Assembly (NCBI GenBank): GCA_963575745.1
Contig: CAUYUJ010009447.1
Span: 308,523-372,522 of the forward strand
Length of the DNA stretch: 64,000 bases
Source of the DNA: Prorocentrum cordatum
Taxonomy: Eukaryota; Sar; Dinophyceae; Prorocentrales; Prorocentraceae
Reading direction: 5' to 3'
The notes under the pieces are model-generated. The model did no database searches. It had not been told where the DNA came from and worked only from the letters and a program-made list of their open reading frames with translations. This document shows, one piece after another, positions 1 through 64,000 of this stretch. The position numbers and the translations under genes are program-made. Position 1 is the first letter of the stretch. Each line of letters opens with the position of its first letter.

Positions 1-2670
1 CTTCACCAACTCCATGCACGCCTCGGCAGTGTCGGCAGTGCGCATTCTCTTCCACTCGCCGCAGCTGTCGGAGGGGTAGCCCTCCTCGTGGATCTTGAGG
101 TAGCCCTGCTGCGCCTCCTCCTCCGCCTTCTGCGATGGTGAGAACGCGCGGGGGCAGAACTTCACCAGCAGCTTCTGGGCAAACTCGGGCTCGTTGTTGA
201 TGAGCGCCGTGAGGCCCGGGATGCGCTCGTAGTTGGTCTCCCAGGGCTCGCTCGCCCAGCCCCTGAGCACCAGTAGACTGTTCGTCGAGCTCTCGGCGAT
301 CGGGGCCATGAAGATCTGCACGCCCTTGTCCTTCAATGCCGTCGCCTTCATGGTCGTGCGGTACGCGTTGGTGTACTTGCCGTCCGAAAGCACCATGACG
401 GCGCTCTGCGCGTCGTCTCGGCCGTCTGCGAACATGTTGTCGGCCGCCTGGAGGGCCTGCATCATGTTGGTGAACCCACGCTGCCACTGCAGCCCAGCGA
501 TCGCCGTGCTGACGGACTCCAGGTCGCTCGTGATCGGGACCACCTCGAGGGCCGCCGCGACGGTTCCATTGTCGAAGTACTCGCCATTTCCGAACAGCAC
601 CAGCCCAATGCGCATGTCCTCCACGCCGTAGTACGTGCTCTGGTACTTGCTGGTGAGGTTCAGAGCGAACTTCTGGAGGATGTCGAAGCCCTCCTGCTTC
701 AGGGAGCCGCTGCCGTCGATCGCAATGACGAGGTCCTGCCTGGCGATGCAGATCTCGTCGCCGACGCAGTCCTGGGTGTTGCACTGCTGCATCTGGAAGC
801 GGTCGGGGTGCTTCTGCCCGGGGCACCTGCCGTTCGCGCGGATGGGGATGTCCACCTTGCGCACGCGCTCCTGGATGCCGCCGCCGCAGGCCATCGAGCA
901 AGGCTCCCACGCGGTCCACGGCATGAGCGTGCAGTCGCGGTCGCACGAACCGGTGTTGCACGGCTGCTCCTCGAGCGTGGTGTCGCATTCCGTCCCCCCG
1001 TTCTTGGGCTTCACGAGGATGGACCGGGTCTTTCCCTGGGTGCCGCCCCCGCACTCCTTGGAGCAGCCCGACCAGCCGGACCACTCGGACATGGAGCAGT
1101 GAACCGGGCAGTGGAACTGGTTGCACTTCATACCCTCGGTGCCGTTCTTGCGCTCGAAGAACAGAGGGGGGCAGGCCATGCCGAAGGAGTTCGGGGAGAC
1201 GATGACCTGCCTGGTGAGGTGCTTCATGCCGCCGCACGTGTCGACGTCGACGCCCCCGACGTCGGCGGGGCAGCTGTCGTCGCAGTCTACCGGTACTGAA
1301 CTGCCCCTCCCGTCGGTGGTGCACGGCCCCGCGGACCAGTCCGTCACGTCGCAGTCCTTGATCGACGCCGTGGGCGAGACGGTGCTGTACCGCATCAGCG
1401 CATTTCGCACGGTCCGGGTCCCACAGATGTTGGTGTAGAGGATCTCGCTCATGCGCTTTTTGCAGTCCGCCATCTTGATCGTAAAGGCACGCTCGATGTC
1501 GCGGTGCTGCTGCTGCTTCTCGCGCGTCGCCGCCGTGAGGGAATTGATCTCGGAGATGGCCTCGCCCAGCATCTCCGTGAACTTCATCTTGTTCGACCTC
1601 AGCGTCGCAATCTGCTCGTTCGTGTTCTCCTTCTCGCCCTCGTAGGCGTCGCGATTGCGCTGCATGGTGTAGGTCAGCTCGTCCACTAGGTCCTTGAACT
1701 TGCCCCACTCGAGCGCCATGAGGTCGTGGAGGTACCCGCAGTTGACCTGGCCGTTGATGCACTTCCTCGAGCCGCCCTTCGGCTGCTTGACCGACTTCGG
1801 CGGGGGCGCCTGATCGATCTGCAGCAGCGAGGGCGCCCCGGAGCTTGCGGCCCCCAGGACTTCCTGGAGCACCTTCTGCACCCTCGGCGACCGATTCAAT
1901 TTCGCCGCCAGGGAGGCGTCGCTCACCTCCACCCGGGTGCCGTTGTCCGAGTCGCAGATCTGGAACTGCGTGAGGGAGTAGGTGTCGTCACCGTAGGCGT
2001 TGGGACACTTGGACAGCTGCAGGATGGCGGTGAAGACATCCTGGTCATCCTGGCGCAGCGACAGTTCGTACGCGTTCTTCTCGCGTGTTGACTGGAAGCC
2101 CCGCTTCAGGATCCCCAGGGCGCCCTCCAGGTCGTTGATCCGAGTCTTCATGTCCGCGATGCCCCCTTCGGCCTCAGCCTTCATGCGCTCCTGGTCGGCG
2201 AGGTCCGAGCCCAGGTGCTCCAGGTCTGTCACCACCTGGCTGAAGACCATGCGGTTGCTCTCCTCGAACTCCTTGCACTCGACCTCGATCTGGTCCAGCT
2301 GCAGCCACGCGTCGTACATCATGTTGTTCAGATACACGCGGCCTTTCGCTAGCGACACCTCGCTGAACTGCCCGGCCGCCTGCCCCCCGTTGGACAGGTG
2401 CAGCAGGGACGTCACATCCTTGGGCAGCTTGTCCTCCAGCAGTGGCAGCGCATCGCTCAGCTTCATCTTCTTGTGCAGCTTATGCGCGATGTGCCGAGTT
2501 GTGGTGTCCCTGCTCCGCAGCATGTCCTGCACCATGTAGCCCACCTTCGCGCGCAAGCTGGTGCCAGCCACGGCTCGCTTCCCCTCGGCGTCCGCGCCGG
2601 AGCGGAGAAGGGCAGCGCGGCCCGGCGCGCAGAGGGCGAGAGCCAGGGCGAGGCCCAGCATCAGCCTCAT
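1..2670 (-). CDS. Secreted coiled-coil / TSP1 / VWA domain protein (3' end off window)
   Basis: One uninterrupted minus-strand frame of 890 codons runs from ATG at 2670 to the window edge, so the C-terminus is missing. Residues 1-19 (MRLMLGLALALALCAPGRA) form a signal peptide, which fixes this start. Helical, charged coiled-coil-like stretches lie at about 115-170 and 330-400. A degenerate thrombospondin type-1 repeat near 440 is followed by two clear ones (WSGWSGCSKECGGG near 530, WTAWEPCSMACGGG near 582). A von Willebrand A domain at about 640-835 keeps the MIDAS residues (DGSGS, a Thr in GFTNMM, Asp in LSDGKYT). A Cys-containing segment follows at the edge. TSP1 plus VWA is typical of extracellular adhesins, and the set resembles apicomplexan TRAP/MIC2 proteins; adhesion is an inference. 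No intron is visible. On the minus strand an AG two bases before the ATG (2673-2674) could be a trans-splice acceptor. The opposite strand also lacks stops, but its translations show no domains. Confidence 0.9.
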   Translation of the reverse strand, partial: MRLMLGLALALALCAPGRAALLRSGADAEGKRAVAGTSLRAKVGYMVQDMLRSRDTTTRHIAHKLHKKMKLSDALPLLEDKLPKDVTSLLHLSNGGQAAGQFSEVSLAKGRVYLNNMMYDAWLQLDQIEVECKEFEESNRMVFSQVVTDLEHLGSDLADQERMKAEAEGGIADMKTRINDLEGALGILKRGFQSTREKNAYELSLRQDDQDVFTAILQLSKCPNAYGDDTYSLTQFQICDSDNGTRVEVSDASLAAKLNRSPRVQKVLQEVLGAASSGAPSLLQIDQAPPPKSVKQPKGGSRKCINGQVNCGYLHDLMALEWGKFKDLVDELTYTMQRNRDAYEGEKENTNEQIATLRSNKMKFTEMLGEAISEINSLTAATREKQQQHRDIERAFTIKMADCKKRMSEILYTNICGTRTVRNALMRYSTVSPTASIKDCDVTDWSAGPCTTDGRGSSVPVDCDDSCPADVGGVDVDTCGGMKHLTRQVIVSPNSFGMACPPLFFERKNGTEGMKCNQFHCPVHCSMSEWSGWSGCSKECGGGTQGKTRSILVKPKNGGTECDTTLEEQPCNTGSCDRDCTLMPWTAWEPCSMACGGGIQERVRKVDIPIRANGRCPGQKHPDRFQMQQCNTQDCVGDEICIARQDLVIAIDGSGSLKQEGFDILQKFALNLTSKYQSTYYGVEDMRIGLVLFGNGEYFDNGTVAAALEVVPITSDLESVSTAIAGLQWQRGFTNMMQALQAADNMFADGRDDAQSAVMVLSDGKYTNAYRTTMKATALKDKGVQIFMAPIAESSTNSLLVLRGWASEPWETNYERIPGLTALINNEPEFAQKLLVKFCPRAFSPSQKAEEEAQQGYLKIHEEGYPSDSCGEWKRMRTADTAEACMELVK

Positions 2671-3365
2671 CGCTGCAGGCTGACTGGCCCTGGTATATGC
2701 TTCGTTGTCTGCGATGCTCGCGGGGGGCGAGTCGGAGAGGGCCACTTGGGGCAACAAGACGGCCACTTGAAGGACCATGGGAAAAGGCACGCGAGCCTCC
2801 CGACAAGTCACCTCGCGCTCCCCTCAGCGCCGTGCGTCAGCACCTGCGCGCCAGCATCGTGTCAGCACAATGCTTGGGCGGTGTATTGCTGACGCTGCGC
2901 GGCGGCGTTGTAGCGTGGCGCCGGCAACATTGAAGGAATTCAAATCCAAATTTTCCTGGAGCAGGCTCCACCAGAGAATTCCCCATTTCACTCAGTAGTG
3001 CTTGCACTTAGGGGTTCTTACTTCTCCTACTTCTGGAAACTGAATGGCTCAGCCGAGGCTTCGCCTGGTGCCCGCCAGTGGGCGCCTCGTGGGCGCCTCG
3101 TGCGATTGGTGGAAGAGCCTAATTTCCGCATGGGGCCCCCCCCAGGCCGCCTGTGGGCGCCTTGTGGGAGCCTCGTGCGATGGGCGGCCCCATGGCTTGC
3201 ACCACATGGCCTCTACGACAAAGCTTGCACCACATAGCTTACACCATTCAACTTGCATCACGCAGCTGACACCGCATGTGTACATACAGATATACGAATG
3301 TATTAGAACCACGCGCGCGCTTCGCGCGTTTAGGCTTTAGCGAGCTCTAGTTACGGTAAAAAGTG
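2671..3365. other. Intergenic DNA upstream of the VWA gene
   Basis: No domain-bearing frame is seen. An imperfect direct duplication of about 35 bp (GGGCGCC..GTG....CCTCGTGCGAT) occurs at about 3079-3112 and 3149-3185. A short run of imperfect CACCACAT/CTTGCA units lies at 3195-3275. No spliced-leader relic is found upstream of the gene. Confidence 0.5.
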
Positions 3366-4175
3366 AGGACAACGAGTGTCGCACAGGTCGTGCCCTCAGG
3401 GAGCTCCACCTGCGGCCCCAGAGACAGGCTTGGCTAGCGCTCGCCCGCCCTTGTCGGCACACATCTCACAAGGATCCCGCCCCACAAGAAGCTCCAACTA
3501 CCAGAGACAAGGTTCGCATGGTGGCACGCCTCTCACGTGGATCATGCCACGCAAATAGCTGCATGGGCGGTACCAGAGTGAAGCTTCATACCGTCACCCC
3601 GCTCACTTCGGCACACCTCTCACACAGATCGTGGCCCGCAAAGGGTTCCACGGACGGCCCTGGACACAAGGTTCTCATCCCGCCCTCCCGTCTACTGCGG
3701 CACACCCCGCACACGGATCGTGGCCCACAGGGGTCTCCAACTACGGCCCCAAAGGCGAAGTTCGCACTGCGCCCCCCCTGGCTCTTGCGGCACACACCCC
3801 ATTACGCGGATCGTGCCCACAAGGAGCGCCACCTAAAGGCCCAAGACACGGTTCGTACAGCGCTCCCCCGCCCATGTCGGCAGACCCGTCACGCGAGCCA
3901 TGCCCCAAAGGGTGCCCCCGCCCACGTCGGAACATGCCTCGCACGGGTCGTGCCCGGAGGTGGCCCACCCGTCCGTGGCCTTTTGGTGGGGGCGTTTGCG
4001 CCAGGGTACCCGAATTGTTCGGCACACCCTTCGCGCGGATCGTGCCCTGCAAGGAATTCAGGAATTCAGCGCACCCGTGCACGCGTGCTCCGCACCAGCC
4101 ATCTTCCCGCATTGCCCCGCGGCGCACAGTGTATGAAGGGAGGCCCGCGCCCTGCGCTGCCCATGGCTGCATAGG
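3366..4175. repeat. Diverged tandem array of the 90-bp family
   Basis: Units recur every 70-100 bp and contain CGGCACACC, TCACACGGATCGTGGCCC and a run of CTCCAnCnACGGCCC. They are diverged relatives of the clean 90-bp array at 19785-20992. Frames on both strands stay open only because the unit is GC-rich and stop-poor. Confidence 0.65.
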
Positions 4176-4254
4176 GATGGGTCCGTCGCCACACGAATTA
4201 CTTGCTTATCTATGGCCTTCGGTCCATACCGCTACTGTACCTGAGTTTTGGGCC

Positions 4255-4610
4255 AGAAGATCCTTGGATACCTCTAATTCGGGATCTCTTGGCATGAGGC
4301 ATGCTTCTCGGGCGCTTCGTGGAGCGAGTGCTGAAGCTTCTTGTGGCCTCAAGTGGGCCATGTGGGGGCCTCTTGGGGTATCGTTTGTGGCCCTTGGGGG
4401 GCCCACTCGTGGCAGAGGGCTCGAATTGTCAGTTGGCGTTCCTCCTCTTGGACTCCTCTTGGGGCGTCTTGGGCGCCTATTGGGCCGTCTTGGGGCTCTC
4501 TTGGGTCGTCCTGCGGCTCTCTTGGAAGCCTCTTTGGCCGGCCGTCTTGGAGCGATATGTGGGGCTTCTTGGGCCGCTTTGGATTCTGCTAAGACCCGCA
4601 AGTGCGAATC
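4255..4610. repeat. CTTGGG/CCTCTTGG-rich low-complexity block
   Basis: Dense, irregular units such as GGGCCTCTTGGG and GCCGTCTTGGGGC. This is the reverse complement of the CCAAGAGG-rich blocks elsewhere in the window. No fixed period could be set by eye. Confidence 0.6.
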
Positions 4611-5149
4611 TGCTTTTAAAAAAGCACGTTCCCCTAGGGGGTGAATAATTTTGACCTCCTGAGGCCCGCCATATCTTGGAGCCTTCGACGTCTTCGGGGC
4701 CTCTTGAACCGCCCTGAAACAATATTCAGGCGTCTTCGGCGCTGGTTGCTTTTTGGTGGCCTCCGCGAGGCCCCGGAAGGGGTCAAACACGTGGTGGGGG
4801 AAATCTGGGAGTGTGTCCCAGCCCGGGCCCCAGGCCCCCGGTGCGCCAGCTTATACGCAGGTCGTCTGGGGGCCCTCACCGAGCCCTGGCGTCTCTGTCT
4901 GCCCCGCACCCTGCGTTCTCCCTTTTTCCGATGCGAGCCGTGCGCAGAGACTTTGAAATCCGCCGATCCGGCGTGTGAGTTTCAAAGACCCTCAGATATA
5001 GCCTGAGCCTCAGCTCTTGAGCTTCAGCTCTGCTGGGGGGGGTGGCTCTGCCGGGGTGGGGGGAGGGGGGGGGGTCGAGTCAATTTTGGTGGCGCAATCG
5101 GAGCTCCAGCTCACTCCGGGTCGGCCCCTCGCCCCGGAGAGCTCGAAGG
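4611..5149. other. No supportable feature
   Basis: GC-rich spacer with a G-rich run near 5033-5075 and small AGCT-rich inverted motifs at 5000-5030. No protein domain, RNA gene or long repeat was recognised. Confidence 0.4.
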
Positions 5150-5830
5150 CGGGCTCATACAAAAACCCAGCGGCCGCCCAGACGGCCCAAGAGGACCCTG
5201 AGTGGCCGAAACATCGCTCCAAGACACCCAATATGTTTCTCAGACAGCTCCAGAAGCCTCCAACGTACCCTCCCGACACCTCCTAAGAGTGCCCAAAGAC
5301 GGAAAATCTGTCCCATTCCCTTGGGAAAACTATTTTTTTTGTTGCATTTTCGCTTCTTCGGCCTTCGCAATGTCCAACACGGCCCAAGAGACCTCCCAAA
5401 CAGGCCCAGAGGCTATCAAAAGGGCCCCAAGTCGGCCCAAAAATAACCCAAGACGGCCCGGGAGGCCCCCACTATAGCCCAAGCGAAGCTCAGGACGGGC
5501 CCAAGAAGCGCCCAAGAGGGCCCCATGGCGGCCCCAAAAGGGCCCAAGATTGCCCAAGAGGCGCCCAGGAGGCACCAAAATGGCCCTAGGAATCCCCAAG
5601 AAACCCCGAGAGGCTCCAAGTGGCCCTCGAGAGGCCCCCAAAAGGCGCCCAAAAACGCCCCCGAAGGCTTAGAAATTACCTCCCCCACACCCCCAGGAGG
5701 CCTCCAGGAGGCCTCCTGCATGCTCCCCAGGAAGCCCCAAAGGCCCCCAAGAGGCTCAACAATCACCTCCAAGACGCCCCCCCAGGAGTCGTCGAAGATG
5801 CGTCGTACAGGCCACTCAAGAAACCCACGC
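5150..5830. repeat. CCAAGAGG-rich low-complexity block
   Basis: Irregular units such as GCCCAAGAGGCCCC and CCAAGACGGCCC fill this stretch in plus orientation. It is the complement of the 4255-4610 block about 0.6 kb away, so the two could pair imperfectly. Confidence 0.6.
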
Positions 5831-6060
5831 AATGCCTCCAAGCTGTTTCTAAACCAATTTCGTTTGAACAAGCGCGCTGGGGCGAAAACGTCTTTCTGAC
5901 AGCGGGATCGCCCCGGATCGGCGGCACCGGCCGGAGGCCTCCACAATACCTGAAGGGTTCTGGGTAAACCTGCTTCTCATCCTTACTCCTTCTTCCTCCT
6001 CCTCATCACCAGTGACATTCAGTGGGTGGTGCGATTCAGTTTCAGGCAGCTCCACACTGG

Positions 6061-6425
6061 TCTTCAGCCTCTCTTCGGCAGCTTTGATGCCTCATTGGGG
6101 TCATCTGTGGCCGTCTTGGGGCGACTTTAAGGGAGCAGTTGGGCCGTCTTGGACCCTGCGAAAACTTAAATGGTGAATGTGCTACGAAAGCCGGCGTCCC
6201 GCAAGGAATGAAACGACTTGGGCCTCTTGGGACCTTCTTGAACGGTCTTTCGGAGCTCTCTCGGGGGGTCTTGGAAACCTCTGCTGCAGCCAGGAGGTTA
6301 TCTTGAGCGGTCCTGGGGCGCCTTCGGGGCGTTTTCGGGTGCTCTTCGCAGCTTCTCGGGCAGTCTCGAAGCCATGGAGGGCGCTTTTTGAACGCCCCGA
6401 GGGCTGTCTTGAGAGCCGATGGTGT
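6061..6425. repeat. CTTGGG-type low-complexity block
   Basis: GGGGCGTCTTGGG/GCCTCTTGGGACC-type units in the orientation opposite to 5150-5830. Confidence 0.45.
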
Positions 6426-6944
6426 CATCAGGCCGAGCTCACCTGCGAGTCTGCCCAGCAGCCTGACACGCCCGCGCGCGAGTGGCATACCGATGCCCGC
6501 TGGAGACTCCCTGGTGCTAAACCATCAAAAATTATTCCGGCGGTAGGACCCCGCATGATAATCCTTTCGGCTAATCTGGAAATGACCCTCATCGTCGTCC
6601 TCGTGATTGTTGAAGCGCCTTTACTGTCTCCTCTGCGTCATTCTCCTCCTCGCCCTGGCGCAGGCTCTCCTCCCGCCCCTTACGTTGTCCTTTCCTCGCC
6701 TCTTTGATTTGTTTTTTTCCCCCGCCACCTCCTCCCCTTTCTATTGCGTGCGCGCGCATGTCGATTTTCCTCGGCGCCGTCGCTGCCTCGGCCAACACGG
6801 GCGCAATCTCTAATTGCCACATCGCGCCGCAGCTGTTGGGACAACCCCGCGGGCCAGGTCGCCGGGGCTACCCCGCGAGCCGCTGGCGCGCGAGACCAAG
6901 CCGCTAGGACAACCCCGCGGGCTTCGACCGGGGCACCGCCGCGC
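6426..6944. other. No supportable feature
   Basis: Unique-looking spacer with a pyrimidine-rich segment at 6640-6745. A near-duplicate phrase around GGACAACCCCGCGGGC appears at 6838 and 6907. No domain-bearing frame was found. Confidence 0.4.
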
Positions 6945-7322
6945 TCAGGCTGGGGGCAGCACGAAGCCCAGCTCTGCCGCCGCGAGCTGCTCCGCCTCTG
7001 CCCTGGAGCTCCCCGCTCTGATGTCGAAGCCCAGGAGCGCCTCCCGCAAGGATGCCAGCGGTCCTCGCTCCAGGAACTGTCGCGGCGGCGGCCGCAGGAT
7101 CAGCACATTCCGCATGCGCGTGGCGCGGGGGAACATGACGTAGAGGTGCAGCCACCACCGGTCGTCCAACATGCCCGTGCGGCTAGCGTCTTCGTTCCTC
7201 GCGCAATCCATGATGACGCCCTTGCGCACCGTCTGGCCCTGCGACAACGTGGAAGTGAGGTAGGACGCGTGCGTCATGTGAACCCCGAACGGCGCGCGGC
7301 GTCGGGCCCCGAGCTTTGCCAC
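6945..7322 (-). pseudogene. PIF1/RecD-like superfamily 1 helicase C-terminal fragment
   Basis: A 125-aa open frame holds the C-terminal motifs of an SF1 helicase. LTSTLSQGQT corresponds to motif V (usual SQG..). It is followed by WWLHLYVMFPRAT, matching motif VI, where the usual FSRAT serine is Pro here. The conserved tail LILRPPP..FLERGP comes next. The Walker A/B half is absent: upstream (right), homology ends where the 163-bp satellite begins. This is therefore a truncated copy, probably left by a mobile element or retroposed helicase. Helicase fragments of this type recur in dinoflagellate genomes (established knowledge from memory, not searched). It is unlikely to be functional. Confidence 0.6.
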
Positions 7323-7339
7323 GTGAACTCAGGCCCCAG

Positions 7340-9470
7340 GAGCCCAAACAGGACGACTCTTAAGGTTCCGATGACCCGCCTCGGATTTCGAACGTGAGCT
7401 GCGGGCCCCATGGGAAGGGGGCCCCCGCCTGAGACTTCCTCGCATATCACTCACAGACGAAGTTCCTGCCTGATACTTCCTCCAGATTCAGCCTCACGGG
7501 CCCAAAAATGACGACCGTTACACGTTTTCCGATGACCTGCTTCGGATTACAAACATAAGTTGCGGGCCCCATAGGGAGGTGGCCGCCGCCTGAGACTTCC
7601 TCGCAATTCACTCACAAACGGAACTCCCGCCTGAAACTTCCTCCATATTCACATCCCAGGAGCCCAGCAATGATGACAGTTACGAATTTTCCAAAATGAC
7701 CCGCCTCGGATTTCGAATGTGAGCTGCGGGCCCCATGGGGCAAGGGCTCCCGCCGGAGACTTCCTCGCAATTCACTCGCAGGCAAGGCTCCCGCCTGATA
7801 CTTCTCCCGAATTCAAGCTTCAAGGGCCCAAAGATGACGACAGGTACGAATTCCGGATGACCCGCTCGGATGACAAAAGTGTCAACTGCGGGCCCCATAG
7901 GGAGGGGGCCGCCGCCGGAGACTTCCATGCAAATCACTCACAGACGAGGCTCCGGCTGAAACTTCCTCCATATTCACATCCCAGGAGCCCAGCAATGATG
8001 ACAGTTACGAATTTTCCAAAATGACCCGCCTCGGATTTCGAATGTGAGCTGCGGGCCCCATGGGGCAAGGGCTCCCGCCGGAGACTTCCTCGCAATTCAC
8101 TCGCAGGCAAGGCTCCCGCCTGATACTTCTCCCGAATTCAAGCTTCAAGGGCCCAAAGATGACGACAGGTACGAATTCCGGATGACCCGCTCGGATGACA
8201 AAAGTGACAACTGCGGGCCCCATAGGGAGGGGGCCGCCGCCGGAGACTTCCATGCAAATCACTCACAGACGGAACTCCCGCCTGAAACTTCCTCCATATT
8301 CACATCCCAGGAGCCCAGCAATGATGACAGTTACGAATTTTCCAAAATGACCCGCCTCGGATTTCGAATGTGAGCTGCGGGCCCCATGGGGCAAGGGCTC
8401 CCGCCGGAGACTTCCTCGCAATTCACTCGCAGGCAAGGCTCCCGCCTGATACTTCTCCCGAATTCAAGCTTCAAGGGCCCAAAGATGACGACAGGTACGA
8501 ATTCCGGATGACCCGCTCGGATGACAAAAGTGACAACTGCGGGCCCCATAGGGAGGGGGCCGCCGCCGGAGACTTCCATGCAAATCACTCACAGACGGAA
8601 CACCCGCCTGAAACTTCCTCCATATTCACATCCCAGGAGCCCAGCAATGATGACAGTTACGAATTTTCCAAAATGACCCGCCTCGGATTTCGAATGTGAG
8701 CTGCGGGCCCCATGGGGCAAGGGCTCCCGCCGGAGACTTCCTCGCAATTCACTCGCAGGCAAGGCTCCCGCCTGATACTTCTCCCGAATTCAAGCTTCAA
8801 GGGCCCAAAGATGACGACAGGTACGAATTCCGGATGACCCGCTCGGATGACAAAAGTGTCAACTGCGGGCCCCACAGGGAGGGGGCCGCCGCCGGAGACT
8901 TCCATGCAAATCACTCACAGACGAGGCTCCGGCTGATACTCCTCCCGAATTCAAGCTTCAGGGGCCCAAAAATGGCGACAGTTACGAATTTCCCGATGAC
9001 CCGCTCGGATTGCAACCGTGAGCTGCGTGCCCCATAGGGAGGGAGCTCCCGTCTGTGATTTCCTCACAATTCCCTCACAGACGAAGCTCCCACGTGATAC
9101 TTCCCCCAAGTTCAAGCCTCAGGGGGCACAGCAATGACAACTGCTACACGTTTGAGGATGACCCGCGCTCGGATTCCAAACTTGAGCTGCGGGGTCCATA
9201 GGGGGGAGGCTCCCGCCTGAGACTTCCTCGCAATTGACTCACAGACGAGGCTGCCGCCTCATACTTCTCCCGCTGCCGCCTGATACTTCTCTCGTATTCA
9301 AGCCTCACGGGCCCGTAAAGTGATGACAATTACGAGTTTACGGATGACCCGCTCGGATTACAAACTTGAGCTGCGGGCCCAATAAGGGGGCTCCCGCCTG
9401 AGACCTCCTAGCAATTCACTCACAGACAGAGCTCCCGCCCAATACTGCTTCCATATTCAAGCCTCAGGAG
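7340..9470. repeat. 163-bp satellite with a 326-bp higher-order core
   Basis: Monomers of about 160-165 bp contain GATGACCCGCTCGGAT, GAGCTGCGGGCCCCATAGGG, ACTTCCTCGCAATTCACTC and a GGGCCCAAAGATGACGAC-type end. In the core (about 7660-8930) two monomer types alternate as a near-identical 326-bp dimer, with equivalent points at 7719, 8044, 8370 and 8696. Monomers on both sides (7340-7660, 8930-9470) are visibly more diverged. Open frames of about 109 aa in each dimer are by-products of the repeat, because 326 is not divisible by 3. Confidence 0.9.
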
Positions 9471-9510
9471 CCCAAACGTGTCGGCAGTTACGAGGTTCCG
9501 ATGGCCCGTA

Positions 9511-9592
9511 GTGATGATGATGATGATGAATAGAATGATTGATGGTGATGATGTTGCTGATGAAGATGATGCTGATGATGATGATGATCGGA
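9511..9592. repeat. (GAT)n microsatellite
   Basis: Interrupted GATGAT triplets flanking the right edge of the satellite. Confidence 0.8.
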
Positions 9593-9829
9593 GGAATGGG
9601 TGTGAAGAGGAGAGGGTGTGGGAGGACTGCGCGGGAAACCCCGAGAAAACAAGGACCCCACTTAGGATGTGGGGAATGATGGCAAGGACGAGCGACCATA
9701 TCCTGAATGCCAATGACGCCGAAAGAGCGGCGGGGAGCGGCTCAGGAGGCCCCCGGGGGGGGACCCATATTTGGGGTTCGAGGCCGTGATTTCAGGGCCC
9801 TCATTTCCTTCTCCAGGTAGGCGTATCTA

Positions 9830-9955
9830 TATATATATACATACATACATACATACATACATACACACACATCTATATCTGAATATATGCATGTGTGTAG
9901 GAATTTGTATGTATATAGTATATGTATGCATGTATGTGTGTAACTACATATGTGT
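9830..9955. repeat. (TA)n/(TACA)n/(TATG)n microsatellite
   Basis: Runs of TATATA, ATACATACATAC and TATGTATG directly before the dispersed repeat at 9961. Confidence 0.8.
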
Positions 9956-9960
9956 ATGGA

Positions 9961-10315
9961 AATTCGCCGGCCCGACGGCCAGAGGTGTGCTAAGATCTCC
10001 GGTAACTACTTAACAATATTTCTAATTCGCGCGCGCGGGGCGGCCCCTGGGGGTACCCGGACGAAAAATACCCCGGCCGATCCCTGGCCGGGTCCCGGGC
10101 GATCCCCAGGGGGGAGGCTATTTTTCGCCACCCCTCACGAGGATCGTGGCCTCCGAGGGGGCGGTTGCAAGAGCCCCCCAAGAGGCCCCAGGGGAGCCCA
10201 AGACGCCGCCAAGGAGCCCCAAGACGCTCCCCAAAAACCCCCAAGATGCCCCAAAGACGGACCAAAGAGGCCCCAAATAACGTTCCAGGGCCGGCGGAAT
10301 GAGCGAAGCGATTAA
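9961..10315. repeat. Composite dispersed repeat, copy 1
   Basis: Shares its left end (TCGCCGGCCC..CGG/GGCCAGAG..GTGCTAAGATCTCCGG, then CGCGCGCGGGGCGGCCCCTG and CGAAAAATACCCCG) and right end (GGCCGGCGGAATGAGCGAAG) with 22016-23038. The centre is CCAAGAGG-type filler and differs in length. The outermost CGCCGGCCC is inverted at the other end. Confidence 0.75.
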
Positions 10316-10445
10316 ATTAAAATGGATGTATGCATGTACGTATAAATATCAAAAACAATTTACATGTGTACATGAATGTATATGTATGTATGTGAATGAA
10401 TTATGTATGAGTGTGTATATATATACATATACACACATGTGTATT

Positions 10446-10491
<46 letters not shown>
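10316..10491. repeat. (TA)n-rich tract, left flank of the tyrosine-recombinase element
   Basis: TATG/TACA runs grading into about 40 bp of pure TA directly against the B2 repeat at 10492. A matching TA tract borders the other end at 17044. Confidence 0.85.
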
Positions 10492-10494
<3 letters not shown>

Positions 10495-10618
10495 TGCCAA
10501 GACCAGATAAACTAGAATCATATGAAGATGCCACCTTGGAAACATCGCCTGCCTAAAAACTGGGGCCGAACGAGTCTGACACGTGTGAGTCGTCAAAAAC
10601 TGCGAGGGCCCACGACCC
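10492..10618 (-). repeat. B2 terminal direct repeat
   Basis: 127 bp matching 10798-10924 with scattered substitutions. It shares TTCTGCCAAGACCAGA, ACATCGCCTGCCTAAA-type and GAGTCTGACACGTGTGAGTC blocks. It is the outermost 3' repeat of the element. Confidence 0.9.
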
Positions 10619-10648
10619 AGAGGGAAAGGGAGGAGGAGAGGAGGCAGG

Positions 10649-10793
10649 TGGACCGCGAAAAAACTTGAGCCGTAAGTTTACGGATCAGAACATGTCGTTT
10701 GAAAAGCCGTCGTTTGCTTCACAACCGTTTGGCACCGAAGCGTCTCAGACGAGATACGGCCCAGGCTCAAGGAGTACCCCATTATTCAAGCAC
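10649..10793 (-). repeat. A2 internal repeat
   Basis: 145 bp, gap-free match to A1 at 16899-17043, sharing GCCGTAAGTTTACGGATCAG and CAGACGAGATACGGCCCAGG. GCCGTAAGTTTACGG carries a short internal dyad (CCGTAA..TTACGG) that could be a recombination core. Confidence 0.9.
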
Positions 10794-10797
10794 TCCT

Positions 10798-10924
10798 TTC
10801 TGCCAAGACCAGAGAACCTGGAATCAGATGAATCTGCTACCTTGGAAGCATCGCCTGCCTAAAGACTGGGGCCGAGCGAGTCTGACACGTGTGAGTCGTC
10901 AAAAACTGCGAGGGCCCACAACCC
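10798..10924 (-). repeat. B1 repeat
   Basis: Partner of B2. It directly abuts A2, giving the B1-A2 junction expected in the circular intermediate of such elements. Confidence 0.9.
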
Positions 10925-11049
10925 GTCCCCAGCACCAGAAAGCTGTTCTGATTGGGGAGAGGGAGGCGACGACAAAGGAGGAGATAGCATTACAAAGAGA
11001 CGTGGGATATGGCTCTGCCCGCCAGGTCCAGAACACCCCTGAGGCGCCC

Positions 11050-11655
11050 TTGCCTTCCAGGGCCTGGTGGCGATGGCCAGTGCGCCGACAAACTCTCCCT
11101 GTGCATCGGCGTTCCCACGATTCCATTCCTCGGAGTGTGCCAAGGAAACGAATACATTTCCTCCGAGGCATTCCATGCATACAGTAGTCTAAAACAACGG
11201 AAGACGCGCTCTTCTCAAGGTGTCGTATTTCGCTCAAGAGCCAAAGACGGGACGCGCGAGGATTCTCACTCACCCAAGGGATACTGTGCTTAATACAATC
11301 ACGTGCGAGACTACACACGATGCGCACTAATCTGTTCGCAGTCTGTACGCGTGCATTCTGCTTTGCATCAAGCTCAGAAAGACCATGCAAATGAGTGTTT
11401 GAACGGAGGGGGCGTGGGCCATTCGGCCGATCGGTGGCACGAGAGAAAGTGTTGCAAGGGACTCCGAACCACATGAAACAAAAGAGCCTGACCGAATCTT
11501 GTCTCGAAGATGCCTCGCTACGCCCGGCCGAAGAAGGCCCCCACTGGGTCCGTCGGCGACGTCGCAAGCCACGGCGGGCACACCGGCCCTCGCCAACCCG
11601 CGCGCCAACTGTCCAGAGCCAGAGAAAATCTCTACGTCCCATCTCCGCTTCACGA
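11050..11655 (-). pseudogene. C5-methyltransferase-like domain of the DIRS element
   Basis: Reading leftward, WDVEIFSGSGQLARGLARAG matches motif I of cytosine-C5 methyltransferases (F.G.G). After a frameshift near 11500 comes FGVPCNTFSRA, equivalent to the catalytic Pro-Cys motif (PC..FS). Then SENPRASRLW is found in place of the ENV motif, and a Cys/His-rich end (GRVCRRTGHRHQALEG). DIRS elements are known to encode a methyltransferase; its job is unknown. The putative catalytic Cys is retained, but the frame is broken. It lies 3' of the recombinase, close behind it in another frame. Confidence 0.7.
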
Positions 11656-12741
11656 ACGGGGCGGTCGCGGCAGTCGGGGCGGCTGCCCAAGGAGCGCACC
11701 CTCGATGGAGGACTCGGCAGCCGCGGCGAAGTCGAGGAGCTCCTTGGGACTGCTGGTCAGAGCTTTCTGCATCACGCCGCGCCTCTCGCACCTTTTCGCC
11801 GACGAGATGGTGGCCCACCTGCCGCGCTTCATGATGTCTGGGAGCGAGCGAAGAGCGAGCAGTGCATCTCGGCTGGGGCCGCTGTGGCGGAGGTGGTCGC
11901 TGGTGAGGTTCCGTTACTCGAGCCCGAGGTCGAGGCAGGCCTGGTCGAAAACCTTCCTGGAGGCCCCAGGCTTTGTCACGAACAGCGGCTCGTGCGGGGC
12001 ACGCTGGCCCTTCAGCAGCAGCAGCACCTTGGTCGTCGGGAAGTCCCAATCCGCCAGCGTGACCGCGTCGTCCAGCACGCCCGTCTTGGTGGGGAGGCCG
12101 GCGCTCGAGGAGCCGAGGATGGGCGCGCCGCGCTCGTGGCCCCGGCGGCTGCTCACCGGCGGGGCGAAGTCCTCGGCCCGGAGCCGCGTCACCTCGCCAG
12201 TGCGCAGGTACGCGTCGTGCATCACCACCACCCGACGGGCGCTCTCGAGCCTCCCGCGCCAGAGCATGGCAGCAGCGATCGCGATCACCCACGCGCGCGG
12301 CAGCCCGAAGCGGCAAGCCACCGGGGCGGCCTCGCGGAACCCGCGCAGCGCGCGGGCCGCGCGAGGCAGGCCGCCTCGCCCCGTCTTGGAGAAACGGGGG
12401 ATGCCCAGCTTCACGGCGGCGAGCAGCTTCTCGCCCTGGTCGACCTGCCACCCGTCCAAGTACAGGAGGTCCATCAGCTGCACCAGCGCCTCGTCCACGT
12501 CCTCGTCCTTGCTGAGGTCGAAGCCGTGGTCGACCGCGAAGTCCAAGAACTCCCTGTACTTCTGGAGGTAGTAGGGGATCGACTGCTTCCCAACTGACTT
12601 CATCTCGAGAAGGCTCACCACGATCCCCCTCAGCTCGAGCTCCTCCTGGAGCTTGGGCCCCCCCCGCCTCGACGGCAGCCTGGCGGTTCCTCGCCCGAGC
12701 ACGACGCGCCAATGTCTGCAGCTTGCGGCTCCGATCGGCAT
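11650..12741 (-). pseudogene. Tyrosine recombinase (phage-integrase fold) of the DIRS element
   Basis: The catalytic domain carries AYLRTGEVTRLRAEDF (box I arginine), then LRHSGPSRD (box II H..R region) and IMKRGRWATISSAKRCERRG. The last motif normally reads R-R-Y-E-K, but the nucleophilic Tyr is Cys here. One TAA stop at 11914-11916 interrupts an otherwise continuous frame between boxes I and II. The N-terminal core-binding part (LLEMKSVGKQSIPYYLQKYREFLDF) is present; its join to the upstream pol frame needs a shift near 12680. It would have inserted circular cDNA, and is inactive as read. Confidence 0.8.
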
Positions 12742-13059
12742 TGGCGGGTAGTGTCGCCGCCGCCGCCGCCTTCAAACTCAAGCGCGACGGCGGCGGCGGC
12801 AGGTTCCCGCCGCCCCCTCGGGGGCCGGAGGACGCCTGGCGGCGGGGAGCCTGGAGGGCCCGCGCGACCCGCGGCGCCTCGGCAGGGCGGTTGCCGGCGG
12901 GCCCCAACAGGCGACCAGCAGACGCCTCGCCATGGGGCCGCTTGGCCTGGCTCGGAGGGGGCAGCCGCCTCATCTGCTGTGAGCCCCGCAGCCAGCGGAC
13001 CAACGTCAGCGCCTCGGCGAAGCTTGAGGCGTGCAAGGCCACGCTCGCGGCTGCGGTGG

Positions 13060-13480
13060 ACGTCGGTGAGATAATGACGGGAGGCGGCGTCGGCGACATT
13101 GATCTCTGAGGGAACCCATCGCCACCGAACCGTCATGTCCATGGCGGCAGAGAGGGCTGCATTTTTTCTGCACAACATCAACGGCCCGAAGTTGTCAGCA
13201 CGCCCCTTGGGCATGGCATGGATCATCCCCAAGTTGTCACCCATCTTGAGATGCCGCATGCCACGATTGAGCAGCGACCGACAGGTGCGACGCACAGAGG
13301 TCAGCCCCGCGCGACCCTCAAGCATCGCGATGTGCTCTTCATCCCTCCAACGGCCGGCAACGCACTCTCGCCACTCGAAGTCCTTGAATATGGAAGGCGG
13401 GACCTCTGGAAAGTCCTGCGCGGGCTGCCAGCGCCTTCCAGACCAGTCGCGGGGGGGGCGCGGTCTCTACGTTGGAGAAG
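13060..13480 (-). pseudogene. RNase H-like domain of the DIRS element
   Basis: Frames around 13060-13420 read PPSIFKDFEWRECVAG, then MLEGRAGLTSVRR, LKMGDNLGMIHAMPKGRADN (the GDN..A pattern) and WRWVPSEINVADAASR. The last is the typical VPS..N.AD..SR end of RNase H in DIRS and LTR elements. It sits between RT and recombinase, as in PAT/Ngaro elements. A frameshift separates it from the RT frame. Confidence 0.7.
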
Positions 13481-13738
13481 CACTCCTCGACAGACGGGGC
13501 CGTCCGAAGTGCGTGCTCACGTGCCCCCCCCCGGCTGCTCGCACTGAAAAGCGCAGCGCCAGCGCTCGTCAGTCTCCCCGATCTCCGAGACCACCCCCTC
13601 TGGCAGCGACGCGGACAGGACGCCGCATCCCGCGGGGCTGGCGTCGAACACCTCCACCTCGGACGCCCAGGGTCGCCGCGTGTTAGCCCTCGCGAAGGGC
13701 AGCGTGGCAGCAGCCGCCCGGAGCTCCTCGGCAGCAGA

Positions 13739-14968
13739 TCACCAGAGCCGCCGCGGTTGGAGGGAGTGGCGCTGCACGAAGGCGCAGCAGCTGCGGAATA
13801 TCGAGAGCAGCGGCCTGCGCCCAAGGAACTGGAAGGTCGCGTGGCCCAAGGGCCGCTCCAGCTGGCGGCCGCTGAGCCAGGGCCGCTGGCGACTCAAGCG
13901 GCGGCGCGCCTGGCGAAGCCGCCGGGCCTTGGCAGGGCTCGGGCGATGCTCGCCCGTCAGCCCGTCGATCGCGAACCCTAAGGACTCGGCCCAACGCCGC
14001 GCAGCTTCCTCCTCGTGGACCTCAAAACCAAGCGAGGTCAGCCTCCGCTTGAAGTCCTCGCGGAGGGCGTCGGCCTGGGCCTTGGAGGACGCAGCCGCCA
14101 CGAAGTTGTCGCAGTACGGCAGCGCCAACTCGGGGCCCGCCCGGAAGGGGGGCGGTGGCACGCGATCCTGCATGACCGCGCCCGGGGACCAGTCCCTGAT
14201 CTGGCTGACCTGGTGCGCGTGCAGGATCTGCGCGAAGAAGAAGCTCCGCGTCCAGCCCATCGGCATCGCCCTCATTGCGGGCGCGACGGCGTCGGCGCTC
14301 CAGAGATAGCCGAAGGCGGGGTCTCCGATGGCGATCGACTTCAGCGCATCACCGGTAATGTCAGGAAGGCAGAAGAACTTCTCAAGCCCCGGTGGTAGCC
14401 CGCGCGCGTAGAAATAATCCTTCACGTCGCTCAGAGAGAGAGTTACATATCATTGTCCGTATCCATCACGACATCGGCCCAGGAAGCCCCCGAGCCCATC
14501 GGAACGTGTGGACCCTCTCGGGAGCGGGCATTGGTGCGCCTGCAGTCAACGACGAGACGCTGTTTGCCCGACTTCTTCCGTACCAAAAAAAACCGAGATC
14601 ATCATGCCTCGGACTTGGTCGGCTCGTCGCCATGCGAGTAGCCCACCTCTGAGCAGGCCCCCAATGAAGTTGATATAGCTGCGGCGGCTGAAGCGAAGCC
14701 GAGGGCCCATGTAAGACCCAATGTGCTCGAGGCCCCGCTCCACCTCCGCACCCCGCTGGTTGTCGCCCTTGAGCAGGTGGGTGTCAAAATCTACGATCAT
14801 CTTTGCGGCGTCTGGCGGCAGCACCTCGGTCAGCGGGGCGGGGGCCCGCCCTTCACCAGGGATCGACGCCGGGGCGCGGTCGCAGGGCACCATTGTCAAG
14901 TCATCGTCCCTGGCGTAAGGGGCTCTACTCCCGAGAAGCGCACGCATGGCTTCCTCGTCAGAGACCAC
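13739..14968 (-). pseudogene. Reverse transcriptase of the DIRS element
   Basis: The order runs from LLTEVLPPDAAKMIVDFDTHLL-type N-terminal sequence, through RKKSGKQRLVVDCRRTNAR (fingers) near 14530-14590 and DVKDYFYARGLPPGL (motif A, Asp) near 14400. It continues with AMPMGWTRSFFFAQ (motif B) near 14260 and PYCDNFVAAASS near 14110, the DIRS form of YxDD with Asn in the second position. The LTSLGFEVHEE connection follows. At least two frameshifts/stops lie at about 14450-14650, so it is a pseudogene. Confidence 0.8.
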
Positions 14969-14979
14969 CTCGGATGGCG

Positions 14980-15875
14980 GCCGAAAAAGGTTGATGGCGT
15001 TCTACAGGTGGTCGACCGTGGCCCGCTGGCCCAGCGACGAAAACTTCGCGTCGGTCGCAGAAGAACCCGCGAGCCAGTTGAGGGCCCAAATGCTCTCATT
15101 CACCTCATCCGCGAGCCGACGCCGAACTTGGATGCGCTGCCGAACGCCACGAGAGAGATGCGCGCCTGCAGCAGGCTCCTGAGGCACATGAGATAAAGGA
15201 AGAGGCCCCCGCGGAACGCCACGCCCTTCGGCAACGGCGCCAGCAAGAAACCCAGCTGAGAGGCCGGGAGCGCCCTAGATCTCGGCCCCCCTTCAGGCGG
15301 CAGGAGGGGCCGAACCCGCCCGTCATGAATGATCCCCGCCCTGGCACTCCTTCCTGGGGGCCCTTGGGCGGTCTCCTCAAACGCAACTCCTCGCTGTGCT
15401 TCCGAAGCTCTTTGTGCACTGATGCCTTGTCGCGGGCCTTCTCTGCTATGTGCTTGACGAGAGTAGGTGCGACCAACGCTTTGCCCCGTCCAGGTCCCCA
15501 CCCCATGAAGTCGTCGGCCCCGGTGTAATCGGGGCTACCAGGCGAGTTGAGATGCGCCTGCTCGATCAGCACGGCGCGCCCCCCGAGCGCCTCCAGCGAC
15601 ACCAGGGTGGGGATGTTGAGCTGATCGACCTCCGCCGCCAGCTCGAGAACCTTCATGATGCAGAAATGCTCGTGCACGGAGCGGTCTCCACCCGCATTGA
15701 GCTGATGAGCCCAGTTGTAGTGACGTTGGACGGGACCCCCCTCACCACTGCGCGCAATCTCCCCCAGATACCAGAGCATGGAGGGCTCTCCCTCAAGAGG
15801 CGAGTCCCCGTAGTCGTGGTGCTGCATCAGGTCGGCGGCCTCAACGAAACGACGGCGGCGAGCATTGTTCGCCAC
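14980..15875 (-). pseudogene. Pol-like linker region upstream of RT in the DIRS element
   Basis: Frames here read MLWYLGEIARSGEGGPVQRHYNWAH, EVDQLNIPTLVSLEALGGRA and LVKHIAEKARDKASVHKELRK, then after shifts LPASQLGFLLAPLPKGVAF and ESIWALNWLAGSS. Similar helical segments precede RT in dinoflagellate DIRS-like polyproteins, as I recall them. No named domain is assigned. Probable part of ORF1/pol; broken. Confidence 0.5.
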
Positions 15876-16898
15876 GCCACTGGGAGGGTCCTCGTGTCGG
15901 CATCCTCGTCAATGGCCTCGGCGGAGATGGAGCAACACTGCACCGCCCCACCTGGAGTACTCACCGTCATCGTGTCAGCGTCGCCCTCCTTGACGAGAGT
16001 GAAGTGGTGGCCGTCGATACCTGGTGGATACTCGGCGCCACGGGCGAAGGCCTGGTCGGACGAGTATGAGATCCTCCTAAACTTACCACTCGCGGCGGCT
16101 GGCGGCGAGCGGGCAGCAAGCAAGTATCCACCTCCACCTTCTTTCCGCTCCTCATCGTCGGCTACGCCCTTGGCGCGGAGGAAGAGCGGCACGTCAAGCG
16201 GCCCGTCCCCACGCCCAGCGCGGAAGGCATGGCGAGACACAGCAGCGGGCCCTCGGCCGTACATGGTGCCAGTCACCTCGCCCTCCGCATCAAGCAAGCG
16301 CAACGCCTGCAGATCCCGGGCACGGAGGGATCCTGCGGGTACACGTCGCCGTCGGCTGTCAAGATCCACCAGAGCCAAGAGGTTCGCCGGCGGGTCCTCC
16401 CCGTGGACCCTCCTGAAGCTCGTCTCGGAGCTCTTCCGGAGAACACTCGCCTCGTGCCAGAGGTTCGGCTCGTCCCCATACAATAACAGCACTTTCTGAC
16501 CCGACTGGAGCCCAGGCTTGGCGACAGCGGCGGCAGCCATCGATGCAGAAGACCACGAACGAGACCACGTTGGCGTAAAAGGCAAGGCTGCCGGCGATGG
16601 CCGACGCCACCTCCACGTACCACGGAACTCCACCCCGGGCGGCCTCCGACAGCTCCTCGGCCGCTGAACCCTGGCGCTCACGCGCACGCTGCGACCGGAG
16701 CTCCTCCAGCACCTCCGCGAGGTCTGGGCACACCTCCGGGCAGCTCGCGTTCAGCCGCGGCGCCGGAGCAGGGGCGGTGCAGATCGGCGCCCGAAGTGTG
16801 TCGCCTGGCACGCCCAGCCACACTCGCAGCGGAGAGGGGGCCAGCCAAGCACCTGTGATGGCCGCGAGAAGGAGACGTTGGGCTCCCTGCAAGGGCAT
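15827..16898 (-). pseudogene. ORF1 (gag-position) with membrane segment, frameshifted
   Basis: ATG at 16898 directly abuts repeat A1. The N-terminus is hydrophobic (LLLAAITGAWLAPS). A Cys-containing stalk (NASCPEVCPDL) and a charged helix follow, then a strong transmembrane segment (VASAIAGSLAFYANVVSFVV) at about residues 100-120. A frameshift near 16530 leads into the second frame (GQKVLLLYGDEPNLWHEASV ... ARDLQALRLLDAEGEVTGTM). A membrane-anchored protein in the gag position is unusual. Function unknown. Confidence 0.55.
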
Positions 16899-17043
16899 TG
16901 GACCCTGAAAAATTTGGAGCCGTAAGTTTACGGATCAGAGCATGTCGTTTGAAAAGCCGTCGTTTGCTTCACAACCCTTTGGCACCGAAGCGTTTCAGAC
17001 GAGATACGGCCCAGGCTCCAGGAGTACCCCATTCTTCAAGCAC
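16899..17043 (-). repeat. A1 terminal direct repeat
   Basis: 5' end of the element on the minus strand. It matches A2 (10649-10793) base for base in length. It ends at CAAGCAC and is followed at once by (TA)n. Confidence 0.9.
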
Positions 17044-17076
<33 letters not shown>

Positions 17077-17112
17077 CGAAACACGTATATCTACACATAT
17101 ACATATATATAG
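17044..17112. repeat. (TA)n tract, right flank of the DIRS element
   Basis: TATATA run with ACACAC and ACGTATAT interruptions, like the tract on the left flank (10316-10491). Confidence 0.85.
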
Positions 17113-17159
17113 TGGGTTCTACAGGGCAACGCAAGAAAATGCTGGAGAACTTCCTGCTC

Positions 17160-17945
17160 CGATGACGGGCACGCTTCCCGGTTGCCCGAAGGCTGTCTGG
17201 GAACCTGACAGCGCGCCCGTGTGGGAGCTCTCGTGGAAGCTTATGCGAGCCTTTGGTGGGCGTTCTGGGGCCGTCTTGAAACTCTGCGGGCCCTCTTTAC
17301 GGCCCTCTCGGCGTGTCCAGGTTCGGTTCATGTGGAGAGCCGCCTGCAGCGCTCTTAGGCGCCCTTGGGCGCCTCTTGGGCAGGCTTGGCGCCGCCTTAG
17401 GGCGCGTTGGGGCCCTCGTGCACGCCTCGTGTGCCGTCTCCGAGCGTCGGGAAGCGGAGCAGGCGACGTCGTATATGAGGGTCCCTTGGTATGTCTTCTT
17501 GGGGGCTTCTGGGGGGCGCGTGGGGCCTCTTTAGGGCCTCGTGGGAGCTTTTGGGCGCCTCTCAGATGCCTTTTGGGGCCTGTTGGGGGTGCCTTGGATG
17601 CCTCTGGGGCGCTCAGGGGGCCATCTTAGTTGGGTCCGTCCCCAGGACAGTTGCTTCTGGAGGGTCTGTTGGGAATCCCAGGAAGGCTGTCTTCGGGCGT
17701 TTCTGAAACCTGTTGGGCCATGATGGGGGCACCTTGAGCTCGAAGACGGCCCAAGATCGTGCCAAGACGGCCGTTCATCGCCTCTCCTCTCTGGAAGCCT
17801 CGGAATCGCCATGGATGCCTGTCTGGGGAGGGGGCTCTTGGGAGCCTCTTGGGGGCCTCTTGGGGCCTTATTGGGGCCTCTTGGGGGCTTTTGGAGGGTT
17901 TCTGAAGTGTTCTAGGGACGTGTTGGGGCCGAAGGCTTGGAATAT
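17160..17945. repeat. CTTGGG/CCTCTTGG-rich low-complexity block
   Basis: Repeated GGGCCTCTTGGG, GCCTTTTGGGGCC and similar units, same orientation as 4255-4610. Confidence 0.6.
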
Positions 17946-17984
17946 CCGTTAGGGTGGAGGCCTCGCGGGCCGTCTTAGAGGCTC

Positions 17985-18385
17985 TGACAGCTCCAGAGAC
18001 GAATCCAATGGGGTTTTGACCCCCGTCTCCCCCGCCGACACGTGCAGCGTGCTGAAGGGCAGAAGGGGGTCAAAACTCTTCGTGGGGTTTTGATCCCCGT
18101 CTCCCCCGCCAACACGTGCAGCGCGTTGAAGGGCAGAAGGGGTGCAAAAGTCTTCGTGGGGTTTTGACCCCCGTCTCCCCCGCCAACACGCGCAGCGTGC
18201 TGAAGGGGAGAAGGGGCGCAAAACTCTTCGTGGGGTTTTGACCTCCGTCTCCCCCGCCAACACGTGCAGTGTGCTGAAGGGCAAATGGGGTGCAAAACTC
18301 TTCGTGGGGTTTTGATCCCCGTCTCCCCCGCCAACACGTGCAGCGTGCTGAAGGGCAGAAGGGGTGCAAAACTCTTCATCCCCAG
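17985..18385. repeat. 74-bp tandem array
   Basis: Five to six units each hold CTTCGTGGGGTTTTGA, CCCCGTCTCCCCCGCC and ACACGTGCAGCGTGCTGAAG. Equivalent points lie at about 18078, 18152, 18225 and 18299. The open minus frame (THVLAGETGIKTPRR..) is a by-product. Confidence 0.9.
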
Positions 18386-18615
18386 GCCGAAAGTTTTTTC
18401 CTCTTGCATGGGAACGCATGGATCCGTTTGGATCCAATTACGTGTGTGCGAAAATCACGTGGATCCAATCTCCGCGTTTTCTAGATCCAATTTTCTGGCG
18501 TGGAAACTTCGTGGATCCAATTCTTTTGCTGGAATAAATGTATCCTAATGGTTTAGACAAGGGGCCCAAGGGGAAATGGATCCGCGGAGCCTTGGACATG
18601 CAGCCCAAGCTATGA
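18386..18615. repeat. GGATCC-rich dispersed repeat, copy 1 (plus)
   Basis: CCCCAGGCCGAAAGTTTTTTCC followed by spaced TGGATCCAAT units. The reverse complement of the same head and units is at 31791-32105. Confidence 0.65.
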
Positions 18616-18719
18616 TTCTACGGGGAAGGGTTCCCCTACCGAGGAGGGAGGCGGACGAGGAGGGAGGACGGAAGAGGCGGATGAGGGAGGAGGGAGGAGG
18701 AGGGAAAACGACCGCGGTG

Positions 18720-18895
18720 CCCAAGTCGGGAGCTCGAGCGCCACAGCGGGCCTGGCCACCTCTCCGAACCCCTCCCATAACATGTCGTTGCTCGAGCGCC
18801 ACAGCTGCCCCAGCCAACTCCCGCAGCCTCCATAACGTGTGGGTGCTCGAGCGCCACAGCGTTCCTGGCCAACTCCCGCAGCCTCCCATAACATA
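18720..18895. repeat. ~60-bp tandem repeat, three units
   Basis: Each unit has GCTCGAGCGCCACAGC and CCTCCCATAACAT-type ends, at about 18732, 18789 and 18847. Confidence 0.8.
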
Positions 18896-19263
18896 TGATC
18901 GCTGCGTCCGCATCCGCTAAAGTCAACGACGCTTCACATTTGTCATGTGGGCCTCAAGAAGAAAATCTTTCGGCCTGCTCAAATATTCTACAAACAATAA
19001 CTGTCCTAAGGGAATGGGGCAGTTTTTGCCTTTTGAAGCCCTCGTGTGAGTCCCTCTTGGGGCGTCTTGGGTGCCTCCTGGGCCGTCTTGAGGCCATCCT
19101 GGGCGGGAATGACATTTCGACGACCGCGGGCCGCCTGGGAGCAAGTAGAAGACTGCCGCACGTACCGGGGAGGGCCAAGAACCGCCCAGGGAAGGGGCCA
19201 GAGGCCGGGTACTGAAATCAGGGCTCTTCGGGGCCCCCGGGCCCGCCTCCCCATTTTTTTGTG
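18896..19263. other. No gene; short CTTGGG-type remnant
   Basis: Contains a brief CTTGGGGCGTCTTGGG stretch near 19055-19095. Otherwise nothing recognisable. Confidence 0.4.
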
Positions 19264-19336
19264 TACCTCTCTCTCTCTATTTCTCTCTCTGCCTCTGTCT
19301 CTGTCTGTCTCTATCCGTCTCTCTCTCTCTCTCTCT

Positions 19337-19378
<42 letters not shown>

Positions 19379-19470
19379 GTGTATATACACATATGTGTAT
19401 GTGTACATATATACATACTTATCCATATATATATATATATGTGTATGTATGTATGTATATATATATATAC
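19264..19470. repeat. (CT)n then (TA)n microsatellites
   Basis: CTCTCT runs with TGTC interruptions to about 19372, then TATG/TATA runs. Confidence 0.9.
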
Positions 19471-19471
19471 A

Positions 19472-19590
19472 ACCTAAGGGGCACGATCGAACATGAAGAA
19501 AGCGGGTATCGAGGGTATGGGATATACGTGTTGAGTGGCCTGCGAGCAAGTAGGAGCGAACAAAATTAAAATTGTTGTTGTTGCGGTTGC
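19472..19590. repeat. Dispersed repeat 'GATATACGTG', copy 1
   Basis: Shares GGGATATACGTGTTGA, GATCGAA.ATGAAGA-type and CGAGCA.GTAGGA-type blocks with 23046-23165. Confidence 0.7.
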
Positions 19591-19784
19591 TGCTATATGC
19601 TCATTCCCCAAAATTACTATTGTTAGTTCCCCCTCTGGTAACCATTGTATGTTCCGATTTAAGTGTTTCTCCTGGGGCTCGAACCGTGTTTTTCCCAACC
19701 ATCCTGTGGTGTTGGGTCCTCGTTTTGAAGAGACGGTGCCCCGCGTCTCCTCTCCCTCCTTCCTCCTCCCGCGGCCCCCTCCCT

Positions 19785-20992
19785 CGTCACCGCACCCATT
19801 TCGGCACACCCCTCACACGTTGCGTGGCCCCATAGGGAGCTCCACCGAAGGCCCCAGTGGCTGCGCTGGCATGACGGCGCCGCACCCATGTCAGCACACC
19901 CTTCACACGTTTTGTGGCCCCATAGGGAGCTCCACCGAAGGCCCCAGTGGCTGCGTTGGCACGGCGGCGCCGCACCCAATTTGGCACACCCCTCACACGT
20001 TTCGTGGCCCCATAGGGAGCTCCACCGAAGGCCCCAGTGGCTGCGTTGGCGTTGGCATGGCGGCGCCGCACCAATTTCGGCACACCCCTCACACGCTTCG
20101 TGGCCCCATAGGGAGCTCCACCGAAGGCCCCAGCGGCATGGCGGCGCACACATTCCGGCACACCCCCCACCCGTTTCGTGGCCCCATAGGGATCTCCACC
20201 GAAGGCCCCAATGGCTGCGTTGGCATGGCGGCGCCGCACCCAATCCGGCACACCCCTCACACGTTTCGTGGCCCCATAGGGAGCTCCACCGAAGGCCCCA
20301 GTGGCTGCGTTGGCATGGCGGCGCCGCACCCATCTCGGCACACCCCTCACACGCTTCGTGCCCCCTCCACCGAAGGCCCCACTGCTGGCATGGCGGCGCC
20401 GCGCCCATTTCGGCACACCCCTCACACGCTTCGTGGCCCCATAGGGAGCTCCACCGAAGGCCCCAGTGACTGCGTTGGCATGGCGGCGCCGCGCCCATTT
20501 CGGCACACCCCTCACACGTTTCGTGGCCCCATAGGGAGCTCCACCGAAGGCCCCAGTGGCTGCGTTGGCACGGCGGCGCCGCACCCATTTCGGCACACCC
20601 CTCACACGTTGCGTGGCCCCATAGGGAGCTCCACCGAAGGCCCCAGTGGCTGCGTTGGCATGGCGGCGCCGCACCCATTTCGGCACACCCCTTACACGTT
20701 TCGTGGCCCGATAGGGAGCTCCACCGAAGCTCCCAGTGGCTGCGTTGGCATGGCGGCGCCGCGCCCATTTCGGCACACCCCTCACACGTTTCGTGGTCCC
20801 ATAGGGAGCTCCACCGAAAACCCCAATGGCTGCGTTCGCATGGCGGCGCCGCACCCATTTCAGCACACGCCTCACACGCTTCGTCGCCCCATAGGGAGCT
20901 CCACCGAAGGCCCCAGTGGCTGCGTTCGCATGCGCCCACCGCACCAATTTCGGCACACCCCTCACACGTTTCGTGGCCCCATAAGGAGATCT
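19785..20992. repeat. 90-bp tandem array (14 units)
   Basis: Units hold CGGCACACCCCTCACACG, TTTCGTGGCCCCATAGGGAG and GCTCCACCGAAGGCCCCAGT. They begin every 90 bp from about 19829 to 20978. Some units carry +6, -9, -3 or -6 bp indels, all multiples of three, so one plus frame and two minus frames remain open through the whole array. No known domain is seen in any of them. Single or paired relatives occur at 3366-4175, 21585-21650, 34140-34320, 34695-34825 and 50130-50262. Confidence 0.9.
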
Positions 20993-22015
20993 ACGTCCAC
21001 GACTCGCGCGCGTCGCTGGGACCCTCTCGGGGCGATCAGCGCGCGTCGCGCAAACTCCGCGCTGCGCTCTGCCCAGCGCCTCGCCCGCCCTTCGCCGCTT
21101 TTCCAGCGGCCAGGGCCAGGCGCGCTATCAGTTAGCCAGCAAGCACTGTCTGCCCTGCACAGCGGACGAACCGCGCGCGTCACTGTGACCCCTTCGGGGC
21201 GACCTGCGCGCGTCGCGAGGGCTCCGCGTTGCGCTGCGCCCGCAGCCTTGGACTTTGGAGTGCGCGGGCAAAGAGGAAGGAACATGAGGAGATGAAGCGG
21301 GCGCGATCCTCGGTGGGGCGTGCCGACATGGGCGTCGCGGCGCGCGGGCGCTGCCGTCGGGGTTCCCAGGGAAGCTCCCTGCGGAGGCTACATTCAGTGT
21401 CGCGAGTTCACACTCGGAGACATTTAAACTAGGCGTATCCATGCTCGCAGTCATGCAAATAGAACCAATCGCACGCAGACTCATTCATAATCAGACTCAC
21501 TCGCGCTCAGACTCACCCACGCTCAAGATTTCATGCTCAGGCCGATCGTCTTCCGTTTCGTCTTCCGTTCGTATCGTGTACCCGGCCACACATGTCGGCA
21601 CCCCCCTCACACGGTTCGTGGCCCCGCAGGGCTCGTCACCGAAGAAGATGTTCACAATAGCGGTACTCACAGCTGCATTTAGTTGGGTCCTTCGCCAGGC
21701 TAATTTACAACGGAAAGCGGGGGGTAACCAAACTGCGCCCATGACCCCCAATGTTCAACAACAACGGCTCCCGCCGGATACTTCCTCACAATGTATTCCC
21801 AAATCGCGCCACTCGGGCCCGCCTTCCCGGCCCGCCCGTTAGGGTCTACCTGCCTGATCTGCCCGTCTGGTTTTGCTACGTGTTTTCTGCTCCGAGCCCC
21901 CCTCCTGCTACTCTCTCTCGTGCTCCATCCTCCTCCCTCCCCCTTGTCCATTCCTTCCATCCGTCCTCTCTTTCCCTGCCTCCCGGGCTGTACGAACTAC
22001 ACGTTGCAGGTAAAA
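20993..22015. other. Spacer with repeat fragments, no supportable gene
   Basis: Holds a diverged 90-bp-family unit at about 21585-21650, repeated CAGACTCAC motifs at 21475-21530, and a fragment like the 163-bp satellite (CTCCCGCCGGATACTTCCTC) at 21770. Two copies of a CGCGCGTCGC..CTCCGCG phrase lie at 21035-21070 and 21205-21240. Confidence 0.45.
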
Positions 22016-23043
22016 AATCGCCGGCCCAACGGGCCAGAGGCGTGCTAAGATCTCCGGCAACTGGTTAACCATATTTTTAGTTCGCGCGCGCGGGGCGGCC
22101 CCTGGGGGTCCCCCGGCGAAAAATACCCCGACTGCAGCCCGACCACTGCTACCCAGAGATGGTTTTCCTCCTGGGTGTGGCTTCGCAGGCCCCCCAGAGC
22201 GCGCCAAGAGTGCCCCAAGAGGCCCCCAAGACTGCCCAAAGGGCCCCCGAGACGCCCAAAGAGCGCTCCAAGACGCCGATGATGACCCCAAGACGGCCCA
22301 AGAGGCCTCCAAGTGGCCTCCAAGAGGCCTCACAAGAGGGCCCCGAAAGGCCAAAATCATAATTTGTACTATGGTTTTGGAAGGATTTGTGCCTTGTCCC
22401 CTTTTCGGCCATCCGATGCTCCAAGACGGCCCAAGAGGCCCCCAAGAGCGCCCCAAGACGGGCCAAGAGGCTTCCAAGAGGGCCCCAAGAGGGCCCAAGA
22501 GGGCCCCGAGACGACCCAAGAGGCGCCCAAGACAGCCCAAGACGGCCCCAAGACGACCCCAAGAGGGGCCCAAGAGGGAGACCACGAACCGAAACCTCGC
22601 GCCATCCGCCCCAAGAGGGCTCCAGGAGGCCCCGAGAGGTCCCCAAGAGGCCCCAAGATGCCGCCAAGAGGCCCCCAAGAGGCCCCAGGAGGTCCCCAGG
22701 AGGCCCTCCAGAAGGCTTCAAAAATGCCTCCCGGGTGCCCCCGAACGGCTTCTCAAAAGACCCCAAGAGGCCTCCCAAAGAAGCATCTTGACGACGACCC
22801 TGTTTGGCCCCAAGAGCAACACAAGATGCCAACGAGAGGCTTCCTCCTCCGCCCCTTCCTCTCCCTTCTCCTCCTCCTCCTCCTCCTCCTCCTCCTTATC
22901 TTCATCCTCCTCCTCTCCTTCTCATCCTCTCCTCCTCCTCCCCTCCCCTTCCCCATCCTCATCTTCTTCCTGGCCCCGGGCCCACGGCGAAGCAGTAGCG
23001 ATCATGCAACATGGGCCGGCGGAATGAGCGAAGCGATTGAATA
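22016..23043. repeat. Composite dispersed repeat, copy 2, with expanded CCAAGAGG core
   Basis: Ends match copy 1 at 9961-10315. The interior contains about 600 bp of CCCAAGAGG-type units (22190-22790) and a (CTC)n-rich tract (22850-22975), making it three times longer than copy 1. Confidence 0.75.
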
Positions 23044-23045
23044 TA

Positions 23046-23165
23046 GCCCCAAGGGGGTACGATCGAAGACGAAGAGGGCGGGTGTCAAGGGTTTGGGATA
23101 TACGTGTTGAATGACCCGCGAGCAGATAAGAACGAGCAGTCTTAAAATGATTGATGTTGCTGTTG
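23046..23165. repeat. Dispersed repeat 'GATATACGTG', copy 2
   Basis: Matches 19472-19590. It abuts the composite repeat on its left, whereas copy 1 abuts a (TA)n tract. Confidence 0.7.
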
Positions 23166-23789
23166 CCGTTCGGAGGACAGCAAGCCCATCTGGCGCTCAA
23201 GACTGTCTTGTGTAAAAGACAGGGTGCGAGCCCGGGAGGGGCAGTTAAATTCAAAAAGACAGTGGGCACCGCGCAGGGGAGACCAAAAAGAAGTGAGTGC
23301 GCATCACAACAGGCAACAACCGCCAGACGGAACGCCACTTCTGCCACGCACCCAGGGACAATGAATGACCGCTCGGCCCCCTCACTCTGATCATTCTGCT
23401 TCGAGCGATCCCCACCTGAGAGCGCGAAGCGGGATAGTTACCACGGGAGCACGGGCACACTCTGGGCCCGGCGGCCGCGGCATGCAGTCGGCATTCGTCG
23501 AAGATAGGAGGCGGGATACCCAAGGAGCACTGGCACACGTTGGGCCTGGGGGCCGCGCTGCGCAGGGTGTGCGAGGCGGGCAGGAACAGCCCCAACCTTT
23601 TGCGCGGGGAGTTTGCAAACAAAAAAAGATCCGCCGAGTTGCCCTTGAGGCACGAGTTGGAGTGTCCTCAGGTCCCTTGCCCAATCCCCTGGAGCCTCAG
23701 TCCTCAATCCTGAAGATTCTTCTGGGGGCCCAGACCCCCTAACTCACAAAAATCTCCCAAGACACCCCGCGTGCCGGGGCGTGCTGTCG
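23166..23789. other. No gene; one ~75-bp duplication
   Basis: Two imperfect units with GGAGCACGGGCACACTCTGGGC-like and GGAGCACTGGCACACGTTGGGC-like cores lie at about 23453 and 23526. Nothing else is recognised. Confidence 0.4.
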
Positions 23790-24235
23790 CACGACTTTCT
23801 CGAGCCCAAGAGGGCCCCAAGACAAGCGAAAAGGGCAGCAAGAGGCCGCCCAGAAGGTCCAGGTGTGCCCCGAATCGCCGCAAAGTCGATCCAAGACGCC
23901 CAAGATGGCCCCGATACGGCAAAAGAAGTCGTCGAGACGCTGGCCCCAAGAGGGGGAACACGAGCCGAAAATCCGAGCCTCCCGTCCCAAGAAGGGCCCA
24001 TGAGGCCCTAAGAGGCCTCCAAGAGGCCCCCAGGAAACCCCAAGAGGCCCCTGAGAGGACCCAAAAGAGGCCCCCGAGAGGCCGAAAAGAGGCCCCAAAG
24101 AGGCCTCCAAACAGCCCCCCAGAGGCTTCAGAACTGTCTCCAGGAGGCCCCCGTAAGGCCTCGACGAGATCCCAACATCCTCGGAGAGACCTCAGGCCCA
24201 CAACCCGGGCACGGTGGCGGGATAGGTCGCATGCC
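23790..24235. repeat. CCAAGAGG-rich block ending in a GACGAGATC...CACGGTGGCGG unit
   Basis: Plus-orientation CCCAAGAGGCC units. The right end (about 24155-24225) resembles the phrases at 54090-54152 and 55792-55852. Confidence 0.55.
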
Positions 24236-24486
24236 ATCCGATAGTGCGCACACACACACACAAGCCTCCACCCGCCGCTGGACCGTTCGGCCCACTCGCC
24301 CGCACACGGGACAAAATGCAGGCACGGTGCGGCAGACGCGGTGGAGGGGCGAGGCGTGCCTGCTTTCAGCTCGCAGCGCGCAACGAGGGTGGCGAGGAGG
24401 GGAGATTGCTATGAAGATGCCCCTCCGGGGACCAAACGAGTTTCTGTGGGCTCAGCGCTGAGGCTTCTCGAGGCGACCCCTCTTTA

Positions 24487-24603
24487 GGCACGCTCGACCT
24501 CCTCCTCCGCCGCCTCCTCCTCCTCCGCCTCCTCCTCCTCCTCCGCCTCCTCCTCCTCCTCCTCCTCCTCCTCCTCCTCCTCCTCCTCCTCCTCCTCCCC
24601 CTC
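24487..24603. repeat. (CTC)n microsatellite with CCGCCT interruptions
   Basis: About 115 bp of CTCCTC/CTCCGC triplets. The minus frame poly-Glu/poly-Gly is not taken as coding. Confidence 0.9.
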
Positions 24604-24709
24604 CCGAAGAGGCCGCATTCTCTCGGGGGGCTTTGGCACTTCGCGCCGCCGGGCCTTGAAGCCGAGGTTCTCCTTCTCCCTCCCGGTCACCGCCTGAGCT
24701 GTGACTTAT

Positions 24710-25075
24710 ATACAGACCGAGGCGCCGATCTCGGCGGCCCGCTGGGCAGGCTAGTACGGGGGCGGGCCTCAGGTCTAAGAATGCGGGCGACATCTCAGAA
24801 AGGCTCGGACAGAACAGATGACAAGCAGCGGAATCATAGGCCGACCGACAGACCGAGGCGCCGATCTTGGCGGCCCGCCGGGCGGGTTGGTACGGGGGCG
24901 GGCCTCAGGTCTAAGAATGCGGGCAACATCTCAGAAAAGGCTCGGACAAAAATGATGACAAACAACGGAGTCATCCCAAGATGATGACAGAAAAGACGAC
25001 AGCCTGAGAATGCGGAAGACATCCCAGAAAAGGCTCGGACTGAAATAGTGACAAAAAGCGGGGTCACAGGCCCTC
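24710..25075. repeat. ~135-bp tandem duplication with a third partial unit
   Basis: CAGACCGAGGCGCCGATC, GTACGGGGGCGGGCCTCAGG and CATCTCAGAAA.GGCTCGGAC repeat at about 24713 and 24851. A shorter unit lies near 25010-25060. Confidence 0.8.
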
Positions 25076-26039
25076 ACGAGGGAAGACCGAGGTGGAACAC
25101 CGAAAGGACAATCAGTACAACGCTGTAGCGTCGTGGTCGTCGTCGCCCTGAAGAGGAGAGATAGAGGGGGCAGAGGGGAGGATGATGATGAACGCTTGGG
25201 AGGAGAATGGCGCACGAGGAGGACTACTTTCTCGGAGAGAAGGACGAAGAGGATGAGGATGCCCTCGTTGATTTCTTGGCTCGGCGCTGGCCTCTCCACT
25301 CCTAGCGCGTGGAGGCGCGCAAGGGGCGGCGCCGGAGGCGCCGTCGGGCTCGGAGGGGATGCCGGCGCCGAAGCAAGAAATCGGAGCAGCAGCAGCAGAG
25401 GGCGTTTCTGCAGCCGTCTGTGCCTCGACACCTCAGCCCTTCCAGGGAGCATTCTCGGGAGGAGGGAGGGCCTCCACAACAGAGGCAGAACATCCACCCC
25501 CGTGATGGTTATGTACCCCGACGCGCGCAGCCGTTTCGTAAACGCACCCACAGACGGAATCGAGCAGGGCAGAGATGTGCAAGAAACGCCCAGAGCCGTG
25601 CAGCAAACGCCAAGTATCGGGTCCGGGTGGGTTTCCCCCCTGATACGAGGAAAGGACAGGGAAGGTGAACCATACGCCCTAGGGCGCGTCGGCGCGGCTC
25701 AGGCGAGCACGAAAGACTGGTCGATCAGAAAGCACGCGCGCTTTCTGATCGCACGGCGTGCGGACGTAGATGTTTTCCTCCCTTGGCGCAAGGCCGCCTG
25801 CCTCCTCGGAAGGCCGCTCCCTCGCGCCACTCCCCTTCCGTGCGCGCCCGACGCTCGCCGACCGCTGGCCTGGACTCGACCCAGACCTGCACCAGGCGCC
25901 CAGTCGATGTGACGGGTGCAGCCAAAGTTCTACAACATAAGGAGCCTTGCAGCAGGAACCAGCGAGGCACCTCTTGGGCCTCGGCCGCGCCCAGATGTGG
26001 GACATCGAGCCCCTCTCGAAACCGAAGTGGAACTGATCC
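25076..26039. other. Unassigned spacer
   Basis: Long stop-free frames exist on both strands (up to 259 aa plus and 206 aa minus), but none shows a domain, and composition alone explains them. A hairpin-like GCGCGCTTTCTGATCG / GATCAGAAAGCACGCGC inversion lies at 25723-25755. Confidence 0.4.
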
Positions 26040-26177
26040 TTAGGTCGGGCGTGTCCCCCTGCAGGCGGATCTTGGGCGAATAAGTAAAAGATTGTCCAAA
26101 CAGATTCCACATAGTCGTCCCAACATGGTTTTGAATAGTTTTGAACGTTTCTACTGCAGACGGACGTGCCCGACTTA
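26040..26177 (+). mobile_element. TIR-A element, copy a
   Basis: Non-autonomous, MITE-like. Left end TTAGGTCGGGCGTGTCC, then CCTGCAGGCGGATCTTGG. The right end is inverted: CTGCAGACGGACGTGCCCGACTTA. No coding capacity. A and T are much richer inside than in the surrounding DNA. Confidence 0.85.
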
Positions 26178-26589
26178 AAGCTAAGATGAACGGAGGCCGT
26201 GTCAGGCTGGGCACGGAAACATCGGCCGACGACCGATGATCTGGAAGAAAGATTCAGGGTTCGGTCCAGATCAGCGCCAAGGGCCAAGCGTGCTTGGCGA
26301 ACGCGACTGGAGGCCGTGTTGGCCTACAGTCAACCCGCATGGTAAGGGCAAACGACTTTCCAAAATTACCCTGGCATCCTTCCTCTCCGGCCCATCCTCG
26401 GCCGCTTTCGCCGGCCGCGCCCGCCTCTCGCAAAGTGTGGCCATGGCCTTCCAAGACTCGTGCATCCGCATGGTGCGTCCTCGTTTCACGGGTTGACTGG
26501 TTGACTCTGTTCGATGCTGCACACCGTTCAATTCTATCGGGGCGAGGGGACACAAAGGCCCGGACGACGCCCCGCGCCTTCCCGGGAGA

Positions 26590-27757
26590 GCCGCCAACTG
26601 CGCAGCTGTCGCCACTCTCGTGGCCTCATGCGAGGCCCAGTGGAGTGGGGGGGACACGCAGACCCAGACGAGACCTCGCGGCTCCCTGGGGGGCTGTCAA
26701 CTGCGAAGCTATCTCCACTTCCGTAGTTTCCTGTGAGGCCCAGCAAAGTGGGAGGAGATGCAGATCCAGACGAGTCCTCGCGGCTCTCTGGGGAATACCG
26801 AGACGAGGTCAAAGTTCCCTGGAGGTCTGCCACCTGCGCAGCTGTCGCCACTCCCGTGGGCTCCTGGCAGGCCCAGTGGCGTGGGGGGGACACGCAGACC
26901 CAAAGGAGACCTACCAGCTTCCAGGGGGGCTGCCAACTACGCAACTGTCGCCACGTTCGCCAGCTCCTGGAAGGCCCAGCAAAGTGGGAGGACACGCAGA
27001 TCCAGACGAGACCTCGCGGCTCCCTGCGAGTCTGCCAGCTGCGCAACCCTCGGGCTCCCTGTGGGGCTGCCGCCTGCGCAACTGTCGAACAATTCTGTAG
27101 GCACGCAGATCCAAACGAGACCTCGCGGCTGCCTGGAGGGCTGCCAACCGCGCAGCTGTCTCCACTCTCATGGGCTCCTGGGAGGCCCAGCGGACTGGGG
27201 GAACTCGCAGACCCAGACGAGACCTCGCGGCTCGCTGGAGGGGCTGCCAACTGAATAGCTGTTGCAACTGTCGTGGGCTCCTGGCTGGCCCAGCACAGTG
27301 GAAGGACACGCAGATCCAAACGAGACCTCGCGGCTCCCTGCGAGTCTGCCAGCTGCGCAACCTTCAGGCCTTCAGGCCCCCTCTGGGGCTGCCGATTTCG
27401 CAACTATCGTAAATTCTGTGGGCTCGCAGACCGAGACGAGATCCCGGTTGCCTGGAGGGCTGCCACCTGCGCAGCTGTCGCCACTTTCGTAAGCTCCTGG
27501 GGGGCACAGCGGAATGGAAGGACACGCAGACCCAGGCGAGACCTCGCGGCTCCCTGGGGGGGCAGCCGAATACGCAGCTGTCGCAACTGCCGTGGGCTCC
27601 TGGAAGGACCAACGGGGAGGTGGTGGGGGGGGGGCACTTGGACCCGGGCGAGACCTCGCAGCCTCCCTGGAGGGCCGCCACCTGCGCAGCCGTCGACGCT
27701 TTCCGTGGGCTCCTGGGGGGCCCAGCAGAGTGGGAGGACACGCAGACCCAGACGGCG
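26590..27757. repeat. ~105-bp tandem array (about 11 imperfect units)
   Basis: Units share GCGCAGCTGTCGCCAC, GGGCTCCTGG.GGCCCAGC, GGACACGCAGACCCAGACGA and GACCTCGCGGCTCCCTGG. Length varies and some units lack parts. Confidence 0.85.
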
Positions 27758-27816
27758 GCGGCTGCGGCGGCGCAGCGGCGGCGCAGAGGCGGCGCGGCGG
27801 CGGCGCGGCGGCGGCG

Positions 27817-27848
<32 letters not shown>

Positions 27849-27985
27849 GCGGAGGCGGCAGCAGCGGCGGCGGCGGCGGCGGCGGCATCGTAGAGGCCTC
27901 TAAGAGGCATCGTAGAGGCCTTTTAGAGGCATCGTAGACGCCTTTAAGAGGCATCGTAGGGGCCTCTTAAAAGGCATCGAAGTGC
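27758..27985. repeat. (GCG)n tract followed by a ~27-bp GAGGCATCGTA repeat
   Basis: GGCGGCGCAGCGG runs to about 27893, then four units of GAGGCATCGTAGAGGCCT type to 27980. Confidence 0.85.
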
Positions 27986-28411
27986 TTTACGTTTCAGAAA
28001 AAAAGGAACCCGGGAGTAAACAACTTGGACCAGGGAATGCCCCATTCCACCGGTGCATACAGAAACAATCAAACCAACGTTTACAAGTCGACCCCCCCTC
28101 GGGACCAAGCCCGTGGAGGGCCACTCGGGTCGGGGGCGCGCACACATGGATTAGCGATCCATGGATTTGGCGCGCGGTCGCCAAATTTCAAGATCGGGGG
28201 AGGTGCCATCCCCAAAATGTGGCCGGTGCCGCCTCGCTCGGCGGTGGAAGTCCGCGATTTCCCATGGAAGCGGGACCCGTCGCCAATCCGCGCCCCCTTG
28301 ATCCATGTTTGCGATCGCCTGAGCGCAGTGGAGGGCCACCCGGGGCCCGAAGACGGCGAAACACCTCGGGACCCGCTCCCTCTCGGAGCCCCCGCCTGCT
28401 TCTGACCAGCC
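27986..28411. other. No gene recognised
   Basis: A short direct repeat (GTGGAGGGCCAC.CGGG) occurs at about 28112 and 28328. Confidence 0.4.
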
Positions 28412-28580
28412 TTGGGCCGGGCATGTCCTCCTACAGCCGGATTTTGGAAGACATGCTTTTCAACAGATAAAACAGATTCAAACATGGACCCAAAAAAGTC
28501 GCCTCCTCCTCCTCCTCCTCCTCCTCCTCCTCCTCCTGTCTCCTCTTCCTTTCTCCTGTGGAGGAACTTGCCCGACGTAA
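28412..28580 (+). mobile_element. TIR-A element, copy b, with internal (CTC)n
   Basis: Left end TTGGGCCGGGCATGTCC then CTACAGCCGGATTTTGG; right end CTTGCCCGACGTAA. The centre carries about 38 bp of (CTC)n at 28500-28537, not present in the other copies. Confidence 0.8.
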
Positions 28581-29173
28581 GACCCGCCCCGTGCGCGCGG
28601 CCCCCGGCCGAGGCCGCCGCTGGCGGCAGCGGCGGGGTGGCGTTCGCAGCCGCGGCGGGGCCCCGCAGGAGAGGGAAGATGGTCTCACCTGGCAGGGCGG
28701 CGCAGACAACGAGGGCGAATGGGCATGATGATAAGGATAAGGACAAGGATAAGGATGACGCCGTTGGGGGTCTGTGTCTCTAGCTGCACATAGCTTAAAG
28801 CACTTCGCTGACCCCTGGGTTACTTTACGGATGCAAGCTCCCTGGACCGTTGCCAATCCTGGGGACATGCCTGGGGTGCCCCCTTCCCTGGTCTGCTCCA
28901 GAGGGACGGGAACCCCGCTAGCAGGGAGACCCTGCTCAGACACGTTTGCTGGTGTACAGTAGCAGGAAGGTCGGCGCTGATCAGGAAGGGGGGGCGGGGG
29001 AGAAAGCGGAGAAGGAGGTCAGGAGGACGGCGCCGATCAGGAGGGTGGAAGAGGGCGGCGGAGGCGGACGAGGACGAGGGCTCAGGAGGAGCACGCCGCC
29101 CTCGCCGACGACGAGGGCGCGATGTCGCCCTCGCCGCAGGGCGCAGGTGGAATAAGACAAGGCACCATACACT
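28581..29173. other. No gene recognised
   Basis: GC-rich spacer. A short (AAGGAT)n-like run lies at 28733-28758 and purine-rich sequence at 28975-29060. Confidence 0.4.
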
Positions 29174-29331
29174 TTGGTCGGGAATGTCCCTCTACATGCG
29201 GATTTTGGACAAAAACTTAAAAATAGCCAAAACAGATTCAGAAATACAAGAAATGCTCAAAACATCGTCCTCATATTATTTGTTCAACCTATTTTTAGAC
29301 ATTCGTCTTGTAGAGGGGCATGCCCGACTTA
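29174..29331 (+). mobile_element. TIR-A element, copy c
   Basis: Left end TTGGTCGGGAATGTCCCTCT with CATGCGGATTTTGG; right end TAGAGGGGCATGCCCGACTTA. A CRU element follows about 10 bp later. Confidence 0.85.
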
Positions 29332-29340
29332 AACATACAC

Positions 29341-29500
29341 ATGAACTCTTGACGGTCCGCGCGGATCTCTTAGATCTGCGCTGGGCCACCCTGGCGGCGC
29401 CTCCGACGCCGCTCATGGCGCGCTGCGCGCGCCATAGGGGGGGGGGTCCAGCGCAGATCCAAGAAGTCCGCGAGGACCGCCAAAAGTTTATGAGTGTGCC
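29341..29500. mobile_element. CRU fold-back element, copy 1
   Basis: Outer inverted arms carry GTCCGCGCGGAT..CTTAGATCTGCGCTGG and, on the right, CCAGCGCAGATCCAAGAAGT. Between them lie two smaller palindromes (GGCGGCG..CGCCGC-like, then TGGCGCGC..GCGCGCCA). The single strand would fold as a stem with two side hairpins. No coding capacity. Confidence 0.8.
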
Positions 29501-29675
29501 GTTTGCCACTCTTCGATTAGTAGGCCTCTGGCGTTCTGAAACGCTCGCCCTGGGCCTTCTCTGGCGCCGCAGCGAGCTCCCCAGAGGTCCAGAGGGCCTC
29601 TGCGAAGCCGCGCCGCCTTCTGAAGAGGCCTGCCCCCTCTCGCTTTCATTCTCGGCGGCGCGCATAAGGGGATTA

Positions 29676-29796
29676 GGGGGAGGGGGGAAGGCTTCTTAGG
29701 AGGAGGCCGCTTCTTAGAAGGCACGGGCCGCTTCTTACAAGGCTCGCGCCTTCTGAGAAGCAGGGGTGCTTCTAAGAAGCCTTCCCCCCTCCCCCC
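29676..29796. mobile_element. 121-bp fold-back with 24-bp perfect TIR
   Basis: GGGGGAGGGGGGAAGGCTTC at 29676 onward is mirrored by the reverse complement ending at 29796. The interior has AGAAGGC/CTTCTTA units like those at 46664-46925, 47563-47806 and 59090-59292. Confidence 0.8.
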
Positions 29797-30807
29797 ACCC
29801 CCCTCTGCGCGTGGCTGACATTCTCAGCGCGCCGCCGAATCCTGTGGATACGCGATGCGCAGTCCCGTGGGCGCATACGGTCCGGAACTCGTGTCTCGGC
29901 AGCGGCCCGGCGCTGTCGCTGCACCTTGCACCACGAGAGCGTGCCGCTTCGCGCCGCGGGGCGGGAGTCTGGAAGAGACCAATCATTGCACCAGCCTTGC
30001 AGACGTGCTGCAGCGGATTTCTGCGTGGATTTTTGCCCGAAGCGGCGAGCGAAAAACGAAGTTAATTTCGCCTGGATTTGTTTGGTTCATGGCCAAAGAA
30101 AATCCGCACGAAATTCACCTCGAAAACTGGAACGAAAGTCTCCAGGACACTCCGGCCCCTCCAATCGTTTTCCGACCGAAATCCGCTCTGCGATGTTGGC
30201 GCCATGAGAGTGGGAACCAAGAAGTGGGCAGCGTGTCGCGCGGTTTCAGCTCAAGCTTGTGGGTAGTTTCAGCATAGCGTTCCGAGTCAGCGGTCGGCAC
30301 TGCAGCCCGGGAGGGGGTTGAATACTGGTGGTCGGTCCCTGCGCTACGGGAAAATGACTCAGAGGGAACACCTGCTTGAGATTGCACGGTTGTGACTCTG
30401 AGGTGCCATGTGCTGCGGTCCAGATCATGAGAAGACGGTAGGGGCCCGACCACAAGAAAAATCCCCCCAAAAACCCAACCCTGAGACCCCAGGGCGTCCA
30501 TTGATTTTTGGCGTGGGAGCGTGACGCCTTCCATCGCAGCGCGATCGAAACCCAAGGAACCCTGGCACAGGGCACCCTGGAGGCAGGCCAGGTGCTTCCT
30601 GACATGGGCCTCCACTGTATTCGCTTCGAGCCCCTCCCGCTCCACGTCCGAGCCTGCCGCGCCGAAGCGCGGTGGGGGCGACACTGGCCCCGCGACGCGC
30701 GGAGCCAGAACTGCTGGCCGTGCGCTCCGATCGGGGCGACCTGGAGGGCCCACGGGGAGGCCGCGGCGCGCGCGGGGGGGCACCTCTCGACGTTAGCGCT
30801 GCTCTTT
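29797..30807. other. Spacer with one unassigned minus frame
   Basis: A minus-strand frame of 222 aa (30115-30783) has fairly normal amino-acid composition (for example GGIFLVVGPLPSSHDL, SWFPLSWRQHRRADFG) but no motif I recognise. No trans-splice or start evidence supports it. Left unannotated as a gene. Confidence 0.35.
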
Positions 30808-31058
30808 GGGTGACCCAAGAGGGGGTCCAGCTGAAAGGGAGTGGTGCGATAGATTTTGGGCAAGTGTGTTGCACATGTATGGCGCCGGAAGTCGAACTGC
30901 ATCGTATTGCAAGTAACGCATTGCGCGCGACTATGCAGCACTACATGTGCGCCCTGGAATGTAATGCGCGCCCCAAATGTATTGCAGCCGCGCAAATCTA
31001 TTGCACCAAATCTATTGCACCACCCCCCTTGTCGCTGGACCCCCTTTTGGGTCAACCC
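30808..31058. mobile_element. 251-bp element with ~53-bp terminal inverted repeats
   Basis: The left arm 30808-30860 (starting GGGTGACCCAAGAGGGGGTC, ending GCGATAGATTTTGG) pairs with the right arm 31006-31058 (ending in GACCC..GGGTCAACCC). The centre has repeated TGCA/TTGCAC words and a dyad around ACATGTGC/GCACATGT. Non-coding, MITE-like. Confidence 0.8.
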
Positions 31059-31790
31059 GATGTTCTCGGGGGGGGGGGGGGGCGACAGGGTCTACGATAG
31101 CAACGGGCAGGGCAGAGAAGCAGCTCGCGCAGCTGGTCTTCCTGGTGCCTCCTGGCGCGCGCCCATGCATCGAGGAATGGGCCCGGCGGCGGGGCCGAAA
31201 CCATGATGGGCCTGATTTTCACCACCACCACCACCATAAGTTGGAGGGGGAAGGAGGTGGAGGACAAGCACTCCACCTTCTGGTGGTGGTGGTGGCGTGG
31301 AGAACAGGCCCATCAAACCAGCTGCATGCAGCAGATTTCGTATACCCCCCCTTCCCCTATCCTGCCCCCTCGTCCGGCCCGGTGCTCGCGGGGGCGAGAG
31401 AGCGGAGCGGGGAGCGCGAGGATGCTGGGCTCCTCTGGGATCCCGCCACTCTGGCCGAGACTGGAGCGCGGAGACTAGGCACCAGGATATCCAATACATA
31501 CACAGGACGACGATTTTTTTTCAGGAAACCCGCAAGGCGCCACATGTCTCCAATACATACACAGGACGAATGATCTTCCTCTTGAGGTGAAAATGGCCAT
31601 GAGGAGTTCGCGAGGCAACGTCGGCACCGCCGAACGGACGGCGACCGGACGGGCTGTTTGCAGCAACCGGGGGGAGAGGGATGTATGCATTCATGTTGAA
31701 TGGGGCCCGCTCGCGCGGGGAGTTGATGGGAGTGCGCGAGACGACGCAGGGCCCATCGTGGAAAGTTGATTACCGAACCCCCCTCCCCCG
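31059..31790. other. Spacer with small inverted and direct repeats
   Basis: CACCACCACCACCACC at 31219 and GGTGGTGGTGGTGG at 31282 form a fold-back. CCAATACATACACAGGACGA is repeated at 31492 and 31551. No gene. Confidence 0.5.
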
Positions 31791-32130
31791 TAGAATCTTT
31801 ACACGGGCGGTTTGCGGGGTCCGCGGATCCGATTTCTTGCGGTCCTCTGCTGAAATTTGACAGTACAAATTTAGAACAGGGTAGAAATCGGATCCGCCGT
31901 AAAAACTAAGGTGGGACGCGGATCCAGGAAAATCCGAAATCGAAACCGCGCAGACAGAAATCGGATCCACCGAAACACAAACCAAAACAAACATTGGATT
32001 CGCGCGAACTTCACTGGATCCGACGGCGGGTATCTCGTACGCGTCTGCTCAAGACTTCAAACCTTCGCTCCGGGCCCAAAAGGAAAAAACTTTCGTCCTG
32101 GGAATGTATTTTCTCGTCTTTTATGGATGT
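31791..32130. repeat. GGATCC-rich dispersed repeat, copy 2 (minus)
   Basis: Reverse complement of the type at 18386-18615. GGATCC units lie at 31820-32010, then the head (GGAAAAAACTTTCGTCCTGG) at about 32080-32100. Confidence 0.65.
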
Positions 32131-32230
32131 TCGTCTTCCCCCCCCCGGGGATCGACGATTCACGTGTCTGTGTGTGCTTTGCCCCTCCTGAGGAAACCGC
32201 TCTGCCCAGGCGCGGGGCTCGAGGTAACCA

Positions 32231-32385
32231 TTAGGTCGGGTATGTCCCCCTACAGGCGGATTTTGGACGACAGAAAAATAGTCAAAAGATTCCCCCAAAG
32301 GATCAAGAATAATCGAAACATCGTCCCCCGACTATTTTGTACTATTAATGAATAATTCCTCGTGTAGAGGGACACGCTCGACTTA
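32231..32385 (+). mobile_element. TIR-A element, copy d
   Basis: Left TTAGGTCGGGTATGTCC with CTACAGGCGGATTTTGG; right GTAGAGGGACACGCTCGACTTA. Confidence 0.85.
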
Positions 32386-32664
32386 AGGTAAACGGTGCTT
32401 TTCGTTGTCGCTTTGCTTTCGTTTTCCCTCGTCCTGTCCTCGTTCTTCCTATGGTGCAAAACGAACTGAAAACGAAAACGGCCAACGAGATCGCCTAACA
32501 AAAACCATGTGGCTCGAGCCCTGTCCAGACGGAGCGCCTGCCGACCTTCCGCTCCACCGCCTGCATGGTCCATGCGGCGGACCTACGCTGAGGCGACGGG
32601 CTGGCCAACCACGCGCTGCTCTCGAGGTCGGCCTCAATGCGAGGGGCCCCGCGCCCGCTGCCCT

Positions 32665-32880
32665 TCCAGGAGAAGGATGACCTGCACAAACATGATGAAA
32701 TGTCCGACGGTCCGCGCGGATTGCTTGGATCTGCGCTGGCCATCCCTCCCTGGCGCGCGGAGCGCGCCGTGGGCGGCGCCAGAGGCGCCGCCAGGGGGGC
32801 CCAGCGCCGAGCCGAGAAATCCGCGCGGCGCTCCATAAGCATCTGCTTATGCAACTGTTTTTCTTCGACTGAGTCTGAGG
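32665..32880. mobile_element. CRU fold-back element, copy 2
   Basis: Core arms TCCGCGCGGATTGCTTGGAT and its inverted partner at 32815. Central palindromes TGGCGCGC-GGA-GCGCGCC and GGCGGCGCC-AGA-GGCGCCGCC (nine perfect pairs). The order of the two central palindromes is opposite to copies 1, 3 and 5. Confidence 0.85.
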
Positions 32881-34139
32881 GGTCCCGAGCCTGCTGCCTT
32901 TCGCCAGGAGGCGCCGGCCTCGGACGGCCACGTGGTCGAAGGCTGGTCTGCCGCGGCCACGCGGGATGCCACGGTCTCGGTGCACGCGCGCTCCGAGGTG
33001 GCCCTCTGGCGCGCGCCGCGGCAAACTGTCAGCATCCTCTCTACAGCCATCGTGCGACCGGATGGAACGCAGAATAGGGAACGAAACGGCTTTTCTGTCC
33101 TCGGCGGGCCTATGCCATGAACAGGTTCCACTACCTAAGTCTCGGGAACGGCCCGAAAACCCGCGCCCGTCCTGAGCCCAAAGATGTCCGTACTTCAACG
33201 TCTTGGCTGTGTACCTCCCCTTCCCCAAATCGCGACCGCTGCTCAAACCAAAGTAACCGCCCTCTGCCGCCCCCTCCCCCACCTTTCGGACGAGGGGGAG
33301 GTCGGGGGAGGACGGAGCAGCAGGTGCACACAGAGACATCCGCCGACCGATGTTTCAATCCACTGTCCCCAAGGCCACGACCCCTTTCCACGGGGGTAGT
33401 TCTTCGCGCCGAATCCATTCCTGGTGGTCCTGACGTCCGCTGGCGGGCCCCGAGGCCGACATGTAGGACAAATGCCCAGATCGAAACATTCAGATCGTCG
33501 GACATCTGGGAATGGAAGAGCTAGGGATAGCCGATTCTGGTCGCCTCCGTCCCCCACGGGCACATCGTTCAAGTAGAGCAGCAGGGTTGCCCGGCGGAAA
33601 AGCCTCGGCGAGCGGGTGCGCACGCGGGAATCTCCTGTGGCAACTCGTGGGAGCCTCCGCTACCATCTTGGTGGCTCTTGCGAACCGACGCCGGCCGACG
33701 CTAGTCGATGCTAAACCGACGCTAACCTGGCGCTCATAAGCGCCAATGGCGCTCATAAGCGCCAAACCGGCGCTTCCTCGTCGATTGCCAGACTAAGCGA
33801 CGCAAGCACACTCTAAAGACAGAGCTACGAGGGCATGTAAGCTTCTCACGCGTTGCCACCGAACGAGTAGGGCTGGCGTCGCAAAAATAGCATGCAATGC
33901 CGATCTCCGAAGAGCACGCTATCCCTGCGAAGCGATCCCCCCGCGAGGGCCCCCCCTTCGCAAGCCATCGCCTTGCGAGGGCCTCGTCGGTTCACGCTAT
34001 CCCCTGCCAGGGATTCCTCGGCGCACGTTGCCCTCAGGGTGGGGGACGGCGTGTCCTAAGCGGGCCGGCTGCGCCACATCGCACGCTACCTCTGCATAGT
34101 GCCAACCGTGGATGATTGACGCCAGTGGCGCTCGAAGGG
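32881..34139. other. No supportable gene
   Basis: Low-copy spacer. The palindromic phrase GGCGCTCATAAGCGCCAA is repeated at 33730 and 33747. Loosely repeated GCACGCTATCCCTGC / TCACGCTATCCCCTGC units lie at 33905-34030. Confidence 0.4.
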
Positions 34140-34320
34140 CCGAGCGCGGGATGCACGTCGGCGGTGCCATGCGGACCCTGCCACTGGGACCTTCGGTTGA
34201 GCTCCCTATGGGGCCACGAACCGTTTCAGGGGTGTGCCAAAATTGGGCGGCGGTGCCATGCGGACCCTGCCACTCGGGCCTTCGGTGGAGCTCCCTACGT
34301 ATGGGGCCTGGGAAGGGGGG
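34140..34320. repeat. 90-bp family, two units (minus orientation)
   Basis: GGAGCTCCCTATGGGGCCAC-type and GGTGTGCCAAAATTGG words match the reverse complement of the 19.8-kb array. A further pair of diverged units lies at 34695-34825, directly before the (CCT)n tract. Confidence 0.75.
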
Positions 34321-34825
34321 AGGGAGAGGGAGGAGGGGGAGGAAGGAGGCGGGAGGAGAACGCGGGGCGCCGTCTCTTCAAAACGAAGACCCAACGCCAC
34401 AGGATGGTTGGTAAAAACACGGCGGACCATTTCTCGCTATTTTCAACGTCTGGGAGCCCTTGCCGAACCACCGGACCGTCAAACAAAGACTCAGGACGAA
34501 AAACTGGTCTCGGGAATTGGGTCGAGGCCCCTGGGGATCGACGTTGTGAAGTTAGCCTGGCGAAGAGCCCAACCCATTCTCAAAAAGAGCAAATATGAAC
34601 AGGACCACTCAATATACACAAGAATGCGTCGAGGGGCCTGCGGTTCCCATGAACGCTTCGCCAAACACGTCAAACCAAGCACGACGTTCTGCATTCATTC
34701 ACGCACTCTCACGAAGCCATGCGAACGCACCCGCTGGGGCCATAGGTGGAGCTCCCTCGGGGGCAGCAACTGTGTGAAGGGTGTGCCGCAATGGGCGCGG
34801 GGACGCCATGCGAACGCTCTCGCTG

Positions 34826-35002
34826 GGACTCCTCCTCCTCCTCCTCCTCCTCCTCCTCCTCCTCCTCCTCCTCCTCCTCCTCCTCCTCCTCCTCCTCCTC
34901 CTCCTCCTCCTCTCCTCCTCCTCCTCCTCCTCCTCCTCCTCCTCCCTCCTCCTCCTCCTCCTCCTCCTCCTCCTCCTCCTCCTCCTCCTCCTCCTCCTCC
35001 TC

Positions 35003-35034
<32 letters not shown>

Positions 35035-35300
35035 TCCTCCTCCTCCTCCTCCTTCCTCCTCCTCCTCCTCCTCCCTCCTCCTCCTCCTCCTCCTCCTCCT
35101 CCTCCTCCTCCTCCTCCTCCTCCTCCTCCTCCCCCTCCTCCTCCTCCTCCTCCTCCTCCTCCTCCACCTCCTCCTCCTCCTCCTCCTCCCCCTCCTCCTC
35201 CTCCTCCCCTCCTCCTCCTCCTCCTCCTCCTCCCCCTCCTCCTCCTCCTCCTCCTCCTCCTCCTCCTCCTCCTCCTCCTCCTCCTCCTCCTCCTCCTCCC
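34826..35300. repeat. (CCT)n tract, ~475 bp
   Basis: Nearly pure CTC/CCT triplets with single-base phase shifts, which explain the poly-Pro/Leu/Ser and poly-Glu/Gly/Arg frames. Not coding. Confidence 0.95.
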
Positions 35301-35974
35301 GACTCCCGAGAGACGACATCGCGAGGGCACACGAGGCTCCCGCGACCTGCTGCCGAGCCCGCCCCGTCCGATGGGCGCGCGGGCGCGGCCGAGGGCGGGG
35401 CGAGTCGTGGTGGAACTCGTAGTCGGCGGGCCCCGCCAGGGGGCCGTCGGGCGTGCGAGGGGGGCGCGCCGCGCGGAGGATCAGCTCCAGAGGCGCCCAG
35501 GGAGGCACAGCCAAGTAGACACGCGTTCCAGGATTTCCCCAGACGGTGGGGGCACTGGATAAGGAATCCAGGGTCTGGAAGCCAGCGAAACTCCACTCGC
35601 GGATTGGCCATGGATGTCGTCACCGCTCAAGCCAGGTATGGGATCCTCCAGGGTCTGAATCATCCTGGACACATTCCTTCATGAACGCCCCCACAGTCCC
35701 CACCGTGTCCATGTGCTCTGAGTTCTCGTCCTCCCCTCCGCCAAAGGAGCGACGATCAGAAACGCGGCACGGTGCCTTGGAAACGAGGGCGCTTACGCGC
35801 AACCTGACGCGAGCAGCTTACATACGCGCCAATGTCGGCGCAGACGAACCCGTTCTTTTGCGTCGCTCACATGGGAATCGAAGTTTCTGGTGTTTGTGCT
35901 TGATGTCCCCTCCCGAAGCTGAGCGCGGGACCCAGAGATCCGAGGCTCCGACAAAAATTAGATGGGCCGCCGGT
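35301..35974. other. No gene recognised
   Basis: A CCAGGGTCTGGAA/CCAGGGTCTGAAT phrase is duplicated at about 35567 and 35648. No domain. Confidence 0.4.
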
Positions 35975-36190
35975 GTCGGTGGGAGACGAAACAACTGCAT
36001 ACGCAAGCAGAAACTTTCGGGGCTCAGCGCGGATTTCTTGGATCTGCGCTGGGGGGCCCTGGAAGCGCCTCCGGCGCCGCCCCTGGCGCGCTCCGCGTGC
36101 CAGGCAGGGGAACCCAGCGCATATCCAAGAGAAATCCGCGCGGAACTCCAACAATTTATCTTTGTGTAGCTTCTTCTTCTTCTGCTTCAG
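35975..36190. mobile_element. CRU fold-back element, copy 3
   Basis: Arms CAGCGCGGATTTCTTGGATC and inverted partner near 36125. Centre GCGCCTCCGGCGC then TGGCGCGCTCCGCGTGCCA. Outer A/T-rich arms weakly pair. Confidence 0.85.
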
Positions 36191-37059
36191 TTTGGGTTAC
36201 TTTCGGCCAGCAGGAACTCCAGGAGCCTTCAACGGGCCCCAGGACCGTCAACAAAAACGGCGGAGGAAGAAAAACATGTACCAGGGAAGTTGTCCAGACC
36301 TCCAGGAGTCCACGCATCGGAACAATTGGAGCGTTCGATGTCTGGGGAGTGCGCCTATCCAGATCGCCGACGACACGACTTTGTGAATCGCGGCCTTTCG
36401 TCGACCTCGGCCTCCTGGGAGCCCGTTTCGAGCCCTGAGAGCCATCGGAACTGGATCGCTGGGTGAAAGATTGCCCCCAGACAAGCGGTCGCGACCTCTG
36501 GGGTGGTGCGCTGAACAAAAACACATAGGCGGATTAGGGGGCCACATGCGAACCCTACCCCTACCCCCCACGATTTCTGAGGGGGAGGGTGGGGTTCACT
36601 TCGCTCGGGAGCCCCTCCTCCTCCCCTCCCCGTTCCTCCTCCTCCTTCTCCCCTTCCCCCTGGCCCGCAAGATGTAGATTAGAGAGCAGGCGTGCCGCCT
36701 TCTCCCGCGAAGCGGTGAGAATAGCTGGCAGTGTATTTCTTCGTCCACGCGCTCCGTCGTATGGCTTGCCTGAATCCAAGGTTAGGTCATTGGGCCGTGC
36801 ATCCTGTGGACGCGTAGGTAGAGGAGCACTTAAAAAGTTATGGTGGTGCACCAATTGCGCCCCTGATGCAGTCAAAGCAGTCCGCCAAACGCGTTGCAGC
36901 CCAATGATTCCTCACATCCCCCCATCTGACTTGGATTGCCGTCTTTCCCTCCACTTCCAATATTTCCCCACACTTGCCTGGGAATCGACGATAATACATA
37001 TATACATGTGTATATATATGTATGTATAGACGCCTCCTGGATGGGGTTGGAAAAGATGT
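36191..37059. other. No gene recognised
   Basis: A C/T-rich stretch at 36608-36660 and TATA/TGTA words near 36995-37028. Otherwise featureless. Confidence 0.4.
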
Positions 37060-37238
37060 GGTCGGAGGATCGCGCCGCATCGCCGATACATCAGCAATGC
37101 ATCGGCGATGCCTCGGCGATGTACTGGCGATGAGTCGGCGACGTCAGCGACGCATCCGCGACGTCGGCGTGGGGATCATCGGGCTCCACATCGAGCCGTA
37201 CCGCTGATGCGTCGGCGATGCGGCGCGATCCTCCGACC
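37060..37238. mobile_element. 179-bp TIR element of the GCGATGC family, copy 1
   Basis: GGTCGGAGGATCGCGCCGCA at 37060 extends to about 33 bp of perfect or near-perfect inversion at 37206-37238. The interior is rich in CGGCGATG units. Relative at 58496-58640. Confidence 0.75.
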
Positions 37239-37267
37239 CCATCTACTCGGACCCCCTGGGGGACCTA

Positions 37268-37412
37268 GATATATATATATATATATAATATAGATGTATG
37301 TAATATGTATAGTACACATAATGTACACATATGTATACACATTTGTATATATATATATAAATACATACATACATACATCTATATATATATATATATATAT
37401 ATATATAGATGT
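37268..37412. repeat. (TA)n microsatellite
   Basis: TATATA and ATACATAC runs. Confidence 0.9.
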
Positions 37413-37569
37413 CTCTGTGCGTGTCTGTCTGTGTGTGCGTGTTTTCTTTAGCTCCCGGAGAGTGGCCAGAAGGAGCCCGAGGAAACCCTGGCAAGGCGCG
37501 CGCCGCTTCGGTCCCCTGAGGGAGGGGGGCCCCGAGCCGCGCCGGGTGCCCGGCCTGGCCACACGGAGG

Positions 37570-38210
37570 AGGAGGAGGAGGAGAAAGGGAGGCGGATTAG
37601 GAGGAGGAGGAGGAGGAGGAGGAGGAGGAGGAGGAGGAGGAGGAGGAGGAGGAGTGAGGAGGAGGGGGGGGAGGGGGAGGAGGAAGGAGGAGGAGGAGGA
37701 GGCGGAGGGGCGGAGGATGAGGAGAAGAAGGAGGGGGAGGAGGAAGGAGGAGGAGGAGGAGGAGAGGGAGGAGGAGGAGAGGAGGAGGGAGGAGGAGGAG
37801 GGAGGAGGAGGAAGGGGGGGGGGGGGGACGGAGGAGGAGGAGGAGGAGGCGGAGGGGGAGGAACATAGAAGGGGGGACACAAAAAAAAAGGAGGGGGAGG
37901 AGGAGGAGGAGGAGGAAGGAGGAGGAGGAGGAGAGGAAGAGGAGGAGAGGAGGAGGAGGAGTTTTAGGAGGAGGAATTAGGAGGAGGAGGATATTAGGAG
38001 GAAGGGGAGGAGGAGGCGGAGACAGAGGCGGAAGCGGAGGCGGAGGCGGACGCGGAGGCGGAGGCGGAGGAGAGGAGGAGGAGGAAGAGGAGGAGGAGGA
38101 GGGGGAGGAGGAGGAGGAGGGGAGGAGGAGGAGGAGGAGGAGGAGGAGGAGGAGGAGGAGGAGGAGGAGGAGGAGAGGAGGAGGAGAGGGAGGAGGAGAG
38201 GAGGAGGAGA
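37570..38210. repeat. (GGA)n tract at the 3' side of the LINE
   Basis: About 640 bp of GGA/GGAGGC/GAGGAG triplets with short interruptions, running up to the 3' end of the non-LTR element. Confidence 0.95.
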
Positions 38211-38429
38211 GCAGCGGAGAGCAGCGGCAGGACGTCGCGTCGGCCAGGCCAACTAGACGCAGCACAGGCGGCCAGGGGGCCGCAGCCTCAGGGGAGGCCA
38301 GTGATGCCGATCACGTCGACGGACGCGAAGGGCGGCGCGCTGGGGCCAGACCGCCGCGCAGCGCCGTGCGGCGAGCCGCTGGGGCCAGAACGCCACGCAG
38401 CGGCTGCCCGTGCCAGGAGAGGCCGACCC

Positions 38430-41400
38430 TCAACCACTTCTCCGTCGCCTCCTGCGTCCCGCATTCCACGGCACCGAAGGCGCTCTGAGCGGGCCAATGG
38501 GCGGTGGCTGCCCTTCCCGCCGCAGCTCGGCCAGCCACGTCCGCAGGCACACGTAGTCGTAGCGCCGCATGCAGTCCGACACGATCCTCTGCGACCGCGT
38601 CAGCGTGTGGCGCCACCTGTAGTAGGCCCGCCTCGCGGGCATGCCAGTCCCCCAGGCCCGCTCGCAGATCTCCTCGGCCATCTCCTCGGCCGTCCTCCCA
38701 CGCGCCCGCAGCCTGGTGGCGAAGCGCGGCTGGGACAGGATCTGCGTGACGTAGCCGACGCAGTGGTCGAGCCACTCGCTGTGGCACTCCATCGTCTCGC
38801 CGACCTCGGGAGCCTGGGTCCAGTACCGCGCCCATCCAGCGACCTGCAGCTCAAGCCTGGGCGCGACGCTGCGCCTCGGCTGCGCTGGCTCAGGCCGAGC
38901 CACCGCAACTCTGCCAGCACTCAGGGCGGGGCCGCACACACGGTCGGCACTTGCAGGTCCCCTGCCACCCCTGGTGCTGGCCATGCACATGCCGTCGCGG
39001 TCCGCGTCGCTTCCTGGGCTCAGGGCGGGGCCGCACTCACGCACGCACATTGCAGGTCCCCTGCCACCCCTGGCCCAGGCCGTAATCCGTCGCCGCTCGG
39101 GGTGGGTGCTGGTGCTCAGGGCGGGGCCGCACTCAGGACCGCAGACTGCAGGTCCCCTGCCACCCCTGGCACCAGCCGTAGCTGCACGTGGACACGCCTC
39201 CCCAGAAGCCAGCTGCGGCTGCCGCTGGTCCTCCTCAGGCGACGCCGCTTCCAGAGACCCGCTGCCAGTGCCCAGGGCGGGGCCGCACACAGGACTGCAC
39301 TTTGCAGGTCCCCTGCCACCCCTGGCGCTGGCCATACCCTTGCCGTCGCGGTCCTCGTCGCATCCTGGGCTCAGGGCGGGGCCGCACTCACGCACGCACA
39401 TTGCAGGTCCCCTGCCACCCCTGGCCCAGGCCGTAAATCGTCGCCGCACGCGGTGGGCCTGGCTGCCGTCGCCGCCAGTGCCCAAGGTGGGGCCGCACTC
39501 AGGGTCGCGGCTTGCAGGCCTCCTGCCACCCTTGTCACTGGCCATGCCTGGCAGCGCCCGCTGCGAGTTGTCAGACCTGCCAGCACTCAGGGCGGGGCCG
39601 CACTCGCGACCGCACTTTGCAGGTCCCCTGCCACCCCTGGTGCTGGCCATATCGGTAGTCGAGAACGGCTGCGGCGGGCTGCTCATGTCCTGAGGGCTGG
39701 TCACGGCGCCCTCCTGGTGGTCCGTGGTCAGCGTCACCTCGTGTGCCAGGTCACACCTCAAGGGCGCAGGCAGCCGCGACGGCCCCGCCGCCAGACAGGC
39801 ATCGACCACCCCCACGTCTGGGGCAGCTGGCGGCGGCTGGAGCGTCACCAGTCCAGTGGTGCCCCCGTCGGGGCATTGGTGCGCTCCATAGGCCGAGGGC
39901 AAGCTGCCGTCGGCCATGTCTCCCTCATCACGCTGCGCGCCGCTGGCGGCTGCTGGACCACGTTCGGCTAGCAGATGCTGCTGCCTTCGCTGCATCCGTT
40001 CCAGGAGCTCCTGCCGTCGCACCCGCCAAGCAGGCTTCTTGGTCTGGACTGCGTCGGACCCTCCAGCCCCTGCAGGCACCTCGCGCGTCTCGTGGTCCTG
40101 GCCAGGCCTGGTCGCCTCGCCCTGTTCCTTCTGCGCGTGCCTGCCGCTTGGCCGCTCTGCAGCGCCGTCGCCCCCAGAGGCCATGTCGCCCGCGGCCGCG
40201 CTGGCCGCCGCTGTGGCCCATGTTCTGGGGCCGTCTGGAGCCTCGCCTGCACCTCCCCAAGTGAGCACCTTTCCTGTCTTGGGGTGCAGCCCTTGGCTGA
40301 GCTTCTTGAGCCGCGCCCTGAGGTTGGACAGGTAGGTGCGCTGGTTCTTGCCCTCGGCGCTGGGCGGGCCAGCGCAGGGCGCAGCCAGGGCCAGTGAGGA
40401 GCCTGTCGCCGCCCACGCCACGCATACCTCGCAGTAGATGGTGGGCCCTGCGCGCCTCAGCCTGTGCCCCTGCATCTCGATGGTGCCGTCCCCTGAGCCC
40501 CAGGGGGCAGGCTCGGCTGGCCTGGGCCCCGCATCTTCGGGGCACGCCGCTCGCTCGATCGCCTGCATAGCGAACTCGCCCGCCTCCGAGACCACAATGG
40601 GCTGCGCGCCGACGTGCGCGATGATGGCCTCGGCCCGCAGCGCGGTGTACTGGCTGGCCTCGCAAGCTGAACGCGCGAACTGCGTCCATGTGGGCCCCGT
40701 CTGCCCGCTGGTCTGCCTGCAGCAAGCGCGGCACAGCACCACCGCCGTCCCGTTCAGGCGAACCAGGGAGTGGCTGATCACAGTCGCCGCCTGCACCTTG
40801 GGCACCTTTGGCGGGCGGGCTGTCTGCTCGGGCGCATCCCAGCGGCCTGCGTGCATCGTCCTCTGCATCGCCCAGCCGACGTACTTTGCCAGGCTCTTGT
40901 AGTGTTGCAGCTCGATGTTGTAGAACTCCTCGTACACCTTCGACACGGTGTGCTGCATGGCTCCTTGCCGAGCGAACCAGTCGGCCCACATGTTGCCAGA
41001 GTACAGCAGCGGGTGGAGGCCTCGGTCCAAGTACGCATCCATGTCCTGATGCGCGGGGATCCATCTCACTTCAGGCCGCGCTGGCTGGGCACGAATCCGT
41101 CTCCACACTGTGGCATGTGCCGCTCGCGCCTCCTCTAGCTCCTGCCCCCAGTGGCTGCATTCCTTCTCCATCGACAGAAGGTCGGTGAAGACGAACTCGA
41201 GCTGCGGCCCCGCGAGCCGCAATGCCTGCAGCAGCGCGTGCCTCTCCGCGCGCCCGACCGTCTGGAGCGGCCCTGGCAGCGCCCCGAACGCCGCCCGAAC
41301 AGGCAGTCCCTGGAGGGAAAGCTGCACGAAGGCCCATCCGCAGCGCCTCAGCTCGGGCATGCTGGACGCGAAGCCTGAGCCATCGGTGAAGACGGCGTTG

Positions 41401-44400
41401 CTGCAGGAAGCCGTGTCCGCCCCTTGGCTAGGCCAGCAGCCCCAGAACTTCACCTCGGCCTGCTCCGCGGCGGGCGGCACGAATGGCGGCATGCAGGGCA
41501 AGCACATTTGGAAGTCGGCGCTCTCGAAGCTGCCGCCCTCCTGCAGGCCTTTGTCGCACATGAAGGTGCGGATGGCCTGCATCGGCTCGGGCGGCAGCTG
41601 CTCGTCCTGCTCCTCCTCTGTGAGCGGCTGCACGAGTACCTCGCAGCCGAAAAATCTGTGCCCAGGCGAGTCGGACGGATGTCCGCAGGCCCTGCAATTC
41701 GGCGCCGCCGCCAGCCCAAGGTCGTGCTGGGCCTGTTGCGTCCAGGCCACCGTCGCCCAGTGGTGACGCAGGCTGGTGGCCGACGGGCCCTCCGCCAAAG
41801 CCGCGCGCCCGTCGCCCACGCAGAGCCGCATGGCCCGCACCCAAGGCTTGACCTCGCCGTGCTGGCGGTGGTGCGCCGCGATCTGCCTCGCCTGCCAGCG
41901 TTGCACGCCGCCGGTCAGATGCATCCTGACGTCCTTCGGGCACGTGGTGAGGAGGTTGATCGCCGTATCCTGGTCGGTGACCAGGGTCGTGCTGGAGTAC
42001 ATGTGCCATCCGATGCGCCAGAGCGTCAGCGTGACGGAGGCGATGGGACCGCGAGCCCCTGCCCAGGACGGGCGCCCCACGAGCCGCTCCGTGACCTTGG
42101 CCCAGGCCCTGTGGAGCCTAGCCAGGGAGGTGCGTTGTTCCCAGATCCAGCTGGCGTATCGGCAAACGATGTCGCAGGTGGCGCCGTAGATGGGGTCGTA
42201 CTCGCGCGCCTTCTGCGTGGCTAAATACACCGTGACGCTCGATGCACCTGGCCGAGCCCCTGCAAGCCTGCCAGCCTCGGCCCTCAGCACCTGCAGCGCA
42301 TCGTCGGTGAGCCCTGACACCCCAGCACCGTGCGCCGCACTCGGCATGAGGCCCGTCTTCCACAGGCAGGTAGCGCGCCTGCCCACTGCCCCTCTGAAAG
42401 CTGCCAACTTGCCGCGCCGCTCCTTGAGCTGCCGCACCCGCTTTGCCGTCTGGAGCCTAGCGATTCTGCGCCCGCCCAGATCGTGCCCCAGGTTGCGGGC
42501 CCAGCGCATCTTGGTCAGCTTGCGGGCCGCCGCGTGTCGGGCACACTCGCGAGCAGCCGCGTCCGATGAGACCAAGTAGCCCGACTTGGTGGGCTGCACG
42601 ACAATGCCTCGCTCTTGGGCGCCCTCTCGGAACCTGGTGGTGGCCGCCCAAAGCACGCCCAGTTGCGAGAGCCGCCTCCCGCGCCACTGCAAGGTGACGT
42701 CGTCGATGAGGGCCCTCGGGGTGACGCCTGCATCTCGCACCTGCTCGAGCAGCCTGAACATGAGCAAGGTGACCATGGCACAGGCGTGAGTGCATCCTGC
42801 GAGCACGCCCTGATGTGACACGACCGCGTAGGACACCGAGCCGAAAGCTTGCAGCCGCCTCGGCTGCCTGTATAGCTCAATCAACATCCAGACCAACCGC
42901 AGCGGCATGCCCAGCAGCCGCGCCTCGATGAGTAGCCACTCGGGCTTAATCGTCTCAAAGAACTTCCAGGCGTCCAGCATGACGATTACGACGTGCTCGT
43001 CCAGGCAGTCCGATACCTCCGTCTCAAGGTTGAGGTCGAAGGCGGAGTCGGAGGACGATCTGCCGCCGCCCATGCCCCAAATGCTGGCATTGGGGTGCGC
43101 CGTCAGCCACGCCTTGGACGTCGAGGCACGAGCCCTCGACCACCATCGGATTAGCGAGTGCATCAGCGTGATCAGCCTGCAGCCGCCAGAGGCCTTGGGG
43201 ATGCGGCACATAGCGTGCCACAGCCTTTCGCTGGGCCAAGCCCCCAGCGCCTCGCACTTCATGAAGAGCTGGCCGCAGGTGTAAACGCCGTCGTCCGTGA
43301 GAAAGGTGAGCGCGCGCATGCCGATCTGCGCTGGGCCGAGCGCCGTGGTGGTGGGGAAGCTGCAGGCGGCCCGCTGCAGCGCCTCCACGGTGAGGTCTTC
43401 GAGGTCGTCCCATTCGTCGAAGTCAGCTGGCCTTTCCAGCGCCTCGAGCTTGTGGCACGACCAGACGTCCTCCCAGGCCTTCATCTCCCGGTCGCAGATC
43501 AGGTGCTGGCTGGCGACCTGCTGCTGCGGGACGAAGGTCTGGGCGAGCCGTCCAGTGGTGAGCTCGGTGTGGGTGCCCTGCCATTGCGCCAGCACCTCCT
43601 GCATCGCCCGCAGCTTGGTGAAGCGGTGCGCCTTGCCAGCGCCGTTCCGCAGGCTGTCGTTGGCCCACTGGATCCAGCTCTGCTGCCTGACCTTGAGCGC
43701 GTCCGCGTGGGCGTCCTTGGCGAACTGGACGATGCGGCCCGCCTGCTCCAGGAAGTCGGTGTTGCCGATCACGCGAAAGCCCTGCTCGAAGAAGGACCTC
43801 ACCCAATGCGGGAGCAGTGCTAGCGTCTTCTTGCTGTCCATAACCACGCGCCCATACTCCAAAGCCCTCACGACGAAGTCCGCCAGCTCGTGGTACTGCT
43901 CAGGGACAAGGGAGCACTGCAGGCTGGCGGTTTGCAGCCTCCTGCTGGCCTTCGCGAGGAACGCGCTGACCCCCATGAAGTGACGCGCCCATCGGCCCGC
44001 GACCTTGGCCGCGATGACATCAGGCCCCAATCGGACACGCTGCCCTTGCGGCTTCCACTTGACTGGCGCCAGCTTGGTCGCAATGGGCCCCGCACGTCCT
44101 TCGAACCGCCTGCGCGCTTCGCCAACCTGGTCGTAGCGGTCCAACAGCTCCTGCTCCAAGGTGCTGACGACGGCGTCCCAGGCTGCTGGCAGCTCCTCGG
44201 CGCTGGTTGTGGCGCGCACCTGGGCCAAAGTGGGCGCCCAGTCCTCGACACCGCGGCTGCAGCCGATGGGCGGCACCGCTGGAATCGCCCTGGGGGCGAT
44301 CGGGATCCTCACGCGCATGTCCAGGTCGGCGGCACGCAGCTCCATGTTGACAGGGAGGTGCGGGGAGGTGATGCCCAACTCATCCACTCTCGGAGCCGAG

Positions 44401-45041
44401 ATGCGGCTGGCCAGGTTTGCACCGACCAGAAAGTAGTCCAGCACCGAGCCGCTGCCCGCCTGTGGGCGGCAGGTGTCGGCCGACGGCGCTAGCCAGAGGC
44501 CCCCCGCCTTTTCCAACTGCGCCAGGGGCAGGCAGCTGGGAGGCCCATTGAAGTCGCCGCCGACGATCCAATCGATGCCCGAGGCCGTGAGCTTCGTGAG
44601 GTAGCGAGTGAGCGCGCCGAAGATGCTTCGGTTCACGTCGTTCATGCCAACGCTGTCGACCAGGTAGGCCGACACGAAGACAATGCCGCCACGGACTCCC
44701 CAGTGCACGTGGGCGGCCACCAGTCGCCCTGGCCACAGTGTCGCCGAGGGCAGCAGCGGCGGGGCCGTGACGGGGATGTTCTTGCGGGCCAAGACCGCGA
44801 CGCCGCCCGTAGTGCCCTCCGCGGAGGTGGGGCCTGCCACTGCTGGCGCCCAGATGCCCGCGAACCCGTGATCCAGCACCTCGTGCTGCAGGTCGGCGAG
44901 CTTCGCCTCGTCCCGTCGGTGATGCTCCTGGACGAGAACGACGTGCGACTCGAGGGTCTCTAGGCACGGCGCCAATGAACCCCAGGAAGTCACGTTGCTG
45001 GTAGTGATAGTGCCTTTCGCCATCGCAAGTGTGCAGGACAT
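38430..45041 (-). CDS. LINE ORF2: endonuclease-reverse transcriptase-RNase H polyprotein
   Basis: 2203 aa from ATG at 45041, 13 bases after the ORF1 stop. This start is chosen because the same frame further upstream is Arg/Ser-rich noise overlapping ORF1. Residues ~10-235 are an endonuclease/exonuclease/phosphatase domain (NVTSW, VQEHH, GGDFNG, LDYFLV, SPHLPV). RT at ~600-850 has motif A VIVMLDAWKFFE (Asp ~690) and motif C ALIDDVTL (~780). A CCHC finger CRACG...GHRFFGC is at ~1115-1133. RNase H at ~1213-1360 keeps FTDGSG, AERHAL, FTDLLS, PAHQD and ADWFA. Cys pairs (LCRACC, YCEVC) follow. At ~1800-2040 there are seven GGRGPA..C...CGPAL repeats, and a helical tail ends in Arg-rich sequence. It would nick target DNA and copy the element RNA. 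Confidence 0.92.
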   Translation of the reverse strand: MSCTLAMAKGTITTSNVTSWGSLAPCLETLESHVVLVQEHHRRDEAKLADLQHEVLDHGFAGIWAPAVAGPTSAEGTTGGVAVLARKNIPVTAPPLLPSATLWPGRLVAAHVHWGVRGGIVFVSAYLVDSVGMNDVNRSIFGALTRYLTKLTASGIDWIVGGDFNGPPSCLPLAQLEKAGGLWLAPSADTCRPQAGSGSVLDYFLVGANLASRISAPRVDELGITSPHLPVNMELRAADLDMRVRIPIAPRAIPAVPPIGCSRGVEDWAPTLAQVRATTSAEELPAAWDAVVSTLEQELLDRYDQVGEARRRFEGRAGPIATKLAPVKWKPQGQRVRLGPDVIAAKVAGRWARHFMGVSAFLAKASRRLQTASLQCSLVPEQYHELADFVVRALEYGRVVMDSKKTLALLPHWVRSFFEQGFRVIGNTDFLEQAGRIVQFAKDAHADALKVRQQSWIQWANDSLRNGAGKAHRFTKLRAMQEVLAQWQGTHTELTTGRLAQTFVPQQQVASQHLICDREMKAWEDVWSCHKLEALERPADFDEWDDLEDLTVEALQRAACSFPTTTALGPAQIGMRALTFLTDDGVYTCGQLFMKCEALGAWPSERLWHAMCRIPKASGGCRLITLMHSLIRWWSRARASTSKAWLTAHPNASIWGMGGGRSSSDSAFDLNLETEVSDCLDEHVVIVMLDAWKFFETIKPEWLLIEARLLGMPLRLVWMLIELYRQPRRLQAFGSVSYAVVSHQGVLAGCTHACAMVTLLMFRLLEQVRDAGVTPRALIDDVTLQWRGRRLSQLGVLWAATTRFREGAQERGIVVQPTKSGYLVSSDAAARECARHAAARKLTKMRWARNLGHDLGGRRIARLQTAKRVRQLKERRGKLAAFRGAVGRRATCLWKTGLMPSAAHGAGVSGLTDDALQVLRAEAGRLAGARPGASSVTVYLATQKAREYDPIYGATCDIVCRYASWIWEQRTSLARLHRAWAKVTERLVGRPSWAGARGPIASVTLTLWRIGWHMYSSTTLVTDQDTAINLLTTCPKDVRMHLTGGVQRWQARQIAAHHRQHGEVKPWVRAMRLCVGDGRAALAEGPSATSLRHHWATVAWTQQAQHDLGLAAAPNCRACGHPSDSPGHRFFGCEVLVQPLTEEEQDEQLPPEPMQAIRTFMCDKGLQEGGSFESADFQMCLPCMPPFVPPAAEQAEVKFWGCWPSQGADTASCSNAVFTDGSGFASSMPELRRCGWAFVQLSLQGLPVRAAFGALPGPLQTVGRAERHALLQALRLAGPQLEFVFTDLLSMEKECSHWGQELEEARAAHATVWRRIRAQPARPEVRWIPAHQDMDAYLDRGLHPLLYSGNMWADWFARQGAMQHTVSKVYEEFYNIELQHYKSLAKYVGWAMQRTMHAGRWDAPEQTARPPKVPKVQAATVISHSLVRLNGTAVVLCRACCRQTSGQTGPTWTQFARSACEASQYTALRAEAIIAHVGAQPIVVSEAGEFAMQAIERAACPEDAGPRPAEPAPWGSGDGTIEMQGHRLRRAGPTIYCEVCVAWAATGSSLALAAPCAGPPSAEGKNQRTYLSNLRARLKKLSQGLHPKTGKVLTWGGAGEAPDGPRTWATAAASAAAGDMASGGDGAAERPSGRHAQKEQGEATRPGQDHETREVPAGAGGSDAVQTKKPAWRVRRQELLERMQRRQQHLLAERGPAAASGAQRDEGDMADGSLPSAYGAHQCPDGGTTGLVTLQPPPAAPDVGVVDACLAAGPSRLPAPLRCDLAHEVTLTTDHQEGAVTSPQDMSSPPQPFSTTDMASTRGGRGPAKCGRECGPALSAGRSDNSQRALPGMASDKGGRRPASRDPECGPTLGTGGDGSQAHRVRRRFTAWARGGRGPAMCVRECGPALSPGCDEDRDGKGMASARGGRGPAKCSPVCGPALGTGSGSLEAASPEEDQRQPQLASGEACPRAATAGARGGRGPAVCGPECGPALSTSTHPERRRITAWARGGRGPAMCVRECGPALSPGSDADRDGMCMASTRGGRGPASADRVCGPALSAGRVAVARPEPAQPRRSVAPRLELQVAGWARYWTQAPEVGETMECHSEWLDHCVGYVTQILSQPRFATRLRARGRTAEEMAEEICERAWGTGMPARRAYYRWRHTLTRSQRIVSDCMRRYDYVCLRTWLAELRREGQPPPIGPLRAPSVPWNAGRRRRRRSG
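38920..39640 (-). repeat. Seven-fold GGRGPA-C-x3-C-GPAL repeat inside ORF2
   Basis: Tandem units of about 98-150 bp encode (A/S)RGGRGPAxCxxxCGPALS plus a variable Asp/Arg/Ser-rich spacer. On the plus strand each unit shows CAGGGCGGGGCCGCAC and GCAGGTCCCCTGCCACCC. One or two units lost a Cys. Possible metal-binding or nucleic-acid-binding tail (inference). Confidence 0.85.
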
Positions 45042-45054
45042 CGCGATGATGAGC

Positions 45055-46342
45055 TTAGTAAGGATTGAAGCCCCTGACGGCCAGCTCCGTGGCGCGCGCC
45101 AGCATGGCGTCGCTGGTCTCCTCTGCTGGCCCTGGTGAGAACGCCGCCATGGTCTGCCGCAGCTTCTCGGGCTCCATCGCGGCGGGATCCCAGCGCGGCG
45201 CTGCGGCTGCAGGGGCGGCGCCGCCTGCAGTGCCTGCGCCATGCGCGGCGGCGGCGGCGTCGTCTCCCTCGACGGACGCTGCAGGGGTGCGAGGGGCGCT
45301 CGCTGCCTCCGTGGCGGCGGCCCGCTCGCGCTGCCGCCGCAGCATGAGCTCCTGGAGGGGCCCGCCGAGCGCCGAGGCCAGCCGCTGCGGCAAATCGCCC
45401 GCGGTCTGCATGGTGTCGTCGGGGTGAGCGGCCAGCGCACCGCTGAGAGCCTGCGCCAGGTCGCCGAGGGTGAGGCCGCCCGTGTTCTTGATGACGTCGT
45501 GCTCCATGGACTGCCCAGGCGGACGATCCTCTGGCGCGACTGGGACCTGCTGCTGGAGTGCCGACTGCTCCGCCTGGAGGGCCACCTGCTGCGCCTTGAG
45601 CTCTCTGACACCATGCCGCTTGAGCTCCAGCTCGTCTTGCGCCTTCTTGACACGGTCCTCCGCCTCGCGCTCGGCCAGCTCCATCTTGCTGAGTTTGTCC
45701 GCCAGATTCTTCTGCCTGTGGGCCAGCGCCTGCACCCGCGCGTGGAGCGGCTTGGCGGCGAAGAGCCTGTCCTTGGCGGCGGCGAGCCTGCGCTTGAGAT
45801 CCTCCCGCGGGCCCGTGGCCCAGTCGTGCTGCACGTCCTTGAGCGTGGCCAGGCCTGCCTCGCACACCTTGATCTCGCTCGCAGCCGAGGCGTCCTCGCC
45901 TGACTTGCCGTCGTCCACGTGCATGGCCGCGGCCCCGCCCTGGTCGGACTCCTGCGTACGAAGCTTCTTCCTGGCAGCGTCGAGCTCCGCCCGCATGGCC
46001 GCGAGCTCGCCCTCGAGCTTGCCCTCGGCCGTCCACGGGGCCCGCTTCTTGCCCTTGGCTGGGGCCCGCATCGAGGGCTCCTTCGGCGGCACAGGCCCGC
46101 CGTACACGTCCTTCTTGTGGAGCCTGCACCCTTGGCACTTGAGCGAGGTCCCGAAGTTGATGAGCGGCTTGCCGCGCTTCGTCGTACAGCTCCTGCAAGC
46201 CCAGTCCTGGCGTTCCTTCGGCCGGCGCCAGCCATGGTGCTGCAGTCTGCACTTGGGATCGAGAAGGGGCTGTCGGGCTCAAGAGCCCTGGCACTGGCCG
46301 CGGACTAGCGGTATCCACTTGTTCCACTGTGGAACTAGGCAT
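45055..46342 (-). CDS. LINE ORF1: zinc-finger/coiled-coil RNA-binding-type protein, one frame change
   Basis: The ATG at 46342 follows the spliced leader directly and opens a frame (MPSSTVEQVDTASPRP). The recognisable protein lies one frame away, open from 46278 (after a TGA at 46279-46281) to the stop at 45055. That frame has a Cys-rich segment (KCRLQHHGW ... DWACRSC ... LKCQGCRLHKKD) that looks like paired zinc knuckles. A long coiled coil follows (LEGELAAMRAELDAARKKL, LADKLSKMELAEREAEDRVK), then an Ala/Pro-rich C-terminal part. LINE ORF1 proteins usually bind element RNA and trimerise through a coiled coil. Either a one-base change disables the start, or translation begins or shifts elsewhere. 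The first in-frame ATG is at 46071. Confidence 0.75.
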
Positions 46343-46364
46343 CTTGAGCCAAAATGGCTACGGA
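46343..46364 (-). other. Dinoflagellate spliced-leader (DinoSL) sequence in genomic DNA
   Basis: All 22 bases match the published DinoSL consensus, read as TCCGTAGCC then ATTTTGGCTCAAG on the minus strand. There is no splice-donor GT after it, so this is not an SL RNA gene: the next base starts the ORF1 ATG. It is the fossil of a trans-spliced mRNA that was reverse transcribed. Upstream DNA is immediately (GGA)n. Confidence 0.95.
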
Positions 46365-46503
46365 GGGGGAGGAGGAGGAGGAGGAGGAGGAGGAGGAGGA
46401 GGAGGAGGAGGAAGGGGATGGGGAGGGGGAGGGGGAGGAGGAGGACAAGGAGGAGGAGGAGGAGGAGGAGGAGGAGGAGGAGGAGGAGGAGGAGGAGGAG
46501 GAG
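46365..46503. repeat. (GGA)n tract at the 5' side of the LINE
   Basis: About 139 bp of GGA triplets with a GGGGATGGGG interruption. Same strand and motif as 37570-38210. Confidence 0.95.
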
Positions 46504-46663
46504 CGCGGAGGTCCTGCCTCTCTCGCACCACCGCCACCCTCTCCTGGCAGCGGCGCCTTCGGGGGGGCTGCCACTGCTGCGAGGAGGCGCCCCTGGCCCT
46601 TAAGGCGGTCACCGAGGGCGAGAGAGGGAGGCATCGGCACGCCGATGTCAGGCGCTGCTGGAA

Positions 46664-46925
46664 GTGCCCCATGGCCCAAGGTACCCCCAGGTTTTCCAAG
46701 GAGGCCAGAGCAACCCTCACGAGGCCCCAGGGGGCCAGGGGCTCCAAGATTCGGCTGCGAGCGAGGGGGGGAGGGAGAAGAAGAAGGGCCTCTCAGAAGG
46801 CGGCGGGACTTCTCAGAAGCCCCTCGCGCCTTCTGAGAGGTTTTTGTTGCTGTCTTCGGGGAAGGCTCGGACAACTTTTCAGAAGGCCGGGGGGCTTCCG
46901 AGCCTTCTGAGAGGGCCCGCCCCTT
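46664..46925 (-). repeat. AGAAGGC dispersed repeat, copy 1
   Basis: Reverse complement of 47563-47806. It shares GGTACCCCCAGG, CCAAGGAGGCCAGAGCAACC, CGGCTGCGAGCGAGGGGG and GCCTTCTGAGAGG-type words. Confidence 0.8.
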
Positions 46926-47562
46926 TTCTCACTTCCCCCCTCGCGCGCCGACGGGGTTAGCATCAAAAGGGCCCCTAACCCTTTGGGAGGGGAACTGGCA
47001 TTAAAAGGACCCCGTATCACCCTTTTGGGAGGAGACCTAAGCTGGGAGGGCCACAAGCAGAGGGGCTAGGGTTTTTTGTTTTCCCTGCAGGTGTATCAAA
47101 CCAAGCCGCCCAGAGCGATTATCCCTACAGCCAACAATATGATCAAGACAAATCATCACTCAAGAAACCTGGGCCAACTTTCCTGACATGTCTTAAGACA
47201 AATCTGGCCGAGTTATTGTGTCAACGCTGGAGGGGCGAACGCGCTCAAGGAACTGAGCCAGCTTTCCGGCGCGTTGGCGAAGAGACGCCGGCCCAGCTCT
47301 TCGAGAGGAGGCTTCCTAATCAGCTGCTCGACTGTACTGCAACGACGGGGACCTCAGTGAGGCCACATCTTCACTGTGCTATGTCGGAATAGGGTTAGCT
47401 CGGGCCCGACTAGGAATAGGGGTTCTCTTGTTCTCGATGCAAAAAGGTGCCCCCAGGTGGTCGCTCCCATCTCTCGGCGGCGAGCCCCAGGGGGGAGGAA
47501 GCGAGAAAAGGCGCGGGGACCTTACAAGAAGGCTCGGAGGAGGAGGAGGAGGAGGAGGAGGG
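46926..47562. other. Spacer between inverted copies, no gene
   Basis: AT-richer unique sequence at 47080-47400 with no domain, then a short (GGA)n run at 47536-47562. Confidence 0.4.
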
Positions 47563-47806
47563 GGAGGAGAAGTCCCCCGCCCTTCTGAGAAGAAGTCCCC
47601 TGAGCTGTTTCCCCGAAGGCACAGCACACTTCCCAGGAGGCGCGAGGGGCTTCTGAGAAGTCCCGCCGCCTTCTGAGAGGCCCTTCTCCTTCTCCCTTCC
47701 CCCCCTCGCTCGCAGCCGAATCTTGGAGCCCCTGGCCCCCTGGGGCCTCGTGAGGGTTGCTCTGGCCTCCTTGGAAATCCTGGGGGTACCTTGGGTACCT
47801 CTGGCC
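47563..47806 (+). repeat. AGAAGGC dispersed repeat, copy 2
   Basis: Inverted partner of 46664-46925 about 640 bp away. Third relative at 59090-59292. Confidence 0.8.
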
Positions 47807-48314
47807 ATCGGCGCGCCGATCCCTCCCCTCCCCCTCTCGAAGCCGGCCGTGACTCCCGCTCTCCGGGCTGCATTCGCCCCCGCCCTTCCCCCCTGGCACG
47901 CGGAGGCGTGGTTGGGTGGCGAACGTTTTTTATCCGGCGCTTCAGCGTTGGGCGGAGGAGGGGGGGGAGGGGGAGTGTCTGGCTCCAGACCTCTGCTCGG
48001 CGCGACTGTTTGGGACCGTGCGTCCTGTGGGGGACACTCCACCTGCTCTGAACAGGCGCCAGGAACAGCCAAGATCTGCTCCATGAGGGAGGGGAGGGGG
48101 GGAGGGGGGGGGGGGGCGAAGGCCCGCGCCGATCGGCAAAACACGAATGACAAAAACGATCACGTGCCACGTGCTGTCTGGGAGGGCTTCTGGGCCCCCG
48201 TGACCCATCTGCAGGCAGCCCCATCCCCTCCCGGGAGCACCTCCCCGCGTGCGTCGCCGCCCTCTCCCGAGGCTCCCTGGGCGGCCCGACGCCACCCTGA
48301 GGCTCCCACAGGCT
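47807..48314. other. No gene recognised
   Basis: GC-rich spacer with G-runs at 47953-47970 and 48088-48117. Confidence 0.4.
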
Positions 48315-48373
48315 CTCCTGGGAGGAGGAGGAGGAGGAGGAGGAGGAGGAGGAGGAGGAGGAGGAGGAGGAGC
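48315..48373. repeat. (GGA)n microsatellite
   Basis: About 59 bp of pure GGA triplets. Confidence 0.95.
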
Positions 48374-48599
48374 CCAAGCCTCCAAGACTGCCCCGGAGGG
48401 CCTCCAGGGTCGCCAGCATTGCCGGAAGACGCGCCTAACAGCAAACGAGAAGGCCCCGAGAGGCGCCAAACCAAGGAGCAGGCCAAAAGGCTCTCCAGGT
48501 AGGCCCAAACTCGCAAATCCCGCAGATACACACGAGATCCATAAAGATGTGTCGATGTAATATGCTCCATCTCCCAGTCACTTCGGCTCAGGACGGGTT

Positions 48600-48915
48600 C
48601 GAGAATGCCCCAGGGAAGGGAGACAGATGCCAAAAGGAATGCAGAAGGGCCCAAAGAAACCCAAGCGACCCAGGGCAATCCCAAAATAGGACCCCACGGG
48701 GGCCCGAGAGGGGCCCTGGACAGGCCAAGAGTGCAGACGCCCAAAGAGTGCCCCAAGAGGGGGCCCAAGACGGCCCCAAGAGACCCTCGAGACGGCCGCG
48801 AGGCGCCAAGACGGTCCAAGACCAGACCAAGACGGCGCAAGAGAGCCCTGAGACGGCCAGGATGATCCACAGAGGGGCCCCAAGAGGGCCTCACAGGCCC
48901 CCTAAGACAGCCCGA
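48600..48915. repeat. CCAAGAGG-rich block
   Basis: CCCCAAGAGGG, CCAAGACGGCCC-type units, plus orientation. Confidence 0.55.
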
Positions 48916-49948
48916 TGACGTCCCAGGTAGCCCCTGTGAGAGCCCTTCAAGTGACAGAGACGAGAGGCGTCACATGTCACAGCCTCCTGGGCGGCGTTCG
49001 AAGCGTTGCCGCACCGAGTGCTGTGCTTGCACGGATGGCGGACTCGCAAAAGGCAGCTGGACAAAACTGCGGGTGGGAGGATGCTGGCATTCTCGGCGGG
49101 GCATTTCAAGCCTCTCGGATAATCCCCCGGCTGGTACGACGCGACCTGCACCTGAGGACGCCCGGCAGCCCGTAGCAATCTAGACAGAGCCGGCAGTCTG
49201 GGAGCGTTGCCTCGTGTGCTCGAGTATGGACAAATTTGGCGAGCAAGTTTTGGACGGGGATGAGGACAACGTGGCACTTTGGAAATTCGCAGTCTGCGGG
49301 GACGCCCAAGAAGCTGCTGAAACACCCACGGCAAACAATACGAGAACGAAGCACACACGATTTGTCCTCCGACGTGGCGGTGACATCACTCAGCGAGCGC
49401 ATTGCCACGGGCCACGGCAGAAACGAATTGACCAGCTTGCGAGGTTCTAGCAACGCCTGCAGAGCTGAAAGCCCGGTGGCGGTCAAGCAGCAGTCGAACC
49501 TTCATGCAGTAAAGACAGGCGCGCGCAAGACAAATTAGGGCCCCCCCACACGCACGCACAGATGACAGCAGGCTGACAGCAAAGCAGCCTGGCGATGGGA
49601 CCAAGCATACGCAGCTGCACGAAGCTCGGGGCGTGGTCACCTTCTCTTCTATCGCGCTCCACAGGCCAGGGCTGGACCTACACGTTGTGTTCCGTTGTTC
49701 AATTTAGTGTTTGTTTTGCTCGACCTGTGTTCCTGTACCTCCCTGCCAAAACGAATACCAAACCACAGCCGAAGTCCAGCAAAACAGCGTTTAGGTCCAG
49801 CCCTGCCACAGGCCAGCGCAGAGAGGGGGCTGCGGAGCAAGCGCGCTGAGGCATGACGAATCCCCTCGGGGGTGCTATCTGCGTGAAGGGTGCGCAGAGA
49901 CGGGCAGACGCCCGCATGCAAACGCGCCCTGTCGAGAAGTCGGCAGAG
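48916..49948. other. Low-copy spacer, no supportable gene
   Basis: Normal-complexity sequence on both strands, with frames of up to 155 aa minus but no recognised motif. A diverged 90-bp-family fragment lies near 49855-49930. Confidence 0.4.
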
Positions 49949-50104
49949 TCAAGTCGAGCGTGTCCCTATACGAGAGGAGTACTCGAAAATAGTGGAACAA
50001 AAACTGGGAACGATTTTCCTACTTGTTTGACTACTTGTGAACTTTTCTGACTATTTTTGCTTTTTCCTCTTAAACCCGCCAGTAAAAGGACATGCCCGAC
50101 CTAA
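49949..50104 (-). mobile_element. TIR-A element, copy e (reverse orientation)
   Basis: Reads TCAAGTCGAGCGTGTCC on the left and AAGGACATGCCCGACCTAA on the right. The reverse complement therefore begins TTAGGTCGGGCATGTCC like the other copies. Confidence 0.8.
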
Positions 50105-50129
50105 CAGTAGAGCTCATGTGGGGCACGAC

Positions 50130-50262
50130 CTGCGAGAGGGGGGTCTGCATGGGGCGGAGGCCCGCGTGCGAGCGCGCCCGCTGCATATGCGGGGTGTGCC
50201 ATGTGTGGGCGGGGTCCGCATACGGACCCTCCCACTAGGGCCGTCGGTGGAGCTTCATTTGA
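50130..50262. repeat. 90-bp family fragment between TIR-A and CRU elements
   Basis: GGGGTGTGCCATGTGTGGGC and GGGCCGTCGGTGGAGCTTC match the minus form of the 90-bp unit. Confidence 0.6.
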
Positions 50263-50268
50263 ATAGAG

Positions 50269-50463
50269 GAAGACGAAACTGCATAAACATATATTTTTTG
50301 GCGCTCCACGCGAATTTCTTGGATCTGCACTGGACCCCCCTCCCTGGCGCGCGGAGCGCGCCAAGGGCGGCACCGGAGGAGCCGCGGGGGGGGGGGCCCA
50401 GCGCGGATCCAAGAAATCCGTGCGGAGCGCCAAAAGTTTATGTTTATGGTGGTTTTCTTCTTC
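50269..50463. mobile_element. CRU fold-back element, copy 4
   Basis: Best-preserved long stem. GAAGACGAAACTGCATAAAC and TTTTGGCGCTCC..GGATCT on the left pair with the right arm through CATAAACATAAAC.TTTTGG (as reverse complement). Centre TGGCGCGCGGAGCGCGCCA then GGCGGC..GCCGC. About 65 nt of imperfect outer stem. Confidence 0.85.
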
Positions 50464-50599
50464 GAGTGAAACACAATCCGGACTAGGGTCTGCCAAAGTG
50501 GGCGGGAGAACGCCTGCGAACCCTCACTGCGGCCGTGAGCTGGGCTCTAAGTCTCAGATTATCCCAGTGCGACCCTACCTAGGAGATGGAGCATTTAGG

Positions 50600-50720
50600 A
50601 AAGCAACATCTACATCTACACCGACAGCTACATTTACATCTACACCTGCATCTACATCTACATCAACATCAACAGCGAGTCTCACATCTACATCTACAAC
50701 GCATCTACATACATTCACCC
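50600..50720. repeat. (ACATCT)n hexamer run
   Basis: CATCTACATCTACA with ACATTT/ACACCT variants. Confidence 0.85.
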
Positions 50721-50721
50721 T

Positions 50722-51360
50722 GCGCTATGCTATGCTATGCTATGCTTTGCTACGCTGCGCTATGCTGTGTTATGCTATGTCATGCTATGCTAGGGTACGC
50801 TCGGCTGCGCTGTGTTATGCTAGGCTATGCTAGGATATGCTATGCTGCGCTATGCTATGCCATGCTTTGCTATGCTATGTTATGCTGCGCTATGATATGA
50901 TATGCTATGCTATGCTGCGCTATGCTGTGCTATCCTAGCCTATGCTATGACATGCTATGCTGCGCTATGCTATGCAATGCTATGCTATGCTATGATATGA
51001 AATGCTATGCTGCGCTATGCTGCCCTATGCAATGCTATGATATACTTTGCTATGCTATGCTATGCTAAGCTATGCTATGATATGCTGCGCTGTGCTATGC
51101 TGTGATGTGCTGTGCTGCGCTATGCTATGTTTTGCTATGATATGCTGCGCTATGCTATGCTATGCTGGGCTATGATATGATATGCTGTGCTGCGCTGTTC
51201 TATGCTACGCTATGCTATGCTGTGTGTTCTCTGCTATGCTAAAGCTCAGCGAAGCTAAGATGAAGGTAAGCTAAGCTAAGATAAACCTGAGCTAATATGA
51301 AACTAGGCTAAGCTAAGATGATATAAGCTAAACTAAGATGAGATAAGCAAAGCTAAGCTA
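50722..51360. repeat. (GCTAT)n pentamer tract passing into (TAAGC)n
   Basis: GCTATGCTATGC units with TGCGC and TGATA variants to about 51235, then AAGCTAAGCTAAGATGA units to 51360. Confidence 0.95.
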
Positions 51361-52094
51361 AGGGGACGTAACTGGGGGAACCGCGGGGCGGATGCCGGGG
51401 GAACCGCCCGGGCTGGTTCCCACTGCCCAGCCCCTTTAAGATACAGGGTAAGAACCCTTCCAGGCAGAGCCTAGGTAGGGAAAAACGCCGCCCAACCCCT
51501 CAAGAGGACGAAACAGGGGAAGCCACTCGATCCTTGAAGTAGGAAGGCGCTTAACGTAGATTGGGATCTGGATATCCAAAGGTACCGACTTTCAACGACC
51601 GATGAATAACTTTGTGGTACGAGCCGTTTCAAGGTGTGCCGGAGTGGGCGGGGGGCGTGCGAGATCCCAAGACTCTCTGCTGCACGCCTCGGGCCGGATC
51701 GATCACGCGTGATGGTCCCTGCGCCCGAAACCAGGCGAAAACGCCCGTCATGAAAGATTGCCACGTTCTGAGGTCCGGCCTCGGCCATGGGACTCCTCCT
51801 GGTCCCAGCCTGAGCTGCCCTGGACGTCAGTGTCAAGACGTCGCCCACGAGGTAACATCCCTTGTAGGGCCGCGCCCTGAGGAGCTGTGGGGGAAACTCG
51901 CAGACATAATTGCCATGCAGACGTGTGTGTGTATATATATATATATATGAGCACGTAGATGTATGTTTTCGTGCTTGGAGACCTCAGGTAACAGGAGATG
52001 CTTTGGAGTCCGGCGGGGCGTCAAAGCAGTACGGGTTGCCGCGAAGATAAACCATACACCTGAGAAAACCCAAATCAGTGGATTACTTTAGAAT
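51361..52094. other. No gene recognised
   Basis: A diverged 90-bp-family phrase (GAGCCGTTTCAAGGTGTGCC) is at 51622. A short TATATA run is at 51932. Confidence 0.4.
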
Positions 52095-52470
52095 TAGTAC
52101 TATGGATCTTGATATCGATTGTGAGATCGATAATGAGATCGATAGTGTAATAGATAGTGAGGAAAATTGTAAGGCCGATCGTGAGACCGAGAGTGAAATC
52201 GATTCAAGGAGATCGATAGTGAGATCGATCGCGAGGTCGCTCATGCGATTTCTAGTGAGATCGCTTGTGAGATCGATAGTGAGATCGATTGTGAGATCGA
52301 TGGTGAGATCAATAGAGAAGTGGGTAATGAGATCGACGGTAAGACCGATCTATAAGAAGATCGCCCCGGAACCCGGGACCCGGGAACCTCGCCGCCCACC
52401 GAAATCAGCCCAGAACCTGGAAGTGGGAACCCAGGAACCCGGAACCGGGAACCCGGGAACCCAGCCTGCC
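52095..52470. repeat. GATCGATAGTGA 12-mer array followed by GGGAACCC repeats
   Basis: GAGATCGATAGTGAGATCGA units to about 52350. Then GGAACCCGGGAACC-type units at 52370-52465. Confidence 0.85.
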
Positions 52471-54080
52471 ACCAAAATCGGCGGGAAACTTTCGCCAAAT
52501 CTTTCAACCTCCGCGAGGACCCCTTCAGTGCAAGCACTGATTGGGGAACTTGCCGCTTATACAGCACAATATCTGTCAAGCTCAATTATACTCTTCCTAT
52601 GGCCAGGCCATGCTCTGAAGAGACGGATGATTTGCGCTCTCCTGAATCACGCATTCTGCCTGCAAGGTGGCTGGGCTCTGCACACCAAATTATCCATTGC
52701 TATGGTATGTTCTGTGCTCTCCTGGTATTGGCTTTCCCTGGAAGGGCAGGCGGCTTCCGTTACGGCGGTCCTCGCACTCATCGTGCAGAATCGAAAATAA
52801 GCATGGGCAGAGGTATGCGAGGAGCCTGAAAAGCTGCAAGATGGACGCGGGGGCCAAGGACCATCATCACCACCAACGAAGGAGAACCAGCATGCAATAG
52901 GCCGCCTGTGAGAGCTTTCGTGCACCACCAGCTCCCCTCCCAGCCAGCCGCACCCGAAGGGCAACATAATGACGGTGCAGATCCTGGTCTGCCAAATGCC
53001 AACGTTGCTACCGCTCGCGAGCGCCCCGAAAGTCTCCACGATACACGCGACGACAGCTTAGAAGCCCGATGCACCCCCTCGCCAGCAGTGACAGGATGCC
53101 GCGCCAGCACGTGCGCCCTGCGCACTATGGTGTCGATGACGCCGTCGATCTCGCCTAGCCTTGGCTTGCAGATCACCTCAACCTGAGAATCATTGCACGC
53201 TCGAAGGCGCTGTCACTAAATCACAATCGATCCACGATCGAGGGGCTACCCTCTCAACTCGCTATCCGCATGGTGCTCCTATCCGAAGTCGACAGCTCGC
53301 AGTTCCTGGTCCGTCCCCCACTTGAATGGCACTCAAATTCAATGCCAGCTGCAAACTTTCCACGTCACTGGGGGCATTACTTCCATGTAGGGCCTATGGG
53401 TGGATGCGCTCAGATTCTGCTAGGCTTGCCGAAGTAAGCGGATATAGCGGTACAGCAGTCAATGCACGATCTCAGTGGCGCACTAGTCGAGCTCACTTCG
53501 ATCGGAGTTCGATCGAAAAATTCACTTGACAACCCGAGCGGGCTCCCAGGTTAGCTGTGACAAGCGAAGTCCAGCTGGAAGCCAACCAAATAGCAAATAG
53601 AGCCCTTTGGCTCCGACCGTAACTGCTTCAACCGGACTTCGCACGGCTCGGGAGCGGCTGGGTCCAGATGGAGGCACACCAGATGGAGCCCCTTGTCTCC
53701 GACCGAGAGAGCGAGTTTCACGGGCACTTGCCTTGGGAACATTCGGCGGCGCGTTTCGAACCAGGGGGTAACCCCCCTCCAACACTCGGCGCCGTCGATG
53801 AGAACCACGGGGGTGGGGGTCCAAACACCTCCCCGCCGGCGCCGGCACTTGCGCTGGCGCTGGCGGCTGCCAGCAGCGCCGACGGCGGGGACGCAGCGAC
53901 GATGACCAGAGAGGGCCCAGGGAGAGGGGGGTTTGACCCCCCCGCGCCGGCCCCGGCGCTATCGGCGGCCAGCAGCGGCGATGGCGGGGACGCAGCGACG
54001 ATGACCAGAGGGCCCAGTGGCCGCAGAGGGAACACACAAATCGCCGTATCGAGCCCTCGCATGCACCTCAGACGCCCCCG
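52471..54080. other. Low-copy spacer, no supportable gene
   Basis: No domain in either strand. A ~65-bp phrase (GACGGCGGGGACGCAGCGAC followed by GATGACCAGAG) is duplicated at about 53881 and 53973. Confidence 0.4.
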
Positions 54081-55852
54081 AAACTCTTCTGACGAGATCT
54101 CGAGAGGCATCCATTAGAACTCTGACCCAAAGCCAAAACACAGTGGCGGGAAGAGCCGACGGCCACACCATCACCACCACCACCACAAACCACAAACTAC
54201 CACACCACCACCACCACCGCCACCACCAGCACCTCAAACACAACCACCGCAACCCACCACCACAACCACCACCATCACCACAAACCACTACACCACCACC
54301 ACCAAACACGCCACCACCACCAGCACCACCACAAGCCACCACTACCACCACCACAACCACCACCACCACCACAATCACAAACCACCACACCATTACCGCC
54401 ACCATCACCACCACCGCCACCACCACCACCATCATCACAATCCACCACCACCACCAACACCACCACTACAAACAACCACACCACCACCACCACAACCGCC
54501 ACCACCACCACCACCACCACCACCCACCACCCACCACCCACCACCACAACTACCAGCAGCAGCAGCACCACCACCAGCACAACAACCAACACCACAGCCC
54601 ACCACCACCACCACAAAAAAAAAAAAACACAACGCCACCACCACCACCGCCACCACCACGACCACGACCATCACCACCTCAACCCACCACCACCACCACC
54701 ACCAAACCACATCGCAACCCGCACCAGCGCAACCGCTACCACCACCATCACAACAGCTCACCATCACCACCACCACCATCACACCAACCCACCACCACAA
54801 CCACCACCACCACAATTTAGCACAACACCGCCACAACCACCGCTACAACCACCACCACTACTGCCAGCAACACGACCCACCACCACCACCACCACATACC
54901 ACCACACCACCACCACCACCAGCACCACCGCCACTACCACCACCGCCGGCACCACCGCCACTAGCCACCGCCACAACCACCACCGCCACCAAAACCACCA
55001 CCACAAACCACCACACCACAACCACCACCACCCCCGCCACAACCACCACCACTACTACCAGCAGCACGACCCACCACCACCACCACATACCACCACACCA
55101 CCACCACCACCAGCACCACCGCTACTACCACCACCACCGGCACCACCGCCACAAGCCACCGCCACAACCACCACCGCCACCAAAACCACCACCACAAACC
55201 ACCACACCACAAACAACCACCACACCACCACCAGCAAACCACCACATCACCACCACAACCACCACCACCGCCACCACCACCACCACCACAACCCACCAAC
55301 ACCACAACAAACCACCACCCCACCGCCGCCACCACCACCACTACTACCACCACCACCACCAACCACAACAACCACCAACACAACAACCCACCACCACCAC
55401 CACAACCAGCACCACCGCCACCCTCACCACCACAACCCACCACAACCACAACAACTACCACCACAACCACCACGACAAACCACCACACCACCACCGCCTT
55501 AACCGCCGCCACCTTAACCCACCACCGCCACAACTACCACCACCATAACAAGAAACCACCGCACCACCACCACCACCGCCACCGCCACCACCACCGCCAC
55601 CACAACCTGCCACCACAAGCACCACAACAACCACCACACCACCACCACCACCAACCACCACACCACCACCACCACCGTCAAAACCACCACCACCATCAGC
55701 CCACCACCACCTCAGCGAGGCCCCAGGAGACGCCCGAGAGGCGCCCAGGATGCTTCACAAATGCTCTTCAGAAGCCCCCGAGAGCCCTCCGACGAGACCC
55801 CAAGATGCATCCATTAGGATTCTGACCCAAAACCAAGGCACGGTGGCGGAGC
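54081..55852. repeat. (ACC)n tract flanked by a direct repeat
   Basis: 1.55 kb of CCACCA/CAACCA triplets at about 54162-55715. A ~60-bp phrase (CGACGAGA.C then GCATCCATTAG then TCTGACCCAAA.CCAA) precedes it at 54090-54152 and follows it at 55792-55852. Poly-His/Pro/Thr frames are by-products. Confidence 0.9.
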
Positions 55853-56130
55853 ATCGTCGTCGTCGTCGCCGTCGTCCTCGTTGACGCTCCCCGCCGCAGC
55901 CGCCCGCCGCCCCAGGCGCCGGCGCCGGCCCAGAAAAAGAAATCGTCGTCTTCATCGACGCTCCCCGCGCCGCCGCCGACGACGTCGGCGCGGGCCCGAG
56001 GAGAGGGAGAGAGGAGAAGTAGGGGAGGGGGGGGGGTTCGAACCCCCCCCCCGCCTCCGTCACGGGAAGGAGGGGGGGGGGGAGGGGGGGGGAGTTCGAC
56101 CCTCTACCCCCCTCCATCCAGGGGGGGGGG
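55853..56130. other. GTC triplets and G/C homopolymer-rich stretch
   Basis: CGTCGTCGTC run at 55855-55875. A G9-TTCGAA-C10-like palindrome at about 56026-56050 sits among other G-runs. Confidence 0.7.
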
Positions 56131-58312
56131 TCTGGTTCCAACCCCCACAGAACGCGCTCATTCCTCCGACCCCAGATCACCTGAAGCATCACCCAGGACT
56201 GCACAGCAGAAAACGCGGACCTGGAAGTCGCCATGAGGATCAAACGCCCCCCGATGTCAAATTCAATGTATGTCCAGCGGACAACCTTTCCGAGGGCCCT
56301 GGGGCCTCGTTGCCTGTTAACTTATCTGACCTGGCCGCGTCTTCCAGAATCACCTCAGCAGTTGGAGTGCCCATGTGTGTTTACCAGGTCACGACGGCCC
56401 AATAAGCATAAATCCTCGCCCCTGGGGAGCATGCTTCCCAATGTCACACCCGTGAATCTGGACTTGCATCCGGCTCCAAACAGGTATGTCAATAGGGGGT
56501 CCCACAAATATTGCTCCCCCATGTCGTGGCAGGACTTGCTTACTCACCAAACCATATGGGTCTTGAGATGAATACGTGAGCCTCCTTTGTCGCTGTGCCT
56601 TTGTGTGTATGTGCCAGTGTCTGGGAGTCTCAATTTCAATATTTGCGAGTGCGTCTTTATCAAACTCCTCGATGTGCCGCGGGCCACGTGGCAGCCTTGC
56701 TTCTAGGCCCGTTCACGTGAGCTGTTCACGAGCTTCCAAACTGCTCGCATTTGAAGATGCGTGGTGATCTGGAGCCTGCGTGTGCAAATGAGACTCGCGG
56801 ACAACCAACTGCCAGAAACACAAGTTTTGAAAACGTCGGAGGGGAAAAGCCAATTCAAACTCAGGACAGGCTTCGCGGTCGCGTCGAGATTCGGCTAGGA
56901 ACCCCGCAAGGACAGCTGGAACGAGGTAGAATTACGGCGCGGACGATCAGGCTGGCCAGCCACGCTGTTTTTCTGACCTTCCGGGGGCGGCGGGCTAACA
57001 GCATGCATGCAGAACGACCTCTTCTCCGACTTGCATCTTCAAACAATCGATGCATGTAGACTGGGTGCTGTTTAGTCCTCATTTCTGACCGCTACACCTT
57101 ACGGAGTCCTCGCCCACCTCATCGTATTTCTATTCATCCTGTCGCGCCCATGTATCGCATGCTGTCCTGCTGGCTTCAAGCCCCTGCTTCTAAACTGCAC
57201 TCATGGCAACCCAGAGCTACCACACGGCATCGATCGGCAAAATGATTCTCACATGCGCTGCGCTATGCAAAACCCCCCTCACAAACCAGCACGACCAATG
57301 CCTTCAATCGAACCGTCGTGGCCATGCTTTCAACTGAACCGTCATGCCATAGCCTGTGACAAATTGCCGGGATGTCGAAAGGCACGTGTACACGCCGCTC
57401 GTCGCTTGATGCTTGCCAAGGGGAAATGCCTTATCTCGCATGCCTGGGCCCATGTGGCTTCATGAGAACTGATTCCACTGGCCCGGTAACTAATACACGC
57501 CGACGTTCAGCTTCAGAAACCAATCTCGCCAGATGAGAATCTCGCAAACAACATGGCATGCGAAAGTGTTGCTTGTTGAACTGACGCGGCGCGGTGGCGG
57601 CTCCCAGACCCCGGGCTACCTTGGCTACCGTGAGCTGCTGCTCATAGGGGTTGACGGAACCAGCCTTCACTCTGAGCGGCGCTTGGGCTCCGCTCCCAGG
57701 TGCTCTCGCAGTGGGCCGAGCACCCCTGGGGGTGCGGGATTCGTCCACGGGGGCCCTGCCCGTTGAGCAAGAGGCGAAATGCCAGAGGCACGCGCAGCCA
57801 AAATGATATATCCATATCCACGCCGTCTTGGATGTTTGGAGAAGGGTTGCCAAAAATCCGAGACGCATTGAAGAGGTGCAGACAAGCAAATCTCGGTATA
57901 TGACATCCACGCTCAGTGCGCCCCGGGGAAGGGAGCCCGAAGATCTGAGACGCAGCGGATGAGGACATACATCCTGCGCGCAGGAGGGGGAGGGGAAGTC
58001 CTGGCTCACTGATGGCCTCGCCCCGGCCACGTGCAGAACAGAACACTCCCAGCGGCCGCCATCTCTGACAAGAGAGCGCGAGTGCGTCACGCCCCCCGCC
58101 CCAGCGGCCACTGTGGAGCTTCGACCGCAGCTCGTGGCACTCCGGCCACTCCTGCCCGCGAGGGCCGCGGGGCCGCCGCAACCTCAGAGAGTATCCCCGT
58201 GCTTCCTCCCAGGCCCCACCTATCCCTCGGCCTCTCGTCTCTGCTCCCGCCCCTGGCCGCCTGCCACCATCGTCGCGCCATCGGGCCATCATCCCGTTCC
58301 TCATTCCCCTCC
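56131..58312. other. Low-copy spacer, no supportable gene
   Basis: Base composition is more even than elsewhere. Minus frames of 226-355 aa exist around 57431-58700 but run through simple repeats and a TIR element, and show no domain. Two related phrases (GCCAAAAATCCGAGACGC and GCCCGAAGATCTGAGACGC) lie at 57848 and 57937. Confidence 0.4.
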
Positions 58313-58465
58313 CCCTCCTCCACTCTTCCTCCTCCTCCTCCTCTTCCTCCTCCTCATCCTCCTCCTCCTCCTTTTTCTTCTCCTCCTCCTCCTCCTTCTC
58401 CTCCGCCCATTTGTCCTCCTCCCCCGCCGCCTCTTCGTCCTCCTCCTCCTCCTCCCCCCCTCCCT
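58313..58465. repeat. (CCT)n microsatellite
   Basis: CTCCTC triplets with TTT and CCG interruptions. Confidence 0.9.
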
Positions 58466-58495
58466 GAGCAAGGTCGTGACGCCATTTCGTTGTGT

Positions 58496-58640
58496 TCCTC
58501 TGGCGACGAATCGGTGATGCATTTGCGACTCTGGCGATGCCTCGGCACCGTTCGCGGGGGGAAAATCGGGCTCCACATCGAGCATCATGGCCGATGCATC
58601 GGCGATGCGGCGCGATCCTCCAAACCCATCTACTCGGACC
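58496..58640. mobile_element. GCGATGC family element, copy 2 (partial)
   Basis: Shares ATCGGGCTCCACATCGAGC, GCATCGGCGATGCGGCGCGA and CCCATCTACTCGGACC with the right half of 37060-37238. The left arm is degraded. Confidence 0.65.
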
Positions 58641-59089
58641 ACATTTGGGCTGGAGCTCTGAAGTTGGCAGTGCCTCCCCAAGGGATGCGGCCCCTTTTCG
58701 TCCTACCACGTGAGTAAGGAGCCCACGAAGGACGCACGCGCCCGACCATGTACGTGAATACGGTCCCCCAGCTCGCGAGACCAGCCGCGTGATACGAACG
58801 TTCGCGCAACGCCTACTCTCGAAACTAACGTGGATTCATGTACGTGTACGTCCTTCGTTCGCTCTGGAGTGGGGGTCGCCTGCTGCTCTACGTGCCGCGC
58901 CGCGCCATGCCCGGCCGCACATCCTGCACCACCTTCCGGTCCTGAGCAAGGGCGGCCTTTGCCGAGGGTGACCTCCCGGTGCGCTGCCGTGTGGGGCCGA
59001 GCCCACTCCAAAGGGCACCGCCAGGAGTGCTGAAGAGGAGCTGCCAGGCGCCCCATGTTTGGCGGCGAGCGCGGGGGGGAACCAGAAGG
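58641..59089. other. No gene recognised
   Basis: Spacer between repeats; nothing found. Confidence 0.4.
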
Positions 59090-59292
59090 GGCGTGCCTTC
59101 TCAGGAGGCTCGGAAGAACTTCCCTGGCCTTCTGAGCAGTTCTCTACGCCCTCCCCGAAGACACGGACAACTTCTCGGACGCCGCGAGGTTCTCTGAGAA
59201 GTCCCGCCGCCCTCTGACAAGTGCTTCTCCTTCTCACTTCCCCCACTCGCTGGCCGCCGCCATGTGGCCGATTCCAGAGCCCCTGAACCCAA
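59090..59292 (+). repeat. AGAAGGC dispersed repeat, copy 3
   Basis: Same orientation as 47563-47806, sharing AGAAGTCCCGCCGCC, CTTCTCCTTCTC.CTTCCCCC and CTCGC.GGCCGCCGCC-type end words. Confidence 0.65.
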
Positions 59293-60457
59293 ACATGTTG
59301 TCACCTCTTGGGAGGTCGACTTTTGCTCTCGCCGGCTTCCGCCGGCGGAGCCGCTGCCGCTTTACTTCCGCCGACCTTCCGCCGACCTTCCGCCGCGGAC
59401 GAGATGGCAGCTCCTTCGATCCTCGAAGGCAGGGCCCTTGTCGGATCGCCGCATGTGGTCCAGCACCAGGATATCACCCCAGCGAATGCCCAGTCGGGCG
59501 AAAGGGGAGGGGGGAGCGCAAAGGAAGGCGTTAGCGAATCCGCTCACGAAACTGATTTCTCCGGCGCCTGCGGGGCGTAGGAGGTGCCAGTGTATCGACG
59601 GAGGCGCCCGCCGGTGAGGCCGAAAGCAGCTGCACGCAGCAGAGTTCGCACCCCTCCTCCGTTACCCCCGACAGGCAAGACCGGTCCACAAGAAAACCAT
59701 CGCAAGAAACCCAGCAAGGAAAGTCGCCCGAGTTTATTGGGCAAGGGCTGGGCTTTTTTTTGTGTTCAATACCAGCAGGGACGGCGGATGGTCGCACCCC
59801 GCTTAACACTGACCAAAGCCAAAGCCCTGTCTATCGGATGCTACATATTGGTTGCATATCAACGCGTGGCCCCGGCATGCAGCGGGTCGGAAACAAATAT
59901 TTATCGTGTGCACCAGCTTTGAGTGTCACACGATGCCGTACCACAAGCATAGCGAGCGAGCAGACTGAATTCAATACAGCCCATATCTTCAGAAAGCACA
60001 TGGAGAGGCAATATGATCCCTATGAGGAGGAGGACGACGACGAGAAAGGAGTGGATAGCCGCATGCCAGCTGCTCAGCCGCTTGTCGAACCGCGCGCTGC
60101 CCGCAGGGTGCCGCTTCGCGGGGGCGTCTGGACTGGACTGCTAACGCCTTGGGCTCTAACTAGAAAGGGGCCCAGGGACACATAAATAACAAATAGGCAC
60201 GCATCCCAGGATTCCCCATCTTTCCCCATCTCTTCTAGGTTCTCGTCTTCCTCCCCACTTCCCATCTTCTCCCACGTTCTCCTGGGAGGCAACGATTCAT
60301 TACGTCCGTGTTTTCCCCCCTCCTGAAACGAATCCGCTATGCACTGAACTGTCGCGCGGAAGATGTGCCGTTCGCCAGGTCCTCTGGCAGTGCACCTCCT
60401 CGTCTCGGGCCCGCTGCGGCGGAAGCGCCGCCGCGGGGCAGAGCGAGGCCTATAGCC
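59293..60457. other. Low-copy spacer, no supportable gene
   Basis: Frames of 90-141 aa on both strands show no motif. CGCCGACCTTCCGCCGACCT duplication at 59367. Confidence 0.4.
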
Positions 60458-60620
60458 TTAGGTCGGGCGTGTCCCCCAACAGGCGGATTTCGGACGAAAT
60501 GATAAACATACAACACAAAAAATCCTCCAACATAGTAAACAATAGGAAAATAATCGTCCCCTGACCATTTTTGTTGACCTTCTTTGGATATTCCTCCTGT
60601 AGCGGCACAGGCCCGACTTA
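60458..60620 (+). mobile_element. TIR-A element, copy f
   Basis: Left TTAGGTCGGGCGTGTCC with AACAGGCGGATTTCGG; right TGTAGCGGCACAGGCCCGACTTA. Confidence 0.85.
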
Positions 60621-60945
60621 AACATAGCCGCTGGCTGCCCGCTGCCCGACAAGGTGCGCCTCCGGGGCTCCCGCCGCGGCCGCTCCGGCCAGCGTGGCGT
60701 GTGTGTTGCGCGGGCCGAGCCGTCGGCCAGAGACCACCGCTCGGCGACATGCGAGAGCTTCGTTGCCTCGATACGCGCGTTTTGAAACGCAACTAGGGGA
60801 ACGAAGAATGACATAATCAAGGGCAGCAGCGTGGAATAGGGATTCCCCGCTGCAATGTCCCGGCGGAGAACCGCGGGCCACGCGGGGGCTCGTCGTCGGG
60901 CCCTCCGCCAGTGGCTCCTCCTTCTTCTCCTTGTCGTCCCCCGCC
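60621..60945. other. No gene recognised
   Basis: GC-rich spacer; nothing found. Confidence 0.4.
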
Positions 60946-61420
60946 CCCAATCGACCCCCTTGAAACCCTGCGGGGGGCAGTCCCACGAGCGTGGCCGAAA
61001 TGTGGCTGAGGCAACTCCACTCGCCTGAACCCCCCCGGGAGAAACGATCAGAAGAGGGGTTGCACTCGAATGCGCGACGACCTTGCACGGTGGCTCACGC
61101 AGGCCGCTCGCGCGGCAGACGCGCGAACTTACGAGGGCGGCATGCGCGCGAGTGCCCGCGCAATCGACCCCCTTGAAACCCTGCGGGGGGCAGTCCCACG
61201 AGCGTGGCCAAGACGTGGCTGAGGCAATTCCACTCGCCTGACCCCCCAGGGAGAAACGATCAGAAGGGGGGTTGCACTCGATTGCACGACGACCTTGCGC
61301 GGTGGATCACGAAAGCCGCTCGCGCGGCAGACCGCATTAAGACGCCTACGCGCCACCTTCCGCGGGCAGCTCACGCACAAGTGCACGCGCAATCGACCCC
61401 CTTGAAACCCTGCGGGTGCG
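60946..61420. repeat. ~220-bp tandem repeat, two full units and a third start
   Basis: CAATCGACCCCCTTGAAACC recurs at about 60948, 61160 and 61390. GGGGGCAGTCCCACGAGCGT and GTTGCACTCGA.TGC.CGACG repeat inside. Confidence 0.9.
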
Positions 61421-62530
61421 CCCTCCCGCGGGCGCTTTGAAATGTGTCGCCCGGTTGCGGTTGCGGTTGCGGTTGCGCGCTCCCGCGGGCGCTTTGAAAT
61501 GTGTCGCCCAGTTGCCGTGGCGGTTGCGGTTGCGCGCTCCCGCGGGCGCTTTGAAATGTGTCGCCCTGTTGCGGTTGCGGTTGCGCGCTCCCGCGGGCGC
61601 TTTGAAATGTGTCGCCCGGTTGCGGTTGCGGTTGCGAGCCCGCGGGCGCTTTGAAATGTGTCGCCCGGTTGCTGTTGCGGTTGCGAGCCCGCGGGCGCTT
61701 TGAAATGTGTCGCCCGGTTGCGGTCGCGGTTGCGGTTGCGCCCGCGGGCGCTTTGAAATGTGTCGCCCGGTTGCGGTTGCGGTTGCGGTTGCGCGCTCCC
61801 GCGGGCGCTTGAAATGTGTCGCGGGTTGCGGTCGCGGTTGCGCGCCCGCGGGCGCTTTGAAATGTGTCGCCCGGTTGCGGTTGCGGTTGCGGTTGCGCGC
61901 TCCCGCGGGCGCTTTGAAATGTGTCGCCGGGTTGCGGTTGCGGTTGCGCGCCCGCGGGCGCTTTGAAATGTGTCGGTTGCGGTTTGCGGTTGCGGCTGCG
62001 GAAATGTGCGCGCTCCCGCGGGCGCTTTGAAATGTCGTCGCGGTTGCGGTTGCGGTTGCGCGCTCCCGCGGGCGCTTTGAAATGTGTCGCCGGGTTGCGG
62101 TTGCGGTTGCGCGCTCCCGCGGGCGCTTTGAAATGCGTCGCCCGGTTGCGGTTGCGTTGCGCGCCCGCGGGCGCTTTGAAATGTGTCGCCCGGTTGCGGT
62201 TGCGGTTGCGGTTGCGCGCTCCCGCGGGCGCTTTGAAATGTGTCGCCCGGTTGCGGTTGCGGTTGCGCGCCCGCGGGCGCTTTGAAATGTGTCGCCCGGT
62301 TGCGGTTGCGGTTGCGGTTGCGCGCTCCCGCGGGCGCTTTGAAATGTGTCGCCGGGTTGCGGTTGCGGTTGCGCGTTCCCGCGGGCGCTTTGAAATGTGT
62401 CGCCCGGTTGCGGTTGCGGTTGCGGTTGCGCGCTCCCGCGGGCGCTTTGAAATGTGTCGCCCGGTTGGGTTGCGGTTGCCGCCGCCGGATTGCGCTCCCG
62501 CGGGCGGTTTGAAATGTGTCTCCCGAGCTG
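61421..62530. repeat. ~54-bp minisatellite with nested GGTTGC hexamers (about 20 units)
   Basis: Unit GCGCTCCCGCGGGCGCTTTG then AAATGTGTCGCCCGGTTGC, followed by a variable number (about 1-4) of GGTTGC hexamers. The third unit of the neighbouring 220-bp repeat runs straight into it. Encodes SRGRFEMCRPVAVAVA-like frames only as a by-product. Confidence 0.95.
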
Positions 62531-62571
62531 TCCCCTGACGTTCAGTCAGTCATCAGTCAGCCGGCGGGCAC

Positions 62572-62790
62572 GGAATTTCACCGGGCTCCGCCGGGAAACA
62601 TAACAACTCGGAGGACCGTGCGGATTTCTCGGATCCGCGTGGGACCCCCCTCGCGGCGCCTCCGGCGCCGCCCCTGGCGCGCTCCGCACGTCAGGGAAGG
62701 GGGGTCCAGCGCGGATCCGAGAAATCCGCGTTGACCTCTGAGCTGTTATGTTCATGTCATTGTTTGTTTCCCGAGAAACACGTCCCGTGT
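62572..62790. mobile_element. CRU fold-back element, copy 5
   Basis: Arms GACCGTGCGGATTTCTCGGA and right partner near 62715, with an outer GGGAAACATAACAACTC arm pairing with GAGCTGTTATGTTC...TTTCCC. Centre GGCGCCTCCGGCGCC then TGGCGCGCTCCGCACGTCA. Confidence 0.85.
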
Positions 62791-63147
62791 TCAAGACGTC
62801 CGTGTCAATACGATGCGTGTTGGCTCCACGTATTCGACCAAATTTTGGCGAATGTATCGCGTCGGGCCTATGCTTTCAGCCTACGTGTTGAGCTCCGTAT
62901 CAATACGACACGTGTTGCGTTGTGCGTATCGGGGCAGCTAAGTGCAAGAGTGACCCTGGGCAAGGGTGACCTCTCGTGCGCGGCTTTTTGGTCGCAGCGG
63001 GGGGACCAAACGCAAGCGCGCAGGCCGCTACCATCGCAGTCGCGCTCGGCGATCGGGGTACCCCAATGGGCCCACACCAAAGGTCACTCCTGCGAAGGGT
63101 TACCCTTGCGGGTAGTCGAACCGCCCCCTTGGCGCCGCCGCGGCCAG
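62791..63147. other. 3' intergenic DNA of the GH7-like gene
   Basis: A 22-bp near duplicate (TCAATACGA..CGTGTTG) occurs at 62804 and 62901. Repeated AAGGGTGACC/GGTCACTCC/GGGTTACCC words lie at 62945-63115. No polyadenylation signal is recognised. Confidence 0.5.
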
Positions 63148-64000
63148 CTACATGCCCGGGATGGTCCAGGCGGTGACGCCAGTCTGCGGGTTGTAGAAGT
63201 AGGTCTGGCCGCCCTGGGTCACCTGCAGCCAGGGGCTACTGCTGGCGGGCGCTGGCGCGGGCACCTGCGCGGCGGCGGGCTGGAAGACGCCAGCGCCCAC
63301 GCCTGCTGCGACGCCCTGTCCTGGAATCGTCGTGCTACACGGTGTCGTCGACGGCGGAAGGGGCGTGGTGGTGGGCGGCGGCTCCGACACGCCGTCAAAG
63401 ACGGAGAAGCCGTATATCTTCACGTACTCTGGGCAGTCCCTCGGCGTGTCCATCTCGCAGTCGCCCTCTATCCCGCCAGCAGGGTCCGACCGGGAGCCAT
63501 CCATCCAGCCGAGCCCCTCGTTGCTCCAGTAGCTGATGATGGGTGTCATGCCGGCGGCCAGGGCCTCCGAGATCTCGGCCATGCCGTTCTTACCGCCGAA
63601 CGTGTAACTGTCGATCGTTGCCGAGATCTTGCACGGCCTGCCCTCCTGAGAAAGGATGACCTGCATTGCTTTCAGGACGCCGTTCGCGTCGACCGGGAAT
63701 CCGACCTCGACGTCGAACGGCGCCGTCGTGGCCACGCAGTTGCCGTCGGGCCCGTAGTCGGCGGGCCCCCAAGACTTCTTGTGCGGGCCCGTGCCGCCGT
63801 AGCCAGCCGCAGACCCCGCGCCGTCTTCGGCCGTGTGCAGCGTCGACCGCCAGGAGTGCATGTTGGCCTCCTGGAGGTCCACCTCCGCGCACGGCACACC
63901 GCACACGCGGTTGGCGTCGCAGTAGTAGTCGCTACACTCGGACTTCTTGGTGTTCTGGGCGAGCGACGTGAGGTAGACTGCCGCGTTGCAGCCACAGCCA
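63148..64000 (-). CDS. GH7-like (clan GH-B) hydrolase with Pro/Thr linker and WW-like C-terminus (5' end off window)
   Basis: A 284-codon open frame from the window edge to TAG at 63148-63150; the N-terminus lies off the window. It reads CGCNAAVYLTSLAQNT, YYCDANRVCGVPC, then CAEVDLQEAN. The last keeps the E-x-D-x-x-E catalytic signature (nucleophile and acid/base) of clan GH-B, with the following Ala-Asn and the Cys pattern as in GH7 cellobiohydrolases (EMDIWEAN). Later MTPIISYWSNEGLGWMDGS and GDCEMDTPRDCPEYV resemble the GH7 C-terminal half. PPPTTTPLPPSTTP is a linker such as fungal GH7 enzymes place before a cellulose-binding module. Instead the end is WLQVTQGGQTYFYNPQTG then VTAWTIP, a WW-type motif. 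Likely a cellulose/beta-glucan-active or -binding secreted protein. Thecate dinoflagellates have cellulose plates. GH16-like is the alternative. Confidence 0.75.
   Translation of the reverse strand, partial: GCGCNAAVYLTSLAQNTKKSECSDYYCDANRVCGVPCAEVDLQEANMHSWRSTLHTAEDGAGSAAGYGGTGPHKKSWGPADYGPDGNCVATTAPFDVEVGFPVDANGVLKAMQVILSQEGRPCKISATIDSYTFGGKNGMAEISEALAAGMTPIISYWSNEGLGWMDGSRSDPAGGIEGDCEMDTPRDCPEYVKIYGFSVFDGVSEPPPTTTPLPPSTTPCSTTIPGQGVAAGVGAGVFQPAAAQVPAPAPASSSPWLQVTQGGQTYFYNPQTGVTAWTIPGM

Follow-up and report, generated by a model that had tools for sequence, protein, structure and literature searches.

SLACS and CZAR are LINEs that target spliced-leader exons. For dinoflagellates, a model by Slamovits and Keeling holds that a leader reinserted into the genome is cut at an internal AG by a new round of splicing and persists as a relict just behind the newly added leader (as given in PMC3229502). 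The type of element behind the resulting retrogenes is left open in PMC6050394, where LTR elements are thought likelier. The nearest idea that we found is a proposal, made for Symbiodiniaceae, that LINEs mediated the integration of viral RNAs beside relict leaders (PMC10235124).

The DNA analyzed here, which we call the window, is a stretch of 64,000 nt from the red-tide alga Prorocentrum cordatum. On its minus strand, TCCGTAGCCATTTTGGCTCAAG matches the dinoflagellate spliced leader, DinoSL, at 22 of 22 nt and is the single occurrence in the window (Table 1); no match arose by chance in 100 shuffles, even with 3 mismatches allowed. Behind the leader lies a LINE of ~8,156 nt (about 8.2 kb). As a first-pass annotation of this DNA had stated, the leader stands directly before an ATG (46342-46340), and a (GGA)n array starts at once upstream of it (46362-46503 as called by TRF, GGA on the plus strand). 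An SL RNA gene at this position was rejected, since the leader is followed by ATG and not by GT. Within the 5' flank, a 49-nt stretch (46721-46769) is found again, exactly inverted, at 47701-47749, ~1 kb away.

Table 1. Coordinates of the leader-headed element in the window, and target-site duplications delimited in other copies of its family
Feature	Location	Strand	Remarks
DinoSL	46343..46364	-	22/22 nt; element's first nucleotides
ATG adjoining leader	46340..46342	-	Opens a frame distinct from ORF1
(TCC)n array, element's 5' flank	46365..46503	-	Target sequence; pyrimidine tract on element strand
Hairpin CCGC-TAGTCC-GCGG	46298..46311	-	Begins 31 nt behind leader; covariation
ORF1	45055..46235	-	393 aa in 27/30 copies; start ATG 46235, context CACCATGG; frameshifted near start in window copy
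ORF2	38430..45041	-	2203 aa, open throughout; endonuclease, reverse transcriptase, RNase H-like TDGSG motif
Exo_endo_phos endonuclease	44400..44951	-	PF03372, E 4.2e-9; ORF2 residues 31-214
RVT_1 reverse transcriptase	42570..43202	-	PF00078, E 1.3e-7, over curated cut-off
3' untranslated end	38209..38429	-	Terminates about ...CCTGCCGCTGCTCTCCGCTGCTC; without poly(A)
(TCC)n-rich array, element's 3' flank	37565..38208	-	TRF/sequence
Target-site duplication	L036/L065		~16 nt; ends directly at leader nt 1
Target-site duplication	L037/L066		~30 nt; ends directly at leader nt 1
Target-site duplication	L050/L074		~16 nt; ends directly at leader nt 1

Judged by its sequence, the element belongs to a family of EN-RT non-LTR retrotransposons (LINEs), of which it is a full-length copy. 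Both enzymes of a LINE, endonuclease and reverse transcriptase, are matched in ORF2 (PF03372 and PF00078), the RVT_1 E value coming from a scan of a 461-aa segment, while a scan of the whole ORF2 gave no RVT_1 at E up to 1. The RNase H-like motif was spotted by eye, and RNase_H matched 2 of 15 aligned sequences. The ORF1 protein, which by eye is CxxC zinc-finger-like and coiled-coil-like, had no Pfam match above cut-off. ORF2 and ORF1 of the window are each 99% identical to a deposited P. cordatum protein (P0001 and P0022, respectively). The first-pass description of the copy as nearly intact thus holds for ORF2 and fails for ORF1, which is frameshifted. The 5' truncated copies typical of LINEs also occur (L079 and L080). 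At the other end, 13 of 14 fetched 3' stretches finish closely alike and then pass into differing (TCC)-rich flanks, the L075 stretch being without the end; none of these 13 has poly(A), and the element end runs into its (TCC)n target. Searches for ORF2 relatives in prokaryote and viral contigs gave 2, 0, and 78 pattern matches, of which tblastn confirmed none, and a plasmid collection gave no match.

A first search for further copies used a DNA query of the leader plus the ORF1 start and scored 40 of 1,499 candidates. Thirty-seven of these align from leader nt 1 (34 copies) or nt 2 (3 copies), and the other three start later, one at an N gap and two through 5' truncation. Since this query contained the leader, we searched independently with the 33-nt string behind the leader, which occurs at 105 places in the genome (reversed control, 0). 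All 100 listed copies (of 105) carry leader-derived sequence directly before the same ATG. The leader is at once upstream in 91 of them, exact in 89 and with one mismatch in 2; the remaining 9 are six leaders with one or two changes plus L176, L177, and L180. L176, the sole tandem among the 100 listed family copies, has a full leader followed by the 15-nt relict CCATTTTGGCTCAAG, whereas in L177 the (TCC)n is followed by just the last 17 nt of the leader, and in L180 the leader's 17 nt adjoin an N gap. L175 and L179 have both their leader change and their flank in common, which suggests a single locus that was duplicated. Otherwise, no leader variant recurs at separate loci among the 100 listed, whereas the 5' UTR does have shared variants. 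In 37 copies, 0 of 777 leader letters vary, relative to 52 of 3,293 in the 89 columns that follow, where there are also 103 gap cells, and 70 of 6,660 in the 180 columns behind those. Counted by columns, this test of invariance is weak (0/21 variable versus 37/269, about P 0.05). Its copies were picked by score using a query that contained the leader, and conservation between families extends over the ~50 nt behind the leader as well.

The upstream flanks of 30 copies are unrelated save for the duplicate pairs L045/L060 and L053/L061, which leaves 28 separate loci; one further pair has a 175-nt upstream match at 86%, and L057 has no flank to compare. Pyrimidines make up 0.87 to 1.0 of the 30 nt that precede the leader in all 29 copies with a flank, relative to a background in which ~1.7% of 30-mers reach 0.85 or more (pyrimidine/purine mean, distal parts of 29 leader loci). 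The family thus has the consistent simple-repeat target of a microsatellite-inserting LINE. Both ends were read in 13 copies. Three of these have delimitable target-site duplications, which hold more than plain (TCC)n and, as is usual for LINEs, vary in length (Table 1); in eight, the only match is of (TCC) type, which would arise from the array itself, and in two (L040/L069 and L044/L072) the criterion used gave no match. The three duplications are the trace to be expected of target-primed insertion of a cDNA that reached leader nt 1. Copies that continue upstream of the leader with element sequence were looked for and not found, and the leader is neither private to the window copy nor part of a larger host repeat, given its presence in 100 of 100 listed copies with differing flanks.

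Exact leader 21-mers number 14,218 in the organism's own 4.13-Gb (4.128-Gb) genome, and at 1,202 places a leader is followed by the exact 15-nt relict (reversed control, 0 in both cases). Counts of retrogenes based on DinoSL can include LINE heads; by another method, 496 and 244 putative leaders were given for two Symbiodinium genomes (PMC8045281). We inspected 96 of the first 100 listed leader sites, which come from the first contigs with no random draw and for which a perfect leader was the search key. A relict lies behind the leader at 27 of the 96 (10 exact, 11 approximate 15-nt, and 6 approximate 22-nt), compared with 2 and 0 matches in 1,245 trials of loose relict tests at other offsets. 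Leader nt 1 is T at 86 sites, C at 5, A at 4, and G at 1. An ATG is joined directly to the leader at 16 sites (1.5 expected at random), and GT follows it at 4, none of which resembles an SL RNA gene by eye. The 30-nt upstream tract is pyrimidine-rich at 39 sites, purine-rich at 18, and neither TCC- nor GGA-type at 39. Of the 19 sites headed by the hairpin described below, 15 have a pyrimidine tract, none a purine tract, and 4 neither, while one other cluster has purine tracts only (4/4: L013, L111, L113, and L152) and further clusters are mixed. Insertion orientation hence seems to be family-specific, although these numbers are small. Five sites (L014, L108, L117, L136, and L167) have a similar start (gccatgaaccg...gaccgcgagtc) and flanks that are neither TCC- nor GGA-type. 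Three near-identical leader-headed units (L132, L133, and L134) form a tandem array within 9 kb of contig C39, at 19904, 25145, and 28181, and the ORFs of two leader-bearing loci, L028 and L033, look host-gene-like by eye.

Both features of published relict leaders are therefore present, namely, a 22-nt leader at the 5' end of a DNA copy and an older leader cut at an internal AG behind a fresh one, the latter 1,202 times in the genome and once among the 100 listed family copies. Heads made of leader plus relict are found in the window family (L176) and in at least two other LINE groups. L012, a hairpin-headed tandem, has endonuclease (E 6.5e-8) and reverse transcriptase (E 1.1e-4, below the curated cut-off) matches behind its leader and no tblastn match to the ORF1/ORF2 set of the window family. 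The L098 tandem has a reverse transcriptase-like region (tblastn E 2e-32 to P0006), its longest ORF being without a Pfam match. The tandems L090, L092, and L099 have the hairpin by pattern, L150 has the hairpin and an approximate relict, and L093 (with two relicts) and L095 have a hairpin-like stretch by eye; judged by their heads, these six are putative LINEs. The LINE L004 (ORF1 45% identical to P0011) starts with a clean leader.

DinoSL was also sought outside this genome, and the pattern was found in one viral contig and two prokaryote contigs, none recognized as a LINE. The viral contig, which is giant-virus-like and AT-rich (IMGVR_UViG_3300045993_001077; L001:1936-2913), has two exact copies. 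Behind the second lies a stretch with a 254-aa ORF and a GC content of 0.494, relative to 0.184 elsewhere in the contig, as would result if a large DNA virus had received a leader-capped dinoflagellate mRNA by retroposition. In a contig filed as a Dehalococcoidia MAG (L003:4334-4354), DinoSL is followed by GT and lies upstream of what by eye is an 18S rRNA-like start; the contig probably comes from a dinoflagellate and was misbinned, and its SL RNA gene would be linked to rDNA. At the extreme edge of another Dehalococcoidia MAG contig (L002:32-52), DinoSL comes after a (TCA)n run, perhaps in a chimera.

The hairpin behind the leader covaries. In 22 sequences, which were picked by eye for showing it, 5 of 5 pairs have changes on both sides, with a score of 0.298 relative to 0.108 for shuffled alignments (0 of 500 reach the score) and at most 0.118 for slid ones. 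Further pair types are unremarkable, being reached by 127 of 500 shuffles, and just 4 of the 22 sequences form the outermost pair. A loose hairpin pattern within 90 nt is found at 19 of the 96 leader sites and at 0 of 95 in a control stretch. Rfam gave no match in the window at gathering score, nor in 45900-46400 at E up to 1, be it to an HDV-like ribozyme of the L1Tc/ingi type or to any other entry, so we rejected the idea that the 5' end of the element belongs to a known RNA family. In the L036, L168, L169, and L170 families, the first ~75 nt are nearly identical, while the ORF1-frame translations have 18 to 30% identity; the module is hence either under strong constraint or swapped between elements.

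The leader-adjacent ATG had been taken for that of ORF1, which proved to be incorrect, as third-position GC puts ORF1 in another frame. P0022 begins MAGAGRKER, and 29 of 30 copies have this same ORF1 start, at the ATG equivalent to 46235. It lies 107 nt downstream of the leader, and the window copy keeps this ATG, its frame shifting soon after. Besides the frameshifted window copy, the exceptions among the 30 ORF1 readings are L060, with a stop after 248 aa, and L063, with no stop in the frame read. The leader-adjacent frame is stop-free over the 2,244 nt (2.2 kb) read in 25 of 30 copies, and in 27 of 30 it contains the early ORF2 peptide MAKG (ORF2 start). It is interrupted in the window copy, L058, L060, L062, and L063; in the window copy, the frameshift ends it after 450 codons. 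The same frameshift lets the window's ORF1 ATG read 2601 codons uninterrupted through ORF2 (38430-46235). In other families, the leader-adjacent frame is stop-free over ~1,450 nt in L168, L169, and L170 and over 1,500 nt in L008, L010, L020, and L022, and it is interrupted in L004 (at 1230), L030, L032, and L172.

In four families, the leader-adjacent frame is free of stops across ORF1, a depletion that synonymous shuffles show to be significant in three of the four (P values of 0.001, 0.0068, 0.0004, and 0.168). The other alternative frame is also depleted, however (17 stops observed versus 40.5 expected), and stops are mildly depleted in parts of ORF2, too. Since general codon context thus accounts for part of the lack of stops, we treat the open leader-adjacent frame as an observation rather than as a selected overlapping gene. 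That the ORF1 ATG may be reached by leaky scanning is an idea and not a result. The suggestion that the element has made the host leader its 5' UTR holds in modified form: the frame running toward ORF2 has the leader for its entire 5' UTR, but ORF1 starts 107 nt lower.

Taken together, these data make it highly probable that the LINE RNA receives the host DinoSL by trans-splicing and that the leader-capped RNA is reverse transcribed to its first nucleotide into (TCC)n. The first-pass annotation had likewise proposed trans-spliced, capped LINE RNA as the insertion template, a proposal supported by the duplications adjoining leader nt 1 and by the leader-plus-relict tandems, L176 among them. The steps based directly on sequence are the leader boundary, the duplications in three copies, the target, and the tandems. 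Read-through RNA across a (TCC)n-embedded copy would bring along a pyrimidine tract and the leader's AGs, the flanking (TCC)n probably acting as the pyrimidine tract of the trans-splice acceptor. The spliceosome would join a new leader to the LINE RNA, and the capped RNA would then be translated. The RNP would nick a (TCC)n array, where the RNA's pyrimidine-rich 3' end may pair with the nicked GGA strand for priming, and would copy the RNA up to leader nt 1 by target-primed reverse transcription; with a cDNA that reaches the very first leader nucleotide, full-length insertions would begin with the leader. Tandems would result from new trans-splicing at an AG inside the old leader, as in the published dinoflagellate retrogene model, and clean heads from splicing at the leader's last AG (CTCAAG/ATG), which would replace the leader in register. 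Re-addition of the leader in every cycle is only a candidate, because there is one tandem in 100 listed copies even though GTAG is the first AG after the tract. Also weighing against this explanation are the weakness of the invariance by columns, the small number of delimitable duplications (3 of 13 copies read at both ends), the 39 of 96 leader sites outside TCC/GGA tracts, and the lack of poly(A) at the 3' ends, whereas trans-spliced host mRNAs are polyadenylated (PMC10666404).

More tentatively, the cycle could be independent of a promoter, an extension that we consider possible but somewhat doubtful. The orientation of insertion would put the pyrimidine tract directly before the leader copy, such that (TCC)n and the leader's AGs would form a ready acceptor, rebuilt at each insertion, and any read-through transcript would yield freshly capped LINE RNA. 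The leader would also serve as a 22-nt 5' UTR up to the first of two starts. This first ATG would start a frame that crosses ORF1 and reaches into ORF2, while leaky scanning to the second, which has a strong context, would yield ORF1.

The main rival to trans-splicing of the LINE RNA with insertion of the capped template is that the leader was gained by past trans-splicing and is now an encoded 5' end, with an internal promoter that starts transcription at leader nt 1; the leader would then merely be copied along, as happens with the 5' UTRs of LINEs that have internal promoters. Under either explanation, LINE RNA must have been trans-spliced at least once. Clean heads prevail, with one tandem per 100 listed copies, and the next ~50 nt, with their covarying hairpin, are conserved across families, as would be expected of a downstream promoter or RNA signal. 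However, an encoded leader sits poorly with the tandems and degraded relicts behind perfect leaders, both in the window family and in other leader-headed elements, and with the lack of leader variants common to separate loci. It also demands that transcription start exactly at leader nt 1 with any flank. We therefore consider it unlikely, though far from negligible. A second possibility, which we rate as serious if a little short of even, is that nothing special is involved: dinoflagellate nuclear mRNAs are generally trans-spliced, LINE RNA among them, without the leader contributing to how well the element does. This reading agrees with what is generally known of DinoSL and with the relict leaders published for retrogenes (PMC6050394 and PMC3229502), as well as with the leader-bearing, host-gene-like L028 and L033, but it leaves unexplained the excess of ATGs joined to the leader, the hairpin at ~+30 in 19 of 96 sites and none of 95 controls, and the pyrimidine tracts before 15 of 19 hairpin sites against a background of ~1.7%. 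It is compatible with the explanation that we prefer as far as the template is concerned and is a rival only with regard to function.

The remaining two alternatives are both very improbable. Spliced-leader exons are known LINE targets (PMC4640811), and the leader could in principle be target DNA of an element of the SLACS, CZAR, or NeSL-1 type. In the three delimitable cases, though, the target-site duplications enclose the leader, which forms the 5' end of the element, the flanks are (TCC)n, and the few sites with GT behind the leader do not look like SL genes by eye; a leader gene as the insertion target was rejected on these grounds. A single chimera, retrogene fusion, or assembly artefact might be suspected at an array-rich locus that is hard to assemble, all the more as the first-pass annotation rested on one copy, and was rejected in view of the 28 separate loci with different flanks among 30 copies and the 105 family heads.

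The cycle that we favor would join relict leaders and the abundant LINEs of dinoflagellates, known separately, into one testable scheme, and it offers concrete machinery for the recycling of mRNA, for which PMC6050394 states the enzyme to be unknown. If this is correct, host trans-splicing would supply a LINE with its 5' end, and the target might supply the splice signal, unlike in L1Tc of trypanosomatids, whose RNA is unspliced (PMC8190864). In the accessible literature that was searched, which included PMC7789003, PMC11453091, and PMC4233971, we came across no LINE described as beginning with a spliced leader.

Of the known systems, DinoSL relict retrogenes (PMC3229502, PMC6050394, and PMC12014239) resemble this element in the 5' leader on reverse-transcribed copies, the truncation at AG, and the degraded relicts. 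They differ in being host genes copied by an unidentified enzyme, whereas here the RNA would be that of an autonomous EN-RT element, with 28 separate loci read, delimitable duplications in three, and pyrimidine-tract targets. The trypanosomatid L1Tc/ingi elements with Pr77 (PMC8190864) are likewise LINEs with a structured 5' signal in hosts with polycistronic transcription and leader trans-splicing, but the transcripts driven by Pr77 are unspliced and Pr77 contains an HDV-like ribozyme, while the 5' end here is the leader. Caenorhabditis elegans Cer1 is a retroelement with an SL acceptor site and an SL1-bearing mRNA; it is, however, an LTR element, and its 8-kb RNA is not trans-spliced at that site (PMC3315495). 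Microsatellite-specific non-LTR elements share insertion into simple repeats (PMC4640811; Kojima and Fujiwara 2004, cited there), yet those clades, such as the (TG)n-specific Togen, have a restriction-like endonuclease (PMC4640811), whereas the P. cordatum LINE has an EEP-type endonuclease, a (TCC)n target used in one orientation, and the leader at the junction. Finally, SLACS, CZAR, and NeSL-1 also place a LINE beside a spliced-leader exon, but for them the leader gene is the target, whereas here the leader is part of the element.
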